Shown: positions 1 to 56,332 of the stretch, piece after piece
How the letters are laid out: each line of letters starts with the position of its first letter
Numbering within the stretch: position 1 is the first letter of the stretch
Source of the DNA: Clostridiales bacterium
Lineage (GTDB): Bacteria > Bacillota > Clostridia > Oscillospirales > Oscillospiraceae
Assembly (NCBI GenBank): GCA_021203325.1
Contig: JAJQBL010000047.1
Location: 1-56,332, forward strand
Reading direction: 5' to 3'
DNA length: 56,332 nucleotides
The notes under the pieces: generated by a model
Databases searched by the model: none
What the model was told of the DNA's origin: nothing
The model's input: only the letters and a program-made list of their open reading frames with translations
Position numbers and translations under genes: made by a program

Positions 1-445
1 TAAGTATCGTATAACCTACAGCACTACTTGAGGTACTGGTAGAGCTACGGCTTATGGTTCCACCATTTACAATTAAGGTACCGCCAACTTTAACGCTTAT
101 AGCATAAGAATAACCAGATGTATTAGTCTGTGTTATCGTTCCTCCGCCTGCGGTGTCGTTGATGGTCAAAGTCATCCCTGAATTCACAACAAAGGCACCT
201 GCACTTAAGGTCGATGTTATTGTGTGCCCATTCAAATCTATTGTTAAATCGTCTGTTAATTGGCACTGCGAAGACAGCGTTACGTCACAAGTAAGCCTGT
301 ACGTCCCGCTCGTAGGCAATGAAGTGCTAGTGCTCCAATCAGTATAAGTCTCATCCGCCGCCAATGCGGTGGGCATCGTCAAACTGACCAGCATCGCGAA
401 GGCCAAAACCCACGCAAGAATCCGGCTTTTCTTTCCTCCGAACAT
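1..445 (-). CDS. Secreted surface protein, N-terminal part (runs off the window)
   Basis: The ATG at 445 is preceded by AGGAGGTATC at 451-460, a strong ribosome site. About 148 codons are visible and the gene continues past base 1. The first ~29 residues form a classic Sec signal peptide (basic start with GGKKSR, hydrophobic core, cleavage after ALAA). The mature part is rich in Thr, Ser and Gly, with motifs such as TIDLNGHTIT, TINDTAGGGTI and LIVNGGTIS. These resemble the repeating strands of right-handed beta-helix surface proteins often found with SLH or Ig-like domains in gut Clostridia. The C-terminal anchor is outside the window, so the family is inferred only. No convincing promoter lies directly upstream; the nearest candidate is inside the putative invertible segment at 781-927. 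It may be a phase-variable adhesin or polysaccharide-binding protein. Confidence 0.75.
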   Translation of the reverse strand, partial: MFGGKKSRILAWVLAFAMLVSLTMPTALAADETYTDWSTSTSLPTSGTYRLTCDVTLSSQCQLTDDLTIDLNGHTITSTLSAGAFVVNSGMTLTINDTAGGGTITQTNTSGYSYAISVKVGGTLIVNGGTISRSSTSTSSSAVGYTIL

Positions 446-460
446 TTAAAGATACCTCCT

Positions 461-769
461 TAGATTTTTAAATTTTCGTTTTGTTGTAAACAGGGCCGCT
501 GTCGTGCGGGCGCCCCGTTTCTCTCCTGAAACCTTCCGCTTTTTCGCAAATGGGAACACACCAATTCCTGAATCAGCATCACCCTCACTCTTCTCTCCCA
601 CAGGAGCCGCAGGCGCCCGCTGTGAGGCGTATGTTCCGCTGGAGCGCAGCCCTTTCTCATCATATTTCATGACAATACACGTCTGTTTTCCCCCACAGAA
701 CAGCTGTGCGTCCGGTTCTTCCCGCAGCGCGGTGTATACTCCCGCTGCGCTGCTTCTGTTATCCTGATG
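461..769 (-). other. Long untranslated leader of the surface protein gene
   Basis: This stretch between the surface gene and the left recombination-like site holds no open frame with coding character. I see no clear sigma-A promoter reading toward the surface gene; a TTTACA at 484-489 (minus strand) has no acceptable -10. If the gene is driven from the inverted segment, this would be a leader of roughly 370 bases. Confidence 0.4.
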
Positions 770-789
770 CAGGAAGGTTTACCTTCCTG
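770..789. repeat. Dyad site A, left putative recombination site
   Basis: Nine-base arms (770-778 and 781-789; CAGGAAGGT / ACCTTCCTG) flank the central dinucleotide TT at 779-780. The matching site at 921-936 has the same seven-base inner arms but AA in the centre, so the crossover dinucleotides are in inverted orientation. A pair of short dyads with a two-base asymmetric core is the layout used by serine invertases of the Hin/Gin type. The outer flanks (GATGC and CTGTCGG) match in direct orientation, which is an unresolved complication. Confidence 0.6.
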
Positions 790-927
790 TCGGGCAGTCT
801 CCGCCCCATCGGCCATGCAATTTTTTCTGCGTTTTCATCGAATAAGTGCTTGTGTTTTGCGGCATTGTGTATTATAATGAGTCATGAGAATGTGTGCCCT
901 GATGAATATTCAGCGATGCGGGAAGGT
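781..927. other. Putative invertible promoter segment
   Basis: About 149 bp lie between the centres of the two dyad sites. The segment is AT-richer than its surroundings and carries a promoter-like sequence but no gene. Together with the adjacent serine recombinase and the promoterless surface gene, it has the layout of a phase-variation switch. Inversion itself cannot be seen from one sequence. Confidence 0.5.
850..878 (+). promoter_or_regulatory. Sigma-A-like promoter inside the putative invertible segment
   Basis: TTGTGT at 850-855, a 17-base spacer, and a perfect TATAAT at 873-878, reading rightward and away from the surface gene. The -10 lies in the palindrome ATTATAAT, so a TATAAT also exists on the minus strand at 876-871, but its -35 (GGCACA with a 16-base spacer) is poorer. 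The present orientation is therefore probably, not certainly, OFF for the surface gene. Confidence 0.5.
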
Positions 928-936
928 AAACCTTCC
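921..936. repeat. Dyad site B, right putative recombination site
   Basis: Seven-base arms GGAAGGT (921-927) and ACCTTCC (930-936) flank the central dinucleotide AA at 928-929. Read on the minus strand, the 18 bases from 938 to 921 are identical to 770-787 of site A. The site lies about 100 bp beyond the stop codon of the serine recombinase gene. Confidence 0.6.
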
Positions 937-977
937 TGTCGGCAGACGCGGTAGCGCGCCGCGCATCCGGGCCAAAC

Positions 978-1005
978 CGCCGCCGAATGTGCGGCGTTTC
1001 TTTCT
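978..1005 (+). terminator. Small terminator facing the putative invertible promoter
   Basis: CGCCGC (978-983) pairs with GCGGCG (991-996) around a seven-base loop and is followed by TTTCTTTCT. It would stop transcripts leaving the invertible segment rightward before they run antisense through the recombinase gene. Confidence 0.45.
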
Positions 1006-1032
1006 GCCGCTGAGGCCGCGTGACCCCCCTTC

Positions 1033-1632
1033 TCATCCCGTGCCCTCGTACCGCTGGGCGCGGTACCGGAACGAGGACACGGGCATGCCGCACTTCCTTG
1101 CCACGTTGGCGCAGGTGCTTTCGCCGGACTTCCACTGCCTGTACCAGTAGTCAAAGTTGTCGGGCAGCGGAGCGGGGATTCTGCCGCACCAGACGCCCCG
1201 GGCCTTCGCGGCGGCGATGCCCTCCGCCTGACGCTGACGGATGTTTGTCCGCTCGTTTTCCGCCACGAAGGAGAGCACTTGCAGGACAATGTCCGAAACA
1301 AAGGTGCCCACAAGGTCTTTGCCCCGCCGGGTGTCCAGCAGCGGCATATCGATCACGCAGATGTCGATGCCTCTTTCCTTTGTGAGGACGCGCCACTGCG
1401 CCTGAATCTCCTCATAGTTGCGCCCCAGCCGGTCGATGCTCTTGATGTAGAGCAGGTCCCCCGGCTTTATTTTTTTCAGCAGACGCTGATACATGGGGCG
1501 GTCAAAGTCCTTTCCGCTCTGCTTGTCCAACAGGATATTTTTCTCAGGCACCTGCTGTTCCCGCATGGCGATCATCTGCCGGTCCTCGTTCTGTTCCTTT
1601 GTGCTGACACGCACATAACCGTAAACATTCAT
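1033..1632 (-). CDS. Serine recombinase, DNA invertase/resolvase family
   Basis: About 199 residues, the size of small invertases (Hin, Gin, Pin) and resolvases. The N-terminal resolvase domain opens with YGYVRVSTKEQ, whose serine at about residue 9 is the expected nucleophile. Further family motifs are DKQSGKDFDRP, LYIKSIDRLGRNYEEI, and an E helix with ENERTNIRQRQAEGI. A short C-terminal helix-turn-helix-like segment (STCANVARKCGMPVSSF) would bind DNA. The ATG at 1632 sits about 8 bases after GAGG; an in-frame ATG at 1638 is too close to it. It acts in the cytoplasm by double-strand cleavage at short dyad sites. The adjacent dyads at 770-789 and 921-936 are its likely substrates, which is inference. 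Confidence 0.9.
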   Translation of the reverse strand: MNVYGYVRVSTKEQNEDRQMIAMREQQVPEKNILLDKQSGKDFDRPMYQRLLKKIKPGDLLYIKSIDRLGRNYEEIQAQWRVLTKERGIDICVIDMPLLDTRRGKDLVGTFVSDIVLQVLSFVAENERTNIRQRQAEGIAAAKARGVWCGRIPAPLPDNFDYWYRQWKSGESTCANVARKCGMPVSSFRYRAQRYEGTG

Positions 1633-1847
1633 TTTCATTACCTCATTTCGTAATTGTCGCTCGCGCCTGCCGGCAGTCTGCGCTCTGACCGCTGCTGGAG
1701 TGGGGAACAACCGTCAGTAATCACCTCTTTATACAACAAAATATAACAAAAAAGAGCGCCGGAATCATTATATCTGACACTCAACTACAGTTTATGATTT
1801 TGCCTTGCTTCCTGCGGGGCCCGGAAGGCCGAAATCGGGCAGACCGC

Positions 1848-1940
1848 CCGGCCATTCCGGACGCCCGCGCCCGCTACCCGGACAGCAGCCTGGCCGATTT
1901 GTATGATGAGGCGACCATGCCGCCGGAGCTGCGCACCGCC
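1848..1940 (+). pseudogene. Decayed C-terminal fragment of a DNA methyltransferase
   Basis: Translated in frame with 1794, about 30 residues contain ARYPDSSLADLYD and TMPPELR. These match, from memory, the well-conserved C-terminal motif of large class I DNA methyltransferases (…ARA.YPDSSLADLYDPLTMPPEL.KAH…). The reading frame breaks into non-homologous sequence on both sides. No catalytic motif (NPPY) remains nearby. It suggests that a restriction or mobile module once stood beside the recombinase gene. The rest of the gap 1640-2019 holds only the DUF1002 promoter. Confidence 0.5.
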
Positions 1941-1944
1941 CCCC

Positions 1945-1972
1945 TTGCATTTTTCAAAACCTGTGTTATACT
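1945..1972 (+). promoter_or_regulatory. Promoter of the DUF1002 gene
   Basis: TTGCAT (1945-1950), a 16-base spacer, TATACT (1967-1972). The gene starts 48 bases downstream after an AGAAGGGAG ribosome site. Confidence 0.6.
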
Positions 1973-2019
1973 GAAACTGCACCTGAAAGAACACCTGCCA
2001 GAAGGGAGATTCGTATCAT

Positions 2020-2937
2020 ATGAAGAAGTGGAACAAATTCATCGCCGGGGCGCTGGCCCTGAGCATCCTGACCGCGCTGCCCACCGCCGCCCTGGCCGCC
2101 GGCGACACCGCGGAGGAAACCGTGTCCGGATACCTGATTTTGGGGGAGGACCTCAGCGACAGCCAGGAGAAAACCGTGCTGAAGCTGCTGGGCGTTTCCG
2201 ACCTCTCGGAGTACGAGGTCAGCTACACCACCCACGAGGAGGAAGAGGAGCTGTTCGGTTCCTACCTCTCCGCCTCCCTGCTGGGGACGAAGGCCCTGTC
2301 CTCCATCCTGCTGGTGCCCGCAGAGGAGGGCAGCGGCATCACCGTCACCACCTATAACATCAGCTACTGCACCGAGGAGATGTATCAGACCGCCCTGGCC
2401 GACGCGGGGGTGGCGGATGTGGAGGTCTATGTGGCGGCCCCTACCTCCCTCAGCGGCACCTGCGCCCTGGCCAGCGCCTTCAAAGCCTACTCCATCATGA
2501 CCGGTGAGGAGCTGGACGAGGACGCCACCGACGCCGCCGCGGAGGAGATCGTCACCACCGGCGAGGTGGGTGAGGCCATCGGCGACAGCGACACCGCCAC
2601 CAAGCTCATCACCGTCCTGAAGGAAAAGGCCCTGTCCGAAAATCTGAGCGAGGACGAGATCGGCGACACCCTGGACCAGCTCTGTGAAAACATGGGCGTC
2701 ACCCTGGACGACGAGCTCCGGCAGAAGATCATTGACCTGATCGTCAAGCTGCAAAACGCGGACCTTGACCTGGACACCATTAAACAGCAGGCTTCCGCCC
2801 TGTACGACTCCATCAAGTCCGAGCTGGAGAAGCTGGACGCCAGCGGGGTCACGAACGGCAGCTCCAATGCGTTTGTCGCGCTGATTCAGTCCATCGTGAA
2901 CTTCTTCAAGAGCCTGTTCAGCAACCTGTTCGGCTGA
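2020..2937 (+). CDS. DUF1002 (YpuA-like) secreted protein
   Basis: 305 residues. The N-terminus (KKW.KFIAGALALSIL…AALA) is a Sec signal peptide with cleavage near residue 26, so the protein is exported. The body matches the DUF1002 family known from Bacillus YpuA: a start around SGYLILGEDLSDSQEKT, the ALSSI segment near residue 90, then SGITVTTYNISYCTEEMYQ and VAAPTSLSGTCALAS. The C-terminal third is predicted helical, ending in a hydrophobic tail (FFKSLFSNLFG). The molecular function of the family is unknown. It has its own promoter; no terminator hairpin is obvious downstream. Confidence 0.85.
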   Translation: MKKWNKFIAGALALSILTALPTAALAAGDTAEETVSGYLILGEDLSDSQEKTVLKLLGVSDLSEYEVSYTTHEEEEELFGSYLSASLLGTKALSSILLVPAEEGSGITVTTYNISYCTEEMYQTALADAGVADVEVYVAAPTSLSGTCALASAFKAYSIMTGEELDEDATDAAAEEIVTTGEVGEAIGDSDTATKLITVLKEKALSENLSEDEIGDTLDQLCENMGVTLDDELRQKIIDLIVKLQNADLDLDTIKQQASALYDSIKSELEKLDASGVTNGSSNAFVALIQSIVNFFKSLFSNLFG

Positions 2938-3005
2938 GGGACTGCTGCGGGGGATACCGGTTAAAAAAATCTGTCACAATCCCGCCGGAAAGCGCATAAA
3001 ATCTC

Positions 3006-3034
3006 TTTACGGGTTCCCAATTCCGTGCTATAAT
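3006..3034 (+). promoter_or_regulatory. Promoter of the acyl-CoA carboxyltransferase gene
   Basis: TTTACG (3006-3011), a 17-base spacer, and a perfect TATAAT (3029-3034). The start codon is about 160 bases downstream, leaving a long leader. Confidence 0.65.
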
Positions 3035-3040
3035 AAAATT

Positions 3041-3198
3041 TGTGAACTGTTTTCATTGTCGGATATTCAGCAGCAGGGGAACGAAAACGCCCACGCCATG
3101 CGGGTACGGCAAGAACCGTCACAGTCATCTGAAATTGCGGACTGCGCAAACCAGACAGCGCAGAGTGACCGCCCCTGCCGTTAAAGGAGCTATAGAGT
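3041..3198 (+). other. Leader RNA of the carboxyltransferase gene, possible structure
   Basis: A leader of about 155 bases containing a small hairpin (CTGCGC at 3142-3147 with GCGCAG at 3158-3163). I do not recognise a known riboswitch or T-box in it, and there is no terminator-like T-run before the ribosome site AAAGGAG. Confidence 0.3.
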
Positions 3199-4716
3199 AT
3201 GGATTGCCTGCAAGAATTAGAGGAACAGCGCAAACGGCTGGTGGGCAGCGGGAACGCTGACCGCCAGCACGCAAAGGGGAAGATGACCGCCGACGAGCGG
3301 CTGGCCTACCTCTTTGATAAAGACACCTTCCTGGAGATGAATACCTTCCAGAACCGGGGCCAGGGGCTGGAAAAGCCGGTGGCCCGGGACGGCGTCATCG
3401 CCGGCTACGGCAAAATCAACGGCCGCTACGCCTACGCCTACGCCCAGGACTTCACCATTCAGGGGGGCAGCCTGTCCGCCTCCAACGCCCGGAAAATCAT
3501 CGAAGCCCAGAAGGCGGCCCAGAAGGCCGGGGTGCCCATTATCGGCCTGATGGACTCCGGCGGCGCGAAGATTCAGGAGGGCATCGAGGCGCTGGCCCAG
3601 TACGGCAGCATTTTCTATAACAACGTCCAGTCCTCCGGCCACATTCCCCAGATCACCGCCATCATGGGCCCCTGCGCCGGCGGCGCGTCCTATTCCCCCG
3701 CCCTGCAGGACTTTATCTTCTTCGTGGAGGGCACCGGCGAGATGTTCGTCACTGGCCCCGGCGTGGTGAAGGAGGTCATCGGTGAGGACATCACCATGCA
3801 GGAGCTGGGCGGCGTGGACGTCCATATGCGGAAGAACGGCGTGGCCCACGTCCGGGCCAAGGACGACAAGGAGTGCCTGGACAAGATCCGCAACCTGCTG
3901 AGCTACCTCCCCCAGAACAGCAATGAAACGGCCCCCCTGAACAAGAAGTTCAAGGCCCGCTGGCAGCGGGGCATTGAGAGCGTTGTGCCGGAGAACAAGC
4001 GCAAGATCTACGACGTGAAGCGGGTGCTGGACTATCTGGCGGACACGGAATCCCTGTACGAGATCGAGCCGGAGTTCGCCGCCAACATCGTCACTGCCTT
4101 TGGCCGGGTGAACGGCCAGAGCGTGGGCTTCGTGGCCAACCAGCCCGCCGTCATCGGCGGCTGCCTGGACGTGAACGCCAGCTGCAAGGCGGCCCGGTTC
4201 ATCCGCACCTGCGACGCCTTCAACATCCCCCTGGTGACGCTGGTGGATGTGCCCGGCTTCTTCCCCGGCAGCGACCAGGAGCATAACGGCATCATCCGCC
4301 ACGGGGCCAAAATGTTGTACGCCTACTCCGAGGCGAAGGTGCCCAAAATCACCCTGGTGCTCCGCAAGGCCTACGGCGGCGCCTACATCGCCATGTGCAG
4401 CAAGGGCCTGGGGGCGGACATCGTGTGGGCCTGGCCCTACGCCGAAATCGCGGTGATGGGCGCGGAAGGCGCGGTCAAGATCATCAACAAGAAGGAAATC
4501 AAGGCCGCCGGAGACCGGAAGGCCGAGGTGCTGAAGGAAAAGACCGACGAATACACCCGCATCCACCTGAACCCCTATGTGGGGGCCAAGCTGGGCTATA
4601 TCGACGATGTGATTCAGCCCCAGGACACCCGCCGTATGCTGGAGAAGGCGCTGGAAGCCTACACCGCCATGGGCATCGGCCGGGAGAAGCCCCACCACGG
4701 CAATATTCCACTGTAA
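3199..4716 (+). CDS. Acyl-CoA carboxylase/decarboxylase, carboxyltransferase (beta/MmdA-type) subunit
   Basis: 505 residues, the usual length for propionyl-CoA carboxylase beta and methylmalonyl-CoA decarboxylase alpha subunits. Two crotonase-fold halves are visible. The N half has LMDSGGAKIQEG and MGPCAGGASYSPALQDF, which form an acyl-CoA pocket and oxyanion hole. The C half has VPGFFPGSDQEHNGIIRHGA, then RKAYGGAYIAMCSKGLGAD and AVMGAEGAVKII. The enzyme moves CO2 between carboxybiotin and an acyl-CoA in the cytoplasm. No biotin carboxyl carrier, biotin carboxylase or sodium-pump subunit is nearby, so carboxylase versus decarboxylase and the substrate remain open. ATG after AAAGGAG with a 10-base spacing. 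Confidence 0.88.
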   Translation: MDCLQELEEQRKRLVGSGNADRQHAKGKMTADERLAYLFDKDTFLEMNTFQNRGQGLEKPVARDGVIAGYGKINGRYAYAYAQDFTIQGGSLSASNARKIIEAQKAAQKAGVPIIGLMDSGGAKIQEGIEALAQYGSIFYNNVQSSGHIPQITAIMGPCAGGASYSPALQDFIFFVEGTGEMFVTGPGVVKEVIGEDITMQELGGVDVHMRKNGVAHVRAKDDKECLDKIRNLLSYLPQNSNETAPLNKKFKARWQRGIESVVPENKRKIYDVKRVLDYLADTESLYEIEPEFAANIVTAFGRVNGQSVGFVANQPAVIGGCLDVNASCKAARFIRTCDAFNIPLVTLVDVPGFFPGSDQEHNGIIRHGAKMLYAYSEAKVPKITLVLRKAYGGAYIAMCSKGLGADIVWAWPYAEIAVMGAEGAVKIINKKEIKAAGDRKAEVLKEKTDEYTRIHLNPYVGAKLGYIDDVIQPQDTRRMLEKALEAYTAMGIGREKPHHGNIPL

Positions 4717-4736
4717 TTCCTTTTATAACAAAAATA

Positions 4737-4776
4737 AACCGACCCTGGAAAAAATTTCCGTCCGGGGTCGGTTTTT
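4737..4776 (+). terminator. Intrinsic terminator after the carboxyltransferase gene
   Basis: AACCGACCCTGG pairs with CCGGGGTCGGTT, followed by a T-run. Confidence 0.85.
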
Positions 4777-4780
4777 ATCG

Positions 4781-4809
4781 TTGCACTCGCAGGGACACTG
4801 TGGTATAAT
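4781..4809 (+). promoter_or_regulatory. Promoter of the lipoprotein-sigma fusion gene
   Basis: TTGCAC (4781-4786), a 17-base spacer, TATAAT (4804-4809); close to the sigma-A consensus. Confidence 0.75.
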
Positions 4810-4871
4810 GAAAATACGATTTGCATAAGTCTCGTTTGTTTTGAACGAGAAGACGGGAAACGGAGGGCAGC

Positions 4872-7334
4872 ATGATGAAGCGATACAGAAGATTCCTTCT
4901 GGTGGGGGCGCTGTGCGCCGCGCTGCTCCTGCTGTCCGGCTGCGGACGGGTGGCCACCGGCGGCGAACTGCCCGCCGCCCCGGTGTCCGCCTCGGCGTCC
5001 CCGTCGGCGTCCTCCGGGTCCTCCGCCGTCCCGCCGGAGGTGGAACCGGAGGAGGAGCCGGGGGAGGAGAACGCCTTCTCCATCAGCGGCCTGACCCTGC
5101 CCGGTGAGGCGGCGGAGGGGTCCGACGGCGACGTGGTGCTGTGGGCCAGGCTGGCCGGGGATGCGGAGACGGAGGAGGGGTATTTCACCCTGTCCCAGCT
5201 CTACGACCTGTCGGACGGCAAACTGGTGGCCCTGTACAGCCTGTCCGACGGGCAGATCAACCTCCCCGGCTTCGAGGGGGACGCCTGGGATATTGCCACC
5301 GTCCGGGAGTATCTGGCCGTCTACGACTGGGAGACCGGCCGGGTGGAGGAGATCGTGAGCCTGCCGGAGTCCAGCCAGATCAGCTTCTCCTATGTGGAGC
5401 AAAGCGGTAGCCTGCTGTGGAGCTGGACGCAGAACCCGGACGGCACCCTGACCGCCCTGTGCTATGACGGCGGGCTGAACCAGGTGACCGGATTGACGTG
5501 CAGCGGTGTGCTGTTCGGCTCCGTCACCAGGGACGGCAGCCGGCTCTACTACGTGGAGGACGGCACCCTGATGTGCCGCGCCACGGACGGCAGCGATGAG
5601 GGGGCGGCGGTGCCCCTGGAGCGGCACTTTTCCCCCAGCTACCTGGAGGGGATTTTCTACGGGGAGGAGGATGACCGGTACGCCGTCCTCTACGGCATGG
5701 CCGGGGATTTGCAGTATTACGACGCCGTGGTGAACCTGGACACGGGGGAGTTCCTGTATCTCCGGGAGAACGGGGCGGCCACCCTGTACACGGACAACGG
5801 TGTGCTGATTGCCAACACCGCCTCTCTGGAGGAGAATGACACCGCCTATACCGTCTTTTCCGGTCAGGAGCCTGCCACCTACGCCTGGAGCCGGGAGGAG
5901 TCCATCTCCCTGGAGGTGTTGTCCAACCGGCAGCTGCTGTTCTACGAGACGGAGCAGGGCGAGGATGGGGCCACGGTGCGCCTGGGCCTGTACGACCGGG
6001 AGCACAACCCGGTCAGCAGCACCAGCTTCACCGTGGAGGAACAATATGTCTGGCTGTACGGCACCCCCATCGTACTGCCGGAGGAGAACGCGCTGCTGAT
6101 TCCGGTTCAAGGGGAGTCCCTGGACCTGTACTTCTACCGGTGGGACTATACCGACGACGGCGGCACACTGGAGGGGCTGGAGGTATCCGAGGCGGTCTAC
6201 GCCGACCCCATGATCGCCGACGTGACGGACCGCTGGGACCCCGCCTATTTCCAGCCGGAGGACTGCCCGGCGGAGCTGGCGGACCTGCGGGCCAGGGCGG
6301 ACGAACTGGAGGAGGAATATGGCCTGACCATTTATATTTCTGACGAGTGCCGGAACTTCCTGGGCAGCTATGCCATCACCGACCTGTCCGACCATGACAC
6401 GGTGGCCTATGCCCTGGAGATATTGGAGGAGGAGCTGGCCAAGTATCCGGAGGACTTCTTCCGGCAGTTTGAGGACCAGTGGCTGGAGGGCATCGAGCTG
6501 TACCTGGCCGGCACCATCATCGGCATTGGGGACGGGGTGCTGGACTATGCCGGGGGCCTGCAAACCACCAAGGGCGGCTCCATCGTCCTGGCGGTGGACT
6601 GCTGCGTCCCGGAGGACCTGCGCACCGCTCTGCACCATGAGATCAGCCACGCCATTGAGATTCACCTGATGTTCAGCGACGCAGGAGGGGTGGATGAGGC
6701 GGTTTGGAACGAGCTGAACCCCTCCTCCCAGCAGTTCGGGGACTGCTACACCTATTCCTATGAAACCTTCGGCTACGAGACCTTCTATGGCTTTGTCTAC
6801 GACCTGACCACCAGCAAAAATGTCTACTTCATCGACACCTACAGTCTGACCTTCCCCACGGAGGACCGGGCGCGGCTCTTTGAAAACGTGATGAGCGGCC
6901 GCAGCACCGTGGATTGGGCTTCCTGCCCCAACCTGCGGGCCTGGAACGCCATGCCCCCGGAAAAGCCGGACATCCTCTCCGCCTTTCTGGGCCGCATCAC
7001 CCGGAACCTGTCCCTGGACCGCTACCGCCGCCGCCACGCCGCCAAGCGGGGCGGCGGGCTGGAGGCTATCGACCTGGAGCTGGACGATTGCAGCGCCGGC
7101 CCTGGGCTGGACAGCCACCTGGACGCCATCGCCACGGCGGAGGCCATCTCCGCCTTCCTCCGTGCCTCCGACCAGACCACCAGGGTGATCTTCCTGCGGC
7201 GCTACTGGTACGCCGATTCCATTCAGGAGATCGCCCGGCGGTACAACATCAGCGAGAGCAAGGTGAAGTCGCTGTTGTACCGCAGCCGGAAGCGGCTGCG
7301 CCGGTATCTGGAAGAGGAGGGCATTTCGGTATGA
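4872..7334 (+). CDS. Chimera: lipoprotein with HExxH metallopeptidase-like domain fused to a truncated sigma-70 factor
   Basis: 820 residues in one open frame. The N-terminus is a lipoprotein signal (LLLLSGC lipobox, lipid-modified Cys at about 24). Then come a Ser/Pro/Glu-rich linker, a long beta-rich (propeller-like) region, and at about 589-593 the motif HEISH with a following NELNP, as in zinc metallopeptidases. From about residue 689 (RAWNAMPPEKP) the sequence changes abruptly to the second half of an ECF-like sigma-70 factor: FLGRITRNLSLDRYRRR, FLRRYWYADSIQEIARRYN, and a region-4 helix-turn-helix SESKVKSLLYRSRKRL. Sigma region 2 is missing except its last residues. The junction (about 6930-6945, around CTGCGGGCC) looks like a deletion that joined two neighbouring genes. 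As read, the sigma part would be exported and useless. ATG at 4872 or 4875 after GGAGGG. Confidence 0.75.
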   Translation: MMKRYRRFLLVGALCAALLLLSGCGRVATGGELPAAPVSASASPSASSGSSAVPPEVEPEEEPGEENAFSISGLTLPGEAAEGSDGDVVLWARLAGDAETEEGYFTLSQLYDLSDGKLVALYSLSDGQINLPGFEGDAWDIATVREYLAVYDWETGRVEEIVSLPESSQISFSYVEQSGSLLWSWTQNPDGTLTALCYDGGLNQVTGLTCSGVLFGSVTRDGSRLYYVEDGTLMCRATDGSDEGAAVPLERHFSPSYLEGIFYGEEDDRYAVLYGMAGDLQYYDAVVNLDTGEFLYLRENGAATLYTDNGVLIANTASLEENDTAYTVFSGQEPATYAWSREESISLEVLSNRQLLFYETEQGEDGATVRLGLYDREHNPVSSTSFTVEEQYVWLYGTPIVLPEENALLIPVQGESLDLYFYRWDYTDDGGTLEGLEVSEAVYADPMIADVTDRWDPAYFQPEDCPAELADLRARADELEEEYGLTIYISDECRNFLGSYAITDLSDHDTVAYALEILEEELAKYPEDFFRQFEDQWLEGIELYLAGTIIGIGDGVLDYAGGLQTTKGGSIVLAVDCCVPEDLRTALHHEISHAIEIHLMFSDAGGVDEAVWNELNPSSQQFGDCYTYSYETFGYETFYGFVYDLTTSKNVYFIDTYSLTFPTEDRARLFENVMSGRSTVDWASCPNLRAWNAMPPEKPDILSAFLGRITRNLSLDRYRRRHAAKRGGGLEAIDLELDDCSAGPGLDSHLDAIATAEAISAFLRASDQTTRVIFLRRYWYADSIQEIARRYNISESKVKSLLYRSRKRLRRYLEEEGISV

Positions 7335-8104
7335 AGCATGAAAAGCTGTTGGACGCCATCGGCCAGGTGGACGACGACCTGGTGCGGGAGGCGGAGGAGG
7401 TGAAGGCGCTGGCCGTGCCCCACGCCTCCGGCCAGTGGAAACGGTGGACGGCCCTGGCCGCCGTGGCGGTGCTGGCGGTGGGGCTGTTCTGGGTCAGGGC
7501 CTGGGTGGACAGCGCCGTCAGCGCCGACACCGCCGGGTTCGTCACCGCGGAGGACAGCGCCTCCCAGGAGGCCGCCGAGGGGGACTACGTTCAGGAAAGC
7601 GCGGAGGCCGCCGAAGGGGAAGATACCCAGGAGGACGCGGAGGCCACCGAGGAAGTTACGCCCGTTGAATCGGAGGGCCTCCCCCTGCTGTCCGTCCAGG
7701 GCGCCGACGGTCAAACAACCGTGGAGGGGGAAACCCTGCAAACCGCGGCGGAGGACGCCCTCACCGAAGCCGATGGGGAAGACGGCATAGATGCCGCCAG
7801 CGACGAAACGGCGGAGGACACGGACGGCCTGAGCTCCGGCGACGCGGAGGACGGGTCGGGCCTGCCCACCGTGACCTATGACCCGGCCCTGGGGACGGTG
7901 ACGCTGACCTTCGACGGGGAGGCCCCCGCTTCCGTCACCGCCGTCTGCACTTCGGCGGACAGCGGCGGGGAGACCGCCCTCACCGTCACAGACGGCGTGC
8001 TGACCCTGCCGGAGGGCGGCGGGAGCTGGCACGTTACCGTCACCGCTCAGTGGGAGAACGGGGAGAGCTGTGTCTATGTCTTTTGGGCGGAGCCGCTGGC
8101 ATAG
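7331..8104 (+). CDS. Probable anti-sigma-like membrane protein of the sigma operon
   Basis: 257 residues, starting in an ATGA overlap with the sigma stop codon, so translationally coupled to it. An N-terminal cytoplasmic stretch of about 35 residues (MKHEKLLDAIGQVDDDLVREAEE) is followed by one transmembrane helix (about 38-57, WTALAAVAVLAVGLFWV). A long acidic low-complexity external region (Glu, Ala, Asp, Thr) leads to a C-terminal beta-rich domain of about 75 residues. The topology and the position right after a sigma factor are those of an anti-sigma or sigma-regulatory protein, but no zinc-binding anti-sigma motif (HxxxCxxC) is present. The partner sigma is truncated here, so its present role is uncertain. 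Confidence 0.65.
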   Translation: MKHEKLLDAIGQVDDDLVREAEEVKALAVPHASGQWKRWTALAAVAVLAVGLFWVRAWVDSAVSADTAGFVTAEDSASQEAAEGDYVQESAEAAEGEDTQEDAEATEEVTPVESEGLPLLSVQGADGQTTVEGETLQTAAEDALTEADGEDGIDAASDETAEDTDGLSSGDAEDGSGLPTVTYDPALGTVTLTFDGEAPASVTAVCTSADSGGETALTVTDGVLTLPEGGGSWHVTVTAQWENGESCVYVFWAEPLA

Positions 8105-8175
8105 CGGTTTGCTCAGCCGTGGAAAGGCAGGCCAAATCGTTTACGGTTTGTTTCCCCTTTGCTTCCCTGTTGCAC

Positions 8176-8205
8176 TTGCTTTTTCCGGCCCGGAGGGGGT
8201 ATAAT
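8176..8205 (+). promoter_or_regulatory. Promoter of the first VanZ gene
   Basis: TTGCTT (8176-8181), an 18-base spacer, TATAAT (8200-8205), about 32 bases before the ATG. Confidence 0.55.
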
Positions 8206-8237
8206 GGCCCCAGTCCCCCTTCCAGGAGCGTTGCAGA

Positions 8238-8729
8238 ATGAAACAAAAGGTTTTTCGCGTGATACACATAATCGTCCGGGTCCTCTTCACCCTCTTTGCC
8301 CTGTGGGCCGTCCTCTTTATCTTCCGGAACAGTCTGGAGACCGCCGACCTGTCCTCCAGCCGCAGCACAGCGTTTACCGCCCTGTTGAACGGCGTCCTGA
8401 GCAGGCTGGGCATTTCCGCCCTGTCCGAAGGGGTGGTGCGGAAGCTGGCCCACTTTGCGGAGTTCGCCCTTCTGGGCTTCCTGCTGACCCTGTGCGTCCG
8501 GGTCTACACCCCCCACTATGTGCGCTACTGCTGCTGGCCGCTGCTGATTGGCCTGTGCGTGGCCGATTTGGACGAGACGATTCAGATCTATGTGGACGGG
8601 CGCAGCAGCAGCGTCATTGACGTGTGGATCGACTTTGGCGGGGTTTGCAGCGGACTGGCCGCCGGGCTCCTGCTGTGCGTCCTGCTGAGCCTGATTTTGT
8701 CCAGCTTCGGTTTCAGGCGGAAAAAATAG
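8238..8729 (+). CDS. VanZ family membrane protein
   Basis: 163 residues with four predicted transmembrane helices. The VanZ-family signature is visible: RKLAHFAEFALLGFLL after the first loop, then DLDETIQIYVDGRSSSVIDVWIDFGG near the C-terminus. VanZ proteins are integral membrane proteins; VanZ itself gives low-level teicoplanin resistance, while the function of most homologues is unknown. Ribosome site AGGAGC about 9 bases before the ATG. It ends at a terminator shared with the convergent symporter gene. Confidence 0.85.
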   Translation: MKQKVFRVIHIIVRVLFTLFALWAVLFIFRNSLETADLSSSRSTAFTALLNGVLSRLGISALSEGVVRKLAHFAEFALLGFLLTLCVRVYTPHYVRYCCWPLLIGLCVADLDETIQIYVDGRSSSVIDVWIDFGGVCSGLAAGLLLCVLLSLILSSFGFRRKK

Positions 8730-8750
8730 CGTCCCTGCTCTCATGGCAAA

Positions 8751-8788
8751 AAAAGCGCCGCCCCCTGTCCGAGACAGGGGGCGGCGTT
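8751..8788. terminator. Bidirectional terminator between the VanZ and AGCS genes
   Basis: GCGCCGCCCCCTGTC pairs with GACAGGGGGCGGCG around CGA, with an A-run before it and a short T-run after. It serves both converging genes. Confidence 0.75.
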
Positions 8789-8820
8789 ATCTGTATTCGA
8801 TTACTTGAGAAAGGGCGGGC

Positions 8821-10323
8821 TTATTCCGCGCCCTGCTTCACCGCCTCGGCGGCCTCCTCCTGGATCTCCTCCCAGTTGGAGAGCATGGGCTCCACATCCT
8901 TGCCCTTGATCTTCCGGTCCACATAGTTCTTTGTCAGCCGGTACACCAAGGGGGATAGGGCCAGCACGCCGATCAGGTTGGGGATCATCATCATGCCGTT
9001 CAGGGTGTCCGCGATGTCCCAGGCCAGGTTGTCGCCCATGACAGCGCCGCCGAAGATGGCAATCACGAAAATCACCCGGTACACGATGGTGTACTTCTCG
9101 CCGAACAGGAACTCACAGGCCTTGGTGCCGTAGTGGCTCCAGCCCAGCACGGTGGAGAAGGCGAAGAGCATGACGGCGATGGCCACAAAGGCCGCGCCGA
9201 CCTGGCCGAAGTGCACGGAAAAGACGGTGCTCACCATGTTGGCCTTGGTCAGCTCCACCCCGGCGTACTCGGTGACGGCCACGCCGGTATCCAGATCCAC
9301 CAGGCCGGAGGACAGGATGGAGAAGGCGGTCAGGGTGCAGACCACGATGGTGTCGGCAAAGACCTCAAAGATGCCCCACATGCCCTGGCGCACAGGCTCC
9401 CGGACGTTGGAGTTGGAGTGTACCATGACGGAGGAGCCGAGGCCCGCCTCGTTGGAGAACACGCCCCGCTTCATGCCCTGCTCGATGGCCAGCCGGATGC
9501 CGGAGCCGACGATGCCGCCGCCTACGGCCTTCATGGCGAAGGCGCCCTTGAAGATGGCGGTGAACACCGTCCCCACCTGGGTGATGTTGGTGCAGAAGAT
9601 GACAATGGAGCCGACGATGTACAGCACCACCATGAAGGGGACGATTTTCTCCGTCACAGAGGCGATGCGCTTCAGGCCGCCCACGATGACCAGCCCCGCC
9701 ACCAGCAGCACCACCACGCCGGTGACGGCGGTGGGGACGCCAAAGACGGACTGCATATTGCCGGAGATGGAGTTCACCTGGGTCATGTTGCCGATGCCGA
9801 AGGAGGCCAGGAAGCAGAACACGGAGAACAGCACCGCCAGCACAGAGCCCAGGGTCTTGCAGTGCTTTTTGGCCCCCAGGCCGTCCCGGAGGTAGTACAT
9901 GGCGCCGCCGGACCACTCGCCGTCCTTATTCTTCCGGCGGAAGTAGATGCCCAGCACGTTTTCGGAGTAGTTGGTCATCATGCCGAAGAAGGCGATGACC
10001 CACATCCAGAACACGGCGCCGGGGCCGCCCACGATGATGGCCCCCGCCACGCCCACGATGTTGCCGGTGCCCACGGTGGCGGCCAGGGCGGTGCAAAGGG
10101 ACTGGAACTGGGAGATGGACTTGTCCTTGGTGTGGCCCACCACTTCCTTATCCTTGAAGATGGCGCCGATGGTCATCTTCATCCAGTGGCCGATGTGGGT
10201 GATCTGGAAGAATTTGGTCAGGCAGGTCATCAGTATGCCCACCGCGGCCAACAGGATCAGGGCCGGCCAGCCCCAGACCACGTTGTTCACAGCGCTGTTG
10301 ATGTTGGTAATCAGTTCAATCAT
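8821..10323 (-). CDS. Alanine/glycine:cation symporter (AGCS family)
   Basis: 500 residues, typical AGCS length, with about 11 transmembrane helices. Family motifs are GTGNIVGVAGAIIVGGPGA near residue 85, GGAMYYLRDGLG, and VFSNEAGLGSSVMVHS near residue 290. It imports glycine or alanine together with Na+ or H+ at the cytoplasmic membrane. ATG after GAGAGGA. The leader carries a glycine riboswitch and a terminator, which points to glycine as a main substrate and to feedback control of uptake. Confidence 0.93.
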   Translation of the reverse strand: MIELITNINSAVNNVVWGWPALILLAAVGILMTCLTKFFQITHIGHWMKMTIGAIFKDKEVVGHTKDKSISQFQSLCTALAATVGTGNIVGVAGAIIVGGPGAVFWMWVIAFFGMMTNYSENVLGIYFRRKNKDGEWSGGAMYYLRDGLGAKKHCKTLGSVLAVLFSVFCFLASFGIGNMTQVNSISGNMQSVFGVPTAVTGVVVLLVAGLVIVGGLKRIASVTEKIVPFMVVLYIVGSIVIFCTNITQVGTVFTAIFKGAFAMKAVGGGIVGSGIRLAIEQGMKRGVFSNEAGLGSSVMVHSNSNVREPVRQGMWGIFEVFADTIVVCTLTAFSILSSGLVDLDTGVAVTEYAGVELTKANMVSTVFSVHFGQVGAAFVAIAVMLFAFSTVLGWSHYGTKACEFLFGEKYTIVYRVIFVIAIFGGAVMGDNLAWDIADTLNGMMMIPNLIGVLALSPLVYRLTKNYVDRKIKGKDVEPMLSNWEEIQEEAAEAVKQGAE

Positions 10324-10383
10324 GGGAATCCTCTCTTTCCGTTGCTGTGTCCTCGCCTCTGCCCACCGGGTTGCGGACAGTAT

Positions 10384-10414
10384 AAAAAAGGACAGACCCC
10401 CAAAGGTCTGCCCT
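10384..10414 (-). terminator. Attenuator terminator of the glycine riboswitch
   Basis: On the minus strand GGGCAGACC and GGGGTCTGTCC form a strong hairpin followed by TTTTTTATA. It lies between the aptamers and the start of the AGCS gene, so it is the likely expression platform. Confidence 0.8.
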
Positions 10415-10480
10415 CAAGCGACAAACTGAAACCGGCGCGGAGGGAAACCCCCTCCCATCCTCCCGGATGCCGCCGCTCCT

Positions 10481-10663
10481 GCTCTGTCCTTTTGCCTGAG
10501 AGATTTGCAAGGGCTTCCACCCCGCATTGCACCTTCGGCCTCCGCGTCTTGCGCGGACTTCTCCAGAGTGCCATCCGCTTACAGTCCCGGTCTCCCCCTT
10601 GAGACCCCTGAGAGTGTTACTCCTTCGGTGGGCGGCGGGGCAACTGTGTACCGCCCTGTTTCC
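10481..10663 (-). promoter_or_regulatory. Tandem glycine riboswitch
   Basis: Two aptamers are recognisable on the minus strand. The first has CACCGAAGGAGTAA followed by ACTCTCAGG. The second opens with CTCTGGAGAAG, then has GCCGAAGGTGCAA and the hallmark ATCTCTCAGGCAAAAGGACAGAG, whose ends pair (CTCTG/CAGAG). These are the conserved cores of the glycine (gcvT) riboswitch class. It binds glycine and, with the terminator just downstream, controls transcription of the symporter. For a transporter an OFF response is expected; the direction is not proven by sequence. Confidence 0.92.
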
Positions 10664-10690
10664 TGCAAGCATCTGCTGGCTATATGGGTC

Positions 10691-10719
10691 ATTATACGCC
10701 CGGCCCGGTATTTTTTCAA
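10691..10719 (-). promoter_or_regulatory. Promoter of the riboswitch-AGCS transcript
   Basis: On the minus strand TTGAAA (10719-10714), a 17-base spacer, TATAAT (10696-10691). Transcription would start about 20 bases before the first aptamer. Confidence 0.8.
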
Positions 10720-10871
10720 CCGTTTTTTCGGCGGAACGGATTTTTTTCTGTTTTCCACAAAGGTGCGGGGGGGGGGAATCCTCGGCCCCTTTTGTCTGCC
10801 TCTGTCAAAAATGCAAGTGTTCGGCCCTGAAATTGCATGCAAGTTTTTTTCGACAAACCTTCACTTTGCTC

Positions 10872-10900
10872 TTGTCAACCGCCGCCAAATCCGATACAAT
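10872..10900 (+). promoter_or_regulatory. Promoter of lysA
   Basis: TTGTCA (10872-10877), a 17-base spacer, TACAAT (10895-10900); the ATG is 37 bases downstream. Confidence 0.7.
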
Positions 10901-10936
10901 AAAAGGCGACTTGAGATAGATAAGGTGTGTGCCACT

Positions 10937-12205
10937 ATGGAAAAGATTCCCTTTGTCAAGAAAGAGCAGCTGGAGGCCATCTGCGCCCAATATCCCACCC
11001 CCTTCCACCTGTACGATGAGGCGGGCATCCGGGCCACCGCCCGGGCCGTCCGGGAGGCGTTCTCCTGGAATCCGGGGTTTAAGGAGCATTTCGCGGTGAA
11101 GGCCACCCCCACCCCTCAGATTCTGGACATCCTCCGGGAGGAGGGCTGCGGTGTGGACTGCTCCTCCCTGACCGAGCTGATGATGAGCGAGCGCTGCGGC
11201 TTCCGGGGGGAGGAGATCATGTTCTCCTCCAACGAGACCCCCGCCGAGGAGTTTGTCAAGGCCGCCCAGCTGGGTGCCGTCATCAACCTGGACGACTACA
11301 CCCATATCGACTTCCTGCAAAAGACCATCGGCTACATTCCGGAGACCATCTCCTGCCGCTTCAACCCCGGCGGCGTGTTTCAGCTGGGGGAGAGCAAGGA
11401 GGGCTTTCAGGTCATGGACAACCCCGGCGACGCCAAGTACGGCTTCACCCGGCTCCAGCTCTTTGACGGCTTCAAAAAGCTGAAGGCCATGGGGGCGAAG
11501 CACTTCGGCCTCCACGCCTTCCTGGCCTCCAACACCATCTCCAATGACTACTACCCTGCCCTGGCCGGTCAGCTCTTCCGGCTGGCGGTGGAGCTGGAGC
11601 GGGAGACCGGCTGCGACATCGACTTCATCAATCTGTCCGGCGGTGTGGGGGTGGACTATCGCCCGGAGCAGCCCGCCAACGACATCTACGCCATCGGCGA
11701 GGGGGTGCGGCAGCAGTATGAGGCCATCCTGGTGCCCGCCGGGATGGGGGATGTGCGCATCCTCACCGAGATGGGCCGCTATATGCTGGCCTCCCACGGC
11801 TGTCTGGTGACCCGCGCCATCCACGCCAAGCATACCTATAAGGAGTACATCGGGGTGGACGCCTGCGCCGCCAACCTGATGCGCCCCGCCATGTACGGCG
11901 CGTACCACCACATCACCGTCATGGGCAAGGAGGACTGGCCCTGCGACCACAGGTATGACGTGGTGGGCAGCCTGTGCGAGAACAACGACAAGTTCGCCAT
12001 TGACCGGATGCTGCCGCGGATCGACACCGGCGACCTGCTGGTGATTCACGACACCGGGGCCCACGGCTTCTCCATGGGCTACAACTACAACGGCCGCCTC
12101 CGTTCGGCGGAGCTGCTGCTCCAGGAGGACGGCAATGTGCGTATGATTCGCCGGGCAGAGACCCCGGAGGACTACTTCGCCACTTTGATTTGGGATAAAG
12201 ACTGA
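10937..12205 (+). CDS. lysA: Diaminopimelate decarboxylase
   Basis: 422 residues, PLP-dependent fold III decarboxylase that makes L-lysine from meso-diaminopimelate. The pyridoxal lysine lies in HFAVKATPTP (about residue 55). The phosphate-binding glycines are in NLSGGVGVDYRPEQ, and the active-site Cys from the partner subunit is in GSLCENNDKFA. It belongs to the clostridial branch in which the usual HIGSQ is replaced by HAFLASNT, so a related decarboxylase substrate cannot be fully excluded. The ATG at 10937 follows AAGGTG and its own promoter; the frame is open further upstream but that part is not coding-like. Confidence 0.85.
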   Translation: MEKIPFVKKEQLEAICAQYPTPFHLYDEAGIRATARAVREAFSWNPGFKEHFAVKATPTPQILDILREEGCGVDCSSLTELMMSERCGFRGEEIMFSSNETPAEEFVKAAQLGAVINLDDYTHIDFLQKTIGYIPETISCRFNPGGVFQLGESKEGFQVMDNPGDAKYGFTRLQLFDGFKKLKAMGAKHFGLHAFLASNTISNDYYPALAGQLFRLAVELERETGCDIDFINLSGGVGVDYRPEQPANDIYAIGEGVRQQYEAILVPAGMGDVRILTEMGRYMLASHGCLVTRAIHAKHTYKEYIGVDACAANLMRPAMYGAYHHITVMGKEDWPCDHRYDVVGSLCENNDKFAIDRMLPRIDTGDLLVIHDTGAHGFSMGYNYNGRLRSAELLLQEDGNVRMIRRAETPEDYFATLIWDKD

Positions 12206-12228
12206 CGAAGAGCGGAAAAACTTCAAAA

Positions 12229-12275
12229 AACACGGGTGTATCGCCGGAAAACGGCGAAACACCCGTGTTCTGTTT
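12229..12275 (+). terminator. Terminator after lysA
   Basis: ACACGGGTGT and ACACCCGTGT pair, with an inner CGCCG/CGGCG stem, followed by TCTGTTT. It may also serve the converging GH43 gene. Confidence 0.75.
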
Positions 12276-12294
12276 GGAATGGGGCCGCGCTGTC

Positions 12295-13735
12295 TCAGGT
12301 CAGCTCAAAGGCCGCAAAGTCGATCGCGCCTGCGCCGCGATACCGGAAGTACAGGGGCTTTACGCCGTCCTCTATGTTCATCCGCCCATGATACTCGGCG
12401 TAGTCCTGCGTGGGCTTCAAAGGGATGCTGGCGGCGACAGTGCGGAAGGTGGGGGTGTCGGACACCTGCATGGTGCCGCCGTCCCCTTTCACCCGGACGG
12501 CCACGCCGGTGACGTGCCGCAGGTCGAAGTATTTGAACCCGGCCACGGCGTCGGCCTGCATATTGGCGATGTACTGGTCGCCGTCCCCCTCCCGGTCCCC
12601 GCCGGTCTGGGTGAAGTAGGGGTGGCCTTTCATCCGCCGTCTCAGGCCGCTGACGTCCACCCGTTCGACCCCGTCCCTGCTCCACAGGTTGCAGGCGATT
12701 CTGGCCTCGTACCGGCCGGTGCCCCGCAGCGGGCCGCCGTTCAGGCCGCAGCTGGTGACCTCCGCCTGCCGGAAGGAGCCGTCAGGATTGCGCACCAGCT
12801 TCTCCACGCAGGCCTGGCGGGAGTAAGAGTGCCGGTTGGTCTGCCGGTGGTAGAAGATGTACCAGTCCTCGCCCAGGTGGAGCAGCCCGCCGTGGGTGTT
12901 GCCCAGGTAGTTGGTGCCCTTTTTCTCGTCCTCGTTGCCGTCCAGGAACAGGTCGCCAATGCTGACCAGGGTGCCGCCGTAGACGAAGCCGCCGTCCGGC
13001 CGGTCACTGGTGGCGTAGCACAGCTCATGGTTGTGCCGGGAGGAGTAGACGAAGATGTAGGTGTCCCCATCCTTCCGGATGGAGCTGGCCTCAAAGAACT
13101 CGTGGTTGGGGTAGGAGCCTGGCCCCTCCTTGGGGAACAGCAGCTTGGGTTCTGTTTTGATGGTCAGCATATCCTGCTCCAGCTCCATCACGGTGCCGCC
13201 CTCGTTCTTCAAGTTTACGCCGCCGGTGAGGATGGCTGAGGTGGTCAGATACAGCCCGGAGTACAGCCAGACGCTGCCGTCGTCGTCCACCAGAACGCCG
13301 GGGTCAAAGGGGAAGTGGTCCCCCCTTCCTCCGGCCCCAGACGGTGCCGTCCGGATAGTGCACATGGCCCAGGAACTCGTATTGCCCTGCCGGGGTGTCG
13401 CAGACGGCCACCCCCATGACGCCCATGAAGTCGTAGGCGTAATACAGGTAATACCGCCCGTCCGGCCCCTGGCAGACGTCCGGCGCAAAGAGCAGCCGCA
13501 TGCCCAGAATATTCTTCGGGTCCTGCTTCCGCCGGTAAATGACCCCTTCGTTCCGCCAGTCGGACAGGTCGTCCACCGGGGCGGACCAGCAGACGTAGTC
13601 ATTGACGCAGAAGATGGGGGCGTTGAATCGGTCATGGGAGCCGTAGACATAGACCCGGTCCCCAAACACATGGGGTTCGCCGTCCGGGACGTACTCCCAG
13701 GAGGGCAGATAGGGATTGTATGCTTGTTGTTTCAT
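12295..13735 (-). pseudogene. Glycoside hydrolase family 43 enzyme, frameshifted
   Basis: The ATG at 13735 (AGGAG upstream) opens with PYLPSWEYVPDGEPHVFGDR, the GH43 start with the catalytic-base Asp. APDVCQGPDGRYYLYY carries the second Asp. The frame then breaks within a six-C run on the plus strand (13320-13325). Dropping one base restores KGDHFPFDPGVLVDDDGSVW and continues to FEASSIRKDGDTYIF, with the acid Glu, and a C-terminal beta-sandwich (CBM6-like) to 12295. The full product would be about 479 residues without a signal peptide: an intracellular xylosidase or arabinofuranosidase acting on plant oligosaccharides. The break is either a true inactivation, slippage, or a sequencing error. 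Its upstream neighbour on the same strand is a GH3 enzyme. Confidence 0.85.
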
Positions 13736-13802
13736 AGATTCCTCTCCTGTCTGTGCATAGACCCGGCGGTGGAGTGATGACGCAGCGCCGCCCGGCGATG
13801 GG

Positions 13803-13832
13803 AAAAGGCCGCCGCCCTTACGAGCGGCGGCC
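13803..13832 (-). terminator. Terminator after the GH3 gene
   Basis: On the minus strand GGCCGCCGC and GCGGCGGCC pair around an eight-base loop, followed by TTTT. It separates GH3 from the GH43 gene. Confidence 0.65.
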
Positions 13833-13870
13833 AGAGGGGCCGCAGAGGGAGGCGGCCCCCGGTATGGGTG

Positions 13871-16108
13871 TTAATAGGTCAGGCCGAAGTTCAGCTCGTA
13901 GTAGTTGCCTGCGGCGTCCCGGTAGGCGTAGGCTTTGCTGTTTTCGTCCTTCAGCTCGTCGGGCATATACTGGTCCTTGTCATAGCCCGGCACATCGTTG
14001 GGGCTGACGCAGACGCCGTTTTTATTAACGGCCAGCACCGCGTCGTTCTTGGGCAGGGTGATGGGCAGCTTGCCGGTGGGGGTGAAGCGGCCGAACATCA
14101 CGTCCAGGGTGGCGGAGGGATAGGTGTCAAACCCGGCGGTCAGCGCGTCGGCATACCGCTCCACATTGCCCACCATCCAGGCCAGGGGGAAGTTGACGTT
14201 GGCGATGACCTTGCCGCCGTTTGCGTGGACCGCCGCGGCGATGTCGGGGATGCGGTTGGCGCCGGAGAGGGTGGTCTCCAGGTGGGTGGTGTCCAGGGGG
14301 CAGCCCTTTTCGTCCACGTCGGGAACCGTCTTGTCCTCGCAGATGTCAATCTCCAGATAGCCGGGGGTGGCGCTGAAATAGTTGCCGGAGGAGGGGCTGA
14401 CCATCAGGATGGCGTAGTCCGCCTGGGCGGGGTCGTCGGTGAGGGAGCAGTCCCCAGCCACCATCTCCTTCAGGGCGGCGGTGGCGGCGCTGGCGTCGCC
14501 CTTGGCGAAGGCCTCCACATAGACCTTTTTGCCTGCCAGCTTGTCCGCCGTCAGGGGCAGCACGTCCTGGTTCTTCAGCAGGACGACGCTCTTCCGGTGG
14601 GTCAGGGCGGCCTCGTCCCAGTCGGCCTGGTTGGCCACCACTTCCACCGCGTTGGCGGGGTCGGCATAGGGGTTCTCGAACATGCCCTGCTGGAACAGCT
14701 CGGTGAGGGTGCGGGAGACGGCCCGGTTCAGGCTCTCGTCGGTCAGCACCAGATCTTCCTTTTGGAAGCCTTCCGGCACGGGATGGGTGTCATAGTAGCC
14801 GTTAGTGGCCCGGTCATAGGCCTCCCGGCCCACTTCGTTGTCGAACAGGCCGCTGATAACGTCCACACCGGACTGGGTGACGGCGTAGCCCACCCGCTCA
14901 GGCTTGTCCAGGGCCTCCACGCCCCAGCACATATTGTGGACGATGCCGGTGTCGGAGTTGATGTAGCCGTCAAAGCCCATCTGTCCCCGGAGGATCTTGT
15001 CAATGAACACCTTATTGTAGGCGAAGCCGTAGGGGTTCAGCTCCACGCTGTCGCCGTTCATGTCGGTCTGAGGGGCGCTCTTGGCGGCGGCGGGCTTGGA
15101 GTAGTAGGGCATAATGGAGGCGGCGTGGTACTTCACGGCGGGCTGGAAGGTGGGGATGTGGTACTTCTGGAGGGAGCCTTCCGTGGCGTAGACGTTCCAC
15201 TGGCCGGCGGCATAGTGGGGGTCGAAGCCGTTTTCACGGGCGCCGCCGCCGGGGAAGTGCTTCACCGTCATGGAGACGCCGTCGGGGGTGACGCCGTTCT
15301 CGCTGCCCTGGATGCCGGGGATCAGCCGCTCAAAGATGGCGGTGATCAGCTCCGGGTCCTCGCCAAAGGTGCCGAAGGTCCGCTGCCAGCGGGGGTCGGA
15401 CACCACATCGGCCATGTACATATAGCCCTTTTTCAGGCCGCAGGCGTTCCACTCCCGGCGGACGCAGTCGGCAAACTTGTCGATGATGTCCAGGCTGTCG
15501 CCCTTGACGGCGGCGGCGATGCCCAGGGTGCCGGGCCAGGTGGCAAAGACGCCGGAGGCGTCGTTCATGCCAAAGACCACCTCGCCGTTCTCGTTCCGGG
15601 AGTTGGAGGCCACGCTGACGGGGACAAAGTGGTCGCACTGCTCCGCCACGGCGTGGAGCTGGTTCAGCCAGTCCGCCATATCATCCGGCGTGGCGTTGGC
15701 CCGGAGAATCAGGTGGCGGGAGAACCAGTCCTTGATCAGGGTGGTGGTGCCGGGCAGATGCTGCTCACCAAAGATGGTCTTGCCGTTCATCTCGGCGTCG
15801 TCCAGGATGCCGGATTCGTCGGTGATAAACTGATGGTCGGGCACCGGGCAGGGATACTTGGGCCCCATGCGCCAGTCCGAGATGAAGAGCTGGGCGATCT
15901 TTTCGTCCACGGTCAGGGTCTTGACATAGGCTGCGGCCCGCTCCGCCGGGGACAGCCGCCAGTCGTTCACCGCCGTCACCTGGCCGGAGCCGTCGATGTC
16001 CTTAAAATAGAGGCCATCCTGCTCGATGACGTCCCGGGAGACGGTGCCGATGGTGGGGCCGTTGGGGTTCTGGTAGCGCTTGACCTGTTCGCTTGCTTTT
16101 GGACTCAT
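13871..16108 (-). CDS. Glycoside hydrolase family 3 (beta-glucosidase/xylosidase type)
   Basis: 745 residues with no signal peptide, so cytoplasmic. The N-terminal TIM-barrel domain has LTVDEKIAQLF, TFGEDPELI, VKHFPGGGARENG and MGFDGYINSDTGIV, where the Asp is the expected nucleophile. The C-terminal alpha/beta sandwich has RKSVVLLKNQDVLPL and later FTPTGKLPITLP. GH3 enzymes release terminal sugars from beta-linked oligosaccharides. Ribosome site AAGGAGG before the ATG at 16108. The following GH43 gene on the same strand suggests a small locus for xylan- or glucan-derived oligosaccharides; no transporter is nearby. Confidence 0.9.
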   Translation of the reverse strand: MSPKASEQVKRYQNPNGPTIGTVSRDVIEQDGLYFKDIDGSGQVTAVNDWRLSPAERAAAYVKTLTVDEKIAQLFISDWRMGPKYPCPVPDHQFITDESGILDDAEMNGKTIFGEQHLPGTTTLIKDWFSRHLILRANATPDDMADWLNQLHAVAEQCDHFVPVSVASNSRNENGEVVFGMNDASGVFATWPGTLGIAAAVKGDSLDIIDKFADCVRREWNACGLKKGYMYMADVVSDPRWQRTFGTFGEDPELITAIFERLIPGIQGSENGVTPDGVSMTVKHFPGGGARENGFDPHYAAGQWNVYATEGSLQKYHIPTFQPAVKYHAASIMPYYSKPAAAKSAPQTDMNGDSVELNPYGFAYNKVFIDKILRGQMGFDGYINSDTGIVHNMCWGVEALDKPERVGYAVTQSGVDVISGLFDNEVGREAYDRATNGYYDTHPVPEGFQKEDLVLTDESLNRAVSRTLTELFQQGMFENPYADPANAVEVVANQADWDEAALTHRKSVVLLKNQDVLPLTADKLAGKKVYVEAFAKGDASAATAALKEMVAGDCSLTDDPAQADYAILMVSPSSGNYFSATPGYLEIDICEDKTVPDVDEKGCPLDTTHLETTLSGANRIPDIAAAVHANGGKVIANVNFPLAWMVGNVERYADALTAGFDTYPSATLDVMFGRFTPTGKLPITLPKNDAVLAVNKNGVCVSPNDVPGYDKDQYMPDELKDENSKAYAYRDAAGNYYELNFGLTY

Positions 16109-16213
16109 GGTACATTCCTCCTTGCTGGCCGGATGGGGTCCGGCCTGGCTGATTGGTATGGCAGGTTTCCTTGCACATTGGAAAATCTAATTAAAACCTA
16201 TTTTATATTCTAG

Positions 16214-16461
16214 CACAAGAGAGACGGATATGCCATGATTTTCTTGCTTGATTTTAGCACTTTTTACCGATGTTTTTGGAGCGGGACGGGTAGGCGCTCC
16301 GGCGGAGAGCCCGGTGTGCCGGCGGCGCAAAAGGGACACACGGGCGCGGCGGGAGGGCGGACGGCGTTCCCGCCGCGTTTTTTCGCCCTGCCGGTGGCGG
16401 AAATGTTGTGAAAAGGGCGAGTTTAATTGGTTTCAGGGTGGGAAGTTTGGCAATTTTGCTA
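16214..16461 (+). other. Gap between GH3 and the HPr-like gene
   Basis: No gene is supported here. The left part is AT-rich and should hold the GH3 promoter, though no clean -35/-10 pair is seen. The right part is GC-rich and contains the orphan terminator at 16345-16383. Confidence 0.4.
16345..16383 (+). terminator. Orphan terminator reading right
   Basis: GCGGCGGGA pairs with TCCCGCCGC and is followed by GTTTTTT. No plus-strand gene precedes it, since GH3 runs the other way, so it may end a small RNA or protect the HPr promoter. Confidence 0.6.
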
Positions 16462-16491
16462 TTGACGGCGAGCAATCTGATTTGCTATGAT
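16462..16491 (+). promoter_or_regulatory. Promoter of the HPr-like gene
   Basis: TTGACG (16462-16467), an 18-base spacer, TATGAT (16486-16491). Confidence 0.65.
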
Positions 16492-16580
16492 AACCATACT
16501 TACATTACCATGCGCTGATTTTGTTTCGGCGATGGAAGGAATGTACGGTGACTTAGGGGACCTTGGGGAGGATATTCACA

Positions 16581-16844
16581 ATGACGGTGAAAGAAGTTAC
16601 GGTTAAGAACGAAAAAGGCCTCTGTACAGAGTCCGCTTCCTATTTTATTCAGCGGGCAAACGAATTTGTCAGCTCCATCTGGGTGGAGCAGGATGAGCGC
16701 CGGGTGAATGCCAAGAGCCTGCTGGGGGTTCTGTATATGGGCATCATGTGCGGCGCCACCATTCGTCTGATCGCCCACGGCCCGGATGAGAAGGAAGCAA
16801 TCGAGGGCCTGGTTGAAATTCTGGAGGATCGGGCTGACGACTGA
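16581..16844 (+). CDS. HPr-like (Crh-type) regulatory protein lacking the phospho-histidine
   Basis: 87 residues, full HPr length and fold pattern. The site where HPr has GxHARPA reads GLCTESA: the His that takes phosphate from enzyme I is Cys, and the following Arg and Pro are also lost. The second regulatory site, NAKSLLGVLYMG, keeps the serine that HPr kinase phosphorylates. It therefore cannot work in sugar phosphotransfer by the normal route. It resembles Crh, the Bacillus paralogue that only partners catabolite-control regulators. ATG at 16581 after GGGGAGG. It is followed by a terminator and uvrC. Confidence 0.85.
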   Translation: MTVKEVTVKNEKGLCTESASYFIQRANEFVSSIWVEQDERRVNAKSLLGVLYMGIMCGATIRLIAHGPDEKEAIEGLVEILEDRADD

Positions 16845-16880
16845 GCAGTTGGTCTGGCCTTCCGATGCGCAAACTGGAAA

Positions 16881-16906
16881 AGCACCGCGCCGCGGTGCTT
16901 TTTTTC
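16881..16906 (+). terminator. Terminator between the HPr-like gene and uvrC
   Basis: AGCACCGCG and CGCGGTGCT form a perfect stem followed by a run of seven T. uvrC begins only 16 bases later, so it needs readthrough or a promoter not recognised here. Confidence 0.85.
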
Positions 16907-16922
16907 TACCGGTGACAGAGCG

Positions 16923-18779
16923 ATGACAAAGGATGAATTGAAGGAAAAGGCCCATTCGCTGCCCTTGCAGCCGGGGGTCTATATTATGATGGACCGCTCC
17001 GGCGAGGTGATCTATGTGGGCAAGTCCCGGGCCTTAAAGAACCGGGTCAGCCAGTATTTCAACAACCTGGCCAGCCACAACAGCAAGACCCGGGCCATGG
17101 TCAGCCAGATCGACCACTTTGATTATATCCTGGCCGACAGCGAGTTTGAGGCCCTGGTGCTGGAAAACTCCCTCATCAAGCGCCACAAGCCCAGGTACAA
17201 CATCCTGCTGAAGGACGATAAGGGCTACCCCTATATCCGCCTGTCGGTGAAGGACGCCTATCCCCGCTTCTCCCTGGCGGGGCGGGTGGCCCAGGACGGG
17301 GCGAAGTACTTCGGCCCCTACGGCAGCCGGGGCAGCAGCTATGAGATCATCAAAACCGTCTCCGCCGCCCTCCGCCTGCCCACCTGCAAGAAGCAGTTCC
17401 CCAGGGACATCGGCAAGGAGCGGCCCTGCCTGAACCACCATATCGGCAGCTGCGACGGCTGGTGCCGGGGGGAGCCGAATCAGGAGGAGTACCGGCTCCG
17501 CATCCAGCAGGCCATCCGTCTGCTGGAGGGCAAGTTCAGCCAGGTGGAGCAGGAGCTGGAGGCGGAAATGCAGAAGGCCGCCGAGGAGCTGCGCTTTGAA
17601 AACGCCGCCGAGCTGCGGGACAGGCTCCGGGCCATCCAGCTTTTGGGGACAAAGCAAAAGGTGGTGGCCGGGGCTCATGCGGACACCGATGTGGTGGGAT
17701 ACTACCGGGGGGACGCCAAGTGCGGCTTCGTGGTGCTGCACTTCCTGGAAGGGGAGCTGGCGGAACGGGAGACCCGGTTGCTGGCCACCCCCATGGAGGA
17801 GGACGACGGGGAGATCCTCTCCGCCCTGCTGAACCAGACCTATGGGGAGCGGGGCAACCTGCCCAGAACGATTTACCTGCCCCTGGAGCCGACAGCCCGG
17901 GAGAGCATGGAGCAGTGGTTCTCCGAAAACGGCGGGCATAAGGTGGAGCTGCTCCTCCCGAAGCGGGGGGAGAAGGTGCGGCTGGTGGAGATGGCCTGCA
18001 AAAACGCCCGGGACGAGGTGGAACGGGCCACCACCAAGGAGGAGCATCAGAACAAACTGCTGGAGCTGTTTGGCAGTATGCTGGGGCTGGAGGATACCCC
18101 CCGCCGCTTTGAGTCCTACGACATCTCCAACACCGGCAGCGCGGACATCGTGGCCTCCATGGTGGTGTTCCAGGACGGAAAGCCGCTGAAATCGGCCTAC
18201 CGCCGGTTCCGCCTCCGGGATATGGACGGGCCGGACGACTACGCTTCTCTCGACCAGGTGCTGACCCGCCGGTTCCAGCGGTATCTGGACGGGGACGAGA
18301 AGTTTGCCCCCCTCCCCGATGTGATTTTGATGGACGGCGGCCTGGGTCAGGTCCATGTGGCGGTGCAGGTGGTGGAGCGGATGAATATCTCCGTCCCCGT
18401 GTTCGGCATGGTGAAGGACGACCGGCACCGCACCCGTGCCCTGGTGGCCCCGGACGGCCGGGAGATCGGCATCCAGCAGAACCAGAGCATCTTCGCCCTG
18501 GTGGGCCGGGTGCAGGAGGAGGTCCACCGTTTTGCCATCACCTACCACCGGGAGAGCCATGCGAAAAGCACCGTGGCCTCGTCGCTGGAGACCATCCCCG
18601 GCGTGGGGGAGGCCCGGCGCAAGGCCCTGCTAAGACAGTTTAAAACCATGAAGGCCATCCGGGCGGCCAGCTATGAGGAGCTGTGCCAGGTGGTGCCGAA
18701 GCCGACGGCCCTGACGGTCTGGCAGCGGTTCCACCCGGCGGAGGACGTTTCGGACGGCGAGACGACAAAGGAGGAATGA
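16923..18779 (+). CDS. uvrC: Excinuclease ABC subunit C
   Basis: 618 residues, normal UvrC length. The N-terminal GIY-YIG nuclease is seen in GVYIMMDRSGEVIYVGKS (3' incision). A UvrB-interacting coiled segment lies near 205-240 (FSQVEQELEAEMQKAAEELR). The RNase H-like C-terminal nuclease includes YDISNTGS and ILMDGGLGQV, and a terminal helix-hairpin-helix reads IPGVGEARRKALLRQF. It makes both cuts around a lesion during nucleotide excision repair with UvrAB. The ribosome site is weak (GGTGA), and the next gene, rsmD, follows after 3 bases. Confidence 0.96.
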   Translation: MTKDELKEKAHSLPLQPGVYIMMDRSGEVIYVGKSRALKNRVSQYFNNLASHNSKTRAMVSQIDHFDYILADSEFEALVLENSLIKRHKPRYNILLKDDKGYPYIRLSVKDAYPRFSLAGRVAQDGAKYFGPYGSRGSSYEIIKTVSAALRLPTCKKQFPRDIGKERPCLNHHIGSCDGWCRGEPNQEEYRLRIQQAIRLLEGKFSQVEQELEAEMQKAAEELRFENAAELRDRLRAIQLLGTKQKVVAGAHADTDVVGYYRGDAKCGFVVLHFLEGELAERETRLLATPMEEDDGEILSALLNQTYGERGNLPRTIYLPLEPTARESMEQWFSENGGHKVELLLPKRGEKVRLVEMACKNARDEVERATTKEEHQNKLLELFGSMLGLEDTPRRFESYDISNTGSADIVASMVVFQDGKPLKSAYRRFRLRDMDGPDDYASLDQVLTRRFQRYLDGDEKFAPLPDVILMDGGLGQVHVAVQVVERMNISVPVFGMVKDDRHRTRALVAPDGREIGIQQNQSIFALVGRVQEEVHRFAITYHRESHAKSTVASSLETIPGVGEARRKALLRQFKTMKAIRAASYEELCQVVPKPTALTVWQRFHPAEDVSDGETTKEE

Positions 18780-18782
18780 CCC

Positions 18783-19334
18783 ATGCGGGTGATTACCGGT
18801 ACGGCCAGGGGCCGGAAGCTGGGGGAGCTGACGGGGAGCGATACCCGCCCCACCTATGACCGGGTGAAGGAAGGCATCTTTAACACCATTCAGTTTGACA
18901 TCGAGGGGCGGAACGTGCTGGACCTGTTCGGCGGCACCGGACAGCTGGGCATCGAGTGCCTGAGCCGGGGGGCGGCCAAATGTGTCTTTGTGGATCAGCG
19001 GCGGGATGCGGTGAAGCTCATTCATGAAAACCTCCGCACCACCGGGCTGGAGCAGAACGCCACCGTGCAGATGGGGGACGCCATCGCCTACCTGAACACT
19101 GCCAGGGAGAAGTTTCACCTGATTTTCCTGGACCCGCCCTATGATTCCGGCCTGCTGGAGGCCGCGCTGAAAAAGATCGCATCGATTGACATTCTGGCCG
19201 AGAATGGTATAATTATCTGTGAAAGCAGGTATGAACAGCAGCTGCCGGAGCTGCCGGAGCCCTATACCAGGAGCCGGGACTATAAGTACGGCAAGATCAA
19301 GGCCACATTTTACCGGAGGGAGACCCGGGGCTGA
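18783..19334 (+). CDS. rsmD: 16S rRNA (guanine966-N2)-methyltransferase
   Basis: 183 residues. It has the Rossmann methyltransferase motif DLFGGTGQLGIE and the catalytic motif FLDPPYD typical of RsmD, with the N-terminal RVITGTARGRKL and the RPTYDRVKEGIFN segment that marks this family. It methylates G966 of 16S rRNA during 30S assembly. It sits 3 bases after uvrC (GGAGG in the uvrC tail) and is probably cotranscribed. Confidence 0.93.
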   Translation: MRVITGTARGRKLGELTGSDTRPTYDRVKEGIFNTIQFDIEGRNVLDLFGGTGQLGIECLSRGAAKCVFVDQRRDAVKLIHENLRTTGLEQNATVQMGDAIAYLNTAREKFHLIFLDPPYDSGLLEAALKKIASIDILAENGIIICESRYEQQLPELPEPYTRSRDYKYGKIKATFYRRETRG

Positions 19335-19377
19335 CCGGCCCTGTTCCATGAAAAAAAGATAAATTGGGGGAATTTGT

Positions 19378-19989
19378 ATGGCAAACAGTGTGAAAGATTC
19401 ATTGAACCAGCTTTATCAGATGATTGATGACGCCAAGAGCAGCTTTGGCGGCTCCTGCAAAATTGACCGGGATAAGGCGCTGGACATTTTGGACGAAGTG
19501 CGCAACAAATTCCCGGTGGAGGTGGAGCAGGCCCGAAAAATCGTCGCCACCCGGACGGAGTACCTGAATCAGGCCCAGGCTGAGGCGGAGAAGGTGCTGC
19601 GTCAGGCCCAGGAGGAGGCCGAACGCACCAAGCGCCAGGCCCAGGAAGAGGCCGACCGTATGGTGGATCAGAGCGAGATTCAGGTGCGCATCAACGCCAA
19701 GGTGAACGAGGTGCTGCGGGACACCGAGAAGCGCACCAGAGAGATGGTGCGCCAGGCCCAGGATCGGGGCCAGGAGATCGCCGCCCAGACGGAGAAGCAG
19801 ACCGCTGAGGCCAAGGCTGCCGCCAACACCTACTGTGACGAGAGCCTGCGCCACAGCGAGGAGGCCCTGACCCAGGCCCTGACGGAGATTCGCCAGGCGC
19901 GGGTGAAGTTCAACCAGATCTCCGGGGCGGGGGGACAGGCCCAGGCCCCCAAAAAGGTGCCCTACGATGCGGAAAAGGACGAGGCGTAA
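19378..19989 (+). CDS. Coiled-coil protein downstream of rsmD (ATP synthase B-like helix)
   Basis: 203 residues, soluble, almost entirely helical and charged. A long coiled coil rich in Gln, Ala, Glu and Arg runs from about residue 55 to 170 (repeated QAQEEAER…). The C-terminus is flexible (GGQAQAPKKV). Relatives in Clostridia are often labelled ATPase or V-type ATPase subunit H-like because of coiled-coil similarity; no nucleotide-binding motif is present. The position after rsmD is typical for this family. Function unknown. Ribosome site GGGGGAA before the ATG; a strong terminator follows. Confidence 0.7.
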   Translation: MANSVKDSLNQLYQMIDDAKSSFGGSCKIDRDKALDILDEVRNKFPVEVEQARKIVATRTEYLNQAQAEAEKVLRQAQEEAERTKRQAQEEADRMVDQSEIQVRINAKVNEVLRDTEKRTREMVRQAQDRGQEIAAQTEKQTAEAKAAANTYCDESLRHSEEALTQALTEIRQARVKFNQISGAGGQAQAPKKVPYDAEKDEA

Positions 19990-20019
19990 GGCCCCCTGCA
20001 CAGGTCAACAGAGATTCCA

Positions 20020-20056
20020 AAAACTGCCGGTCACACAGGCGACCGGCAGTTTTTTG
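20020..20056. terminator. Terminator between the coiled-coil gene and pcp
   Basis: AACTGCCGGTC pairs with GACCGGCAGTT, flanked by an A-run and a T-run, so it can act for both converging genes. Confidence 0.85.
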
Positions 20057-20061
20057 CGCAG

Positions 20062-20694
20062 TTATGGGCGGCGTTCGGCCCGTTCCAGCCCCTCCGCGAC
20101 GGCCAGAGCCGCCGCCTGAATCCCCTCCGCAATCAGGGGCAGCGGCAGGGAGGGGGCGCCGGGCCGGTCCAGCACCTGCTCACAGGCGTAGGGTACGTGG
20201 AGGAAACCGCCCTGCACGCCGGGATACCGCTCCTCCAGCAGCCGCAGCAGGCAGTACATGGTGGTGTTGCAGACATAGGCCCCCGCCGAGTAGGACAGGC
20301 TGGCGGGAATCCCAGCCCGACCGATGGCCGCCGCTATCGCCTTCACCGGCACGGTGGCGAAGTAGGCCGCCGGACCCTCCGGGCAGATGGGGACGCCGCC
20401 GTATTGGATGCCGTCGTTATCCGGAAGGGCGGCGTCCTTCCAGTTGATGGCCACCAGCTCCGGGGTCAGCCCGGTGCGCCCGCCCGCCTGACCGATGCAC
20501 AGCACCCCGTCCGGCCGCACCTCCTCCACCGCCTGGGCCAGCAGCCCGGCCACCCGGTCATAGGCCACCGGCAGCCGCCGTTTGACCAGGCGCACCCCCT
20601 CTGCCCGGTCAGGGAGCAGGGTCAGCGCCTCCCAGGAGGGGTTGAACGTGTCCGCCCCGAAGGGGGCGAAGCCGGTCAGCAGAATGGTTTTCAT
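20062..20694 (-). CDS. pcp: Pyroglutamyl-peptidase I
   Basis: 210 residues, cytoplasmic cysteine peptidase (family C15) that removes N-terminal pyroglutamate from peptides. It starts ILLTGFAPFGADTFNPSW. The catalytic Glu region is GQAGGRTGLTPELVAIN, the nucleophilic Cys lies in SAGAYVCNTTMY, and the His in GGFLHVPYA. The ATG at 20694 follows GGAAAGGAG; the frame is open further upstream, but that part overlaps a terminator hairpin and is not coding. Confidence 0.93.
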   Translation of the reverse strand: MKTILLTGFAPFGADTFNPSWEALTLLPDRAEGVRLVKRRLPVAYDRVAGLLAQAVEEVRPDGVLCIGQAGGRTGLTPELVAINWKDAALPDNDGIQYGGVPICPEGPAAYFATVPVKAIAAAIGRAGIPASLSYSAGAYVCNTTMYCLLRLLEERYPGVQGGFLHVPYACEQVLDRPGAPSLPLPLIAEGIQAAALAVAEGLERAERRP

Positions 20695-20717
20695 GGGTGT
20701 ACTCCTTTCCTTTGCAG

Positions 20718-20758
20718 AAAAAGCCCTCCGGCAGGGGAACTCCCCCGCCGGAGGGCCT
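20718..20758 (-). terminator. Terminator after the FUSC-like gene
   Basis: On the minus strand GCCCTCCGGCGGGGG and CCCCTGCCGGAGGGC form a long stem followed by TTTTT. Confidence 0.85.
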
Positions 20759-20773
20759 TCGTTTAGGTTTGCG

Positions 20774-21343
20774 TTACTGGGCCGCCTGCTGTTCCTCAGC
20801 GGGGGCGCGTCCAGCCTGAATCCTGTCAAAGACCCAGGTAACCAGCAGCACCACCAGCACGGCGAACAGGGTGGACACCAGACGGAACACCCCGTACCAG
20901 ATGCGGGCGGTGGAGTTCAGGGTGCAGGCAACCAGAATCAGCGTCACGCAGCCGATGCGGGCGTTGATGTAGGGCACCCCGGCCAGCTTGCACAGGAACA
21001 GGGTCAGCAGCACACCGACCACGATCATCAGCATTTCCACCCAGTCGTTGCCGATGACGCAGTCCAGGGCGATGATGACGATGGCGACGATGCCGCCGAT
21101 GGCGGTGATGATCAGACGGTTGATGCCTGCCCTCAGACTGACCTTGGTGTTGTCCTGGCAGCACAGGAAGCAGGAGATGCAGCAGGTCATCTTTTGCAGG
21201 ATCTCCAGGGAGTAGTTCCCCCAGGTGAACTTGATGCCTGCCACGTCGGCCAGCAGCATGGCTGCGGTGTAGCAGATCAGGACGCTGACAGCCATGCGCA
21301 CGTCCAGCAGGGTGATAGTTGCTTTCTCTTTTTCGGGTTTCAT
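20774..21343 (-). CDS. Small FUSC / aromatic-acid-exporter-like membrane protein
   Basis: 189 residues with about six hydrophobic helices: one near 15-35, a pair at 75-115, another pair at 125-175, and a cytoplasmic tail. The pattern (early DVRMAVSVLICY, then GGIVAIVII and YINARIGCVTLI) resembles the N-terminal membrane domain of the FUSC/ArAE_1 families. The cytoplasmic domain of full-length exporters is absent. Three Cys pairs lie in one loop (CCISCFLCCQ). It may export small organic acids, but this is unproven. Ribosome site GAGGAG before the ATG at 21343. Confidence 0.65.
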   Translation of the reverse strand: MKPEKEKATITLLDVRMAVSVLICYTAAMLLADVAGIKFTWGNYSLEILQKMTCCISCFLCCQDNTKVSLRAGINRLIITAIGGIVAIVIIALDCVIGNDWVEMLMIVVGVLLTLFLCKLAGVPYINARIGCVTLILVACTLNSTARIWYGVFRLVSTLFAVLVVLLVTWVFDRIQAGRAPAEEQQAAQ

Positions 21344-21558
21344 GGTATGTTTCTCCTCTGTTTTTCGTCACCCAACCGGCAGAGAACCTGTTGGCGGCGA
21401 TGAACGGGGAGCATCGCACGAACAGAGAAATCTCAGGCACGTTGGGCAGTATTCTGCCCCCGGCCCTCGGGCCGGGGTAAGCAGCGTTCTGATAGCGGGG
21501 ATTTGGGGGCGCTGACGCCCCTCGCACTCCCTTACAGTGCCTGATTTGTGACGGATTG

Positions 21559-22770
21559 TTACAGGGCCTTGACGATCTCGGCAGTGTCCATGGCAATCAT
21601 CAGCTCCTCATTGGTGGGGATGACCAGCACCCGCACCTGGGAGCCTGCGCCGGAGATGTCCACCTCGGCGCCCCGGAGCTGGTTCTTCTCCTGGTCGATG
21701 GGGGTGACGCCCATGAACTCCAGGCCGGAGGTCATCTCGGTGCGGAGGGCGGGGCTGTTCTCGCCCACGCCGGCGGTAAAGACGATGGCGTCCACCCCGC
21801 CCATGGCGGCGGCATAGGAGCCGATGTACTTCTTCACGTCATAGCAGAACATCTGCTTGGCCAGGGCGGCGCGGTGGTTGCCCGCGGCGTCGGCGGCGTC
21901 CAGGTCCCGGAAGTCAGAGGAGACGCCGGAGACGCCGGCCACGCCGGACTTCTTGTTCAGGATGTTCATCATGGTCTTCATGTCCACGTCGTACTTGTTC
22001 ATGATATACTCCATGACGCCGGCGTCCATGTCGCCGGAGCGGGTGCCCATGGGCAGGCCGGCCAGGGGGGTCAGGCCCATGGAGGTGTCCACGCTCTTGC
22101 CGTTCTTCACGGCGCAGATGGAGGAGCCGTTGCCCAGGTGGCAGGTGATGATCTTCAGCTCCTCAATGGGTTTGCCCAGCATGGCGGCGGCCCGGGCGGA
22201 GACGAAGCGGTGGCTGGTGCCGTGGAAGCCGTAGCGGCGCAGCTTGTCGTTCTCATAATACTCATAGGGGATGGCGTACATATAGGCCACTTCGGGCATG
22301 GTCTGGTGGAAGGCGGTGTCAAACACGGCCACCTGGGGCACGGCATCCCCCAGCACGGCGGTGCAGGCGTTGATGCCGATGATGTTGGCGGGGTTGTGCA
22401 GCGGGGCCAGGGGGTTGCAGGCCTCCACAGCCTTCATCATGTCCGGCGTGATCAGGGCGGAGGCGGCGAAGGACTCGCCGCCGTGGACGACCCGGTGGCC
22501 CACAGCGTCAATCTCACTCATGGAGGAGAGCACGCCGTTCTCAGGGTCCACCAACGCGTTCAGCACAGCCTGGATGGCCTCGGAATGGGTGGGCATGGGG
22601 ACATCCACCGCGTTCAGGGGGGACTTGCCCTCCACGGCGGGCTTGTAAGTAAATTTGCCGTCAATGCCGATCCGCTCGCACAGGCCCTTGGCCTTCAGCA
22701 CACCGGTTTCGGGGTCCAGCAGCTGATATTTCAGGGAAGAGCTGCCAGCGTTAATCACCAGAATATTCAT
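21559..22770 (-). CDS. ackA: Acetate kinase
   Basis: 403 residues, normal length. All family motifs are present: INAGSSSLKYQL at the start, GHRVVHGGE, FHGTSHRFVS, TCHLGNGSSI and VFTAGVGENSP. It converts acetyl phosphate and ADP to acetate and ATP, the energy-yielding end of acetate fermentation. No pta gene is adjacent. ATG at 22770 after AAAGGAG with its own promoter. It is divergent from tmcAL, whose enzyme uses acetate. Confidence 0.97.
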   Translation of the reverse strand: MNILVINAGSSSLKYQLLDPETGVLKAKGLCERIGIDGKFTYKPAVEGKSPLNAVDVPMPTHSEAIQAVLNALVDPENGVLSSMSEIDAVGHRVVHGGESFAASALITPDMMKAVEACNPLAPLHNPANIIGINACTAVLGDAVPQVAVFDTAFHQTMPEVAYMYAIPYEYYENDKLRRYGFHGTSHRFVSARAAAMLGKPIEELKIITCHLGNGSSICAVKNGKSVDTSMGLTPLAGLPMGTRSGDMDAGVMEYIMNKYDVDMKTMMNILNKKSGVAGVSGVSSDFRDLDAADAAGNHRAALAKQMFCYDVKKYIGSYAAAMGGVDAIVFTAGVGENSPALRTEMTSGLEFMGVTPIDQEKNQLRGAEVDISGAGSQVRVLVIPTNEELMIAMDTAEIVKAL

Positions 22771-22855
22771 GTTTGAATCGACTCCTTTACATCTTTTGCA
22801 GCTTGCATGGGGCATAGGGCTTGTGTTATACTCATACAAGGTTATACGCAAGACT

Positions 22856-22884
22856 ATTATACAACGTTTCTAAAAAAGGGACAA
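22856..22884 (-). promoter_or_regulatory. Promoter of ackA
   Basis: On the minus strand TTGTCC (22884-22879), a 17-base spacer, TATAAT (22861-22856). Confidence 0.7.
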
Positions 22885-22942
22885 GCAATTTTTGCTAAAA
22901 AGTCAGGACAGAAGGGCAACTTTTTTGCGGCGGTGAGGGGAT

Positions 22943-24136
22943 ATGGAAATTGTTGGCATTGTGGCGGAGTTTGACCCCTTCCATCGGGGCCACGCCTGTC
23001 TGCTCCGGCAGGTCAGGGACGCCTTTCCGGGGTGCGCCATTGCGGTGGCCATGAGCGGCAGCTTCACCCAGCGGGGGAGCCCGGCGGCGGTGTCCAAACA
23101 GGACCGGGCGGAGATGGCCATGACCTGCGGGGCGAACCTGGTGCTGCTCCTGCCCGTCACCTTCGCCTGCGCCTCCGCCGAGCGGTTCGCTCGGGGCGGG
23201 GTGGCCCTGCTGCGGAGGGTGGGGGTCACGGTGCTGGCCTTCGGCAGCGAGTGCGGCGACCTCACCCGGCTCCAGCGGGCGGCGGACGCCCTGGAGACGG
23301 AGGACTACCGCCGGCAGCTGCGGGAGGAGCTGGCCGGGGGCCGCTCCTTTGCCGCCGCCCGGGAGCGGGCGGTGGCGAAGCTCATCGGGGAGGATGCCCA
23401 GGTGCTCCGCCAGCCCAACGACCTGCTGGCGGTGGAGTATCTCCGGGCCCTCCGGGGCACCGGCATCCGCCCCTTCCCCGTCCGGCGGCAGGGGGCGGCC
23501 CATGACAGCGGAGCGCTGGAGGGGGAGGTGGTGTCCGCCTCCGCCCTGCGGGGGCTGCTGTATCAGGGGCAGTTCCGGGCGGCGGCGGAGAAGATGCCGG
23601 CGGCGGCGGGAGAACTGCTGCTGCGCTGTGCCGGGGAGGGCAGGCTCCCCGCCGACCTGAACCGGTGCGACCGGGCGGTGCTGGCCGCCCTCCGCCGGGC
23701 CACGCCGGAGGACTTCGCCCGCCTGCCCGACGTGTCGGAGGGGCTGGAGCATCGGCTCTACCGGGCGGCCCGGGAGGCCGTCTCTCCGGAGGATTTCTGC
23801 CGCCGGGCCAAAACGAAGCGCTACGCCTACGCCCGGCTCCGGCGCATCCTGCTCTACTGCTGGCTGGGCGTCACACGGGAGGACTGCCCGGCGGAGCCGG
23901 CCTTTGTCCAGGCCCTGGCCCTGGACGAGGGGGGCCGCCCCCTGCTGCGGCGGCTCCGGGGCCAGGACGGCCCGCCCCTGATCGTGCGCCCGGCGGAGGG
24001 GAAACGCCTCACCGGCCTCGCGGGGGAACAGTTCCGGCTGGAGAACCGGGCGGACGACCTGTGGGGCCTCTGCCTGCCGGAGCCCCTGCGGGGCGGCTGG
24101 AGCTGCCTGGAGGGGCTGCGCAGGGCGGAACGATGA
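22943..24136 (+). CDS. tmcAL: tRNA(Met) cytidine acetate ligase (YlbM family)
   Basis: 397 residues. The N-terminal nucleotidyltransferase fold has GIVAEFDPFHRGHACLL (the HxGH-type ATP site) and MSGSFTQRGSPAAVSKQDR; a mostly helical C-terminal half follows. The family activates acetate with ATP and acetylates C34 of elongator tRNA-Met to ac4C, tuning AUG decoding. It is very GC- and Arg-rich. It sits divergently next to ackA, a neighbourhood seen in other Clostridia. No clear plus-strand promoter is visible in the short gap. Confidence 0.9.
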   Translation: MEIVGIVAEFDPFHRGHACLLRQVRDAFPGCAIAVAMSGSFTQRGSPAAVSKQDRAEMAMTCGANLVLLLPVTFACASAERFARGGVALLRRVGVTVLAFGSECGDLTRLQRAADALETEDYRRQLREELAGGRSFAAARERAVAKLIGEDAQVLRQPNDLLAVEYLRALRGTGIRPFPVRRQGAAHDSGALEGEVVSASALRGLLYQGQFRAAAEKMPAAAGELLLRCAGEGRLPADLNRCDRAVLAALRRATPEDFARLPDVSEGLEHRLYRAAREAVSPEDFCRRAKTKRYAYARLRRILLYCWLGVTREDCPAEPAFVQALALDEGGRPLLRRLRGQDGPPLIVRPAEGKRLTGLAGEQFRLENRADDLWGLCLPEPLRGGWSCLEGLRRAER

Positions 24137-24249
24137 GAGAAATCCTGCATTTTACGCAAAAAATCGGTTCCCATTTTCAACCAGATGTGGTATACTATTT
24201 AATAACTGTCTGCCTTTGCTTCTGAGAAAAATATACGGGAGGGAACAGT

Positions 24250-24567
24250 ATGAAAAATAAAGTCACTGTCACCGTCGCGGGCCGGAACTATATCCTGTCC
24301 AGCGCGGATAACGCCGCCTATGTGGAGAAGGTGGCTGCCTATGTGGACGCCCAGATGACGGAGCTGAAGGGGGATTCCCGGGCCTCCGCCCTGGATGTGG
24401 CGGTCATGACCGCCCTGAACGTGGCGGATAACTATTACCATGCCGTTGCCTCCAACGAGGATCTGCGCCGCCAGCTGAAGGAGGCCCTGGAGGAGAAGGG
24501 CAAGCTGGACAGCCAGCTCAGCGAGGCCAAGCGGGAGATCGTTCGCCTCCAGCTGGGCAAGAAGTGA
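24250..24567 (+). CDS. zapA: Cell division protein ZapA
   Basis: 105 residues. The N-terminal beta-alpha unit (KVTVTVAGRNYILSS) and the VEKVAAYVDAQM segment match ZapA. The C-terminal half is a coiled coil (NEDLRRQLKEALEEKG…). ZapA binds FtsZ and bundles its filaments at the division site. Ribosome site GGGAGGG before the ATG; a weak promoter (TTCCCA, 17 bases, TATACT near 24189-24195) lies about 55 bases upstream. It starts a run of same-strand genes reaching to 31.3 kb. Confidence 0.88.
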   Translation: MKNKVTVTVAGRNYILSSADNAAYVEKVAAYVDAQMTELKGDSRASALDVAVMTALNVADNYYHAVASNEDLRRQLKEALEEKGKLDSQLSEAKREIVRLQLGKK

Positions 24568-24580
24568 GCCTTTCCCGCCT

Positions 24581-26674
24581 ATGATGGAGCTGCTATCCCC
24601 TGCCGGCGGGCAGGAGGCGCTCGTTGCCGCAGTGCGCAGCGGGGCGGACGCCGTCTACCTGGGTTCCGGCAACTTTAACGCCCGCCGGGGGGCCGCCAAC
24701 TTTGACGACGCTGCCCTCAGGGAGGCGGTGGACTTCTGCCACCTCCGGGGGGTGAAGGTCTACCTGACCCTGAACACCCTGCTGGGGGACGGTGAGCTGG
24801 CGGAGGCCGCCCGGCTGGCCGCCTACGCCAGCGCGTTGGGCATCGACGCGGTGCTGGTGCAGGATTTGGGGGTGGCCGCCGTGGTGGGGCGGGTGGCCCC
24901 GGACCTGCCCCTCCACGCCTCCACCCAGATGACGGTGCACGCCCTGGACGGGGTGAAGGCCGCCGCCGACCTGGGCATGACAAGAGTGGTGCTGAGCCGT
25001 GAGCTGTCCCGGGACGCCATCGCCCACATCTGCGCCCACAGCCCGGTGGAGATTGAGGTATTTGTCCACGGGGCGCTGTGTATGTGCTACTCCGGCCAGT
25101 GCTTCCTCTCCTCCGTCATCGGCGGGCGCAGCGGCAACCGGGGGATGTGCGCCCAGCCCTGCCGCCAGCCCTACGGCTGGGGGAACCGGGGGGAGGGCTA
25201 TCCCCTGTCCCTGAAGGACATGAGCCTGGCGGGGTATTTGCAGGAGCTGGAGGACATGGGGGTGGCCTGCGCCAAAATCGAGGGCCGGATGAAGCGGCCG
25301 GAGTATGTGGCCATCGTCACCCGCATCTACGCCGCCGCCTTAAAGGAAAAACGCAGCCCCACCCGGGAGGAGCTGGAGCAGCTTCGGCTGGCCTTCTCCC
25401 GTCAGGGCTTTACAGACGGATACTATCAGGGCCGCACCGGCCCGGAGATGTTCGGCGTCCATGAGAAGGAACCGCTGCCGGAGCAGCTCTTTGCCGAGGC
25501 CCGGAAGGGCTATCAGCGGGAGGTGCCGCTGGTGCCGGTGCGGCTGTCCGCCAGAGTGGAGGCGGGGAGCCCTGTTGCCGTCACAGTGGAGGACAGGGAC
25601 GGCCACTGTGCCGCCGTCACCGCCCCGCCGCCGGAGGCCGCCCTCCATCGCCCCGTCACGGCGGAGCAGCTGGAGGGGCAGCTTGCCAAAACCGGCGGCA
25701 CCCCCTATTTCTGCCAGACTGCCCGGGCGGAGGTGGGGGAGGGACTGTCCCTCCCCGTCTCCCGGATGAACGCCCTGCGGCGGGAGGCGTTGGACGCCCT
25801 TTCCCGGCAGCGGGTGGCCCTGCCGGAGCGGCGGAAGGGGGCCTATCTCCCCTGCCCCAAAATAGAGAACGGAAGGGAGCCGTGCCGCTTCACCCTGTCC
25901 TGCGCCAGAGCGGAGCAGGTGACGGAGGAGCTGCTGGCCCTGCGTCCCGCGCTGGTGGCGCTGGATTTGGAGGCCATGCTCCGGGCAAAGGACCAGGTGG
26001 ACCGGATGCAGGCCCTGGGCATCACCCCGGCGGTGACGCTGCCCCGCATCCTGTGGGACAGGGAGCGGGAGGGCTGCCTGAACCGGCTGACCACCCTGCG
26101 GCGCTGGGGGGGGGTGGACACGGCTTATGTATCCACCCTGGCCGGGATGGCGCTGGCGCGGGAGGCCGGGTTCCCGGTGGTGCGGGGAGACTTCGGCCTG
26201 GGCGTGTACAATTCGGAGACCCTTTCTGAGCTGAAACGGCTGGGCTTTGCCTCCGCCGTGCTGTCCTTTGAGCAGCGGCGGGAGCGGGTGCGGGATCTCG
26301 CCAAATGCCTGGACACGGAGCTGCTGGTCTACGGCCGCCTGCCGCTGATGATCACGGAGAACTGTATTGTGAAAAACCGCACCGGCAAATGCACGGAGGG
26401 CTGTAAGCAGGCCCCCTCCCTCGTGGACCGGAAGCGGATGCGTTTCCCGGTGGTGCGGGCCTACGGCTGCCGGAACGAGATTTTAAACGCCGTCCCCCTG
26501 TTCCTGGCGGATAAGCCGGAGACCTATGCCCATGTGGGGCTGTGGGCGGCCCGGCTCCGGTTCACCACGGAGACGGGGGCGGAGTGCGCCCGCATGCTGG
26601 CCCGCTATCTGGGCCGAAACGACGATATGCCGCAGGCCTACACCCGGGGGCTGTACTTCCGGGAGGTGGAGTAA
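24581..26674 (+). CDS. U32 family peptidase, large form
   Basis: 697 residues. It begins ELLSPAGGQEALVAAVRSGADAVYLG, the U32 start, and has the signature EIEVFVHGALCMCYSGQC followed by GNRGMCAQPCR with its cysteine cluster. The long form with a middle beta domain (about 310-410) and a second Cys-containing region near the end (KNRTGKCTEGC) resembles the YdcP/RlhA group, whose members take part in rRNA or tRNA hydroxylation rather than proteolysis. The true substrate is unknown. It lies 14 bases after zapA; ATG at 24581 or 24584. Confidence 0.88.
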   Translation: MMELLSPAGGQEALVAAVRSGADAVYLGSGNFNARRGAANFDDAALREAVDFCHLRGVKVYLTLNTLLGDGELAEAARLAAYASALGIDAVLVQDLGVAAVVGRVAPDLPLHASTQMTVHALDGVKAAADLGMTRVVLSRELSRDAIAHICAHSPVEIEVFVHGALCMCYSGQCFLSSVIGGRSGNRGMCAQPCRQPYGWGNRGEGYPLSLKDMSLAGYLQELEDMGVACAKIEGRMKRPEYVAIVTRIYAAALKEKRSPTREELEQLRLAFSRQGFTDGYYQGRTGPEMFGVHEKEPLPEQLFAEARKGYQREVPLVPVRLSARVEAGSPVAVTVEDRDGHCAAVTAPPPEAALHRPVTAEQLEGQLAKTGGTPYFCQTARAEVGEGLSLPVSRMNALRREALDALSRQRVALPERRKGAYLPCPKIENGREPCRFTLSCARAEQVTEELLALRPALVALDLEAMLRAKDQVDRMQALGITPAVTLPRILWDREREGCLNRLTTLRRWGGVDTAYVSTLAGMALAREAGFPVVRGDFGLGVYNSETLSELKRLGFASAVLSFEQRRERVRDLAKCLDTELLVYGRLPLMITENCIVKNRTGKCTEGCKQAPSLVDRKRMRFPVVRAYGCRNEILNAVPLFLADKPETYAHVGLWAARLRFTTETGAECARMLARYLGRNDDMPQAYTRGLYFREVE

Positions 26675-26702
26675 AAGCCTGCCAAAGCGAGGATACACTG
26701 TG

Positions 26703-27152
26703 ATGGAACTGAAAATCAAAGCACTTTCGGACAAAATCGGCCGGGACATCCCCGTGCCCTACTACGCCAGCGCCGGGGCCGCCGCCATGGACCTTCACGC
26801 CTGCATGGAGGAGGCCGTGACCATCGCCCCCGGACAGCGGGCCACCATCCACACCGGCTTCGCCATCGCCCTGCCGGACGCGGGGTATGTGGCGCTGATC
26901 TTCGCCCGCAGCGGCCTGGGGACGAAGTACGGCATCGCCCCCGCCAACTGCGTGGGGGTCATCGACAGCGACTACCGGGGGGAGATCATGGTCTGCCTGG
27001 CCAACTCCGGCGACGCCCCCTACACCGTCCGGCCGGGGGACCGCATCGCCCAGATGGCCATCCTCCCCGTGGCCCAGGCGAATATCCGGCTGGTGGAGGA
27101 TTTGGACGAGACGGAGCGGGGGGCCGGCGGCTTCGGCTCCACCGGGAAATAA
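26703..27152 (+). CDS. dut: dUTP diphosphatase
   Basis: 149 residues, a trimeric dUTPase. The five motifs are visible: AAAMDLHA, FARSGLGTKYGI, GVIDSDYRGE, GDRIAQM and the C-terminal arm RGAGGFGSTG. It hydrolyses dUTP to dUMP and pyrophosphate, preventing uracil in DNA and feeding thymidylate synthesis (thyX is at 51 kb). ATG at 26703 after GAGG; the longer open frame upstream overlaps the U32 gene and is not coding. Confidence 0.95.
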   Translation: MELKIKALSDKIGRDIPVPYYASAGAAAMDLHACMEEAVTIAPGQRATIHTGFAIALPDAGYVALIFARSGLGTKYGIAPANCVGVIDSDYRGEIMVCLANSGDAPYTVRPGDRIAQMAILPVAQANIRLVEDLDETERGAGGFGSTGK

Positions 27153-27186
27153 GTGATTCAGGTTCAGTTAAGAAGGGAAGCGTATC

Positions 27187-27759
27187 ATGAAACTGATTTT
27201 GGCATCCCAGTCTCCCCGCAGGAAGGCCCTGCTGGAGCAGATGGGCTTCCGGGATTTTGAAACCATCCCCGCCCAGGGGAAGGAGGAGGCGGACCCCACC
27301 CTCCCGCCGGAGGAGTATGTGGAGCGTCTGGCCCTCCACAAGGCCAGAGAGGTGGCGAAGGATCAGGGCGAGGACGCCGTGGTCATCGGCGCGGACACCG
27401 TTGTGGTGCTGGACGGCCACATTCTGGGCAAGCCCAAGAACGCGGCGGAGGCGCTGCAAATGCTGAACGCCCTGTCCGGCCGCAAGCATCTGGTCCATAC
27501 CGGCGTGGCCGTGGTCTGCGGCGACGAGGTAGAGCTGCGCCACGAGACCACCAAGGTCACCTTCTGCACCCTGACCCAGCGGGAAATGCTGGCCTACATC
27601 GCCACCGGCGAACCCATGGACAAGGCCGGAGCCTACGGCATCCAGGGCCGGGGCGCCCTCTTTATTGACAAGATTGAGGGAGATTATTATAATGTAGTGG
27701 GGCTGCCCATCAGCTGCCTGAACCGTATGCTGGGCCGCTTTGGGGTGCAGTCCATCTGA
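27187..27759 (+). CDS. maf: Maf family nucleoside triphosphate pyrophosphatase
   Basis: 190 residues. Motifs: ILASQSPRRKALLEQMGF at the start, VIGADTVVVLDG in the middle, and AGAYGIQGRGALFIDKIEGDY toward the end. Maf proteins hydrolyse dTTP, UTP or modified pyrimidine triphosphates and help limit wrong nucleotides; they are often found beside mreBCD, as here. ATG after GAAGGGAAG. It pairs functionally with dut as a second nucleotide-pool guard in the same run. Confidence 0.94.
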   Translation: MKLILASQSPRRKALLEQMGFRDFETIPAQGKEEADPTLPPEEYVERLALHKAREVAKDQGEDAVVIGADTVVVLDGHILGKPKNAAEALQMLNALSGRKHLVHTGVAVVCGDEVELRHETTKVTFCTLTQREMLAYIATGEPMDKAGAYGIQGRGALFIDKIEGDYYNVVGLPISCLNRMLGRFGVQSI

Positions 27760-27818
27760 AATCGCAGTTATCGTCTGACGCGGACGCCCCGGCGTTTCGC
27801 AGGAAGGGACGTTTTACC

Positions 27819-28658
27819 TTGAAGAATTTTTTTCGAAAAAACGGCATCTGGGTGGTGATTGCGGCGCTGCTGCTCACCGCCGGCCTGACCCTGGGCAGCG
27901 CTGTGGTCCCCAACTTCACGGCGCCGCTGACCAATCTGGTGGGGGTGGTGGCCACCCCCTTCCGCAACGCAGCCAACAGCTTCTTCTCCTGGGTGGAGGG
28001 CGTGTATGACTACGCCTTCCGCTATGAGGAGCTGCAGCAGAAGGTGGCCGACCTGGAGCAGGAGGTGGCCGAAATGCGGGAGGAGAACCGGGAGGCTCAG
28101 GACGCCCTGGACGAAAATGAGCGGCTCCGGGAGCTGCTGAATCTGGCGGAGAAGCGCAGCGACATGGTCTTTGAGGACGCCAACGTCACCGGCCGTTCCA
28201 GCACCAGCTGGGAGTCCACCCTGACCCTGGATAAGGGCTCCTCCGCCGGGGTGGCGGTCAATCAGTGCGTCATCACCGAGACGGGCAACCTGGTGGGGGT
28301 GGTGGCGGAGGTTGGCACCAACTGGTGCACCGTCATCACCATCATTGACCCGGACATCAGCGTGGGCGCGGTGGTTTACCGCACCAACGACGCCGCCATG
28401 CTGGAAAGCGACCTCTCCACCATGAGCGCGGGCAAGTGTATGCTGACCTACCTCTCCTCCGAGGCCCAGCTCATCGCCGGGGACGAGGTGCTGACCTCCG
28501 GCGATACGGGCATCTATCCCTCCGGGTTGGTGATCGGTACGGTGGACGAGGTGCGCACCGACGCCGCCGGCATTGAGAACTATGCCATCATCACCCCCGC
28601 CGTGACCTTCAGTGAGCTGAGCGAGGTCTTTATCGTAAAAGAATTTTCCGCCGGCTGA
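27819..28658 (+). CDS. mreC: Rod shape-determining protein MreC
   Basis: 279 residues, starting at TTG after GGAAGGG. One N-terminal transmembrane helix (about 10-28) is followed by a coiled coil at about 68-110 (ELQQKVADLEQEVAEMREEN) and a double beta-barrel domain with GVAVNQCVITETGNLVGVV and GLVIGTVDEV. MreC sits outside the membrane as a scaffold for the rod-elongation complex with MreD, PBP2 and RodA. No mreB precedes it in this window. mreD follows after 14 bases. Confidence 0.93.
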   Translation: MKNFFRKNGIWVVIAALLLTAGLTLGSAVVPNFTAPLTNLVGVVATPFRNAANSFFSWVEGVYDYAFRYEELQQKVADLEQEVAEMREENREAQDALDENERLRELLNLAEKRSDMVFEDANVTGRSSTSWESTLTLDKGSSAGVAVNQCVITETGNLVGVVAEVGTNWCTVITIIDPDISVGAVVYRTNDAAMLESDLSTMSAGKCMLTYLSSEAQLIAGDEVLTSGDTGIYPSGLVIGTVDEVRTDAAGIENYAIITPAVTFSELSEVFIVKEFSAG

Positions 28659-28672
28659 AAGGAGGCCCTGCT

Positions 28673-29182
28673 ATGCTGCGCAGTCGCGGCAGCCTGATGA
28701 AGTGGACGCTGTACGCCCTGGCGTTTTTTCTGATGTTTTTTCTGGAGTGCTGCGTGTTCAACCGGTACCCCATTTCCGGCGGCGTTCCCCTGCTGGCCCC
28801 GCTGACGGTGATCACGGTGGCCTGCCTGGAGGGCAGCTTCTCCGGCAGCCTGTTCGGGCTGGGGGCGGGGATTCTCTGCGCCCTGGTCTATTACCGCATC
28901 GGCGGCGTGATGATTCTGGCCTGCACCCTGCTGGGGGTGCTGGCGGGGGCCTTTGCCGACAAGATCGGGCGCACCATCGTGGGTGTCCTGGTCAGTGATG
29001 TGGCGGGCATCGTGCTGCTGGAGGTGTTTCTGGTCTGGCTCCGGCACACCTTTTATCTCATCGAGCTGGACACCCTGCTGACCATTGCAGTGCCGGAGGG
29101 GCTGTACACCCTGGTGTTCGCCCTGCCTGCCTATCTGCTCTTTGGGAGGGTGCACCGATGGAGCCAGCCGAAGGCGGACTGA
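28673..29182 (+). CDS. mreD: Rod shape-determining protein MreD
   Basis: 169 residues with five predicted transmembrane helices and little loop sequence, typical of MreD. Placement directly between mreC and pbp2 supports the call more than sequence does, because the family is poorly conserved. It is part of the elongasome. Ribosome site AAAGGAGG before the ATG. Confidence 0.88.
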   Translation: MLRSRGSLMKWTLYALAFFLMFFLECCVFNRYPISGGVPLLAPLTVITVACLEGSFSGSLFGLGAGILCALVYYRIGGVMILACTLLGVLAGAFADKIGRTIVGVLVSDVAGIVLLEVFLVWLRHTFYLIELDTLLTIAVPEGLYTLVFALPAYLLFGRVHRWSQPKAD

Positions 29183-29245
29183 CCGCCGTATCCTGCGAGA
29201 AGGCGGAAGCCGTCCCGCCGCGTTTTCTGATTTTGAGGTATTCCT

Positions 29246-31321
29246 GTGGAAGGTAAAAAATTTATGACCCGAACCCTGTCCATCGCCGTGGCCCTGGCGC
29301 TGGTGTGCGTCTACTACTTCTACCTGCTGTACGACGCCCAGGTGATCAACGCCATCACAGACTCCACCTCCACCGACCTGAGCCTGACCACCACCACCGA
29401 GACGGTGGAGGCCGCCAGAGGGAGCGTCTATGACCGGTACGGCCGGGTGCTGGTGAGCAATACCACCGTCTACAATGTGGAGCTGGACATCGACAGCATG
29501 GGCACCGAGGCAAACCAGGCCGCCACCGTGGTGAAGCTCATCTCCCTGTGTGAGGAGCAGGGGCTGGAGTGGAACAACAGCGAGTTCCCGGTGGAGTATG
29601 ACGAGGAAACCGGCAGCTTCGCCTTCACCACGGACACCCCCTATCTGGTGGTGTCCAACGGCACCTACACCGCCACCCGGCTGAACACCCTTTGCCAGGA
29701 AATGGGCTGGGGCACCACCGGCACCAGCGCCAACACGCTGATTCGCCAGATGTGCAACACCTTCAGCATTGACGCCAGTCTGGACCCGGAGCGGAAGCTG
29801 GAGATTCTGGGGGTGCTGTACTCCGCCCTGCTCCGCGCCGAGGTGGATCAAATTGTCTGGACGGACTACTACTTCCTGGAGGATGTGGATTTTTCCTTCA
29901 TCAGCGTGGTGAAGGAGGAGGGGCTGGACGGGGTCAACATCGTGGCCACCACCGAGCGCTCCTATAATACCGACTATGCCGGCGTCCTGCTGGGCCAGGT
30001 GGGGGCCATCTCCGCCGAGAGCTGGGCCGAGAACAAGGCCACCTATCTGGCGGAGGGGTACAGCATGGACTCCATCATCGGCCTCTCCGGCGTGGAGTCC
30101 GCCTTTGAGGAGTATCTCCGGGGGACGGACGGCACAAAGACGGTGACCAAGGACGCCGACGGCAACATCATCTCCGAGGAGTACGCCGAGGAGCCTCAGG
30201 CGGGGAACAACGTCACCCTGACCATTGACATCAAGCTCCAGGAGGCCGCCGAGGAGGCCCTGGAGAAGTACACTGCGGGCATCAACGACGGGGCCGGCGG
30301 CAGCGCCGCCGTGGTGGTGGACATCGACACCGGCGAGATTCTGGCCTGCGCCTCCTGGCCCACCTACTCCGCCGCCACCTACTCGCAGGACTATTCGGAG
30401 CTGGTGGCAGACGAGCTGCTGCCCCTGTACAACCGGGCGCTGCTGGGCACCTACGCCCCCGGCTCCACCTACAAAATCTGCTCGGCGGTGGCGGGCCTCA
30501 GCTCCGGGGCCATCACCACCTCCACCACCTTTGAGTGCAATTACTCCTTCCAGTACTATGACTGGGTGTACCGCTGCTGGTACCGGGCCGGCCACGGCAC
30601 GGAGAACGTGGCAGACGCCATCCGGGATTCCTGCAACGTATTCTTCTACAACATGGCCGACCTGGTGGGCATCGACACCCTGACGGACTACGCCCTGCAG
30701 TTCGGCCTGGGGGTCTCCACCGGGGTGGAGCTGTCGGAGAGCACCGGCATCAACGCCGGGCCGGACTATTCCGAGTCCGTGGGGGCCACCTGGACCCTGG
30801 GCAATGTCATGTCTGCCGTCATCGGCCAGAGCGACAACCAGTTCACCCCTCTCCAGCTGGCCAACTATATCGCCACCTTCATCAATGGCGGCACCCGGTA
30901 CTCCGCCCACTTCCTGAAAAGTGTGAAAACCTATGACAACAGTGAGATCGTCACCAGTGTGGAGCCCACCGTCCTGAACGAGGTGGAGATCAGCAGCGAC
31001 GCCTACGAGGCCATCAAAACGGGCATGGGCCAGGTCATCGACGCGGACAACATCACGGACTTTGACACCCTCCGCTCCTGGGGCATCGACGTGGGCCTGA
31101 AAACCGGCACCGCCCAGCTGGGCACGACGGGGCTGTACAACGCCGTCATCGTGGCCTTTGCCCCCTATGACGACCCGGAGATCGCCATCTGCACCGTGGT
31201 GGAGAAGTCCCCCAGCCAGGGCGCCGATACGGCCATGATCGCCGCGGCGATTCTGGAGTACTACTTCTCCGACGATGCCACCCTGGAACGGGTCAACGCG
31301 GAAAATGCGCTGATCAACTGA
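29246..31321 (+). CDS. mrdA: Penicillin-binding protein 2 (class B transpeptidase, elongasome)
   Basis: 691 residues. A single N-terminal transmembrane anchor (about 8-28) and a pedestal domain starting ETVEAARGSVYDRYGRVL precede the transpeptidase domain, which has the active-site motif APGSTYKICSAV (STYK, about residue 410), the SCN motif in RDSCNVFFYNMAD, and LKTGTAQLG (KTGT). It cross-links new peptidoglycan during side-wall growth with MreC and MreD. GTG start at 29246 after GAGG; an ATG at 29264 with GGAAGG is an alternative. Confidence 0.92.
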   Translation: MEGKKFMTRTLSIAVALALVCVYYFYLLYDAQVINAITDSTSTDLSLTTTTETVEAARGSVYDRYGRVLVSNTTVYNVELDIDSMGTEANQAATVVKLISLCEEQGLEWNNSEFPVEYDEETGSFAFTTDTPYLVVSNGTYTATRLNTLCQEMGWGTTGTSANTLIRQMCNTFSIDASLDPERKLEILGVLYSALLRAEVDQIVWTDYYFLEDVDFSFISVVKEEGLDGVNIVATTERSYNTDYAGVLLGQVGAISAESWAENKATYLAEGYSMDSIIGLSGVESAFEEYLRGTDGTKTVTKDADGNIISEEYAEEPQAGNNVTLTIDIKLQEAAEEALEKYTAGINDGAGGSAAVVVDIDTGEILACASWPTYSAATYSQDYSELVADELLPLYNRALLGTYAPGSTYKICSAVAGLSSGAITTSTTFECNYSFQYYDWVYRCWYRAGHGTENVADAIRDSCNVFFYNMADLVGIDTLTDYALQFGLGVSTGVELSESTGINAGPDYSESVGATWTLGNVMSAVIGQSDNQFTPLQLANYIATFINGGTRYSAHFLKSVKTYDNSEIVTSVEPTVLNEVEISSDAYEAIKTGMGQVIDADNITDFDTLRSWGIDVGLKTGTAQLGTTGLYNAVIVAFAPYDDPEIAICTVVEKSPSQGADTAMIAAAILEYYFSDDATLERVNAENALIN

Positions 31322-31379
31322 CTGATGTGAACAAACGCAACTCAAACCTTGGAAAAACTTGAGCGAAGGATTGATTCCA

Positions 31380-33251
31380 GTGTCTGACACCCCCATCTAC
31401 AACTCTCGTGACCGGAAGTATAAGACCCCCTATGGGGCTGTGCCCTCCGGTACGACGGTGAAGTTTACCCTCCGTCCGCTGCGGACAGAGGGTTTTTCCC
31501 GGGCGACTCTGCTGGCATGGTTTGAGTTCCAGGGGAACCGACTGGTCACCGTCCCCATGCCCTGGACAGCCTCCGAGGGCGGCTATGACCTCTTCACCGG
31601 CACCCTGGACACCACGGATTATGTGGGCCTGGTCTGGTACCGGTTCCGGCTGGAGGGGCTGAACGGCAAATTTGTGGAGCTGGACACCCACCAGCTCACC
31701 GTCTATGACGGCGGCGAACCGGTGCCCGACTGGTTTGGACAGGGAATGTGCTATCAGATTTTCCCCGACCGGTTCTACCGGACGGAGATCCCCGACCCCA
31801 CCGGCATGGTGGGGGGCCGCACTGTCCACCAGAGCTGGGACGATGCCCCGGAGTACGACAACGGCCGGCACCCCGCCGGGGAGCCGGTGGTGACGAACCG
31901 GGACTTCTTCGGCGGCAGCCTACAGGGGGTGGCGGCGAAGCTGGACTATATCGCCTCCCTGGGGGTGGAAACGATTTATTTCTGCCCCATCTTCGAAGCG
32001 CCGGAGAATCACCGCTACGGCACGGCGGATTACACCAAAATCGACCCCATGCTGGGCACCAATGAGGAGTTTTCCGCCCTGTGCCAGGCGGCCCACAAGC
32101 GGGGGATACGAGTAATTCTGGACGGGGTGTTCAACCACACCGGCTACACCTCCCGTTACTTCAACGGCGACGGCTACTATCCGGAGCCGGGGGCGGCCCA
32201 GTCCCAGGACTCCCCCTATTACGACTGGTTCGACTGGAAGCACTGGCCCGACGACTATGACAGCTGGTGGGGCGTCCGCACCCTCCCCGCCGTGAACGAG
32301 AACAGCCAGGGCTACCGGAACTTCATTTTCGCGGGGGAGGATTCCATCGTCCGCCGTTGGCTGCGGGCCGGGGCGGACGGCTGGCGGCTGGATGTGGCCG
32401 ACGAGCTGCCGGACGACTTCGTGGAGGGCATCCACGCCGCCGCCCGTGCGGAGAAGCCGGACGCCGCCGTCATTGGCGAGGTCTGGGAGGACGGCACCAC
32501 CAAGGTGGCCTACGGCGTCCGCCGCCGCCACCTGCTGGGGAAACACCTGGACGGCCTGATGAACTACCCCTTCCGGACGGCGCTGATCAACTTTCTGCTG
32601 GGCGGCCCGGGGGCGGCGTTCCGGGACGAGATGGAGACCCTGCGGGAGAACTATCCGCCCTTCGCCTTCTACTCCGCCATGAACGCCCTGGGCACCCACG
32701 ACACCCTGCGCATCCTGACCTATTTGGGGGTGGGCAGCGACATGGGCCAGCAGGCCAAGGACTGGCGTGCAAGCTATGTGATGACCGAGGAGCAGCTCCA
32801 GCGGGGCACCGCCCTGCTGAAGCTGGGAACCATGGTGCTGTTCACCTTCCCCGGCGCGCCCACGGTGTATTACGGGGACGAGGCGGGCATGGCCGGCTTC
32901 GAGGACCCCTTCAACCGCGGCCCCTACCCCTGGGGGAAGGAGGACAAGGCCCTGCTGCAATGGTACCGAACCCTGGGCAACCTGCGGAAAACCGCCACCG
33001 CCCTGCGGCAGGGGGAGCTGTCCTGGGGCAGCTGCACGGGGCACAGCCTGAGCTTCCTGCGCACCCTGGGGCGGGAGGTATACGCCACGGCGGTGAACGC
33101 AGGCAACGCGGTGGAGGAGGTCACCATTCCCTGGGGCAGCTCCTTCGCGGTGGACGTCATGCGGGGAACCGTGGTGCAGGCCCAGCAGGGGGCGCTGCGC
33201 ATGCTGCTGCCCCCCATGAGCGGCGTGATTTTAAAGGCTGTCTCCATATGA
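31380..33251 (+). CDS. Alpha-amylase family (GH13) glycosidase, neopullulanase/maltogenic type
   Basis: 623 residues if the GTG at 31380 (AAGGA upstream) is used; a TTG at 31359 would add 7. An N-terminal beta-sandwich (about 1-120) precedes a TIM barrel with IFPDRFYR, DGVFNHTG, GWRLDVADE (nucleophile Asp), IGEVWED (acid/base Glu) and ALGTHDTLRIL (third Asp), then a C-terminal beta domain. No signal peptide, so it acts on internalised maltodextrins or cyclodextrins. It follows pbp2 by 58 bases without a visible promoter of its own, and ends at a strong terminator. Confidence 0.9.
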   Translation: MSDTPIYNSRDRKYKTPYGAVPSGTTVKFTLRPLRTEGFSRATLLAWFEFQGNRLVTVPMPWTASEGGYDLFTGTLDTTDYVGLVWYRFRLEGLNGKFVELDTHQLTVYDGGEPVPDWFGQGMCYQIFPDRFYRTEIPDPTGMVGGRTVHQSWDDAPEYDNGRHPAGEPVVTNRDFFGGSLQGVAAKLDYIASLGVETIYFCPIFEAPENHRYGTADYTKIDPMLGTNEEFSALCQAAHKRGIRVILDGVFNHTGYTSRYFNGDGYYPEPGAAQSQDSPYYDWFDWKHWPDDYDSWWGVRTLPAVNENSQGYRNFIFAGEDSIVRRWLRAGADGWRLDVADELPDDFVEGIHAAARAEKPDAAVIGEVWEDGTTKVAYGVRRRHLLGKHLDGLMNYPFRTALINFLLGGPGAAFRDEMETLRENYPPFAFYSAMNALGTHDTLRILTYLGVGSDMGQQAKDWRASYVMTEEQLQRGTALLKLGTMVLFTFPGAPTVYYGDEAGMAGFEDPFNRGPYPWGKEDKALLQWYRTLGNLRKTATALRQGELSWGSCTGHSLSFLRTLGREVYATAVNAGNAVEEVTIPWGSSFAVDVMRGTVVQAQQGALRMLLPPMSGVILKAVSI

Positions 33252-33257
33252 GAAAGG

Positions 33258-33303
33258 AAAAGGACGCTGTCCAACGCGCTGCGGGTTGGACGGCGTCCTT
33301 TTT
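33258..33303 (+). terminator. Terminator after the GH13 gene
   Basis: AAAAGGACGC and GCGTCCTTTT with an inner GTCCAAC/GTTGGAC stem; the ends allow action in both directions, also for the CBS gene. Confidence 0.85.
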
Positions 33304-33310
33304 GCGGGAA

Positions 33311-33742
33311 TTACCGCTTCCGGCGGATGTTTTCGGAGATTTCGGTGAGGGCGTCGGCGGCCTCCGTGTCGCAGCGGCGGTTGGTGGCCAAATCCCCCAG
33401 GGAGACCATGCCCACCACCTTCCCGTCCTGCACCACCGGCAGCCGCCGCACCTGGGCGGCGGCCATCTGCCGGGCGGCGGCTTTGGGGTCGGCCTCCGGG
33501 CCGATGGTCTCCAGCTCACGGCTCATAATGTCCTGCACGGGGACCCGGTGGGGGTCCTGGTCGGCGGCCACGCAGCGGGTGACGATGTCCCGGTCGGTGA
33601 CGATGCCCAGGAGCCGCCCGTCGTAGGAGCACACCGGCAGCGCCCCCAGGTTGTGCCGGGTCAGCAGCCGGGCGGCCAGGGAGGCGCTCTCCTCCGGCGT
33701 GATGCTGACTACGTTTTTTGTCATGATGTCCTGCAATTTCAT
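33311..33742 (-). CDS. CBS-domain pair protein
   Basis: 143 residues made of two CBS motifs: QDIMTKNVVSITPEES through GIVTDRDIVTRCV, and VQDIMSRELETIGPEA through VGMVSLGDLATN. Such stand-alone pairs bind adenine nucleotides and sense energy state or regulate partner proteins; the partner is unknown here. ATG at 33742 after AAGGAAG. It lies downstream of the htrA terminator. Confidence 0.9.
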   Translation of the reverse strand: MKLQDIMTKNVVSITPEESASLAARLLTRHNLGALPVCSYDGRLLGIVTDRDIVTRCVAADQDPHRVPVQDIMSRELETIGPEADPKAAARQMAAAQVRRLPVVQDGKVVGMVSLGDLATNRRCDTEAADALTEISENIRRKR

Positions 33743-33792
33743 AGCTCTGCTTCCTTTTGCTTGATTCGTTGGGATTGGAATGTGCTGCATGG

Positions 33793-33843
33793 AAAAACGC
33801 CTGCTTCCGGATAAGTTCAGCTTATCCAAAAGCAGGCGTTTTT
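33793..33843 (-). terminator. Terminator after htrA
   Basis: AACGCCTGCTT pairs with AAGCAGGCGTT, with an inner GGATAA/TTATCC stem and T-runs on either side. Confidence 0.85.
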
Positions 33844-33858
33844 ATGCGTGGGGCGTCC

Positions 33859-35649
33859 TCACTCCATCAGCACCGAGTCGATCAGGGTGACGGTGATTTC
33901 GCCATAGTACTGGTAGTCGTATTCGTACTCGTCCTCCGCCTCCGACTCGGCGGCGACGGAGGAATCCGTCCCGTCCTCCTCGTCCTCCTCGTCCTCCTCG
34001 TCCTCGTCCGCCGACAGGTTCAGGTCCCGGTAGACCGTCAGGGTGACGGTGTCGCCGATCTCCAGGTCGGCGATCACTTCCTTGAACTCCTGCACCGTGG
34101 ACACGGGGGTGCCGTTGGCGGCGGTGATCAGGTCATAGAGCTGAATCCCCTGGGCGGCGCAGTCGGAGGCGTCGTAGATATACTGCACCATCAGCCCCTC
34201 GGGAATCCCGGTGATGGCGGAGACGGCCTCGCTGACGCTGGAGCAGGAGATCCCCAGGGCGGCGCGATGCACCGTGCCGTCGTTGGCCAGCTGGCTGACG
34301 ATGTTCTCCACTGTGGCGGAGGGAACCGCCATGCCCATGCCCTCCACGGTGGCGGAGCTGCTGCTGGAGCTGGAGGTGACCATTTTCAGGTTCACCACCC
34401 CCACCACCTGGCCGTAGATGTTGAACAGGGCGCCGCCGGAGTTGCCACTGTTGACGGCGGCGGTGGTCTGAATCAGGGTCATGGCGTGGCCGTTGCTGGT
34501 GACGCTGCGGTTGACGCCGGAGATAATGCCGTTGGTCAGGGAGCCCCGGAAGTTGCTGCCCAGGGGGTCGCCGATGACCAGGGCCTCGTCCCCCACCTGT
34601 AACTCGTCCGAATCGCCGAACTCCGCCGGGGTCAGGCCGGTGGCCTCGATTTTCAGCACAGCCAGGTCGGTCTGCTCGTCGGAGCCCACCAGGGTGGCGG
34701 CGTAGGCCACGTCGTCATAGGTCAGCACGGTGCAGGTGGCCGAGTCCGCCACCACATGGTTGCAGGTGAGGATATAGCCGTCCTCCGTCAGGATGATGCC
34801 GGAGCCAGTGCCGCCGGTGGAACCCGCCGTGACCGTAATGCTGACCATGTAGGGGAGGCACTGGGCGTACAGCTCCTGATAGGTCAGGGCCGTTTTCCCC
34901 TCACTGGACACCAAGGTAATGGACAGGTCAGAGCTGTCCCCGGTGTAGGCGGGCAGCTCGTAGCTCTGTTCCTCCTCCTCACTGTCCTCATCTCCTTCGC
35001 TGTAGTAGTAGAAGAAGTCGTTGTCGCCGTCGTCATAATAGACGCCGGTGGAAATGCCGGAAAAGGTTTGCACCACTTTGACCACGGTTTCCGTGCCCAC
35101 GACGATCAGCGCCACCAGCAGCACCCAGAACAGGACGTGGTGCTTCTTTTTGGCGGGCTTCTCCTCGTCGTCGTCCTCCTCGTCGAACAGCGCGTCCTCC
35201 GGGATGGGAACCGCCGGAGGCCGGGGCGGTTCGGCCTCAGGGTTCGGGCCGGGCGGGGTCTGGTCTGCCGTGGGAAGCTCCTCGTGTTGGGCCTGAGCCT
35301 CGGCGTGGGATTCCTTCCGCCGGGCCTGAGCCTCGGCGTGGGCCTCCCTGCGTTTGGCCTGGGCCGCTTTGTGGGCCTCCTCCCGCTGGGCCTGGAAGGC
35401 GGCGTGAGCCTCCTTCCGCTGAGCCTGCTCCTCTGCATGGTCCTCATCCCGCCGGGCCCGGTCTGCCTCGTCCTCCGCCCTGCGCTTTGCCGCCGCTTTG
35501 CGCCGGGCGGCGCTGTCCCGCTCCTCCTGAGCCAGGGGGTCCACCTCCCGGTGGAAGAACTGCTCCCGCCAGGCCTGCCGGGGAGAAATTTCCCAGGGCG
35601 CATTGGTCTCCTGCCGGGAACGCCCCTCAAAGTCATCTGTGTAACGCAT
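33859..35649 (-). CDS. htrA: HtrA-type serine protease with long cytoplasmic coiled-coil N-terminus
   Basis: 596 residues. The cytoplasmic N-terminus of about 170 residues is highly charged. It contains about four tandem 11-residue repeats (…REEAHKAAQAK…, period 11, about residues 78-125) and a Pro-rich, then Asp/Glu-rich stretch. One transmembrane helix (about 172-187) leads to an extracellular protease domain with the triad His in CNHVVAD, Asp in EQTDLAVL and Ser in NSGNSGGALFN. A PDZ domain follows (about 490-560), interrupted near the end by a poly-Glu/Asp stretch. It degrades or refolds damaged exported proteins. ATG at 35649 after AAGGGAGA. It sits behind a two-component system on the same strand, as in CssRS-HtrA. 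Confidence 0.92.
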   Translation of the reverse strand: MRYTDDFEGRSRQETNAPWEISPRQAWREQFFHREVDPLAQEERDSAARRKAAAKRRAEDEADRARRDEDHAEEQAQRKEAHAAFQAQREEAHKAAQAKRREAHAEAQARRKESHAEAQAQHEELPTADQTPPGPNPEAEPPRPPAVPIPEDALFDEEDDDEEKPAKKKHHVLFWVLLVALIVVGTETVVKVVQTFSGISTGVYYDDGDNDFFYYYSEGDEDSEEEEQSYELPAYTGDSSDLSITLVSSEGKTALTYQELYAQCLPYMVSITVTAGSTGGTGSGIILTEDGYILTCNHVVADSATCTVLTYDDVAYAATLVGSDEQTDLAVLKIEATGLTPAEFGDSDELQVGDEALVIGDPLGSNFRGSLTNGIISGVNRSVTSNGHAMTLIQTTAAVNSGNSGGALFNIYGQVVGVVNLKMVTSSSSSSSATVEGMGMAVPSATVENIVSQLANDGTVHRAALGISCSSVSEAVSAITGIPEGLMVQYIYDASDCAAQGIQLYDLITAANGTPVSTVQEFKEVIADLEIGDTVTLTVYRDLNLSADEDEEDEEDEEDGTDSSVAAESEAEDEYEYDYQYYGEITVTLIDSVLME

Positions 35650-35714
35650 TGTGCTCTCTCCCTTTCGTGCCTGCCGGTCCATACGGCGCAGCTGCGCCGA
35701 TACGTTTTGTATAA

Positions 35715-35749
35715 AGAACGCTCAAAACAACAGAACGTTATTCAGAACG
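35715..35749 (-). promoter_or_regulatory. Triple CGTTCT repeat upstream of htrA
   Basis: CGTTCT occurs three times on the minus strand (AGAACG at 35715, 35732 and 35744 on the plus strand), with steps of 17 and 12 bases. It spans the end of the kinase gene and the region where an htrA promoter should be. Short direct repeats are typical OmpR-type binding sites, so the regulator encoded upstream is a candidate ligand. No clean -35/-10 is seen. Confidence 0.35.
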
Positions 35750-37183
35750 GGTCAGGGTAAAGACAAACTCCGTCACGCCGTCCTGACTGGTGACGGTGAT
35801 GCTCTCCTGGATGCCGCTCAAAATCGTCTTGACGATGTACAGCCCCAGGCCGACGCCCTCCTTGTCCAGGCTGCGGGAGCGGTCGCTCTTGTGGAACCGG
35901 TCAAAGATGAAGGGCAGTTCCTCGGCGGGGATGGTCTCCCCGATGTTGCGGACGGTGACATAGACCTTCTTCCCCTTGGGCACCACATAGAAGCCGATGG
36001 AGGTGCCCCGGTGGGCAAACTTGGCGGCGTTGTCCAGCAGGTTGTAGCAGACCTGGGTGATGGAGTCCTCATCCCCCCAGACCATGGTGGACGCCTCCGG
36101 CAGCTGAACGTCCATATCCAGCCCCCGCTGGGTGATCTTCCGCTCCAGACTGATGATCACCTTCGCCACCGTCTCGTTCAGGTCAAACTGGGTCTGGGAT
36201 TGGGGCGGGCCGGACTGGGTCTGGGCGGCCAGACGGCTGGCGTCCAGCATCCGCCGCACCAGACGGGAGAGCCGCCGGGTCTCATTGGAGATCAGCTGGA
36301 GGGATTCCCGCTCCTTCTCCGGCGGGATGGTGCCGTCCAGCAGGCCGTCGGCAAAGCCCTGGATGGTGGTCATGGGGGTTTTCAGCTCATGGGAGATGTC
36401 GGAGACGAACTCCTGCCGCTGCTGCTCCGAGGCGGCGATGGAATCCGCCATGCCGTTGAAGGCGGTGGCCAGGGCCCCCACCTCATCCTTGCGCCTGGTG
36501 TAGGCGGGGTCTACCCGCAGCTCATACTCCCCCATGGCGAACCGGTTCACCAGGTTGGTCATCTCCATTATGGGCTTTGAAGAGCGCCGGCAGGTGAACC
36601 AGGAAAAGAAGAAGGCGAAGCACAGCACCGCCAGGGCGGTGGCCAGGAAGGCGAACTCCATAGAGTTCCACAGTTCGGAGAAGGTGTCCATATTCGCGGC
36701 GATCAGGAGGACGCCCAGGAGGGTGTTCTCCGCGCCGTTCTGCTCCGACTGGTAGATGGGGATGGCCACCACTAGATGCTTCTTCTCATAGAGGCCCAGG
36801 GTGCTCATGCCGTCGTAGCCGCCCTCTGTCAGGGTTTCGGAGATGACCTCCTCCGAAACCGTGCCGGTGAGGACGTTGACCTCTTCCTCGCTGGTGTAGG
36901 AGAAGCGAATCACGCCGTCCAGATTGCAGAACAGCACGTCCTCCGCCCCGGCGGCGGCCACGGAGAGGGCGCTGGCGTCAAAAATGTCATCCTGATTCAG
37001 ATTGACGTCCATAATGCGGACCAGCTGGGTGGAGACGAAGCTGGCATGCTCCGCCATGGTGTCCTTCTTCTCCTGGACGATGCACTGATAGCTCAGCATC
37101 AGGAACACCGACCCCAGGATGGCGAAGGACAGGAGGATGATGGCCACCATGGCGGAAAAGAGCCGTCGAAAACTGGTATTCAT
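35738..37183 (-). CDS. Sensor histidine kinase
   Basis: 481 residues. Two transmembrane helices (about 10-32 and 177-198) flank an extracellular sensor of about 145 residues. A HAMP domain follows (about 200-255), then the dimerisation helix with FVSDISHELKTPMTTI (phospho-His) and the ATPase domain with QVCYNLLDNAAKFA (N box) and VGLGLYIVKTIL (G box). It pairs with the regulator gene 5 bases upstream. Given htrA downstream, its signal is probably envelope or secretion stress, which is inference. Confidence 0.95.
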   Translation of the reverse strand: MNTSFRRLFSAMVAIILLSFAILGSVFLMLSYQCIVQEKKDTMAEHASFVSTQLVRIMDVNLNQDDIFDASALSVAAAGAEDVLFCNLDGVIRFSYTSEEEVNVLTGTVSEEVISETLTEGGYDGMSTLGLYEKKHLVVAIPIYQSEQNGAENTLLGVLLIAANMDTFSELWNSMEFAFLATALAVLCFAFFFSWFTCRRSSKPIMEMTNLVNRFAMGEYELRVDPAYTRRKDEVGALATAFNGMADSIAASEQQRQEFVSDISHELKTPMTTIQGFADGLLDGTIPPEKERESLQLISNETRRLSRLVRRMLDASRLAAQTQSGPPQSQTQFDLNETVAKVIISLERKITQRGLDMDVQLPEASTMVWGDEDSITQVCYNLLDNAAKFAHRGTSIGFYVVPKGKKVYVTVRNIGETIPAEELPFIFDRFHKSDRSRSLDKEGVGLGLYIVKTILSGIQESITVTSQDGVTEFVFTLTRSE

Positions 37184-37188
37184 CGCGC

Positions 37189-37875
37189 TCAGCCTTCCAG
37201 CAGCTCGAACTTATAGCCTACGCCCCAGACGGTTTTCAGGCTCCACTTGTCGCTGACGCCCTCCAGCTTCTCTCTCAGCCGTTTCACATGGACGTCCACG
37301 GTGCGGCTGTCGCCGAAGTAGTCAAAGCCCCAGACCTCGTCCAGCAGCTGGTTGCGGGTAAACACCCGGTTGGGGGTGGAAGCCAGGTGATACAGCAGCT
37401 CCATCTCCTTGGGGGGCGTGTCCACCCGTTTGCCGTCCACCAACAGCTCGTAGGAGTCCATGTTGATGACCAGCTTGTCGAAGGTCAGCTTCTTCTCCTT
37501 CTGCTCCACGGTGCCGTAGCGCCGCAGCACCGCATGGATGCGGGCCAGCACCTCCTTCATCTCGAAGGGCTTGGTGATGTAGTCGTCCGCGCCGTTCTCC
37601 AGGCCGTTCACCTTATCGCTGGTCTCGCCCTTGGCGGTCAGCATAATGATGGGGACCTGGGAGGTCTCGCGGATTTTCCGGCAGACGGCCCAGCCGTCCA
37701 TGACGGGCAGCATAATGTCCAGCATAATCAGGTCCGGCGCAAAGCTGTGAAACAGCTCAATGGCCTTGCCGCCGTCCGGGGCGATGGACGTTTCAAAGCC
37801 TTCCTTCTCCAGATAGAGCTGAAGCAGCTCCGCAATGTTGGCTTCGTCCTCTACAATTAAAACTTTCAGTGCCAT
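37189..37875 (-). CDS. OmpR/PhoB-family response regulator
   Basis: 228 residues. The receiver domain has acidic residues in IVEDEAN, phospho-Asp in IMLDIMLPVMDG (about residue 53), MLTAKGE and the Lys in DDYITKPF. The C-terminal winged helix has the RTVDVHVKRLREKLE recognition helix. It probably controls htrA and its own operon. A TATAAT lies at 37971-37966 on the minus strand, but the -35 is weak. Confidence 0.95.
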   Translation of the reverse strand: MALKVLIVEDEANIAELLQLYLEKEGFETSIAPDGGKAIELFHSFAPDLIMLDIMLPVMDGWAVCRKIRETSQVPIIMLTAKGETSDKVNGLENGADDYITKPFEMKEVLARIHAVLRRYGTVEQKEKKLTFDKLVINMDSYELLVDGKRVDTPPKEMELLYHLASTPNRVFTRNQLLDEVWGFDYFGDSRTVDVHVKRLREKLEGVSDKWSLKTVWGVGYKFELLEG

Positions 37876-38007
37876 ATCAGTTCCTTACCTTCCTGCCAGA
37901 GGCGGTGTGCTCCGGCTGTGCCTCCCGCCCGACGGAGGGCAGACGCAGACCGGCGTATTATCTTTATTATACCGTATTTCGCGGCATTTGCGTGAATATT
38001 TTGTAAA

Positions 38008-38685
38008 TCACAGCGTTTGCAGCCCCTGCTCCAGCACCCGGCAGGCGGCCCGGGCGGTGCGGGGCGGCAGGCGCTGGGGGGTGACGCGCCAGACAGCCTC
38101 TGCCGCCGCCAGCAGGCTTCCGGCCAGCGGCAGGCTGCCCGCCTCCTGCTCCAGGCACTCCGCCAGGGAGAGGAGCAGCGCCTGCTCCCGGGCCGTGTAA
38201 CCCTCCGACGGCCTGTCGCCGCCAAAGGCGGCCAGCCGCCGGGCGGTGTACCGCAGCAGCCAGCCCGGATTTTCCCTGTCCTGCCGGGCGGCCAGGCCGG
38301 GGTCCGGGGCTTTACCCCTGCCCAGCAGCGTCAGAAGCCGCCAGTCCAGGGGGTGGATGGCGGCCGGATAATCGGGCGGCTGGGTCTGCCGCGCCCCCTG
38401 TGGGTGCGTTTTCCACAAAAGCGCCGCGTCCTCCGCGCTGCGGTACCACTCCGGGGACAGGGTGAAGTTGAGATACCCCCCCTGAGCCTCCACGCCGGAG
38501 AAGCAGCTGCCCTCCAGGGGGAGGCTGCGGGCCAGCCCGGCGGCCAGGGCCTCCGCCGGCAGTCCGGCGTCCCTGGCCAGAGCGAAGGCCGCCGGGCTGG
38601 CGATCCTCTGCCCCCGAAGCCTTGCCCCCGGCCTGCCGGTGAGCCGGTCGGCGGCGGCCCGGGCCCGGGTCAGCGGCCCTTCCAT
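38008..38685 (-). CDS. ArgS-derived protein: arginyl-tRNA synthetase end domains without the catalytic core
   Basis: 225 residues. The first part contains ASPAAFALARDAGLPAEALA and GVEAQGGYLNFTLSPEWY, like the additional N-terminal domain of arginyl-tRNA synthetase (its GFINFxLS strand). From about 135 the sequence PGWLLRYTARRLAAFG matches the start of the DALR anticodon-binding domain (in ArgS, …VxYAHAR…). The whole Rossmann catalytic domain with HIGH and KMSKS-like motifs is missing. Its neighbour on the same strand is the ywiB-like DUF1934 gene, which precedes argS in Bacillus and many Firmicutes, so this looks like a descendant of the argS locus. It cannot charge tRNA; it might bind tRNA-Arg or be decaying. 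ATG at 38685 after AAAGGAG. No in-frame stop interrupts it. Confidence 0.7.
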   Translation of the reverse strand: MEGPLTRARAAADRLTGRPGARLRGQRIASPAAFALARDAGLPAEALAAGLARSLPLEGSCFSGVEAQGGYLNFTLSPEWYRSAEDAALLWKTHPQGARQTQPPDYPAAIHPLDWRLLTLLGRGKAPDPGLAARQDRENPGWLLRYTARRLAAFGGDRPSEGYTAREQALLLSLAECLEQEAGSLPLAGSLLAAAEAVWRVTPQRLPPRTARAACRVLEQGLQTL

Positions 38686-38724
38686 AGGCGATGCGCTCCT
38701 TTCGTGGACGGAATCAGCTGTGTG

Positions 38725-39168
38725 CTACTGGGGGAGGGCGGCCTCCCGCACATTGACGTAGAGAGAGTTTTCCCCGGCCATGGCGTGGTCAATGTCGATG
38801 GAGAAGTCGATCTCCATATCCCCGCCGGAGTCCCCCATGCGGTTCAGCACATGGCGGGCGCAGACCCCCACCTGCATCTGACCGTAGGGGGTGGAGTACA
38901 GGGCGGTGTGCCGCCGTCCCTCCTCAAAGAGCATCTGGTTATTCACCGGCCCGGAGCGCATCAGCAGGATACGCTTGGGGGTGATTTTAAAGGTGGTGGT
39001 GGTGCCCTGGAGGCCGGTCAGCTCGGTCTCCTCATAGCTGAGGTCGTAGTGCCCGGCCTTCTCGCCGATGGCGAGGGTGCCCCGGGTGATGAGCTGAACG
39101 GCGTCCTCCTCCTGCCCCTCATAGGTTGGCTTGCCCTGAATGGTAATGGTTACATCTTTGACTGTCAT
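38725..39168 (-). CDS. DUF1934 (YwiB-like) beta-barrel protein
   Basis: 147 residues, cytoplasmic, predicted calycin-type barrel of the DUF1934 family. Features: DVTITIQGKPTYEG at the start, YDLSYEETELTGLQGTTTTF in the middle, and the conserved PYGQMQVGV and GGDMEIDFSIDID toward the end. Function unknown; the gene usually precedes argS. ATG at 39168 after AAAGGA. It is followed 39 bases later by the ArgS-like gene. Confidence 0.88.
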   Translation of the reverse strand: MTVKDVTITIQGKPTYEGQEEDAVQLITRGTLAIGEKAGHYDLSYEETELTGLQGTTTTFKITPKRILLMRSGPVNNQMLFEEGRRHTALYSTPYGQMQVGVCARHVLNRMGDSGGDMEIDFSIDIDHAMAGENSLYVNVREAALPQ

Positions 39169-39298
39169 CGCGTGTTGTCCTTTCCGGGGGCGAATTTTCC
39201 GGCACCCCCGTTGTGCCTTCATCATATAATAAACTGCCCCGGAAAACAAGGGCCATTTCAAATTTTCCTGCCAAAGAGGCGGAGCAGAACATTTCCAT

Positions 39299-39326
39299 TT
39301 GACAACAGCGGAAAAATGCATATACT
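39299..39326 (+). promoter_or_regulatory. Strong promoter of the small frameshifted gene
   Basis: A perfect TTGACA (39299-39304), a 16-base spacer, TATACT (39321-39326). Confidence 0.7.
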
Positions 39327-39422
39327 ATACTGTATGGTATGATCTGTTTCCCCGCTGGGGGAGCGGGGGCGTTTTCCAACCCTGGGGCGCCTCCCGTGTG
39401 CGTTTTTTGGATGGAGTACCTG

Positions 39423-39849
39423 ATGATGAAACTGGAACTGACAGAAAAACAATATCGCCGTCTGCTGGACATGGCCTATATCGGCAACTGGGTGCTGAAC
39501 TCCGCCCGTGGGGAGGACCGCTTCTCCGACTATGACGAGGTGGAGTCCCTCCTCTTCTCCAAGGCGCCGGGGCTGGGGATGCAGGACCTGGCGGAGTGGT
39601 GGAACGGAGAGGTGGTGCCCTCTCAGGCCTTCGTGGCCGGGGGTATCCACGAAGGCCATTGCGGACTATGAGGACGCCGTGTTCTTCGACATTCTGGCGG
39701 AGGAACTGGCCCGCCGGGATATGCAGGACGCCCCCATTGACGAGCATAACCTGGATGAGCTGAACCGCCGCATCGACGAATACATGACGGAGTTTGAGGC
39801 CCACGGCACCGACCATGTACAGGTGACGACAGATACGGATTCCTATTGA
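39423..39849 (+). pseudogene. Small conserved hypothetical protein, frameshifted
   Basis: The first frame gives MMKLELTEKQYRRLLDMAYI… to about 39640. The second gives …KAIADYEDAVFFDILAEEL… to the TAG-type end at 39849. Together they make about 141 residues of an acidic, helical cytoplasmic protein without a recognised domain. Removing one base, either in the G5 run at 39639-39643 or near 39651, joins the frames. It has a strong promoter and its own terminator, so it is probably an expressed gene with a sequencing error or a recent lesion. Function not recognised. Confidence 0.7.
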
Positions 39850-39859
39850 GGGAACCGTG

Positions 39860-39897
39860 AAAACCGCCGCAGCAGATTGTTCTGCTGCGGCGGTTTT
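39860..39897. terminator. Bidirectional terminator
   Basis: AAAACCGCCGCAGCAG pairs with CTGCTGCGGCGGTTTT. It serves the gene at 39.4 kb and the converging lipoprotein gene. Confidence 0.9.
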
Positions 39898-39923
39898 CGG
39901 TTATGTTTCATTTTTCATTCAGG

Positions 39924-40466
39924 TTATCCGGCCAGGCACAGGAGCAGCCCCACCAGGGCCAGCACGACGCCCCCTGCCCGCTCTGCGGTGAGGGCAACTT
40001 CCGACGGCTCCGCACCCTTGTACCGCCAGCCCCAGCCCAGGTACCAGAAGAATCTGGGGAAGGCGATGCACACAGCGCCCAGACCCATGACCAGGATACC
40101 CGCCACGCGATGGCTGGCGGCTTCGCCGTCAGGGTTGTCATTGGCGTCCTCAATGGCCCAGGACAGGCTGAGAACATCCAGATAGTCACCCTCCGGCGTG
40201 TCGGAGCCGGACGGGTCCATACCGACATACTCCACGGTGGCGGTCTCCCCGTTGGGATAGGTGACGGTCAGGGTATACCCGCCGGAGAGGACGGCATAGT
40301 CGTAGAGGTACACGTCCGCGCCGCAGGTGACCGTCTGGGCCTCTGTGTCAATGGTGACGGCCTGCCCATCTACCGTAGTTTCATAGGGAGCGGAGGGCTG
40401 GCTGCCTGCCCCGCAGCCGCAGAGCAGCATCAGGCAGAGCAGCAGTGGGAAAATGCGGGCTTTCAT
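39924..40466 (-). CDS. Lipoprotein with C-terminal membrane helices (DUF6199-like)
   Basis: 180 residues. Lipobox LLCGC near residue 18, then a beta-rich extracellular part of about 85 residues (TVDGQAVTIDTEAQTVTCG). Near the end are two hydrophobic helices around PRFFWYLGWGWRYKGAEPSE, the pattern of the DUF6199 tail. It is exported and held in the membrane; function unknown. An extended -10 promoter is just upstream. Confidence 0.75.
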   Translation of the reverse strand: MKARIFPLLLCLMLLCGCGAGSQPSAPYETTVDGQAVTIDTEAQTVTCGADVYLYDYAVLSGGYTLTVTYPNGETATVEYVGMDPSGSDTPEGDYLDVLSLSWAIEDANDNPDGEAASHRVAGILVMGLGAVCIAFPRFFWYLGWGWRYKGAEPSEVALTAERAGGVVLALVGLLLCLAG

Positions 40467-40498
40467 AGCAGAGTCCTCACTTTCTTTATCATAACCTT

Positions 40499-40507
40499 AT
40501 TATATCA
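40499..40507 (-). promoter_or_regulatory. Extended -10 promoter of the lipoprotein gene
   Basis: TGATATAAT on the minus strand (TG one base before TATAAT) about 33 bases before the start codon; no good -35. Confidence 0.5.
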
Positions 40508-40568
40508 CATGGAATATTTTTTGCCCAGTAATCAATATTAAATTTTAATAAAAGCGAATGACAAACCG

Positions 40569-40943
40569 TCAGCAGGCAGGATGCCGCCGGAACCCCAGAA
40601 AGCGGCTGCCCTGAAAGGTCAGCGTCCCCACATCCCCTTCGGAGAGGAGGCCGTACTGCTGCCCGGAGACGGACAGCTCCAGCCGGTCGTTGGAGTGGAA
40701 CTGGAAGGTGACATAGTAGCAGGTCTGGGTGGTGTGGTGCATGGCGCCGTCTCCGGTGTCGTGGATGTGGGTGGAGAAGTCCTGCCGTTTGGAGACCACG
40801 GCGGCCTCCACATCCAGCACCGGGGACCGGTTGTTCCGGTGCCACTCTTTTACGCCGCCCACCACATTCATCAGGATTATCACCAGGACAATGGCAAAGA
40901 CCGCGAAAAACAGAACAGAAAACGTCACATCAAACAGGGCCAT
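40569..40943 (-). CDS. DUF2500 membrane-anchored protein
   Basis: 124 residues. One N-terminal transmembrane helix (about 7-30) is followed by a beta-rich soluble domain with SPVLDVEAAVVSKRQDF and YYVTFQF…DRLELSVSGQQYGLLSEGD, which match the DUF2500 family. The conserved C-terminal FQGSRFLGF is present. Function unknown. Excellent ribosome site AAAGGAGGT. Confidence 0.88.
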   Translation of the reverse strand: MALFDVTFSVLFFAVFAIVLVIILMNVVGGVKEWHRNNRSPVLDVEAAVVSKRQDFSTHIHDTGDGAMHHTTQTCYYVTFQFHSNDRLELSVSGQQYGLLSEGDVGTLTFQGSRFLGFRRHPAC

Positions 40944-41004
40944 AGAGGATACCTCCTTTTATTGTCATGGCCCTATTATAGCAGATGCGGACGTTTCCTG
41001 TCCT

Positions 41005-41490
41005 TTAAGAAATATTAAAATTTGCGAAAAACAGATGAAATTTTCTCAGCGGGCAGCGTGCTGCCGCCAGCGCCTCCTGCCCCACCGCAGCAGCGCCGCC
41101 CCCCAGCAGGACGCCCAGGGTGTTCAGAATCAGGTCGGCCAGGTCGGAAACCCCTGTGCCAAAGAGATATTGTCCCGCTTCGATGGCGAAGCTCAGCCCG
41201 AACCCGGCCAGGGTGACCTGCCACAGCCTTAATCCCGGCCACCGCCAGGACAGGTAGGCCCCAAAGGGGAGAAAGACGCCGATGTTGCCGAAGAACAGGT
41301 AGCAGGCGGTGCCGTAGACCCCCGCCCGGAGCCAGTTGTAATACTCCAAAAATGGGGTGGGGGAGATGACCCCGTTTTGCCCCAGCCCGGCCAGGGAAAA
41401 GCCGGGGCGGAACACGGTAATGCGCAGCAGCCCGGCCAGATAGAGGAAAAACAGGAGGGCCAGCAGGCGTTTCGTTCGTTTCTCGTGCAT
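41005..41490 (-). CDS. VanZ family membrane protein (second copy)
   Basis: 161 residues with four predicted helices. VanZ hallmarks: VFRPGFSL…, a G-N-x-G-x-F-x-P loop as FGNIGVFLPFGAYL, and FAIEAGQYLFGTGVSDLADLILNTLGVLLGG. Function unknown apart from the family link to glycopeptide tolerance. ATG at 41490 with AGGAGG 12 bases upstream. Confidence 0.85.
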   Translation of the reverse strand: MHEKRTKRLLALLFFLYLAGLLRITVFRPGFSLAGLGQNGVISPTPFLEYYNWLRAGVYGTACYLFFGNIGVFLPFGAYLSWRWPGLRLWQVTLAGFGLSFAIEAGQYLFGTGVSDLADLILNTLGVLLGGGAAAVGQEALAAARCPLRKFHLFFANFNIS

Positions 41491-41584
41491 AAAAGGGTTG
41501 CCCTCCTGGCATAAATGGATTCCATCGACCATTATAGGCGCTGGCCGGGAAAATTGCAACCCTGTTGGATGAGGCCCCGCAGCG

Positions 41585-41615
41585 AAAAACCGGCAGCCCA
41601 TGGCGGGCTGCCGGT
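41585..41615 (-). terminator. Terminator after the lipoprotein gene at 41.6 kb
   Basis: On the minus strand ACCGGCAGCCC pairs with GGGCTGCCGGT, followed by TTTT. Confidence 0.8.
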
Positions 41616-41625
41616 TGAAGGTTCC

Positions 41626-42231
41626 TTATTCCGACGCAGGGGCGCTTTCCAGCAGGAAGCGGTCAAAGACCAGGGTGACCAGGGTCTGCCCTTCGCTGGT
41701 CAGCTCCGCCCGGAGCAGACCGTGGGTGGTCAGGTCAAACCAGCACAGGGCGGTGCAGGCGGGGTTCTCCGGGTTCTCAAACTCGGCGTACAGCTCCGCG
41801 CCCTCCGCCTCCAGGGAACATTCCAGCAGTAGCCCCGTGGTGCAGCAGGTCAGGAGGGCGGGCATGGCGTCCAGCGGGGAAAGGCCGTCCCCGTTCAGGT
41901 CGCCGGTGTCCAGCGCTGCCTGCTCCCAGTCCAGCACGGTGCCATTCTCGTCCCAGCTGACGGAGCAGCCGGCGATGTTGTCCGGCCCGGTGACGGTCAT
42001 CACCCCGCTGGTCAGGTCGCCGGAGAAGTCCGCCTCGTAGCTGTAAACCCGGCCGTTACAGTTGGCGGTGATGGCGGCGGAGGCGGTGTAGGCGGTCAGG
42101 CTGCTGTAGCTGGCCCGGACTGCGTCCGCCTGATCGGTGGCCGAAGCGCCCCCGCCGCCGCAGCCGGTGAGCAGGGCGCAGGCCAGGGTCAGGGCCAGCA
42201 GGTTCTTTGGTACACCTCTTGCAAGGTGCAT
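41626..42231 (-). CDS. Lipoprotein of unknown function
   Basis: 201 residues. Signal peptide with lipobox LLTGC (Cys near 24), then a compact beta-rich domain (YTASAAITANCNGRVYSYEA, FDLTTHGLLRAEL). The pattern resembles small LolA/outer-layer-like lipoproteins that measure or bind envelope components, but I do not recognise the family. It lies 29 bases downstream of nnrD on the same strand with AAGGAGG before the ATG, so it is probably cotranscribed. Confidence 0.75.
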   Translation of the reverse strand: MHLARGVPKNLLALTLACALLTGCGGGGASATDQADAVRASYSSLTAYTASAAITANCNGRVYSYEADFSGDLTSGVMTVTGPDNIAGCSVSWDENGTVLDWEQAALDTGDLNGDGLSPLDAMPALLTCCTTGLLLECSLEAEGAELYAEFENPENPACTALCWFDLTTHGLLRAELTSEGQTLVTLVFDRFLLESAPASE

Positions 42232-42260
42232 GAAGTTCCTCCTTCTGTTTTGGGTTAAAA

Positions 42261-43124
42261 TCAGACGGGATTTTCCAGCTCACGCCAGACCGTGGGAATC
42301 TCCCCGATGAGGTCGGAGGGGGTCATCCCCCGGTGGCCGAACCGCTCCGCCGCCAAATCTCCGGCCCGGCCGTGAATCCAGACGGCGGCGGCAGCGGCCC
42401 GGACAGGCTCCATCCCCTGAGCCAGCAGGGAGGTCAAAAGCCCGGCCAACACGTCACCGCTGCCCCCCTTGGCCATGCCGTCGTTGCCGGTGGTGTTCCG
42501 GTACAGGGTGCCGTCCGGGGCGGCAGTCAGGGTGCGGTGGCCCTTCAATACCAGCACGCAGCCGTTGGCCTGGGCGAAGGCGGCGGCCTCCGCCGCCCGG
42601 TCCGGGCCGGGGAGGCGGCCTGTCAGCCGTTGGAACTCCCCATCGTGGGGGGTCAGCACCGTGGGCGCGTCCCGCCGGTTCAGTACAGATATATGCCGGG
42701 ACAGGATAGTTATGCCATCCGCATCCACCACCGCCGGGCAGCGCAGCCGGGCCAGCACCTCCGGCACCAGCGTCTCCGCCTCCGGGGACTGGCCCAGCCC
42801 CGGTCCCACCAGCGCCGCATCAGGGGTGGTTTTCGAGAGGAAGTCCGCTGCGCTGCGGACGGGGTAGGGCATGGCCTCCACGCAGCCGCCCGCCACAATA
42901 CGATAGGCGGTGTCGTCCCCAAAGGCGGGCACCCCCAGAAAGACCAGCCCGCAGCCGCCCCGCACCGCGGCCCGGCTGGCCAGCACCGGCGCGCCGGTGA
43001 AGCCCACGCTGCCCGCCAGCAGATTCACCTTGCCAAAGGTGCCCTTGTGGCCCTCAGCGGGCCGGGCCGGGAGCCAGCTCTTCACCAGGGCCTCCGTCAC
43101 GTCGCAGACGGCATTCTGTTTCAT
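42261..43124 (-). CDS. nnrD: ADP/ATP-dependent NAD(P)H-hydrate dehydratase
   Basis: 287 residues, ribokinase-like fold. Motifs: HKGTFGKVNLLAGS near residue 24, LVGPGLGQSP, VLTPHDGEFQRL, and the catalytic GNDGMAKGGSGDVLAGLL. It repairs hydrated NADH and NADPH. The epimerase domain of bifunctional Nnr proteins is absent, so the partner epimerase must be elsewhere. ATG at 43124 after GGAGGG with its own promoter. Confidence 0.93.
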   Translation of the reverse strand: MKQNAVCDVTEALVKSWLPARPAEGHKGTFGKVNLLAGSVGFTGAPVLASRAAVRGGCGLVFLGVPAFGDDTAYRIVAGGCVEAMPYPVRSAADFLSKTTPDAALVGPGLGQSPEAETLVPEVLARLRCPAVVDADGITILSRHISVLNRRDAPTVLTPHDGEFQRLTGRLPGPDRAAEAAAFAQANGCVLVLKGHRTLTAAPDGTLYRNTTGNDGMAKGGSGDVLAGLLTSLLAQGMEPVRAAAAAVWIHGRAGDLAAERFGHRGMTPSDLIGEIPTVWRELENPV

Positions 43125-43155
43125 ATCTGTCCCTCCAGTTCGCCTGTTTGTGGAT

Positions 43156-43184
43156 ATTATAGAGGTATCAGCCGGAAAAAGCAA
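43156..43184 (-). promoter_or_regulatory. Promoter of nnrD
   Basis: On the minus strand TTGCTT (43184-43179), a 17-base spacer, TATAAT (43161-43156). Confidence 0.7.
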
Positions 43185-43306
43185 CGGATTTCTGCGCTGT
43201 TGGCAACCGACACAGATTCCCGTCAACAAACCTTTCAAAAATCTGTGGTGCTTTCCCCCAATCTGTGTTATGATAAAGGCAAGATTTCCGGAAAGGGGGC
43301 GGCTCC

Positions 43307-44656
43307 ATGGGCCGGATACACCATTGGAAGGTGCAGCTTTCCCGCACGAAGCTGATCATGCTGGGCTTTGTGCTGCTGATTCTGGTGGGGACGCTGCTGC
43401 TGATGCTGCCGGCGGCCACCCGAAGCGGGGAGGAGACCAGCTTTCGGGGGGCGCTGTTCACCGCCACCTCCGCCACCTGCGTCACCGGGCTGGTGGTCTA
43501 CGACACCTGGACCCACTGGACGCTGTTTGGGCAGCTGGTGCTGCTGACGCTGATTCAGATCGGCGGCCTGGGCTTCATCACCATCGGCACCTTCGCCCTG
43601 TCGCTGCTGGGCAGGAAAATCGGCCTTGGGGGCCGGGAGCTGATTCGGGACAGCCTGAGCACCCAGCAGATTCGGGGCAGCATCCGCCTGGTCCATCGCA
43701 TCATCCGGGGGACGCTGCTCTTTGAGGGCACCGGGGCGGTGCTGTTGGCCATCCGCTTCGTGCCGGAGCTGGGGCTTGCCCGGGGGTGCTACTATGGCGT
43801 CTTTCACGCCGTCTCCGCCTTCTGCAACGCCGGGTTCGACCTGATGGGCTTTCAGGGGGAGTACTCCTCCTTCTGCAACTACGCCGACGACCCCATTGTG
43901 AACCTGGTGCTGATGGGGCTGATCATCGTGGGGGGCATCGGCTTCCTGGTGTGGGACGACCTGCTGACCCACCGCTGGCACTGGCGGCGCTACCGCCTCC
44001 AGACCAAGGTGGTGCTGACCGCCACGGCGGCGCTGATTCTGGGGGGGACGCTGCTGTTCCTCCTGTCCGAGCGGAACAACCTCTTTGCCGACATGAGCTG
44101 GGGGGAGCGGATTTGGGCGGCGCTGTTCTGCGCCGTGACCCCTCGGACGGCGGGATTCAACACGGTGGACACCGCCGCCCTGACCAGCGGCAGCAAGGTG
44201 CTGACCATGATTTTAATGTTCATCGGCGGCAGCCCCGGCTCCACGGCGGGCGGCATCAAGACCACCACAACGGTGGTGATTCTGCTCTATATCCGCTCCT
44301 ACCTCTTTAGCAATGAGGACTGCACCGTGTTCCGCCGTCGGCTGGATAAGGACGCCATCAAACGGGCCAGCGTGGTGGTGTTTATCAACTTCTCCCTGGC
44401 GCTCTTCGCCATTCTGGTGCTGCTGATCGGGCAGAACCTGCCCCTGGCCGACGTGCTGTTTGAGGCGTTCTCCGCCATCGGGACGGTGGGGATGTCCACC
44501 GGCGTGACCAGGGAGCTGAACACCCTGTCCCGGCTGGTCATCATCCTGCTGATGTTCTGCGGCAGGGTGGGGAGCCTGAGCTTCGCCATGTCCTTCACCG
44601 AGCGGCGGCGGGCAGGTAAGCTGCGGTACCCGGAGGAACAGATCGTTGTGGGCTGA
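43307..44656 (+). CDS. ktrB: TrkH/KtrB family potassium channel subunit
   Basis: 449 residues, the KtrB size. Four pore repeats with their selectivity glycines can be traced: SATCVTGLVV, SAFCNAGFDLM, TPRTAGFNTVD and SAIGTVGMSTG, separated by membrane helix pairs. The loop GGSPGSTAGGIKTTT is typical of the family. It carries K+ (possibly with Na+) across the membrane and is gated by the KtrA-like ring encoded next door. ATG after AAAGGGGG. Confidence 0.93.
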   Translation: MGRIHHWKVQLSRTKLIMLGFVLLILVGTLLLMLPAATRSGEETSFRGALFTATSATCVTGLVVYDTWTHWTLFGQLVLLTLIQIGGLGFITIGTFALSLLGRKIGLGGRELIRDSLSTQQIRGSIRLVHRIIRGTLLFEGTGAVLLAIRFVPELGLARGCYYGVFHAVSAFCNAGFDLMGFQGEYSSFCNYADDPIVNLVLMGLIIVGGIGFLVWDDLLTHRWHWRRYRLQTKVVLTATAALILGGTLLFLLSERNNLFADMSWGERIWAALFCAVTPRTAGFNTVDTAALTSGSKVLTMILMFIGGSPGSTAGGIKTTTTVVILLYIRSYLFSNEDCTVFRRRLDKDAIKRASVVVFINFSLALFAILVLLIGQNLPLADVLFEAFSAIGTVGMSTGVTRELNTLSRLVIILLMFCGRVGSLSFAMSFTERRRAGKLRYPEEQIVVG

Positions 44657-44692
44657 CGGCCCGCAACCGGACAATCAAGGAGGGAACAGCAT

Positions 44693-45352
44693 ATGAAATC
44701 CATTCTGATGATCGGGCTGGGCGATTTCGGCCACTATCTTTGCCGGGACCTGGCGGAGCTGCGGAACGAGATCATGATCGTGGACAAGGAGGAGACCGCC
44801 CTGGAGGACCTGCTGGACGTGGCCACCAGCAGCCTCATCGCCGACTGCACCCGGGAGAGCGTCCTCCAGCGCATCGGCGTGGCCAACTTCGACCTGTGCT
44901 TCGTCTGCATCGGCGGCAGCTTCCAGAGCAATCTGGAGATCACCAGCCTGCTGAAGGACTTGGGGGCGAAGTATGTGGTCAGCCAGGCCAACAACGAGGT
45001 CCACGCCAAATTCCTGCTCCGCAACGGCGCGGATGAGATCATCCACCCCAACAAGGACGCGGCCCTGCGGGCGGCGGTGAAGTACAACAACGACCACGTC
45101 TTTGACTATATCGACCTGCGGGACGGCTACTCCGTCTATGAGATCACTCCCCTGCGGGAGTGGGTGGGGAAGAGCATCCTGACCTCCAACATCCGGGCCA
45201 AGTACGACGTCTACGTCATCGGCATCCTCAGCAAGACCTCCGGCGACAACATCATGCCCTCCCCCCAGGCCGTCATTCAGGCGGAGGATCATCTGATGGT
45301 GCTGGCCCACGAGTCCACCATGGAGAAGCTGATTCGCAAGCTGGGAAAGTGA
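44693..45352 (+). CDS. ktrA: KtrA/TrkA-type potassium uptake regulator
   Basis: 219 residues. The N-terminal RCK domain with the dinucleotide motif ILMIGLGDFGHYL and acidic residue in MIVDKEE binds ATP/ADP or NAD. The C-terminal RCK_C domain (about 140-215) has VGKSILTSNIRAKYDVYV and EDHLMVLA. It forms the cytoplasmic gating ring for KtrB. It lies 36 bases after ktrB in the same operon and is followed by a terminator. Confidence 0.94.
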   Translation: MKSILMIGLGDFGHYLCRDLAELRNEIMIVDKEETALEDLLDVATSSLIADCTRESVLQRIGVANFDLCFVCIGGSFQSNLEITSLLKDLGAKYVVSQANNEVHAKFLLRNGADEIIHPNKDAALRAAVKYNNDHVFDYIDLRDGYSVYEITPLREWVGKSILTSNIRAKYDVYVIGILSKTSGDNIMPSPQAVIQAEDHLMVLAHESTMEKLIRKLGK

Positions 45353-45362
45353 AACCCCACAG

Positions 45363-45397
45363 AAAAAGCGCCTGCCGCATTGCGGCAGGCGCTTTTT
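45363..45397. terminator. Bidirectional terminator after ktrA
   Basis: AAAAAGCGCCTGCCGC pairs with GCGGCAGGCGCTTTTT around a three-base loop. Confidence 0.92.
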
Positions 45398-45414
45398 GGA
45401 TGGATGGGGAGCCG

Positions 45415-45852
45415 TCAGTACCAGGCGGTGTAGCCGTACCAGTTTCCCTCGATTTGCCAGGTTCTGCCCCGGTTGTCCCCCGTTCCCGTCCAGGTCCAGC
45501 CGTCCTCCGTCTCCACCAGGTCGGCCCCGGACTCATCCGCCACCGGCACGCCGTTGACGGAGTAGTATAGCCCGGCGTAGGGGGTCAGCGTGCTCAGGGA
45601 CGGGGTAGAGAAGTCGATGATGGGGTCTGTGCGGGTGGACAGGTAATCCACCAGCCGGGCACCGCCGATGCTGTGGTCGGCAAGGCCGTCCGCACTCTCC
45701 GCCTCCAGGATGGTTGCGACGGCGGCGTTCAGTTCCTCCCGGTTCCTCTGATACACCTGCCTCGGGGACAGCCACCACCGGACGGCGGAAAACAGCACCG
45801 CAAGGATAAGGACAACAGCCAAAAAATCAACGAATTTTTTCCATGCTTTCAT
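45415..45852 (-). CDS. Small membrane-anchored protein of unknown function
   Basis: 145 residues. One N-terminal transmembrane helix (about 8-27), then an extracellular domain with a helical part (YQRNREELNAAVATIL) and a Trp/Tyr-rich C-terminus (GWTWTGTGDNRGRTW, NWYGYTAWY). No recognised family. ATG at 45852 after AAAGAGG; 20 bases downstream of another membrane-anchored unknown and at the end of the VanZ-led operon. Confidence 0.65.
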   Translation of the reverse strand: MKAWKKFVDFLAVVLILAVLFSAVRWWLSPRQVYQRNREELNAAVATILEAESADGLADHSIGGARLVDYLSTRTDPIIDFSTPSLSTLTPYAGLYYSVNGVPVADESGADLVETEDGWTWTGTGDNRGRTWQIEGNWYGYTAWY

Positions 45853-45872
45853 GTTGTGTGCCTCTTTCCTTT

Positions 45873-46319
45873 TTACCCCTCCGTGCCGGGGACGTGTACC
45901 TCCTGCAAAAAGAGGTTCAAATCCGCATAGGCGTCCATGGAGGCGGGATTCTTTGCCAGGGCCGACAGACCTGCCACCAGCGGCTCCATATGCTCCCTGG
46001 CCCGCTCCGGCTGGTAGAGCAGGTAGGCATGGACCCGGCCGCAGGTCTGGCGCATCTGGGTCGGCATTTCCTCCAGCTCCCGGGAGGCCCGGTAAAACTC
46101 GTGGAAGGCGGCGGTGCCCTGCCGGAAGGAGGCCTCCTCCCGGTTGTCCTGATAGTCGGTGAAGCTGTTCAGGGCACTCTGGGCCAGGTCTTTGGCGGCC
46201 TGTACCTGGCTGTTTTGGGTATGGTACTGATAAAAGCCAAAGGTAAAAATCAGAACCGCCAGCAGCATGGTCATCAGGCAAAGGACGGCCTGCCGGGTCA
46301 TCCCCCGGGATTCGTGCAT
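45873..46319 (-). CDS. Membrane-anchored helical protein of unknown function
   Basis: 148 residues. One N-terminal transmembrane helix (about 10-30), then a mostly helical extracellular region with several Gln, Glu and Arg. It starts inside the end of the VanZ gene (22-base overlap; AGAGGGGG upstream), so it is translationally coupled to it. No family recognised. Confidence 0.65.
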   Translation of the reverse strand: MHESRGMTRQAVLCLMTMLLAVLIFTFGFYQYHTQNSQVQAAKDLAQSALNSFTDYQDNREEASFRQGTAAFHEFYRASRELEEMPTQMRQTCGRVHAYLLYQPERAREHMEPLVAGLSALAKNPASMDAYADLNLFLQEVHVPGTEG

Positions 46320-46987
46320 GGAAAGCGCCCCCTCTGTGCCGCCCACAGGCGGCGAAGCAACCAGTAAAACAGATAGCCCAACATCACACCCAGGGTATTG
46401 AGAATCACATCGTCTATATCGGTGCTGCGTCCGATGATGTATTGCAAAATCTCCACCGCCAGAGTAATGCGCAGGCCCGTCCACAGCACTTGCTTAGGAC
46501 TTTTGTATTTCGCCCAGAGCATTGGGAGGAAAAAACCGATGGGGCTGAACAGCAGCACATTGCCCAGGAGGTTGAGAATGGAGGTTTCTACGACCTCATC
46601 CCCGTTGACAGGAATTTGGCCGGAAAGCTGGGATAGAATGGTTTTCAGGGGAATCAAGTTGACATTATCCAACAGGCCGCATCCGTTGAAAGAGCACTCC
46701 ACCCGAATGCCTCCAGACGAAGAACGAATCAAATGGACGCCAACGCCTCGGAGGTAAAAATAGAAATAAGGTTCTCCCTCATAGTTGGCGATAAGCCAAG
46801 TGGGGAAAATTGTTTGGGAGGCCAATCCCACCAGGTAGGACACAAACAGACAGAGCATCAGTTCCCGTTTCCAGTTCACCTGCCTGTGCTTTACGCGGAT
46901 ATAGATGACCCTGGCGACTGTGTACACCAGCAACCCAATCCATGCGTAATGTAGCATATCGGACAGATACATTTCAATGATGGACAT
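46298..46987 (-). CDS. VanZ family membrane protein (third copy)
   Basis: 229 residues, a larger VanZ protein. It has five predicted helices, the N-L-x-P motif in VNLIPLKTI, LNLLGNVLLFSPIGFFLP, and a C-terminal EILQYIIGRSTDIDDVILNT signature. Base composition is noticeably more AT-rich than its neighbours, especially from 46400 to 47030, which may mean recent acquisition. ATG at 46987 after AAAGGAGC; first gene of a three-gene operon. Confidence 0.85.
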   Translation of the reverse strand: MSIIEMYLSDMLHYAWIGLLVYTVARVIYIRVKHRQVNWKRELMLCLFVSYLVGLASQTIFPTWLIANYEGEPYFYFYLRGVGVHLIRSSSGGIRVECSFNGCGLLDNVNLIPLKTILSQLSGQIPVNGDEVVETSILNLLGNVLLFSPIGFFLPMLWAKYKSPKQVLWTGLRITLAVEILQYIIGRSTDIDDVILNTLGVMLGYLFYWLLRRLWAAQRGRFPCTNPGG

Positions 46988-47027
46988 AAAAATAGCTCCT
47001 TTGATAATCTGTTTCCGAACTATCTGC

Positions 47028-47055
47028 ATTATAGCAGAACCCCCACGAAAAACAA
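47028..47055 (-). promoter_or_regulatory. Promoter of the VanZ-led operon
   Basis: On the minus strand TTGTTT (47055-47050), a 16-base spacer, TATAAT (47033-47028). Confidence 0.55.
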
Positions 47056-47127
47056 CCGCCGAATCTTAAGGCTTTCTGAAGTTTTTCTGAAGATTTTCCG
47101 CCCCGCCGCCGAGAGGACAGCGGACAG

Positions 47128-47162
47128 AAAAGCAGCGCCTCCGGACTGCTCCGGAGGCGCTG
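47128..47162 (-). terminator. Terminator after the EF-G-like gene
   Basis: CAGCGCCTCCGGA pairs with TCCGGAGGCGCTG, followed on the minus strand by CTTTT. Confidence 0.8.
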
Positions 47163-47183
47163 TGATACTGTTTGGTTGAGGAA

Positions 47184-49250
47184 TCAGCCGTTCAGGGCCT
47201 TGGCCTCGGCGATGGCCTTCTCCTGGGCGGCGGGGGGACACTGCTCATAGCGCAGGAAGTGGAAGGTGAAGGAGCCCCTGGACTGGGTCATGGCCCGCAG
47301 GTCGATGGCGTACTCGCTCATCTCGGCCATGGGCACCTCGGCGGAGATGATCTGGTTGCCGCCCTTGGCAGGCTCCATGCCCATGACGCGGCCCCGGCGC
47401 TTGTTCAGGTCGCCCATGATGTCGCCCATGTAGCTGTCGGGCACCGTGACCTTCAAATCGCCCACCGGCTCCAGCAGCACGGGGGAGGCCTCCGGCAGGG
47501 CGGCCTTATAGGCCAGCTGAGCGGCGGTCTTGAAGGCGATTTCGGAGGAGTCCACCGGATGATAGGAGCCGTCATACAGCACGGCCTTCAGGTTCACCAC
47601 CGGATACCCGGCCAGCACACCGTGGAGGCAGGCGTCCCGGAGGCCCTTTTCCACCGCAGGGAAGTAGTTTCTCGGCACGCTGCCGCCGAACACTTCCTCG
47701 GCGAAGATCATTTCCTCGGATTCATCCGTGGGCTCAAAGCGCACCCACACGTCGCCGTACTGGCCGCTGCCGCCGGTCTGCTTCTTGAACTTGCCCTGCT
47801 TGGACACCACCTTGCGGATCTTCTCACGATAGGGCACCCGGGGGGTCTCCAGCACCACTTCCACATTGAAGCGGCTCTTGAGCTTGGAGACGATGACGTC
47901 GATGGCGATGTCGCCGGCGGCGGAGACCACCAGCTGATGGGTCTCGGCGTTGTTGTTGATGGAGAAGGAGGGGTCCTCCTCGTTCAGGCGGTTCAGGCCC
48001 ACGCCGACCTTGTCGTCCTGGCCCTTGACTTTGGGGGAGATGGCCTTGGAGTACACCGGCTCGGCGAAGGGGATGGGGTCCAGCTTGTAGCCGGCCACGG
48101 AGAGGGTGTCGCCGGTCTTGACCTTGTCCATCTTGGAGATGGCGCCGATGTCGCCGGCGTTCAGCTGCTTCAGCTCGGAGGCCTTCTTGCCGCACATGGC
48201 GTAGAGGCGGCCGATCTTCTCGGCGGCGCCGGTGCGGCCGTTGATGAGGGACATATCCGGGGTCAGGGTGCCCTGCAGCACCTTCACATAGGAGTACTTG
48301 CCGTACTGGTCGGAGACGGTCTTAAAGACGTAGACCACGGTGTCCCCATCGGCGCTGACGGCCACCTCAACAGGCTCGCCGTCGGCGTTCACGCCGGTCA
48401 TGGGGTTGGTGTTCATGGGATAGGGGCCCATGGTGATGAGGCCGTGCATCAGGGCCTCGGTGCCCATGCCGGTGAAGGCGCTGCCGCAGTACACGGGGAC
48501 GATGGTGGCCTCCTTAATGCCGGCCAGCAGGCCCTCGGCCACTTCCTCAGTGGTGAACTCCTCCCCGGCGAAGAACTTGTCCATGAACTCCTCGGAGTAC
48601 TCGGCCACGGACTCCATCAGCGTGGAGTAGGACTCGATGACAAAGCTCTTCTTGTCCTCAGGGATGTCGATGTGGTGGCTCTTGCCGTCGTCATGGATGC
48701 CGTAGGCGCAGCGCTCCAGCACGTCCAGCACGCCGATGGCGTTCTTTTTGGCGTCCAGAATGGGGGAGACGATGGGGGTGACCTGGTTGCCGAACTTCTC
48801 CTTCAGTTCGTCCACCACGGCATTGTAGTCGCCGTTCTCCTCATCGCACTTGGAAATGTAGAACATACAGGGCAGATTCCGCTCCCGCACCATGCGGTAG
48901 GCACGCTCCGCGCCCACGGGGACGCTGCCCTTGGCGGGCAGGACGATCACCGCCAGGTCGGCCACCTGCAAAGCCTCGGCGACCTCGCCGTAGAAGCCGA
49001 AGTGACCCGGGCAGTCAATGACGTTGAACAGATGATCCTTGTATTCAACGGGGATAATGGAAGCGGAGATGGAGATCTGACGCTTGATTTCCTCCGGGTC
49101 ATAGTCAGAAACCGTAGTGCCGTCCGGGGTCTTGCCCAGCCGCTGGGTGACGCCGGTGACGTTCAGCATACTTTCCACCAGCATGGTCTTTCCGGAACCG
49201 GAATGGCCCAGCAGGCAGATGTTACGGATTTGTTTTGCAGAATAGCTCAT
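47184..49250 (-). CDS. Elongation factor G paralogue (EF-G2 type)
   Basis: 688 residues with EF-G domain order: GTPase domain (P-loop GHSGSGKT), domains II-V, and a C-terminal fold with GGDL-like GDLKVTVPDSYMGDIMGDLNKRRGRVMGM. G-motifs deviate from canonical EF-G: G3 reads DCPGH instead of DTPGH, G4 reads SKCD instead of NKxD, and switch I lacks the RGITI sequence (here KRQISISAS). These match the second EF-G family found in many bacteria, whose role (slow translocation, ribosome rescue or regulation) is unclear. It is not beside rpsL/rpsG, which also argues for a paralogue. ATG at 49250 after AAGGAGC. Confidence 0.88.
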   Translation of the reverse strand: MSYSAKQIRNICLLGHSGSGKTMLVESMLNVTGVTQRLGKTPDGTTVSDYDPEEIKRQISISASIIPVEYKDHLFNVIDCPGHFGFYGEVAEALQVADLAVIVLPAKGSVPVGAERAYRMVRERNLPCMFYISKCDEENGDYNAVVDELKEKFGNQVTPIVSPILDAKKNAIGVLDVLERCAYGIHDDGKSHHIDIPEDKKSFVIESYSTLMESVAEYSEEFMDKFFAGEEFTTEEVAEGLLAGIKEATIVPVYCGSAFTGMGTEALMHGLITMGPYPMNTNPMTGVNADGEPVEVAVSADGDTVVYVFKTVSDQYGKYSYVKVLQGTLTPDMSLINGRTGAAEKIGRLYAMCGKKASELKQLNAGDIGAISKMDKVKTGDTLSVAGYKLDPIPFAEPVYSKAISPKVKGQDDKVGVGLNRLNEEDPSFSINNNAETHQLVVSAAGDIAIDVIVSKLKSRFNVEVVLETPRVPYREKIRKVVSKQGKFKKQTGGSGQYGDVWVRFEPTDESEEMIFAEEVFGGSVPRNYFPAVEKGLRDACLHGVLAGYPVVNLKAVLYDGSYHPVDSSEIAFKTAAQLAYKAALPEASPVLLEPVGDLKVTVPDSYMGDIMGDLNKRRGRVMGMEPAKGGNQIISAEVPMAEMSEYAIDLRAMTQSRGSFTFHFLRYEQCPPAAQEKAIAEAKALNG

Positions 49251-49308
49251 GTTGTTTACGCTCCTTATCAATATGGTGGATTTTCACTCGGAGCGCAGGC
49301 TCCGTTGT

Positions 49309-49354
49309 ATTATACCCTATTGGTCATTATACACGAACCTGCCGTAAAACGCAA
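49309..49354 (-). promoter_or_regulatory. Tandem promoters of the EF-G-like gene
   Basis: Two overlapping units on the minus strand: TTGCGT (49354-49349), 17 bases, TATAAT (49331-49326); and TTCGTG (49337-49332), 17 bases, TATAAT (49314-49309). The rest of the gap up to 49440 is AT-rich with no gene. Confidence 0.65.
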
Positions 49355-49480
49355 CTATTGTTTTGTGATTTTTAAAGCGTTTCTTTGAAAGCAATTTTAA
49401 CACTATTTTTTCCTAAAAAACGCTGTTTTTTTCGGAGAATCTACGGGAGGTGAACCATGCGGAAAAGCTGACGGCGGCTC

Positions 49481-49509
49481 TTGCCCTCCGGGGTATTTTG
49501 TGATAAACT
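49481..49509 (+). promoter_or_regulatory. Promoter of the SDR reductase gene
   Basis: TTGCCC (49481-49486), a 17-base spacer, TAAACT (49504-49509). Confidence 0.5.
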
Positions 49510-49548
49510 ACGGAAAACAGACTGTGGCAGCGGAAGGAAGGGCATCTC

Positions 49549-50277
49549 ATGGCAAAAACGGTCTTGATCACCGGGGCCAGCCGGGGCATCGGCGCGGCCG
49601 CCGCCCGGCGCTTTGCCGCAGAGGGCTGGAACGTGGCGGTGAACTACTGCCGCTCCCGGGCGCAGGCGGAGGCCCTGTGCCGGGCGCTGGGGCCGGGGGC
49701 CTTCCCGGTGCAGGCCGACGTGGCCGACTGGCGGCAGGTGCAGGCCATGACGGACGCCGCGGCGGAGCGGTTCGGCTCGCTGGACGCCCTGGTCTGCAAC
49801 GCAGGCATCGCCCTGCCCGGCATGGTGCTCCAGGATGTGACCGGCGAACAGTGGGAGCGGCTGATGGCGGTGGATGTGAACGGGGTCTACCACGCCTGCC
49901 GGGCCGCCCTGCCCTACCTGCTCCGGCAGCACCGGGGCAGCATCGTCACCGTTTCCTCCATCTGGGGGCAGGTGGGAGGCAGCTGTGAGGTGGCCTACTC
50001 CGCGGCCAAGGGGGCGGTGCTGAGCTTCTCCAGGGCGCTGGCCAAGGAAGTGGGGCCCTCCGGCATCACCGTCAACGTGGTGGCCCCCGGCGTCATCGAC
50101 ACCGACATGATGGCCTTCGCCGATGGAGAAAGCCGTCAGGCTCTGGCGGAGGAGACCCCTCTGGGGCGGCTGGGCACGGCGGAGGAGGTAGCCGCCGCCA
50201 TTTACTTCCTGTGCAGCGGCGACGCCGCCTTCATCACCGGGCAGGTGCTGGGGGTCAACGGGGGGTTTGGACTCTGA
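49549..50277 (+). CDS. Short-chain dehydrogenase, FabG/YmfI-like (possible EF-P 5-aminopentanone reductase)
   Basis: 242 residues. Rossmann motif GASRGIGAAAA, NAG in VCNAGIALPG, catalytic Ser in VSSIWGQVGGS, and YxxxK in VAYSAAKGAV; end with GQVLGVNGGFGL. The SSIWG…CEVAYSAAKG block resembles YmfI, the enzyme that reduces 5-aminopentanone on EF-P, more than it does FabG of fatty acid synthesis; no fatty-acid genes are nearby. NADPH-dependent and cytoplasmic. ATG after GGAAGG. Confidence 0.8.
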   Translation: MAKTVLITGASRGIGAAAARRFAAEGWNVAVNYCRSRAQAEALCRALGPGAFPVQADVADWRQVQAMTDAAAERFGSLDALVCNAGIALPGMVLQDVTGEQWERLMAVDVNGVYHACRAALPYLLRQHRGSIVTVSSIWGQVGGSCEVAYSAAKGAVLSFSRALAKEVGPSGITVNVVAPGVIDTDMMAFADGESRQALAEETPLGRLGTAEEVAAAIYFLCSGDAAFITGQVLGVNGGFGL

Positions 50278-50341
50278 CGCCGTCCTGCGTCCCGGAACAG
50301 GATGAGAAGGATGAGATTCCTGATTTGGCGCAAACCCAGGC

Positions 50342-50370
50342 TTGACGCTCAACGCAAATTGCGTTACAAT
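50342..50370 (+). promoter_or_regulatory. Toxin-antitoxin promoter with embedded palindromic operator
   Basis: TTGACG (50342-50347), a 17-base spacer, TACAAT (50365-50370). The spacer contains the perfect palindrome AACGCAAATTGCGTT (50351-50365), which touches the -10; an ideal place for an autorepressing antitoxin. Confidence 0.75.
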
Positions 50371-50391
50371 GACAGAAAAGGAGCTGATACT

Positions 50392-50697
50392 ATGGAAAAG
50401 ACAGCAACCCTGAATCTTCGTGTGAATCCCACGGTGAAGCGGGAGGCGGAGGAAGTCCTCAAGCAGCTGGGGATTCCCATGGCGACTGCGGTGGATATGT
50501 TTCTCCGCCAGGTGTCGCTGACCGGCGGCATCCCCTTTTCGGTGTCGCTGCCGAAAGCGCCTGCCTCGGTCAACGCTGACCGGATGTCTGTGGAGGAGCT
50601 TCACGGCGCATTGCAGGCCGGCATCGATGATATGGAAGGCGGCAATACCCAGGACGCCGCTGCCGCCTTTGCACAATTCCGGGAAACCCACACATGA
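50392..50697 (+). CDS. RelB/DinJ-family antitoxin
   Basis: 101 residues. The N-terminal ribbon-helix-helix (TATLNLRVNPTVKREAEEVLKQLG, then MATAVDMFLRQV) is the RelB/DinJ DNA-binding unit, with GGIPFSV as usual at its end. An acidic C-terminus would wrap the toxin. ATG at 50392 after AAAGGAG. It overlaps the toxin gene by 4 bases (ATGA). It likely represses its own promoter through the palindrome upstream. Confidence 0.9.
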   Translation: MEKTATLNLRVNPTVKREAEEVLKQLGIPMATAVDMFLRQVSLTGGIPFSVSLPKAPASVNADRMSVEELHGALQAGIDDMEGGNTQDAAAAFAQFRETHT

Positions 50698-51029
50698 AAC
50701 AATACAAGGTAGAGATTACCAATCAGGCGCTAAGAGATATGGAGGCGATTTACCATCACATTGCCACCGTATTCCATGCGCCGGATACCGCCATGAAACA
50801 GTATGACCGCATTGCCGGAGCAATCGAAACGCTGGAGCAGCTGCCGGAGCGCTGCCGTCTGATGGACTCTCAGCCCGAGCGGGAACGGGGAATCCGCCAA
50901 CTGTTGGTGGACAGATATTCGGCGTTTTACGTGATAGAACACAGCAAGGTGACGGTTTTGCGGGTGTTTTACAGCGCCTCTGACATTGCCGTCAGACTGC
51001 GGGAGCAAGAGGGAGAGAAACTATGTTGA
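50694..51029 (+). CDS. RelE/ParE-family toxin
   Basis: 111 residues. The RelE/ParE fold pattern is present: [20 protein letters not shown] at the start, [11 protein letters not shown], then [16 protein letters not shown] and [13 protein letters not shown] at the end. Whether it cuts mRNA on the ribosome (RelE) or poisons gyrase (ParE) cannot be told from sequence; the AIYHHIA and RYSAFYVI segments are nearer to ParE. Its stop codon overlaps the start of thyX by 7 bases. Confidence 0.88.
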
Positions 51030-51814
51030 CTGTCAAATTGATTGCCCATACACCGGAGCCGGAGCGGGTGGTGGCCGCCGCCGCGAAACTGTGCTACAGC
51101 CCCGTGGGGGTGGATGAGCTGCTGGAAAACCTGACGCCGGAGAAAACGGCGAAATTCGTCAAAATGCTGGCGTCCATGGGCCACGAAAGCCCCATTGAGC
51201 ACGCCTCCTTCACCTTTGCCATCGAGGGGGTCAGCCGTTCCCTGCTGGCCCAGATCACCCGCCACCGCATCGCCTCCTACTCCGTCCAGAGCCAGCGCTA
51301 TGTGCGGCTGGACGACTTCCGGTTCGTGATTCCCCCGGAGGTGGAGGCCGACCCGGCCTCCAAGGAGCTGTTCCTGGAGGCCATGCGGAAGCAGGGGGAG
51401 GAGTATCTCTCCCTGTGCGCCTCTTTGCAGGAGAAGCACACCGCCGAGCTGATGGCCCAGGGCCTCTCCCAAAAGGAGGCGGAGCGGAAGGCGGAGAAGA
51501 TGGCCAACGAGGACGCCCGCTTCGTGCTGCCCAACGCCTGCGAGACGAAGATGGTCATGACTATGAACGCCCGGAGCCTGAAAAACTTCTTCGCCCTGCG
51601 CTGCTGCAACCGGGCCCAGTGGGAGATCCGCGCCCTGGCGGAGGAGATGTTCAGGTTGGTCTACCCCGTGGCCCCCAACCTGTTCGCCGCCGCCGGGCCA
51701 AGCTGCGTGGCCTGCGGCCACTGCACCGAGGGGAAGATGTCCTGCGGCAAAATGCAGGAGGTGCAGGAGAAGTACCGCGCCATTAAGGAATCTGCGGCAA
51801 TGACCCAGCCCTGA
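51023..51814 (+). CDS. thyX: Flavin-dependent thymidylate synthase
   Basis: 263 residues. It has the ThyX signature [11 protein letters not shown] (RHR, seven residues, Ser) at about 75, IEHASFTF before it, and the C-terminal [19 protein letters not shown]. It makes dTMP from dUMP using FAD, NADPH and methylene-tetrahydrofolate. ATG at 51023 inside the toxin's last codons, with GAGGGAGAG upstream; it may depend on the toxin-antitoxin promoter. Confidence 0.95.
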
Positions 51815-51828
51815 AAGGCGGCGGCGGG

Positions 51829-52167
51829 ATGAACATACAGATTTTCGGCAAATCCAAGTGCTTTGACACCAAGAAGGCCCAGCGCTATTTTAAGGAGCGG
51901 CGCATCCGCTTTCAGAACGTGGACATTTTAAAATACCCCATGAGCCGGGGGGAGCTGACCAGCGTCATCCGGGCGGTGGGCTTTGACGCCGTCATCGACC
52001 CCAAGCACCCGGACGCCAAAGGGCTGTCCTACCTGGCCTATGATGAGCAGAAGCTGGAGCATCTGCTGGAGGACCCCCGGCTGCTCCGCACCCCCATCGT
52101 CCGCAACGGCAAACAGGCCACCGTGGGCTACTGCCCGGAGGTCTGGAAACAGTGGGAGGAATCGTGA
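51829..52167 (+). CDS. ArsC/Spx-family thioredoxin-fold protein
   Basis: 112 residues. N-terminal thioredoxin-like strand with IFGKSKCFDTKKAQRYFKERRI, where one Cys (about residue 11) stands in the place of the ArsC catalytic Cys; LLRTPIVRNGKQATVGY is the typical C-terminal block. There is no CxxC pair, so it is not a redox-switch Spx. It is closest to the YffB/ArsC-like proteins of uncertain substrate. It lies 14 bases after thyX and overlaps the next gene by one base. Confidence 0.88.
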   Translation: MNIQIFGKSKCFDTKKAQRYFKERRIRFQNVDILKYPMSRGELTSVIRAVGFDAVIDPKHPDAKGLSYLAYDEQKLEHLLEDPRLLRTPIVRNGKQATVGYCPEVWKQWEES

Positions 52168-52451
52168 TGGATGGACTGTCAAAAGGGGTGCTGATTTTCT
52201 ACCTGTTGGCGGTGAACGTGGTGACGTTTTGCCTCTATGGCATGGACAAGTCCAGGGCCAGGCGGGGCGCATGGCGTATTCCGGAACGGGTGCTGCTGAC
52301 GGCGGCCTTCATCGGGGGCTGCGTGGGGGCAATGCTGGGGATGCAGGTGTTCCGCCACAAGACGCGGCACGGGACGTTCCGGACGCTGGTGCCCCTTTCC
52401 TGTGTCCTCTGGTGCGTCATTCTGGTGCTGCTCTGGCGGGTGCTGGGGTGA
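52167..52451 (+). CDS. DUF1294 small membrane protein
   Basis: 94 residues with three hydrophobic helices and the DUF1294 signature NVVTFCLYGMDKSRAR, WRIPERVLL, GGCVGAMLGMQVFRHKT. Function unknown. Its start overlaps the stop of the ArsC-like gene (TGATG), with GGGAGGA upstream, so it is cotranslated. Confidence 0.9.
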   Translation: MDGLSKGVLIFYLLAVNVVTFCLYGMDKSRARRGAWRIPERVLLTAAFIGGCVGAMLGMQVFRHKTRHGTFRTLVPLSCVLWCVILVLLWRVLG

Positions 52452-52488
52452 GAACACAACAAAGCGCATCGCCTCCCTCTGCGGGACG

Positions 52489-52526
52489 AAAAAATGCAGC
52501 GGCGCCGCAACCGGTGCCGCTGTTTT
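52489..52526 (+). terminator. Terminator after DUF1294
   Basis: AAAATGCAGCGGC pairs imperfectly with GCCGCTGTTTT around GCCGCAACCGGT. Confidence 0.6.
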
Positions 52527-52581
52527 GCGTCTTTCAGAGTAAGAACACTCCTCACCGGGGAAGAAACGGAGGAATCAGAAT

Positions 52582-52956
52582 ATGAAGAAGTCCATCACCA
52601 TTTTCACCGCAGCCATGGCGCTGCTGGTGGGCCTGGCCGTGGGGCTGATGATCGGGCGGAACACCGCACAGAGCGCCGCCGCCGGCACCACCTTCTATGC
52701 CACCATTGACGGGGTCAATCAGGATTATGGCAGCCTGACCGTTACCGGCCTGGAGGTCAACAGCGTCAACTTCCGGGGCAGCTTCTCCTTCTCCGCGGAG
52801 GACGCAGCGCTGGAGTGGCGGGGAACAGAGCTGACCTTTGACGAGCTGCGGGAAGGGCAGACCGTCTCCGTCACCTTCACCGGCGACGTCTCGGAGACGG
52901 ACCCGGCGGGCCTCAGCGGGGTCGTCCGGGTGGAACTGCTGGACGACAGCAAGTGA
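52582..52956 (+). CDS. Exported small protein of unknown function
   Basis: 124 residues. An uncleaved-looking signal anchor (about 5-24, IFTAAMALLVGLAVGLMIG) is followed by a beta-rich domain of about 90 residues (TTFYATIDGVNQDYGSLTV, VNFRGSFSF, GQTVSVTFTGDV), an OB-fold-like pattern. No family recognised. GGAGGAA before the ATG. It ends at a strong terminator facing exoA. Confidence 0.7.
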   Translation: MKKSITIFTAAMALLVGLAVGLMIGRNTAQSAAAGTTFYATIDGVNQDYGSLTVTGLEVNSVNFRGSFSFSAEDAALEWRGTELTFDELREGQTVSVTFTGDVSETDPAGLSGVVRVELLDDSK

Positions 52957-52962
52957 CAAAAC

Positions 52963-53010
52963 CAGCGCCGGAGCCTGGCAAACCGCCAGGCTCCGGCGCT
53001 GTTCCTTTTT
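52963..53010. terminator. Terminator between the exported protein and exonuclease III
   Basis: CAGCGCCGGAGCCTGGC pairs with GCCAGGCTCCGGCGCTG, a 17-base perfect stem, then TTCCTTTTT. Confidence 0.88.
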
Positions 53011-53024
53011 GCGGGGCCGTTCCC

Positions 53025-53783
53025 TTACAGATTCAGCTCCAGCTCCACCGGGCAGTGGTCGCTGCCGAACAGCTCAGTATGGATTTTGGAGTCCCCGATT
53101 TCCGGCGCCAGCCGGTCGGACACGATGAAGTAGTCAATGCGCCAGCCTGCGTTGTTCTCCCTGGCGTGGAAGCGGTAGCTCCACCAGGAATAGGCCCCCG
53201 TCAGCTCCGGGTACAGGTAGCGGAAGGTGTCGGTAAATCCGCTGTGGAGGAGCCGGGTCATCTTCTCCCGCTCCTGGTCGGAGAAGCCCGCGTTGCCCCG
53301 GTTGGTTTTGGGGTTTTTCAGGTCGACCTCCTCATGGGCCACGTTCAGGTCGCCGCAGTACACCACCGGCTTCACCCGGTCCAGCCCCATCAGGTAGGCC
53401 CGGAGATCGTCCTCCCACTCCATCCGGTAGTCGATGCGCCGCAGGCCGTCCTGGCTGTTGGGGGTGTAGCAGCAGACGAAGTAGAACCCCTCAAACTCCA
53501 GCGTGATGAGCCGCCCCTCGTGGTCATGGGCGTCGATGCCCATGCCGTAGCGGACGGACAGGGGGTGCAGCCGGGTGAACACCGCCGTGCCGGAGTAGCC
53601 CTTCTTCTCTGCGGAGTTCCAATACTGCTCATAGCCCGGCAGCTCCAGCATCACCTGCCCCGTCTGCAGCTTCGTCTCCTGGAGGCAGAAGATGTCGGCG
53701 TCCAGACCGTCGAAGGCCTCCTGAAACCCCTTTTTCAGACAGGCCCGCAGGCCGTTCACATTCCATGAAACCAGTTTCAGCAT
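53025..53783 (-). CDS. xth: Exodeoxyribonuclease III
   Basis: 252 residues, EEP-fold AP endonuclease/3' exonuclease. Motifs: LVSWNVNGLRA, FCLQETKLQ (metal Glu), YCGDLNVAHEEVDL (catalytic Asp/Asn), GWRIDYFIVS and GSDHCPVELEL (catalytic Asp-His). It cleaves DNA at abasic sites in base excision repair. ATG at 53783 after AGAGGGGA. Confidence 0.96.
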   Translation of the reverse strand: MLKLVSWNVNGLRACLKKGFQEAFDGLDADIFCLQETKLQTGQVMLELPGYEQYWNSAEKKGYSGTAVFTRLHPLSVRYGMGIDAHDHEGRLITLEFEGFYFVCCYTPNSQDGLRRIDYRMEWEDDLRAYLMGLDRVKPVVYCGDLNVAHEEVDLKNPKTNRGNAGFSDQEREKMTRLLHSGFTDTFRYLYPELTGAYSWWSYRFHARENNAGWRIDYFIVSDRLAPEIGDSKIHTELFGSDHCPVELELNL

Positions 53784-53913
53784 GGGAAAATCCCCTCTTT
53801 TCTGTGTGCTTTCCCTTACTGTATCATATTTGCATACGCTCTGCAAGGAAAAAAACAACAACCTGTCCTTCTGTCCGGAACAGTCCGCGCATAGACTGCC
53901 CTGAGGTGAGAGG

Positions 53914-55490
53914 ATGAGAGAACGGGAGAGCTTTGTGCAGTCCGCCTTCCTGCTGACGGTGGTGGGGGTGTTTACCCAGGTGGTGGGCTTCTTCTACCGG
54001 ATGCTGCTGTCCCGCACCATTGGGGCGGAGTACATGGGGCTGTATCAGCTGGTGCTGCCGGTGTACGGCGTGCTGCAATCGGTGGCCGTCTCCGGGCTGT
54101 CGGTGGCGGTGTGCAACCGGACGGCGGCGGAGGCCGCCCGGCAGAACCGCCGGGGGCGGCCCGGCTGCTGGATACGGCGCTGTGGCTGCTCTTTGCCGTG
54201 TGGGCGGTGCTGTCGGCGGCGGTGGTGCTGCTGGCCCGGCCACTGGCCACGCAGGTGCTGGGGGACGGGCGGACGGCCCTAGCCCTGCCCTGCCTGCTGC
54301 CTTGCCTCCTGCTCACGGGCGTGGAGAACCTGACGAAAAACTACTTCTACGGCTTTGGAGAGACCCGCATCCCCGCCGCGGTGGAGCTGGCGGAGCAGGT
54401 CATCCGGGCGGCGGCGGTGCTGGGGCTGTTATGGCTGCTGATGCCTTTGGACGGGGCCCATACGGTGGCGGTCATCGTGCTGGGGATGGGGGTCAGCGAG
54501 GTGTTCTCCTCCCTGACGCTGACGCTGGCCCGCATCGCCCGGCAGCGCCGCCCCGACGGACAGACGGGGCAGGCGGCGGAGGCGGGGGTCGCCCGCCGTT
54601 CCCTGCTCCAAATCGCCCTGCCGGTGGGGTTCACTGCCCTCCTGGGCAACCTGATGGGGTCAGTGAACGCCATTCTGGTGCCACAGCTGCTGGTGCTGGC
54701 AAGATATACCGCCTCCGGGGCCATGGAGGCCTTCGGGGTGGTGTTCGGCATGACGCTGCCCCTGTTGAACCTGCCCTTCGCCTTTGTGAACGCCCTGTCC
54801 CTGTCCATCCTGCCCCGGCTGACGGAGTGCTGCACCCTGGGGCGGAGGGCGGAGCTGAACCGATATATTGAAACGGCCCTCGGCTCCGTCTCCCTGCTGG
54901 TGCTGCCGCTGATGGCCCTGCTGGTGCCGCTGGGGGGAGACATTGGGGCGCTGCCCTTCCACGACAGCCGGGTGGGGGCGCTGCTGCTCCCCCTGAGCAT
55001 CGGCGCGGCCCTCTCCGCCTATGAGGCCGTTTTAGGCACCGTCCTCAACGGAATCGGCCGGCAAAAACAGGGGGCCGCCATCTCTCTGTTCTGCGGCGGG
55101 ATACAGCTGGGCTGCACCCTCCTGCTGACCGGCAGGCTGGGCTTTTACGCCTACGCTCTGGGGACGGCGGTCAGCTCCCTCCTGGGCTTCTGGCTGCGGA
55201 TTCGGGTGGTGGTCCGGCAGGGCGGGGCGGAGATCCGCTGGTTCCCGGTGGTGGCGGCCCCGGCCCTGTCCGCCCTCCTGATGGGGTCGGCGGTGAGCCT
55301 GCTCTACCGCGGCCTGCGGGACGGCGGGACGGGGCTGTGGGGGGCGTCGGCGCTGGCGGCGCTGGCGGGCTGCGCCCTCTACCTGGCCGCCCTGCTGGCC
55401 CAGGGGGTGAACCCGTTTCAGCCGCCCAGGGAGGACAGCCACCCCTTCACCGTCCCCCACAGCTCCAGGCAGCGGAAGCGCAGCTCATAG
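53914..55490 (+). pseudogene. SpoVB-type oligosaccharide/lipid flippase, frameshifted
   Basis: The first frame (53914 onward) gives SFVQSAFLLTVVGVFTQVVG and SRTIGAEYMGLYQLVLPVYG, the start of SpoVB/MurJ-like flippases. The frame breaks in a G5 run at 54152-54156. Adding one G restores the reading into LLDTALWLLFAVWAVLSAAV and a long polytopic tail to 55490, together about 525 residues with 13-14 helices. SpoVB is needed for spore cortex synthesis, and relatives flip lipid-linked sugars; which applies here is open. Its 3' end overlaps the convergent spoIIR by about 73 bases. GAGGTGAGAGG precedes the ATG. Confidence 0.82.
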
Positions 55491-56054
55491 CCCTCGTCCG
55501 CCTGGGTGACCAGCCCCGCGTCCTCCTCCGCCATGACGGCGGCGGCGTCCGCCCCGGCGGAGAGGTCGGGGAAGAGGACGCACCACCAGTTGTGCCCCTC
55601 CCCCTGGCCGATGATGATTTGCAGGCTGACGTACTCCCCGGCGGGGAGGGAGACCCCCCTCCCCGTAGCGGGTGGAGTAGTACCGGCGGTTCAGGGCCGC
55701 GGTGACGGTGCCGGAGCCGCCGGCAGCCCGGAGGGCGTCGCCCCCCGCCTGGGCCAGCTCCTCCAGGTGGGCGGAGAGGATGGCCCGGCTGTCCCCGGCG
55801 GAGTCCGCCTCCGCCAGCAGAGGCCGGGCGGCGGCCAGCACCGCGTCCCGGACCAGCAGCTTCTGCCGCTGGTCCGCCTCGCTGTCGGAGGCGGCCACCA
55901 CATGAAACCGCACCAGCCCCGCTGCCAGCGCCGTCTGGCGGTAGCCCGCCCAGCTGGCCGTCAGCAGCAGGCCGGACAGCAGCAGCGCGCCCCAGAGAAG
56001 GGCAGGCCGGGAGCGCCTCCCCGGCAGACAGCGGACGGAAGGTTGATTTGACAT
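55418..56054 (-). pseudogene. spoIIR: Stage II sporulation protein R, frameshifted
   Basis: From the ATG at 56054: one signal/transmembrane segment (about 18-36), then LVRFHVVAASDSEADQRQKL, the SpoIIR hallmark, through NRRYYSTRYGEG. The frame breaks in a six-C run (plus strand 55654-55659). Removing one base restores SLPAGEYVSLQIIIGQGEGH then NWWCVLFPDLSAGAD, the conserved SpoIIR end, and runs to a TGA at 55420-55418, giving about 211 residues. SpoIIR is secreted from the forespore and triggers SpoIIGA to process pro-sigma-E. A true break should block sporulation, so error is plausible. Confidence 0.85.
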
Positions 56055-56100
56055 AAAAACACCGCCTGAATTGGGATTTCTCCCAGTTTAGACGGTGTTG
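56055..56100 (-). terminator. Terminator-like hairpin just before spoIIR
   Basis: On the minus strand AACACCG pairs with CGGTGTT, with an inner TGGGA/TCCCA stem, followed by TTTTT that runs straight into the ATG of spoIIR. It may end an upstream transcript or hide the spoIIR ribosome site (AGGCGG lies in the stem). Confidence 0.55.
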
Positions 56101-56332
56101 CTTCATTTTATACCGGTGTTTCTCATGGGCAATGTCATCAATTTATGATGCAATCCATCCCGGTTGAGGAAAATAACGTATCCGAACATTCAGATGTCCA
56201 CGACCAAAGGACAATAAAATTGCCGCCCGTTCCGCCGCAGGCAGGAACGTGGGCGGCAATCCCTGCCAGCCGCCATCGGCGGCAGTCTCACCAGTTAGAA
56301 GTTACTTCGTCTCTAACGGGATAGACCACCTA
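56101..56332. other. Right edge, no gene recognised
   Basis: No frame with coding character is visible here. The stretch to 56215 is AT-rich; beyond the terminator at 56216-56260 the sequence has an inverted pair GTTAGA/TCTAAC (minus strand, 56318-56295) that I cannot assign. Confidence 0.3.
56216..56260 (-). terminator. Terminator of a gene outside the right edge
   Basis: On the minus strand TTGCCGCCC and GGGCGGCAA pair with an inner TTCC/GGAA stem, followed by TTTTATT. The gene it ends must lie mostly beyond base 56332. Confidence 0.65.

Follow-up and report, generated by a model that had tools for sequence, protein, structure and literature searches.

The Hin and Gin invertases act on inverted dyad sites with a 2-bp core, and the Mpi master DNA invertase flips promoters, acting on many distant ones. 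Invertible promoters of gut bacteria ('invertons') were reportedly described by Jiang et al. in 2019. The locus analysed here has features in common with all of these. It shares with invertons short inverted repeats around a promoter, with cell-surface and recombinase genes nearby. It shares with Hin and Gin the size of the recombinase and inverted dyad sites with a 2-bp core, but its enzyme reaches only 53-54 bits against the PDB chains named DNA-invertase (3uj3, 4m6f). Like the Mpi family (NF009949) it relies on a small serine recombinase, yet the enzyme scores 42.2 bits where the equivalog cut-off is 272, and there is one adjacent site pair with no near match elsewhere in the assembly. Among solved structures the catalytic domain is best matched by Sin and Tn552 bin3 (2r0q and others), from which the locus differs in having inverted simple sites downstream of the gene and no resolution site. 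In PMC11892184 the most significant link between invertons and an invertase, that of group 139 (32 of 33 invertons from Clostridia), is to a tyrosine-type recombinase, whereas here a small serine recombinase has its site pair immediately 3' of the gene that encodes it. Judged from sequence, the locus would operate as an inverton served by a serine recombinase of its own, and genetic switches of this kind are known; in the literature consulted we recognised no description of this serine-recombinase family, which is no claim of its absence from print.

The window, by which we mean the whole 56,332-nt stretch of DNA that was analysed, is one contig (C159) of an assembly that totals 2.57 Mb and comprises 160 contigs. 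Read along the minus strand, the locus runs from the serine recombinase through a hairpin, site B, the segment, site A and a leader to the secreted-protein gene (Table 1). Upstream of the recombinase lies a gene for a secreted DUF1002 protein (PF06207; 2020-2937), which is ordinary context, and Rfam gave no match at E up to 0.1 over positions 1-2200.

Table 1. Coordinates of the predicted switch in the window
Feature	Position	Strand	Basis or detail
Start of cargo gene, secreted repeat protein	2..445	-	ORF; 148 codons, then contig end
Leader, site A to start codon	446..771	-	Shine-Dalgarno-like AAGGAGGT at 454-461, by eye
Recombination site A (predicted), GGAAGGT-TT-ACCTTCC	772..787		core 779-780
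Predicted invertible segment between both cores, 147 bp	781..927		homology to L035 and L037 segments
Sigma-A-type promoter TTGTGT-17-TATAAT, pointing away from cargo gene	850..878	+	weight-matrix score
Recombination site B (predicted), GGAAGGT-AA-ACCTTCC	921..936		core 928-929
Terminator-like hairpin 978-996 with T-rich tail	978..1005	+	terminator scan
Small serine recombinase, 199 aa, predicted invertase	1033..1632	-	PF00239

The recombinase reading frame is intact and matches PF00239 (E 4.1e-28) over residues 3-148; the protein has a resolvase-type catalytic domain and a length of about 200 residues. The closest solved structure to the catalytic part is 2r0q (E 2.1e-27). The description of the enzyme in the earlier note as a Hin/Gin-sized serine recombinase stands as to class and length, whereas in structure it is nearest to Sin/Tn552 bin3 and not to Hin or Gin. 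Among the best 80 of 436 relatives, identity reaches 94%, and the three closest recombinases (91-94%) lie on contigs labelled Clostridiales, Lachnospiraceae and Tannerellaceae; relatives in IMG/VR, at 11 loci, are at most 74% identical.

The two dyads with mutually inverted TT and AA cores, which the earlier note had picked out, were confirmed. They are embedded in an 18-nt inverted repeat (770-787 against 921-938, 100% complementary, 133 nt between) that brackets a short intergenic segment as in invertons, with 149 nt from core centre to core centre and the 2-bp cores in opposite sense, as small serine invertases require. The longest separated inverted repeat in 300 dinucleotide shuffles of window positions 1-3000 was 15 nt. 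One of 17 other 3-kb tiles also yielded an 18-nt repeat; when that tile was rescanned for arms of 14 nt separated by 20 nt or more, there were none, so we discarded it as a separated pair and take it for a local hairpin. Elsewhere in the 2.57-Mb assembly nothing nearly matches the 20-nt site pattern, the next best sequences needing three mismatches, and sites A and B fit the family motif described below strongly (28.1 and 29.8 bits). The wider 28-nt units around them (766-793 and 915-942) are direct repeats, 89% identical, and simple duplication could be an alternative origin of these surroundings; we set the direct-repeat reading of the sites aside because the cores are inverted across the whole family.

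The arms of the sites bear on past exchange. The unlike arms at each window site match at 17 of 28 positions as assembled and would match at 25 of 28 if the segment were flipped, and inversion would turn both sites into nearly perfect palindromes. The same comparison rises from 11 to 20 at L052 and from 17 to 19 at L204, two loci with homologues (L108 and L203) in the opposite orientation. As a general marker of past inversion, arm symmetry was rejected: over 64 rows, 25 are better as assembled, 26 better if flipped and 13 equal. Given this balance, the window arms support inversion, and with it an exchange at the dinucleotide in this lineage, without proving either.

Between the cores, our own weight matrices score the promoter at 11.3, against 5.3 ± 2.1 in shuffles (about 2.9 s.d. 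above) and 5.6 on the other strand, and the best leader candidate on the minus strand, at 490, at 7.2. The strict consensus scan listed no promoter in 400-1900, and the -35 box is weak, fitting TTGACA at only 3 of 6 positions. Thus the promoter with a perfect TATAAT proposed earlier, which inversion could turn to face the gene as in an inverton, is recovered by weight matrix but absent from the strict scan. The small terminator proposed beside it corresponds to the plus-strand hairpin in Table 1; the terminator scan found three terminator-like sites where 2.0 ± 1.3 are expected by chance, and L035, L036 and L037 show, by eye, a comparable hairpin in the equivalent position. Since the promoter points away from the gene and towards this hairpin, the assembled orientation is probably OFF, which upholds the state assigned at first. 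In the mechanism we propose, the recombinase would bind the two inverted dyads, cut at the central dinucleotide and invert the segment. In the ON state the promoter would fire towards the secreted-protein gene at 445; in the OFF state it would fire away from that gene and into the hairpin, which would stop the transcript before it ran antisense into the recombinase gene. We infer that the gene depends on the segment promoter, that this recombinase flips the segment here and that the hairpin insulates the recombinase gene.

The arrangement was then sought around related recombinases. At E <= 1e-30 the recombinase query has matches in 53 of 148 related genomes, the window's own among them. Of 436 confirmed relatives from the contig search we retained the best 80, and 131 tblastn hits reduced to 109 distinct loci, window included, with viral loci and duplicates left out. 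Sites were located with a half-site motif, TACAGGAANGT, trained on the first sites of the same loci, which are not independent of one another. There are 97 loci, counting the window, with at least 260 bp 3' of the recombinase stop. A site pair is present in 69 of them, with 113-203 bp between the paired sites; a single site was found in 10 and no site in 18. Loci short of a pair, such as L040 and L036 (recombinase 91% identical), may be decayed, have sites in another place or have diverged too far for the motif to detect. The core dinucleotide was ignored when sites were chosen, and the second core is nevertheless the reverse complement of the first in 69/69 pairs: GT/AC in 60, AT/AT in 5, TT/AA in 2 (the window and L074), CT/AG in 1 and AC/GT in 1. 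When cores were re-dealt at random in 20,000 trials, complementary pairs averaged 52.6 and never exceeded 60. The AT/AT pairs do not separate inverted from direct sites because AT is self-complementary; at the loci with AT at both sites (L008, L060, L028, L031, L209) the core does not fix inversion as against deletion. At four further loci (L041, L042, L044, L045) three sites lie within 250 bp 3' of the recombinase stop, two of them 24 bp apart.

Promoters, arms and cargo were compared without the pairs of L008, L034, L057, L085, L112 and L208; for promoters and arms this leaves 64 segments, namely 63 pairs and the second segment of L035. On average the stronger strand of a segment scores 3.8 above shuffles and the weaker strand -0.2. 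The best promoter has a 17-nt spacer in 52 of the 64, a spacer that the scoring favours. In 47 segments it points away from the cargo, in the other 17 towards it. Neither strand stands out from shuffles in several loci, for example L055, L056 and L062.

Comparison of relatives for reversed segments, a check proposed at the outset, found them. With homology defined as a local score of at least 45 (the largest of 3000 shuffled comparisons gave 29), 33 homologous segment pairs share an orientation and 14 are opposite. In two genomes of the window's genus, L203 and L204 carry 124-bp segments that are 98% identical and oppositely oriented, before proteins that begin almost identically; that of L204 has an Eco57I-type methylase domain. 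The segments of L042 and L044 are 95% identical over 122 positions and also opposed, and the two loci fit inversion of the entire outer interval. A third case lies within one MAG, G532, where the segments L232:3184-3350 and L037:1428-1589 agree at 122 of 126 positions, each before a secreted repeat-protein gene, but are turned opposite ways with respect to these genes and have their arms swapped at the core. The G532 recombinase is 92-93% identical to that of the window; beside the L232 segment there is only a recombinase remnant (residues 150-197, 56%). As G532 has a single recombinase match at E <= 1e-20, the two genes may share one enzyme; this MAG carries the label Tannerellaceae and may be mixed.

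The window segment itself shows homology to two others: it aligns with the second segment of L035 in the same orientation (89/128) and with that of L037 in inverted orientation (75/128; score 82, against up to 61 in shuffles and 32 forward), although under stricter local scoring the alignment with L037 does not extend beyond 12 bp and is not significant. Under that stricter scoring, L035 and L037 score 105 inverted and 17 forward. A DNA search of the genus matched 12 of 31 other genomes, but every match coincides, give or take 2 bases, with the recombinase gene, so the 31 yielded no orthologous switch; a class sample of 390 other genomes gave no match at E <= 1e-100. In IMG/VR, 21 letters of the window segment had no match, and an exact-dyad scan, uninformative on this point, gave at least 80 stretches, among which each one listed had one dyad and none a pair.

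We take the locus to be an invertible-promoter phase-variation module, with a probability of roughly 0.92, inversion being predicted from one assembly and its relatives. The coupling of recombinase, sites, promoter and gene, first put forward for this locus alone, is supported by its recurrence in dozens of diverged relatives with segments in opposite orientations. An alternative is that the switch is real in the family but locked or inactive in this lineage, its sites remnants and its segment permanently OFF; a single orientation is known at the window locus. Relatives such as L036 and L040, in which no site pair is detectable, and the orphan segment beside a recombinase remnant in G532 also speak for it. 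At the window, though, the recombinase frame is intact, both sites retain their strong fit to the motif and the cores match each other, and we regard a locked switch as improbable.

Much less probable still is a Sin/Tn3-type resolvase for which the dyads are resolution sites or operators serving deletion or regulation, a reading that would suit the nearest PDB structures and the directly repeated 28-nt units. Res sites are directly oriented and usually lie upstream of the recombinase gene, whereas this pair lies downstream with inverted cores; complementary cores in every pair of the family, five of them the non-discriminating AT, and homologous segments found inverted speak against it as well. 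As for chance or unrelated palindromes (terminators or repeats) near an unrelated recombinase, the negative strict promoter scan is what they would predict, but the family comparison contradicts them: a repeat beyond what shuffles produce, with no near match in the assembly, complementary cores among relatives and opposite orientations leave this explanation scarcely credible.

What the predicted module would control appears to vary. The window cargo has a signal-peptide-like start, by eye, and a repetitive pattern in its first 148 codons, and no Pfam or NCBIfam match. It is identical at 40 of 96 residues (E 1e-10) to the cargo protein of L035, which is complete at 1255 aa, begins with a signal-peptide-like start and, by eye, lacks an LPXTG motif. 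Of the earlier designation 'secreted surface protein', the start and the repeats are visible; given the missing motif in L035, and with the window gene cut at base 1, the contig end, 'surface' is only partly verifiable and unproven. Across the family, the scan covered 60 of 63 predicted first downstream ORFs, all but those of L044, L048 and L013; the ORF choice was scripted, with 2-445 entered for the window in place of a short ORF, and other choices may be wrong. The 25 of 65 families listed include zinc ribbon (5), SLH (4), LRR_5 (4), Eco57I methylase (4), TadZ-like receiver (3), AMP-binding (2), condensation (1) and Helicase_C (1), and a PADLOC type II methyltransferase model matches five cargo members; Pfam gave nothing for the 290-aa cargo protein of L042. 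Methylase or helicase domains occur in the genes behind putative invertible promoters at L204 (whose protein start is near-identical to that of L203), L111 (domain match below its Pfam cut-off), L051 and L054, which suggests phase-variable restriction or defence at these loci.

The two cores of a pair vary in step (GT/AC, CT/AG, TT/AA, AT/AT). At L035, the locus with the closest recombinase among the best 80 of 436 relatives, two putative invertible promoter segments lie in series behind one recombinase (L035:4726-5245), one with GT cores, whose second site is degenerate (8.6 bits), and one with TT cores, whose TT/AA pair falls outside the count above; the window carries a predicted TT switch homologous to this second segment. 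PMC8748976 describes two invertible regions after one invertase in the IP-ARG-2 loci of Bacteroidales, resistance loci from which L035 differs in that its two regions have different cores. We offer only tentatively, and with more doubt than confidence, the idea that the central dinucleotide works as an address label; if true, one enzyme could run the two L035 switches, which would be unable to recombine with each other. Further TG/CA-core dyads in the L035 genome were considered as labelled switches and rejected, as they lie inside ORFs whose products resemble, by eye, an ABC-transporter ATPase and a carboxylase-type protein.

Through the comparison, what began as one suspected switch can be recognised as a module, in which the gene of a small serine recombinase is followed on its 3' side by an inverted site pair. 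What is possibly new is the variety of genes behind it, together with the linked core changes. Its predicted cargo extends from S-layer-homology and leucine-rich-repeat proteins to restriction-modification methylases, a helicase, a condensation-domain (NRPS-type) protein and TadZ-like receiver proteins, and the site motif can be used directly to search Clostridia for phase-variable genes, some defence genes included. The linked cores might insulate neighbouring switches from one another, and they make insulation by core identity directly testable.
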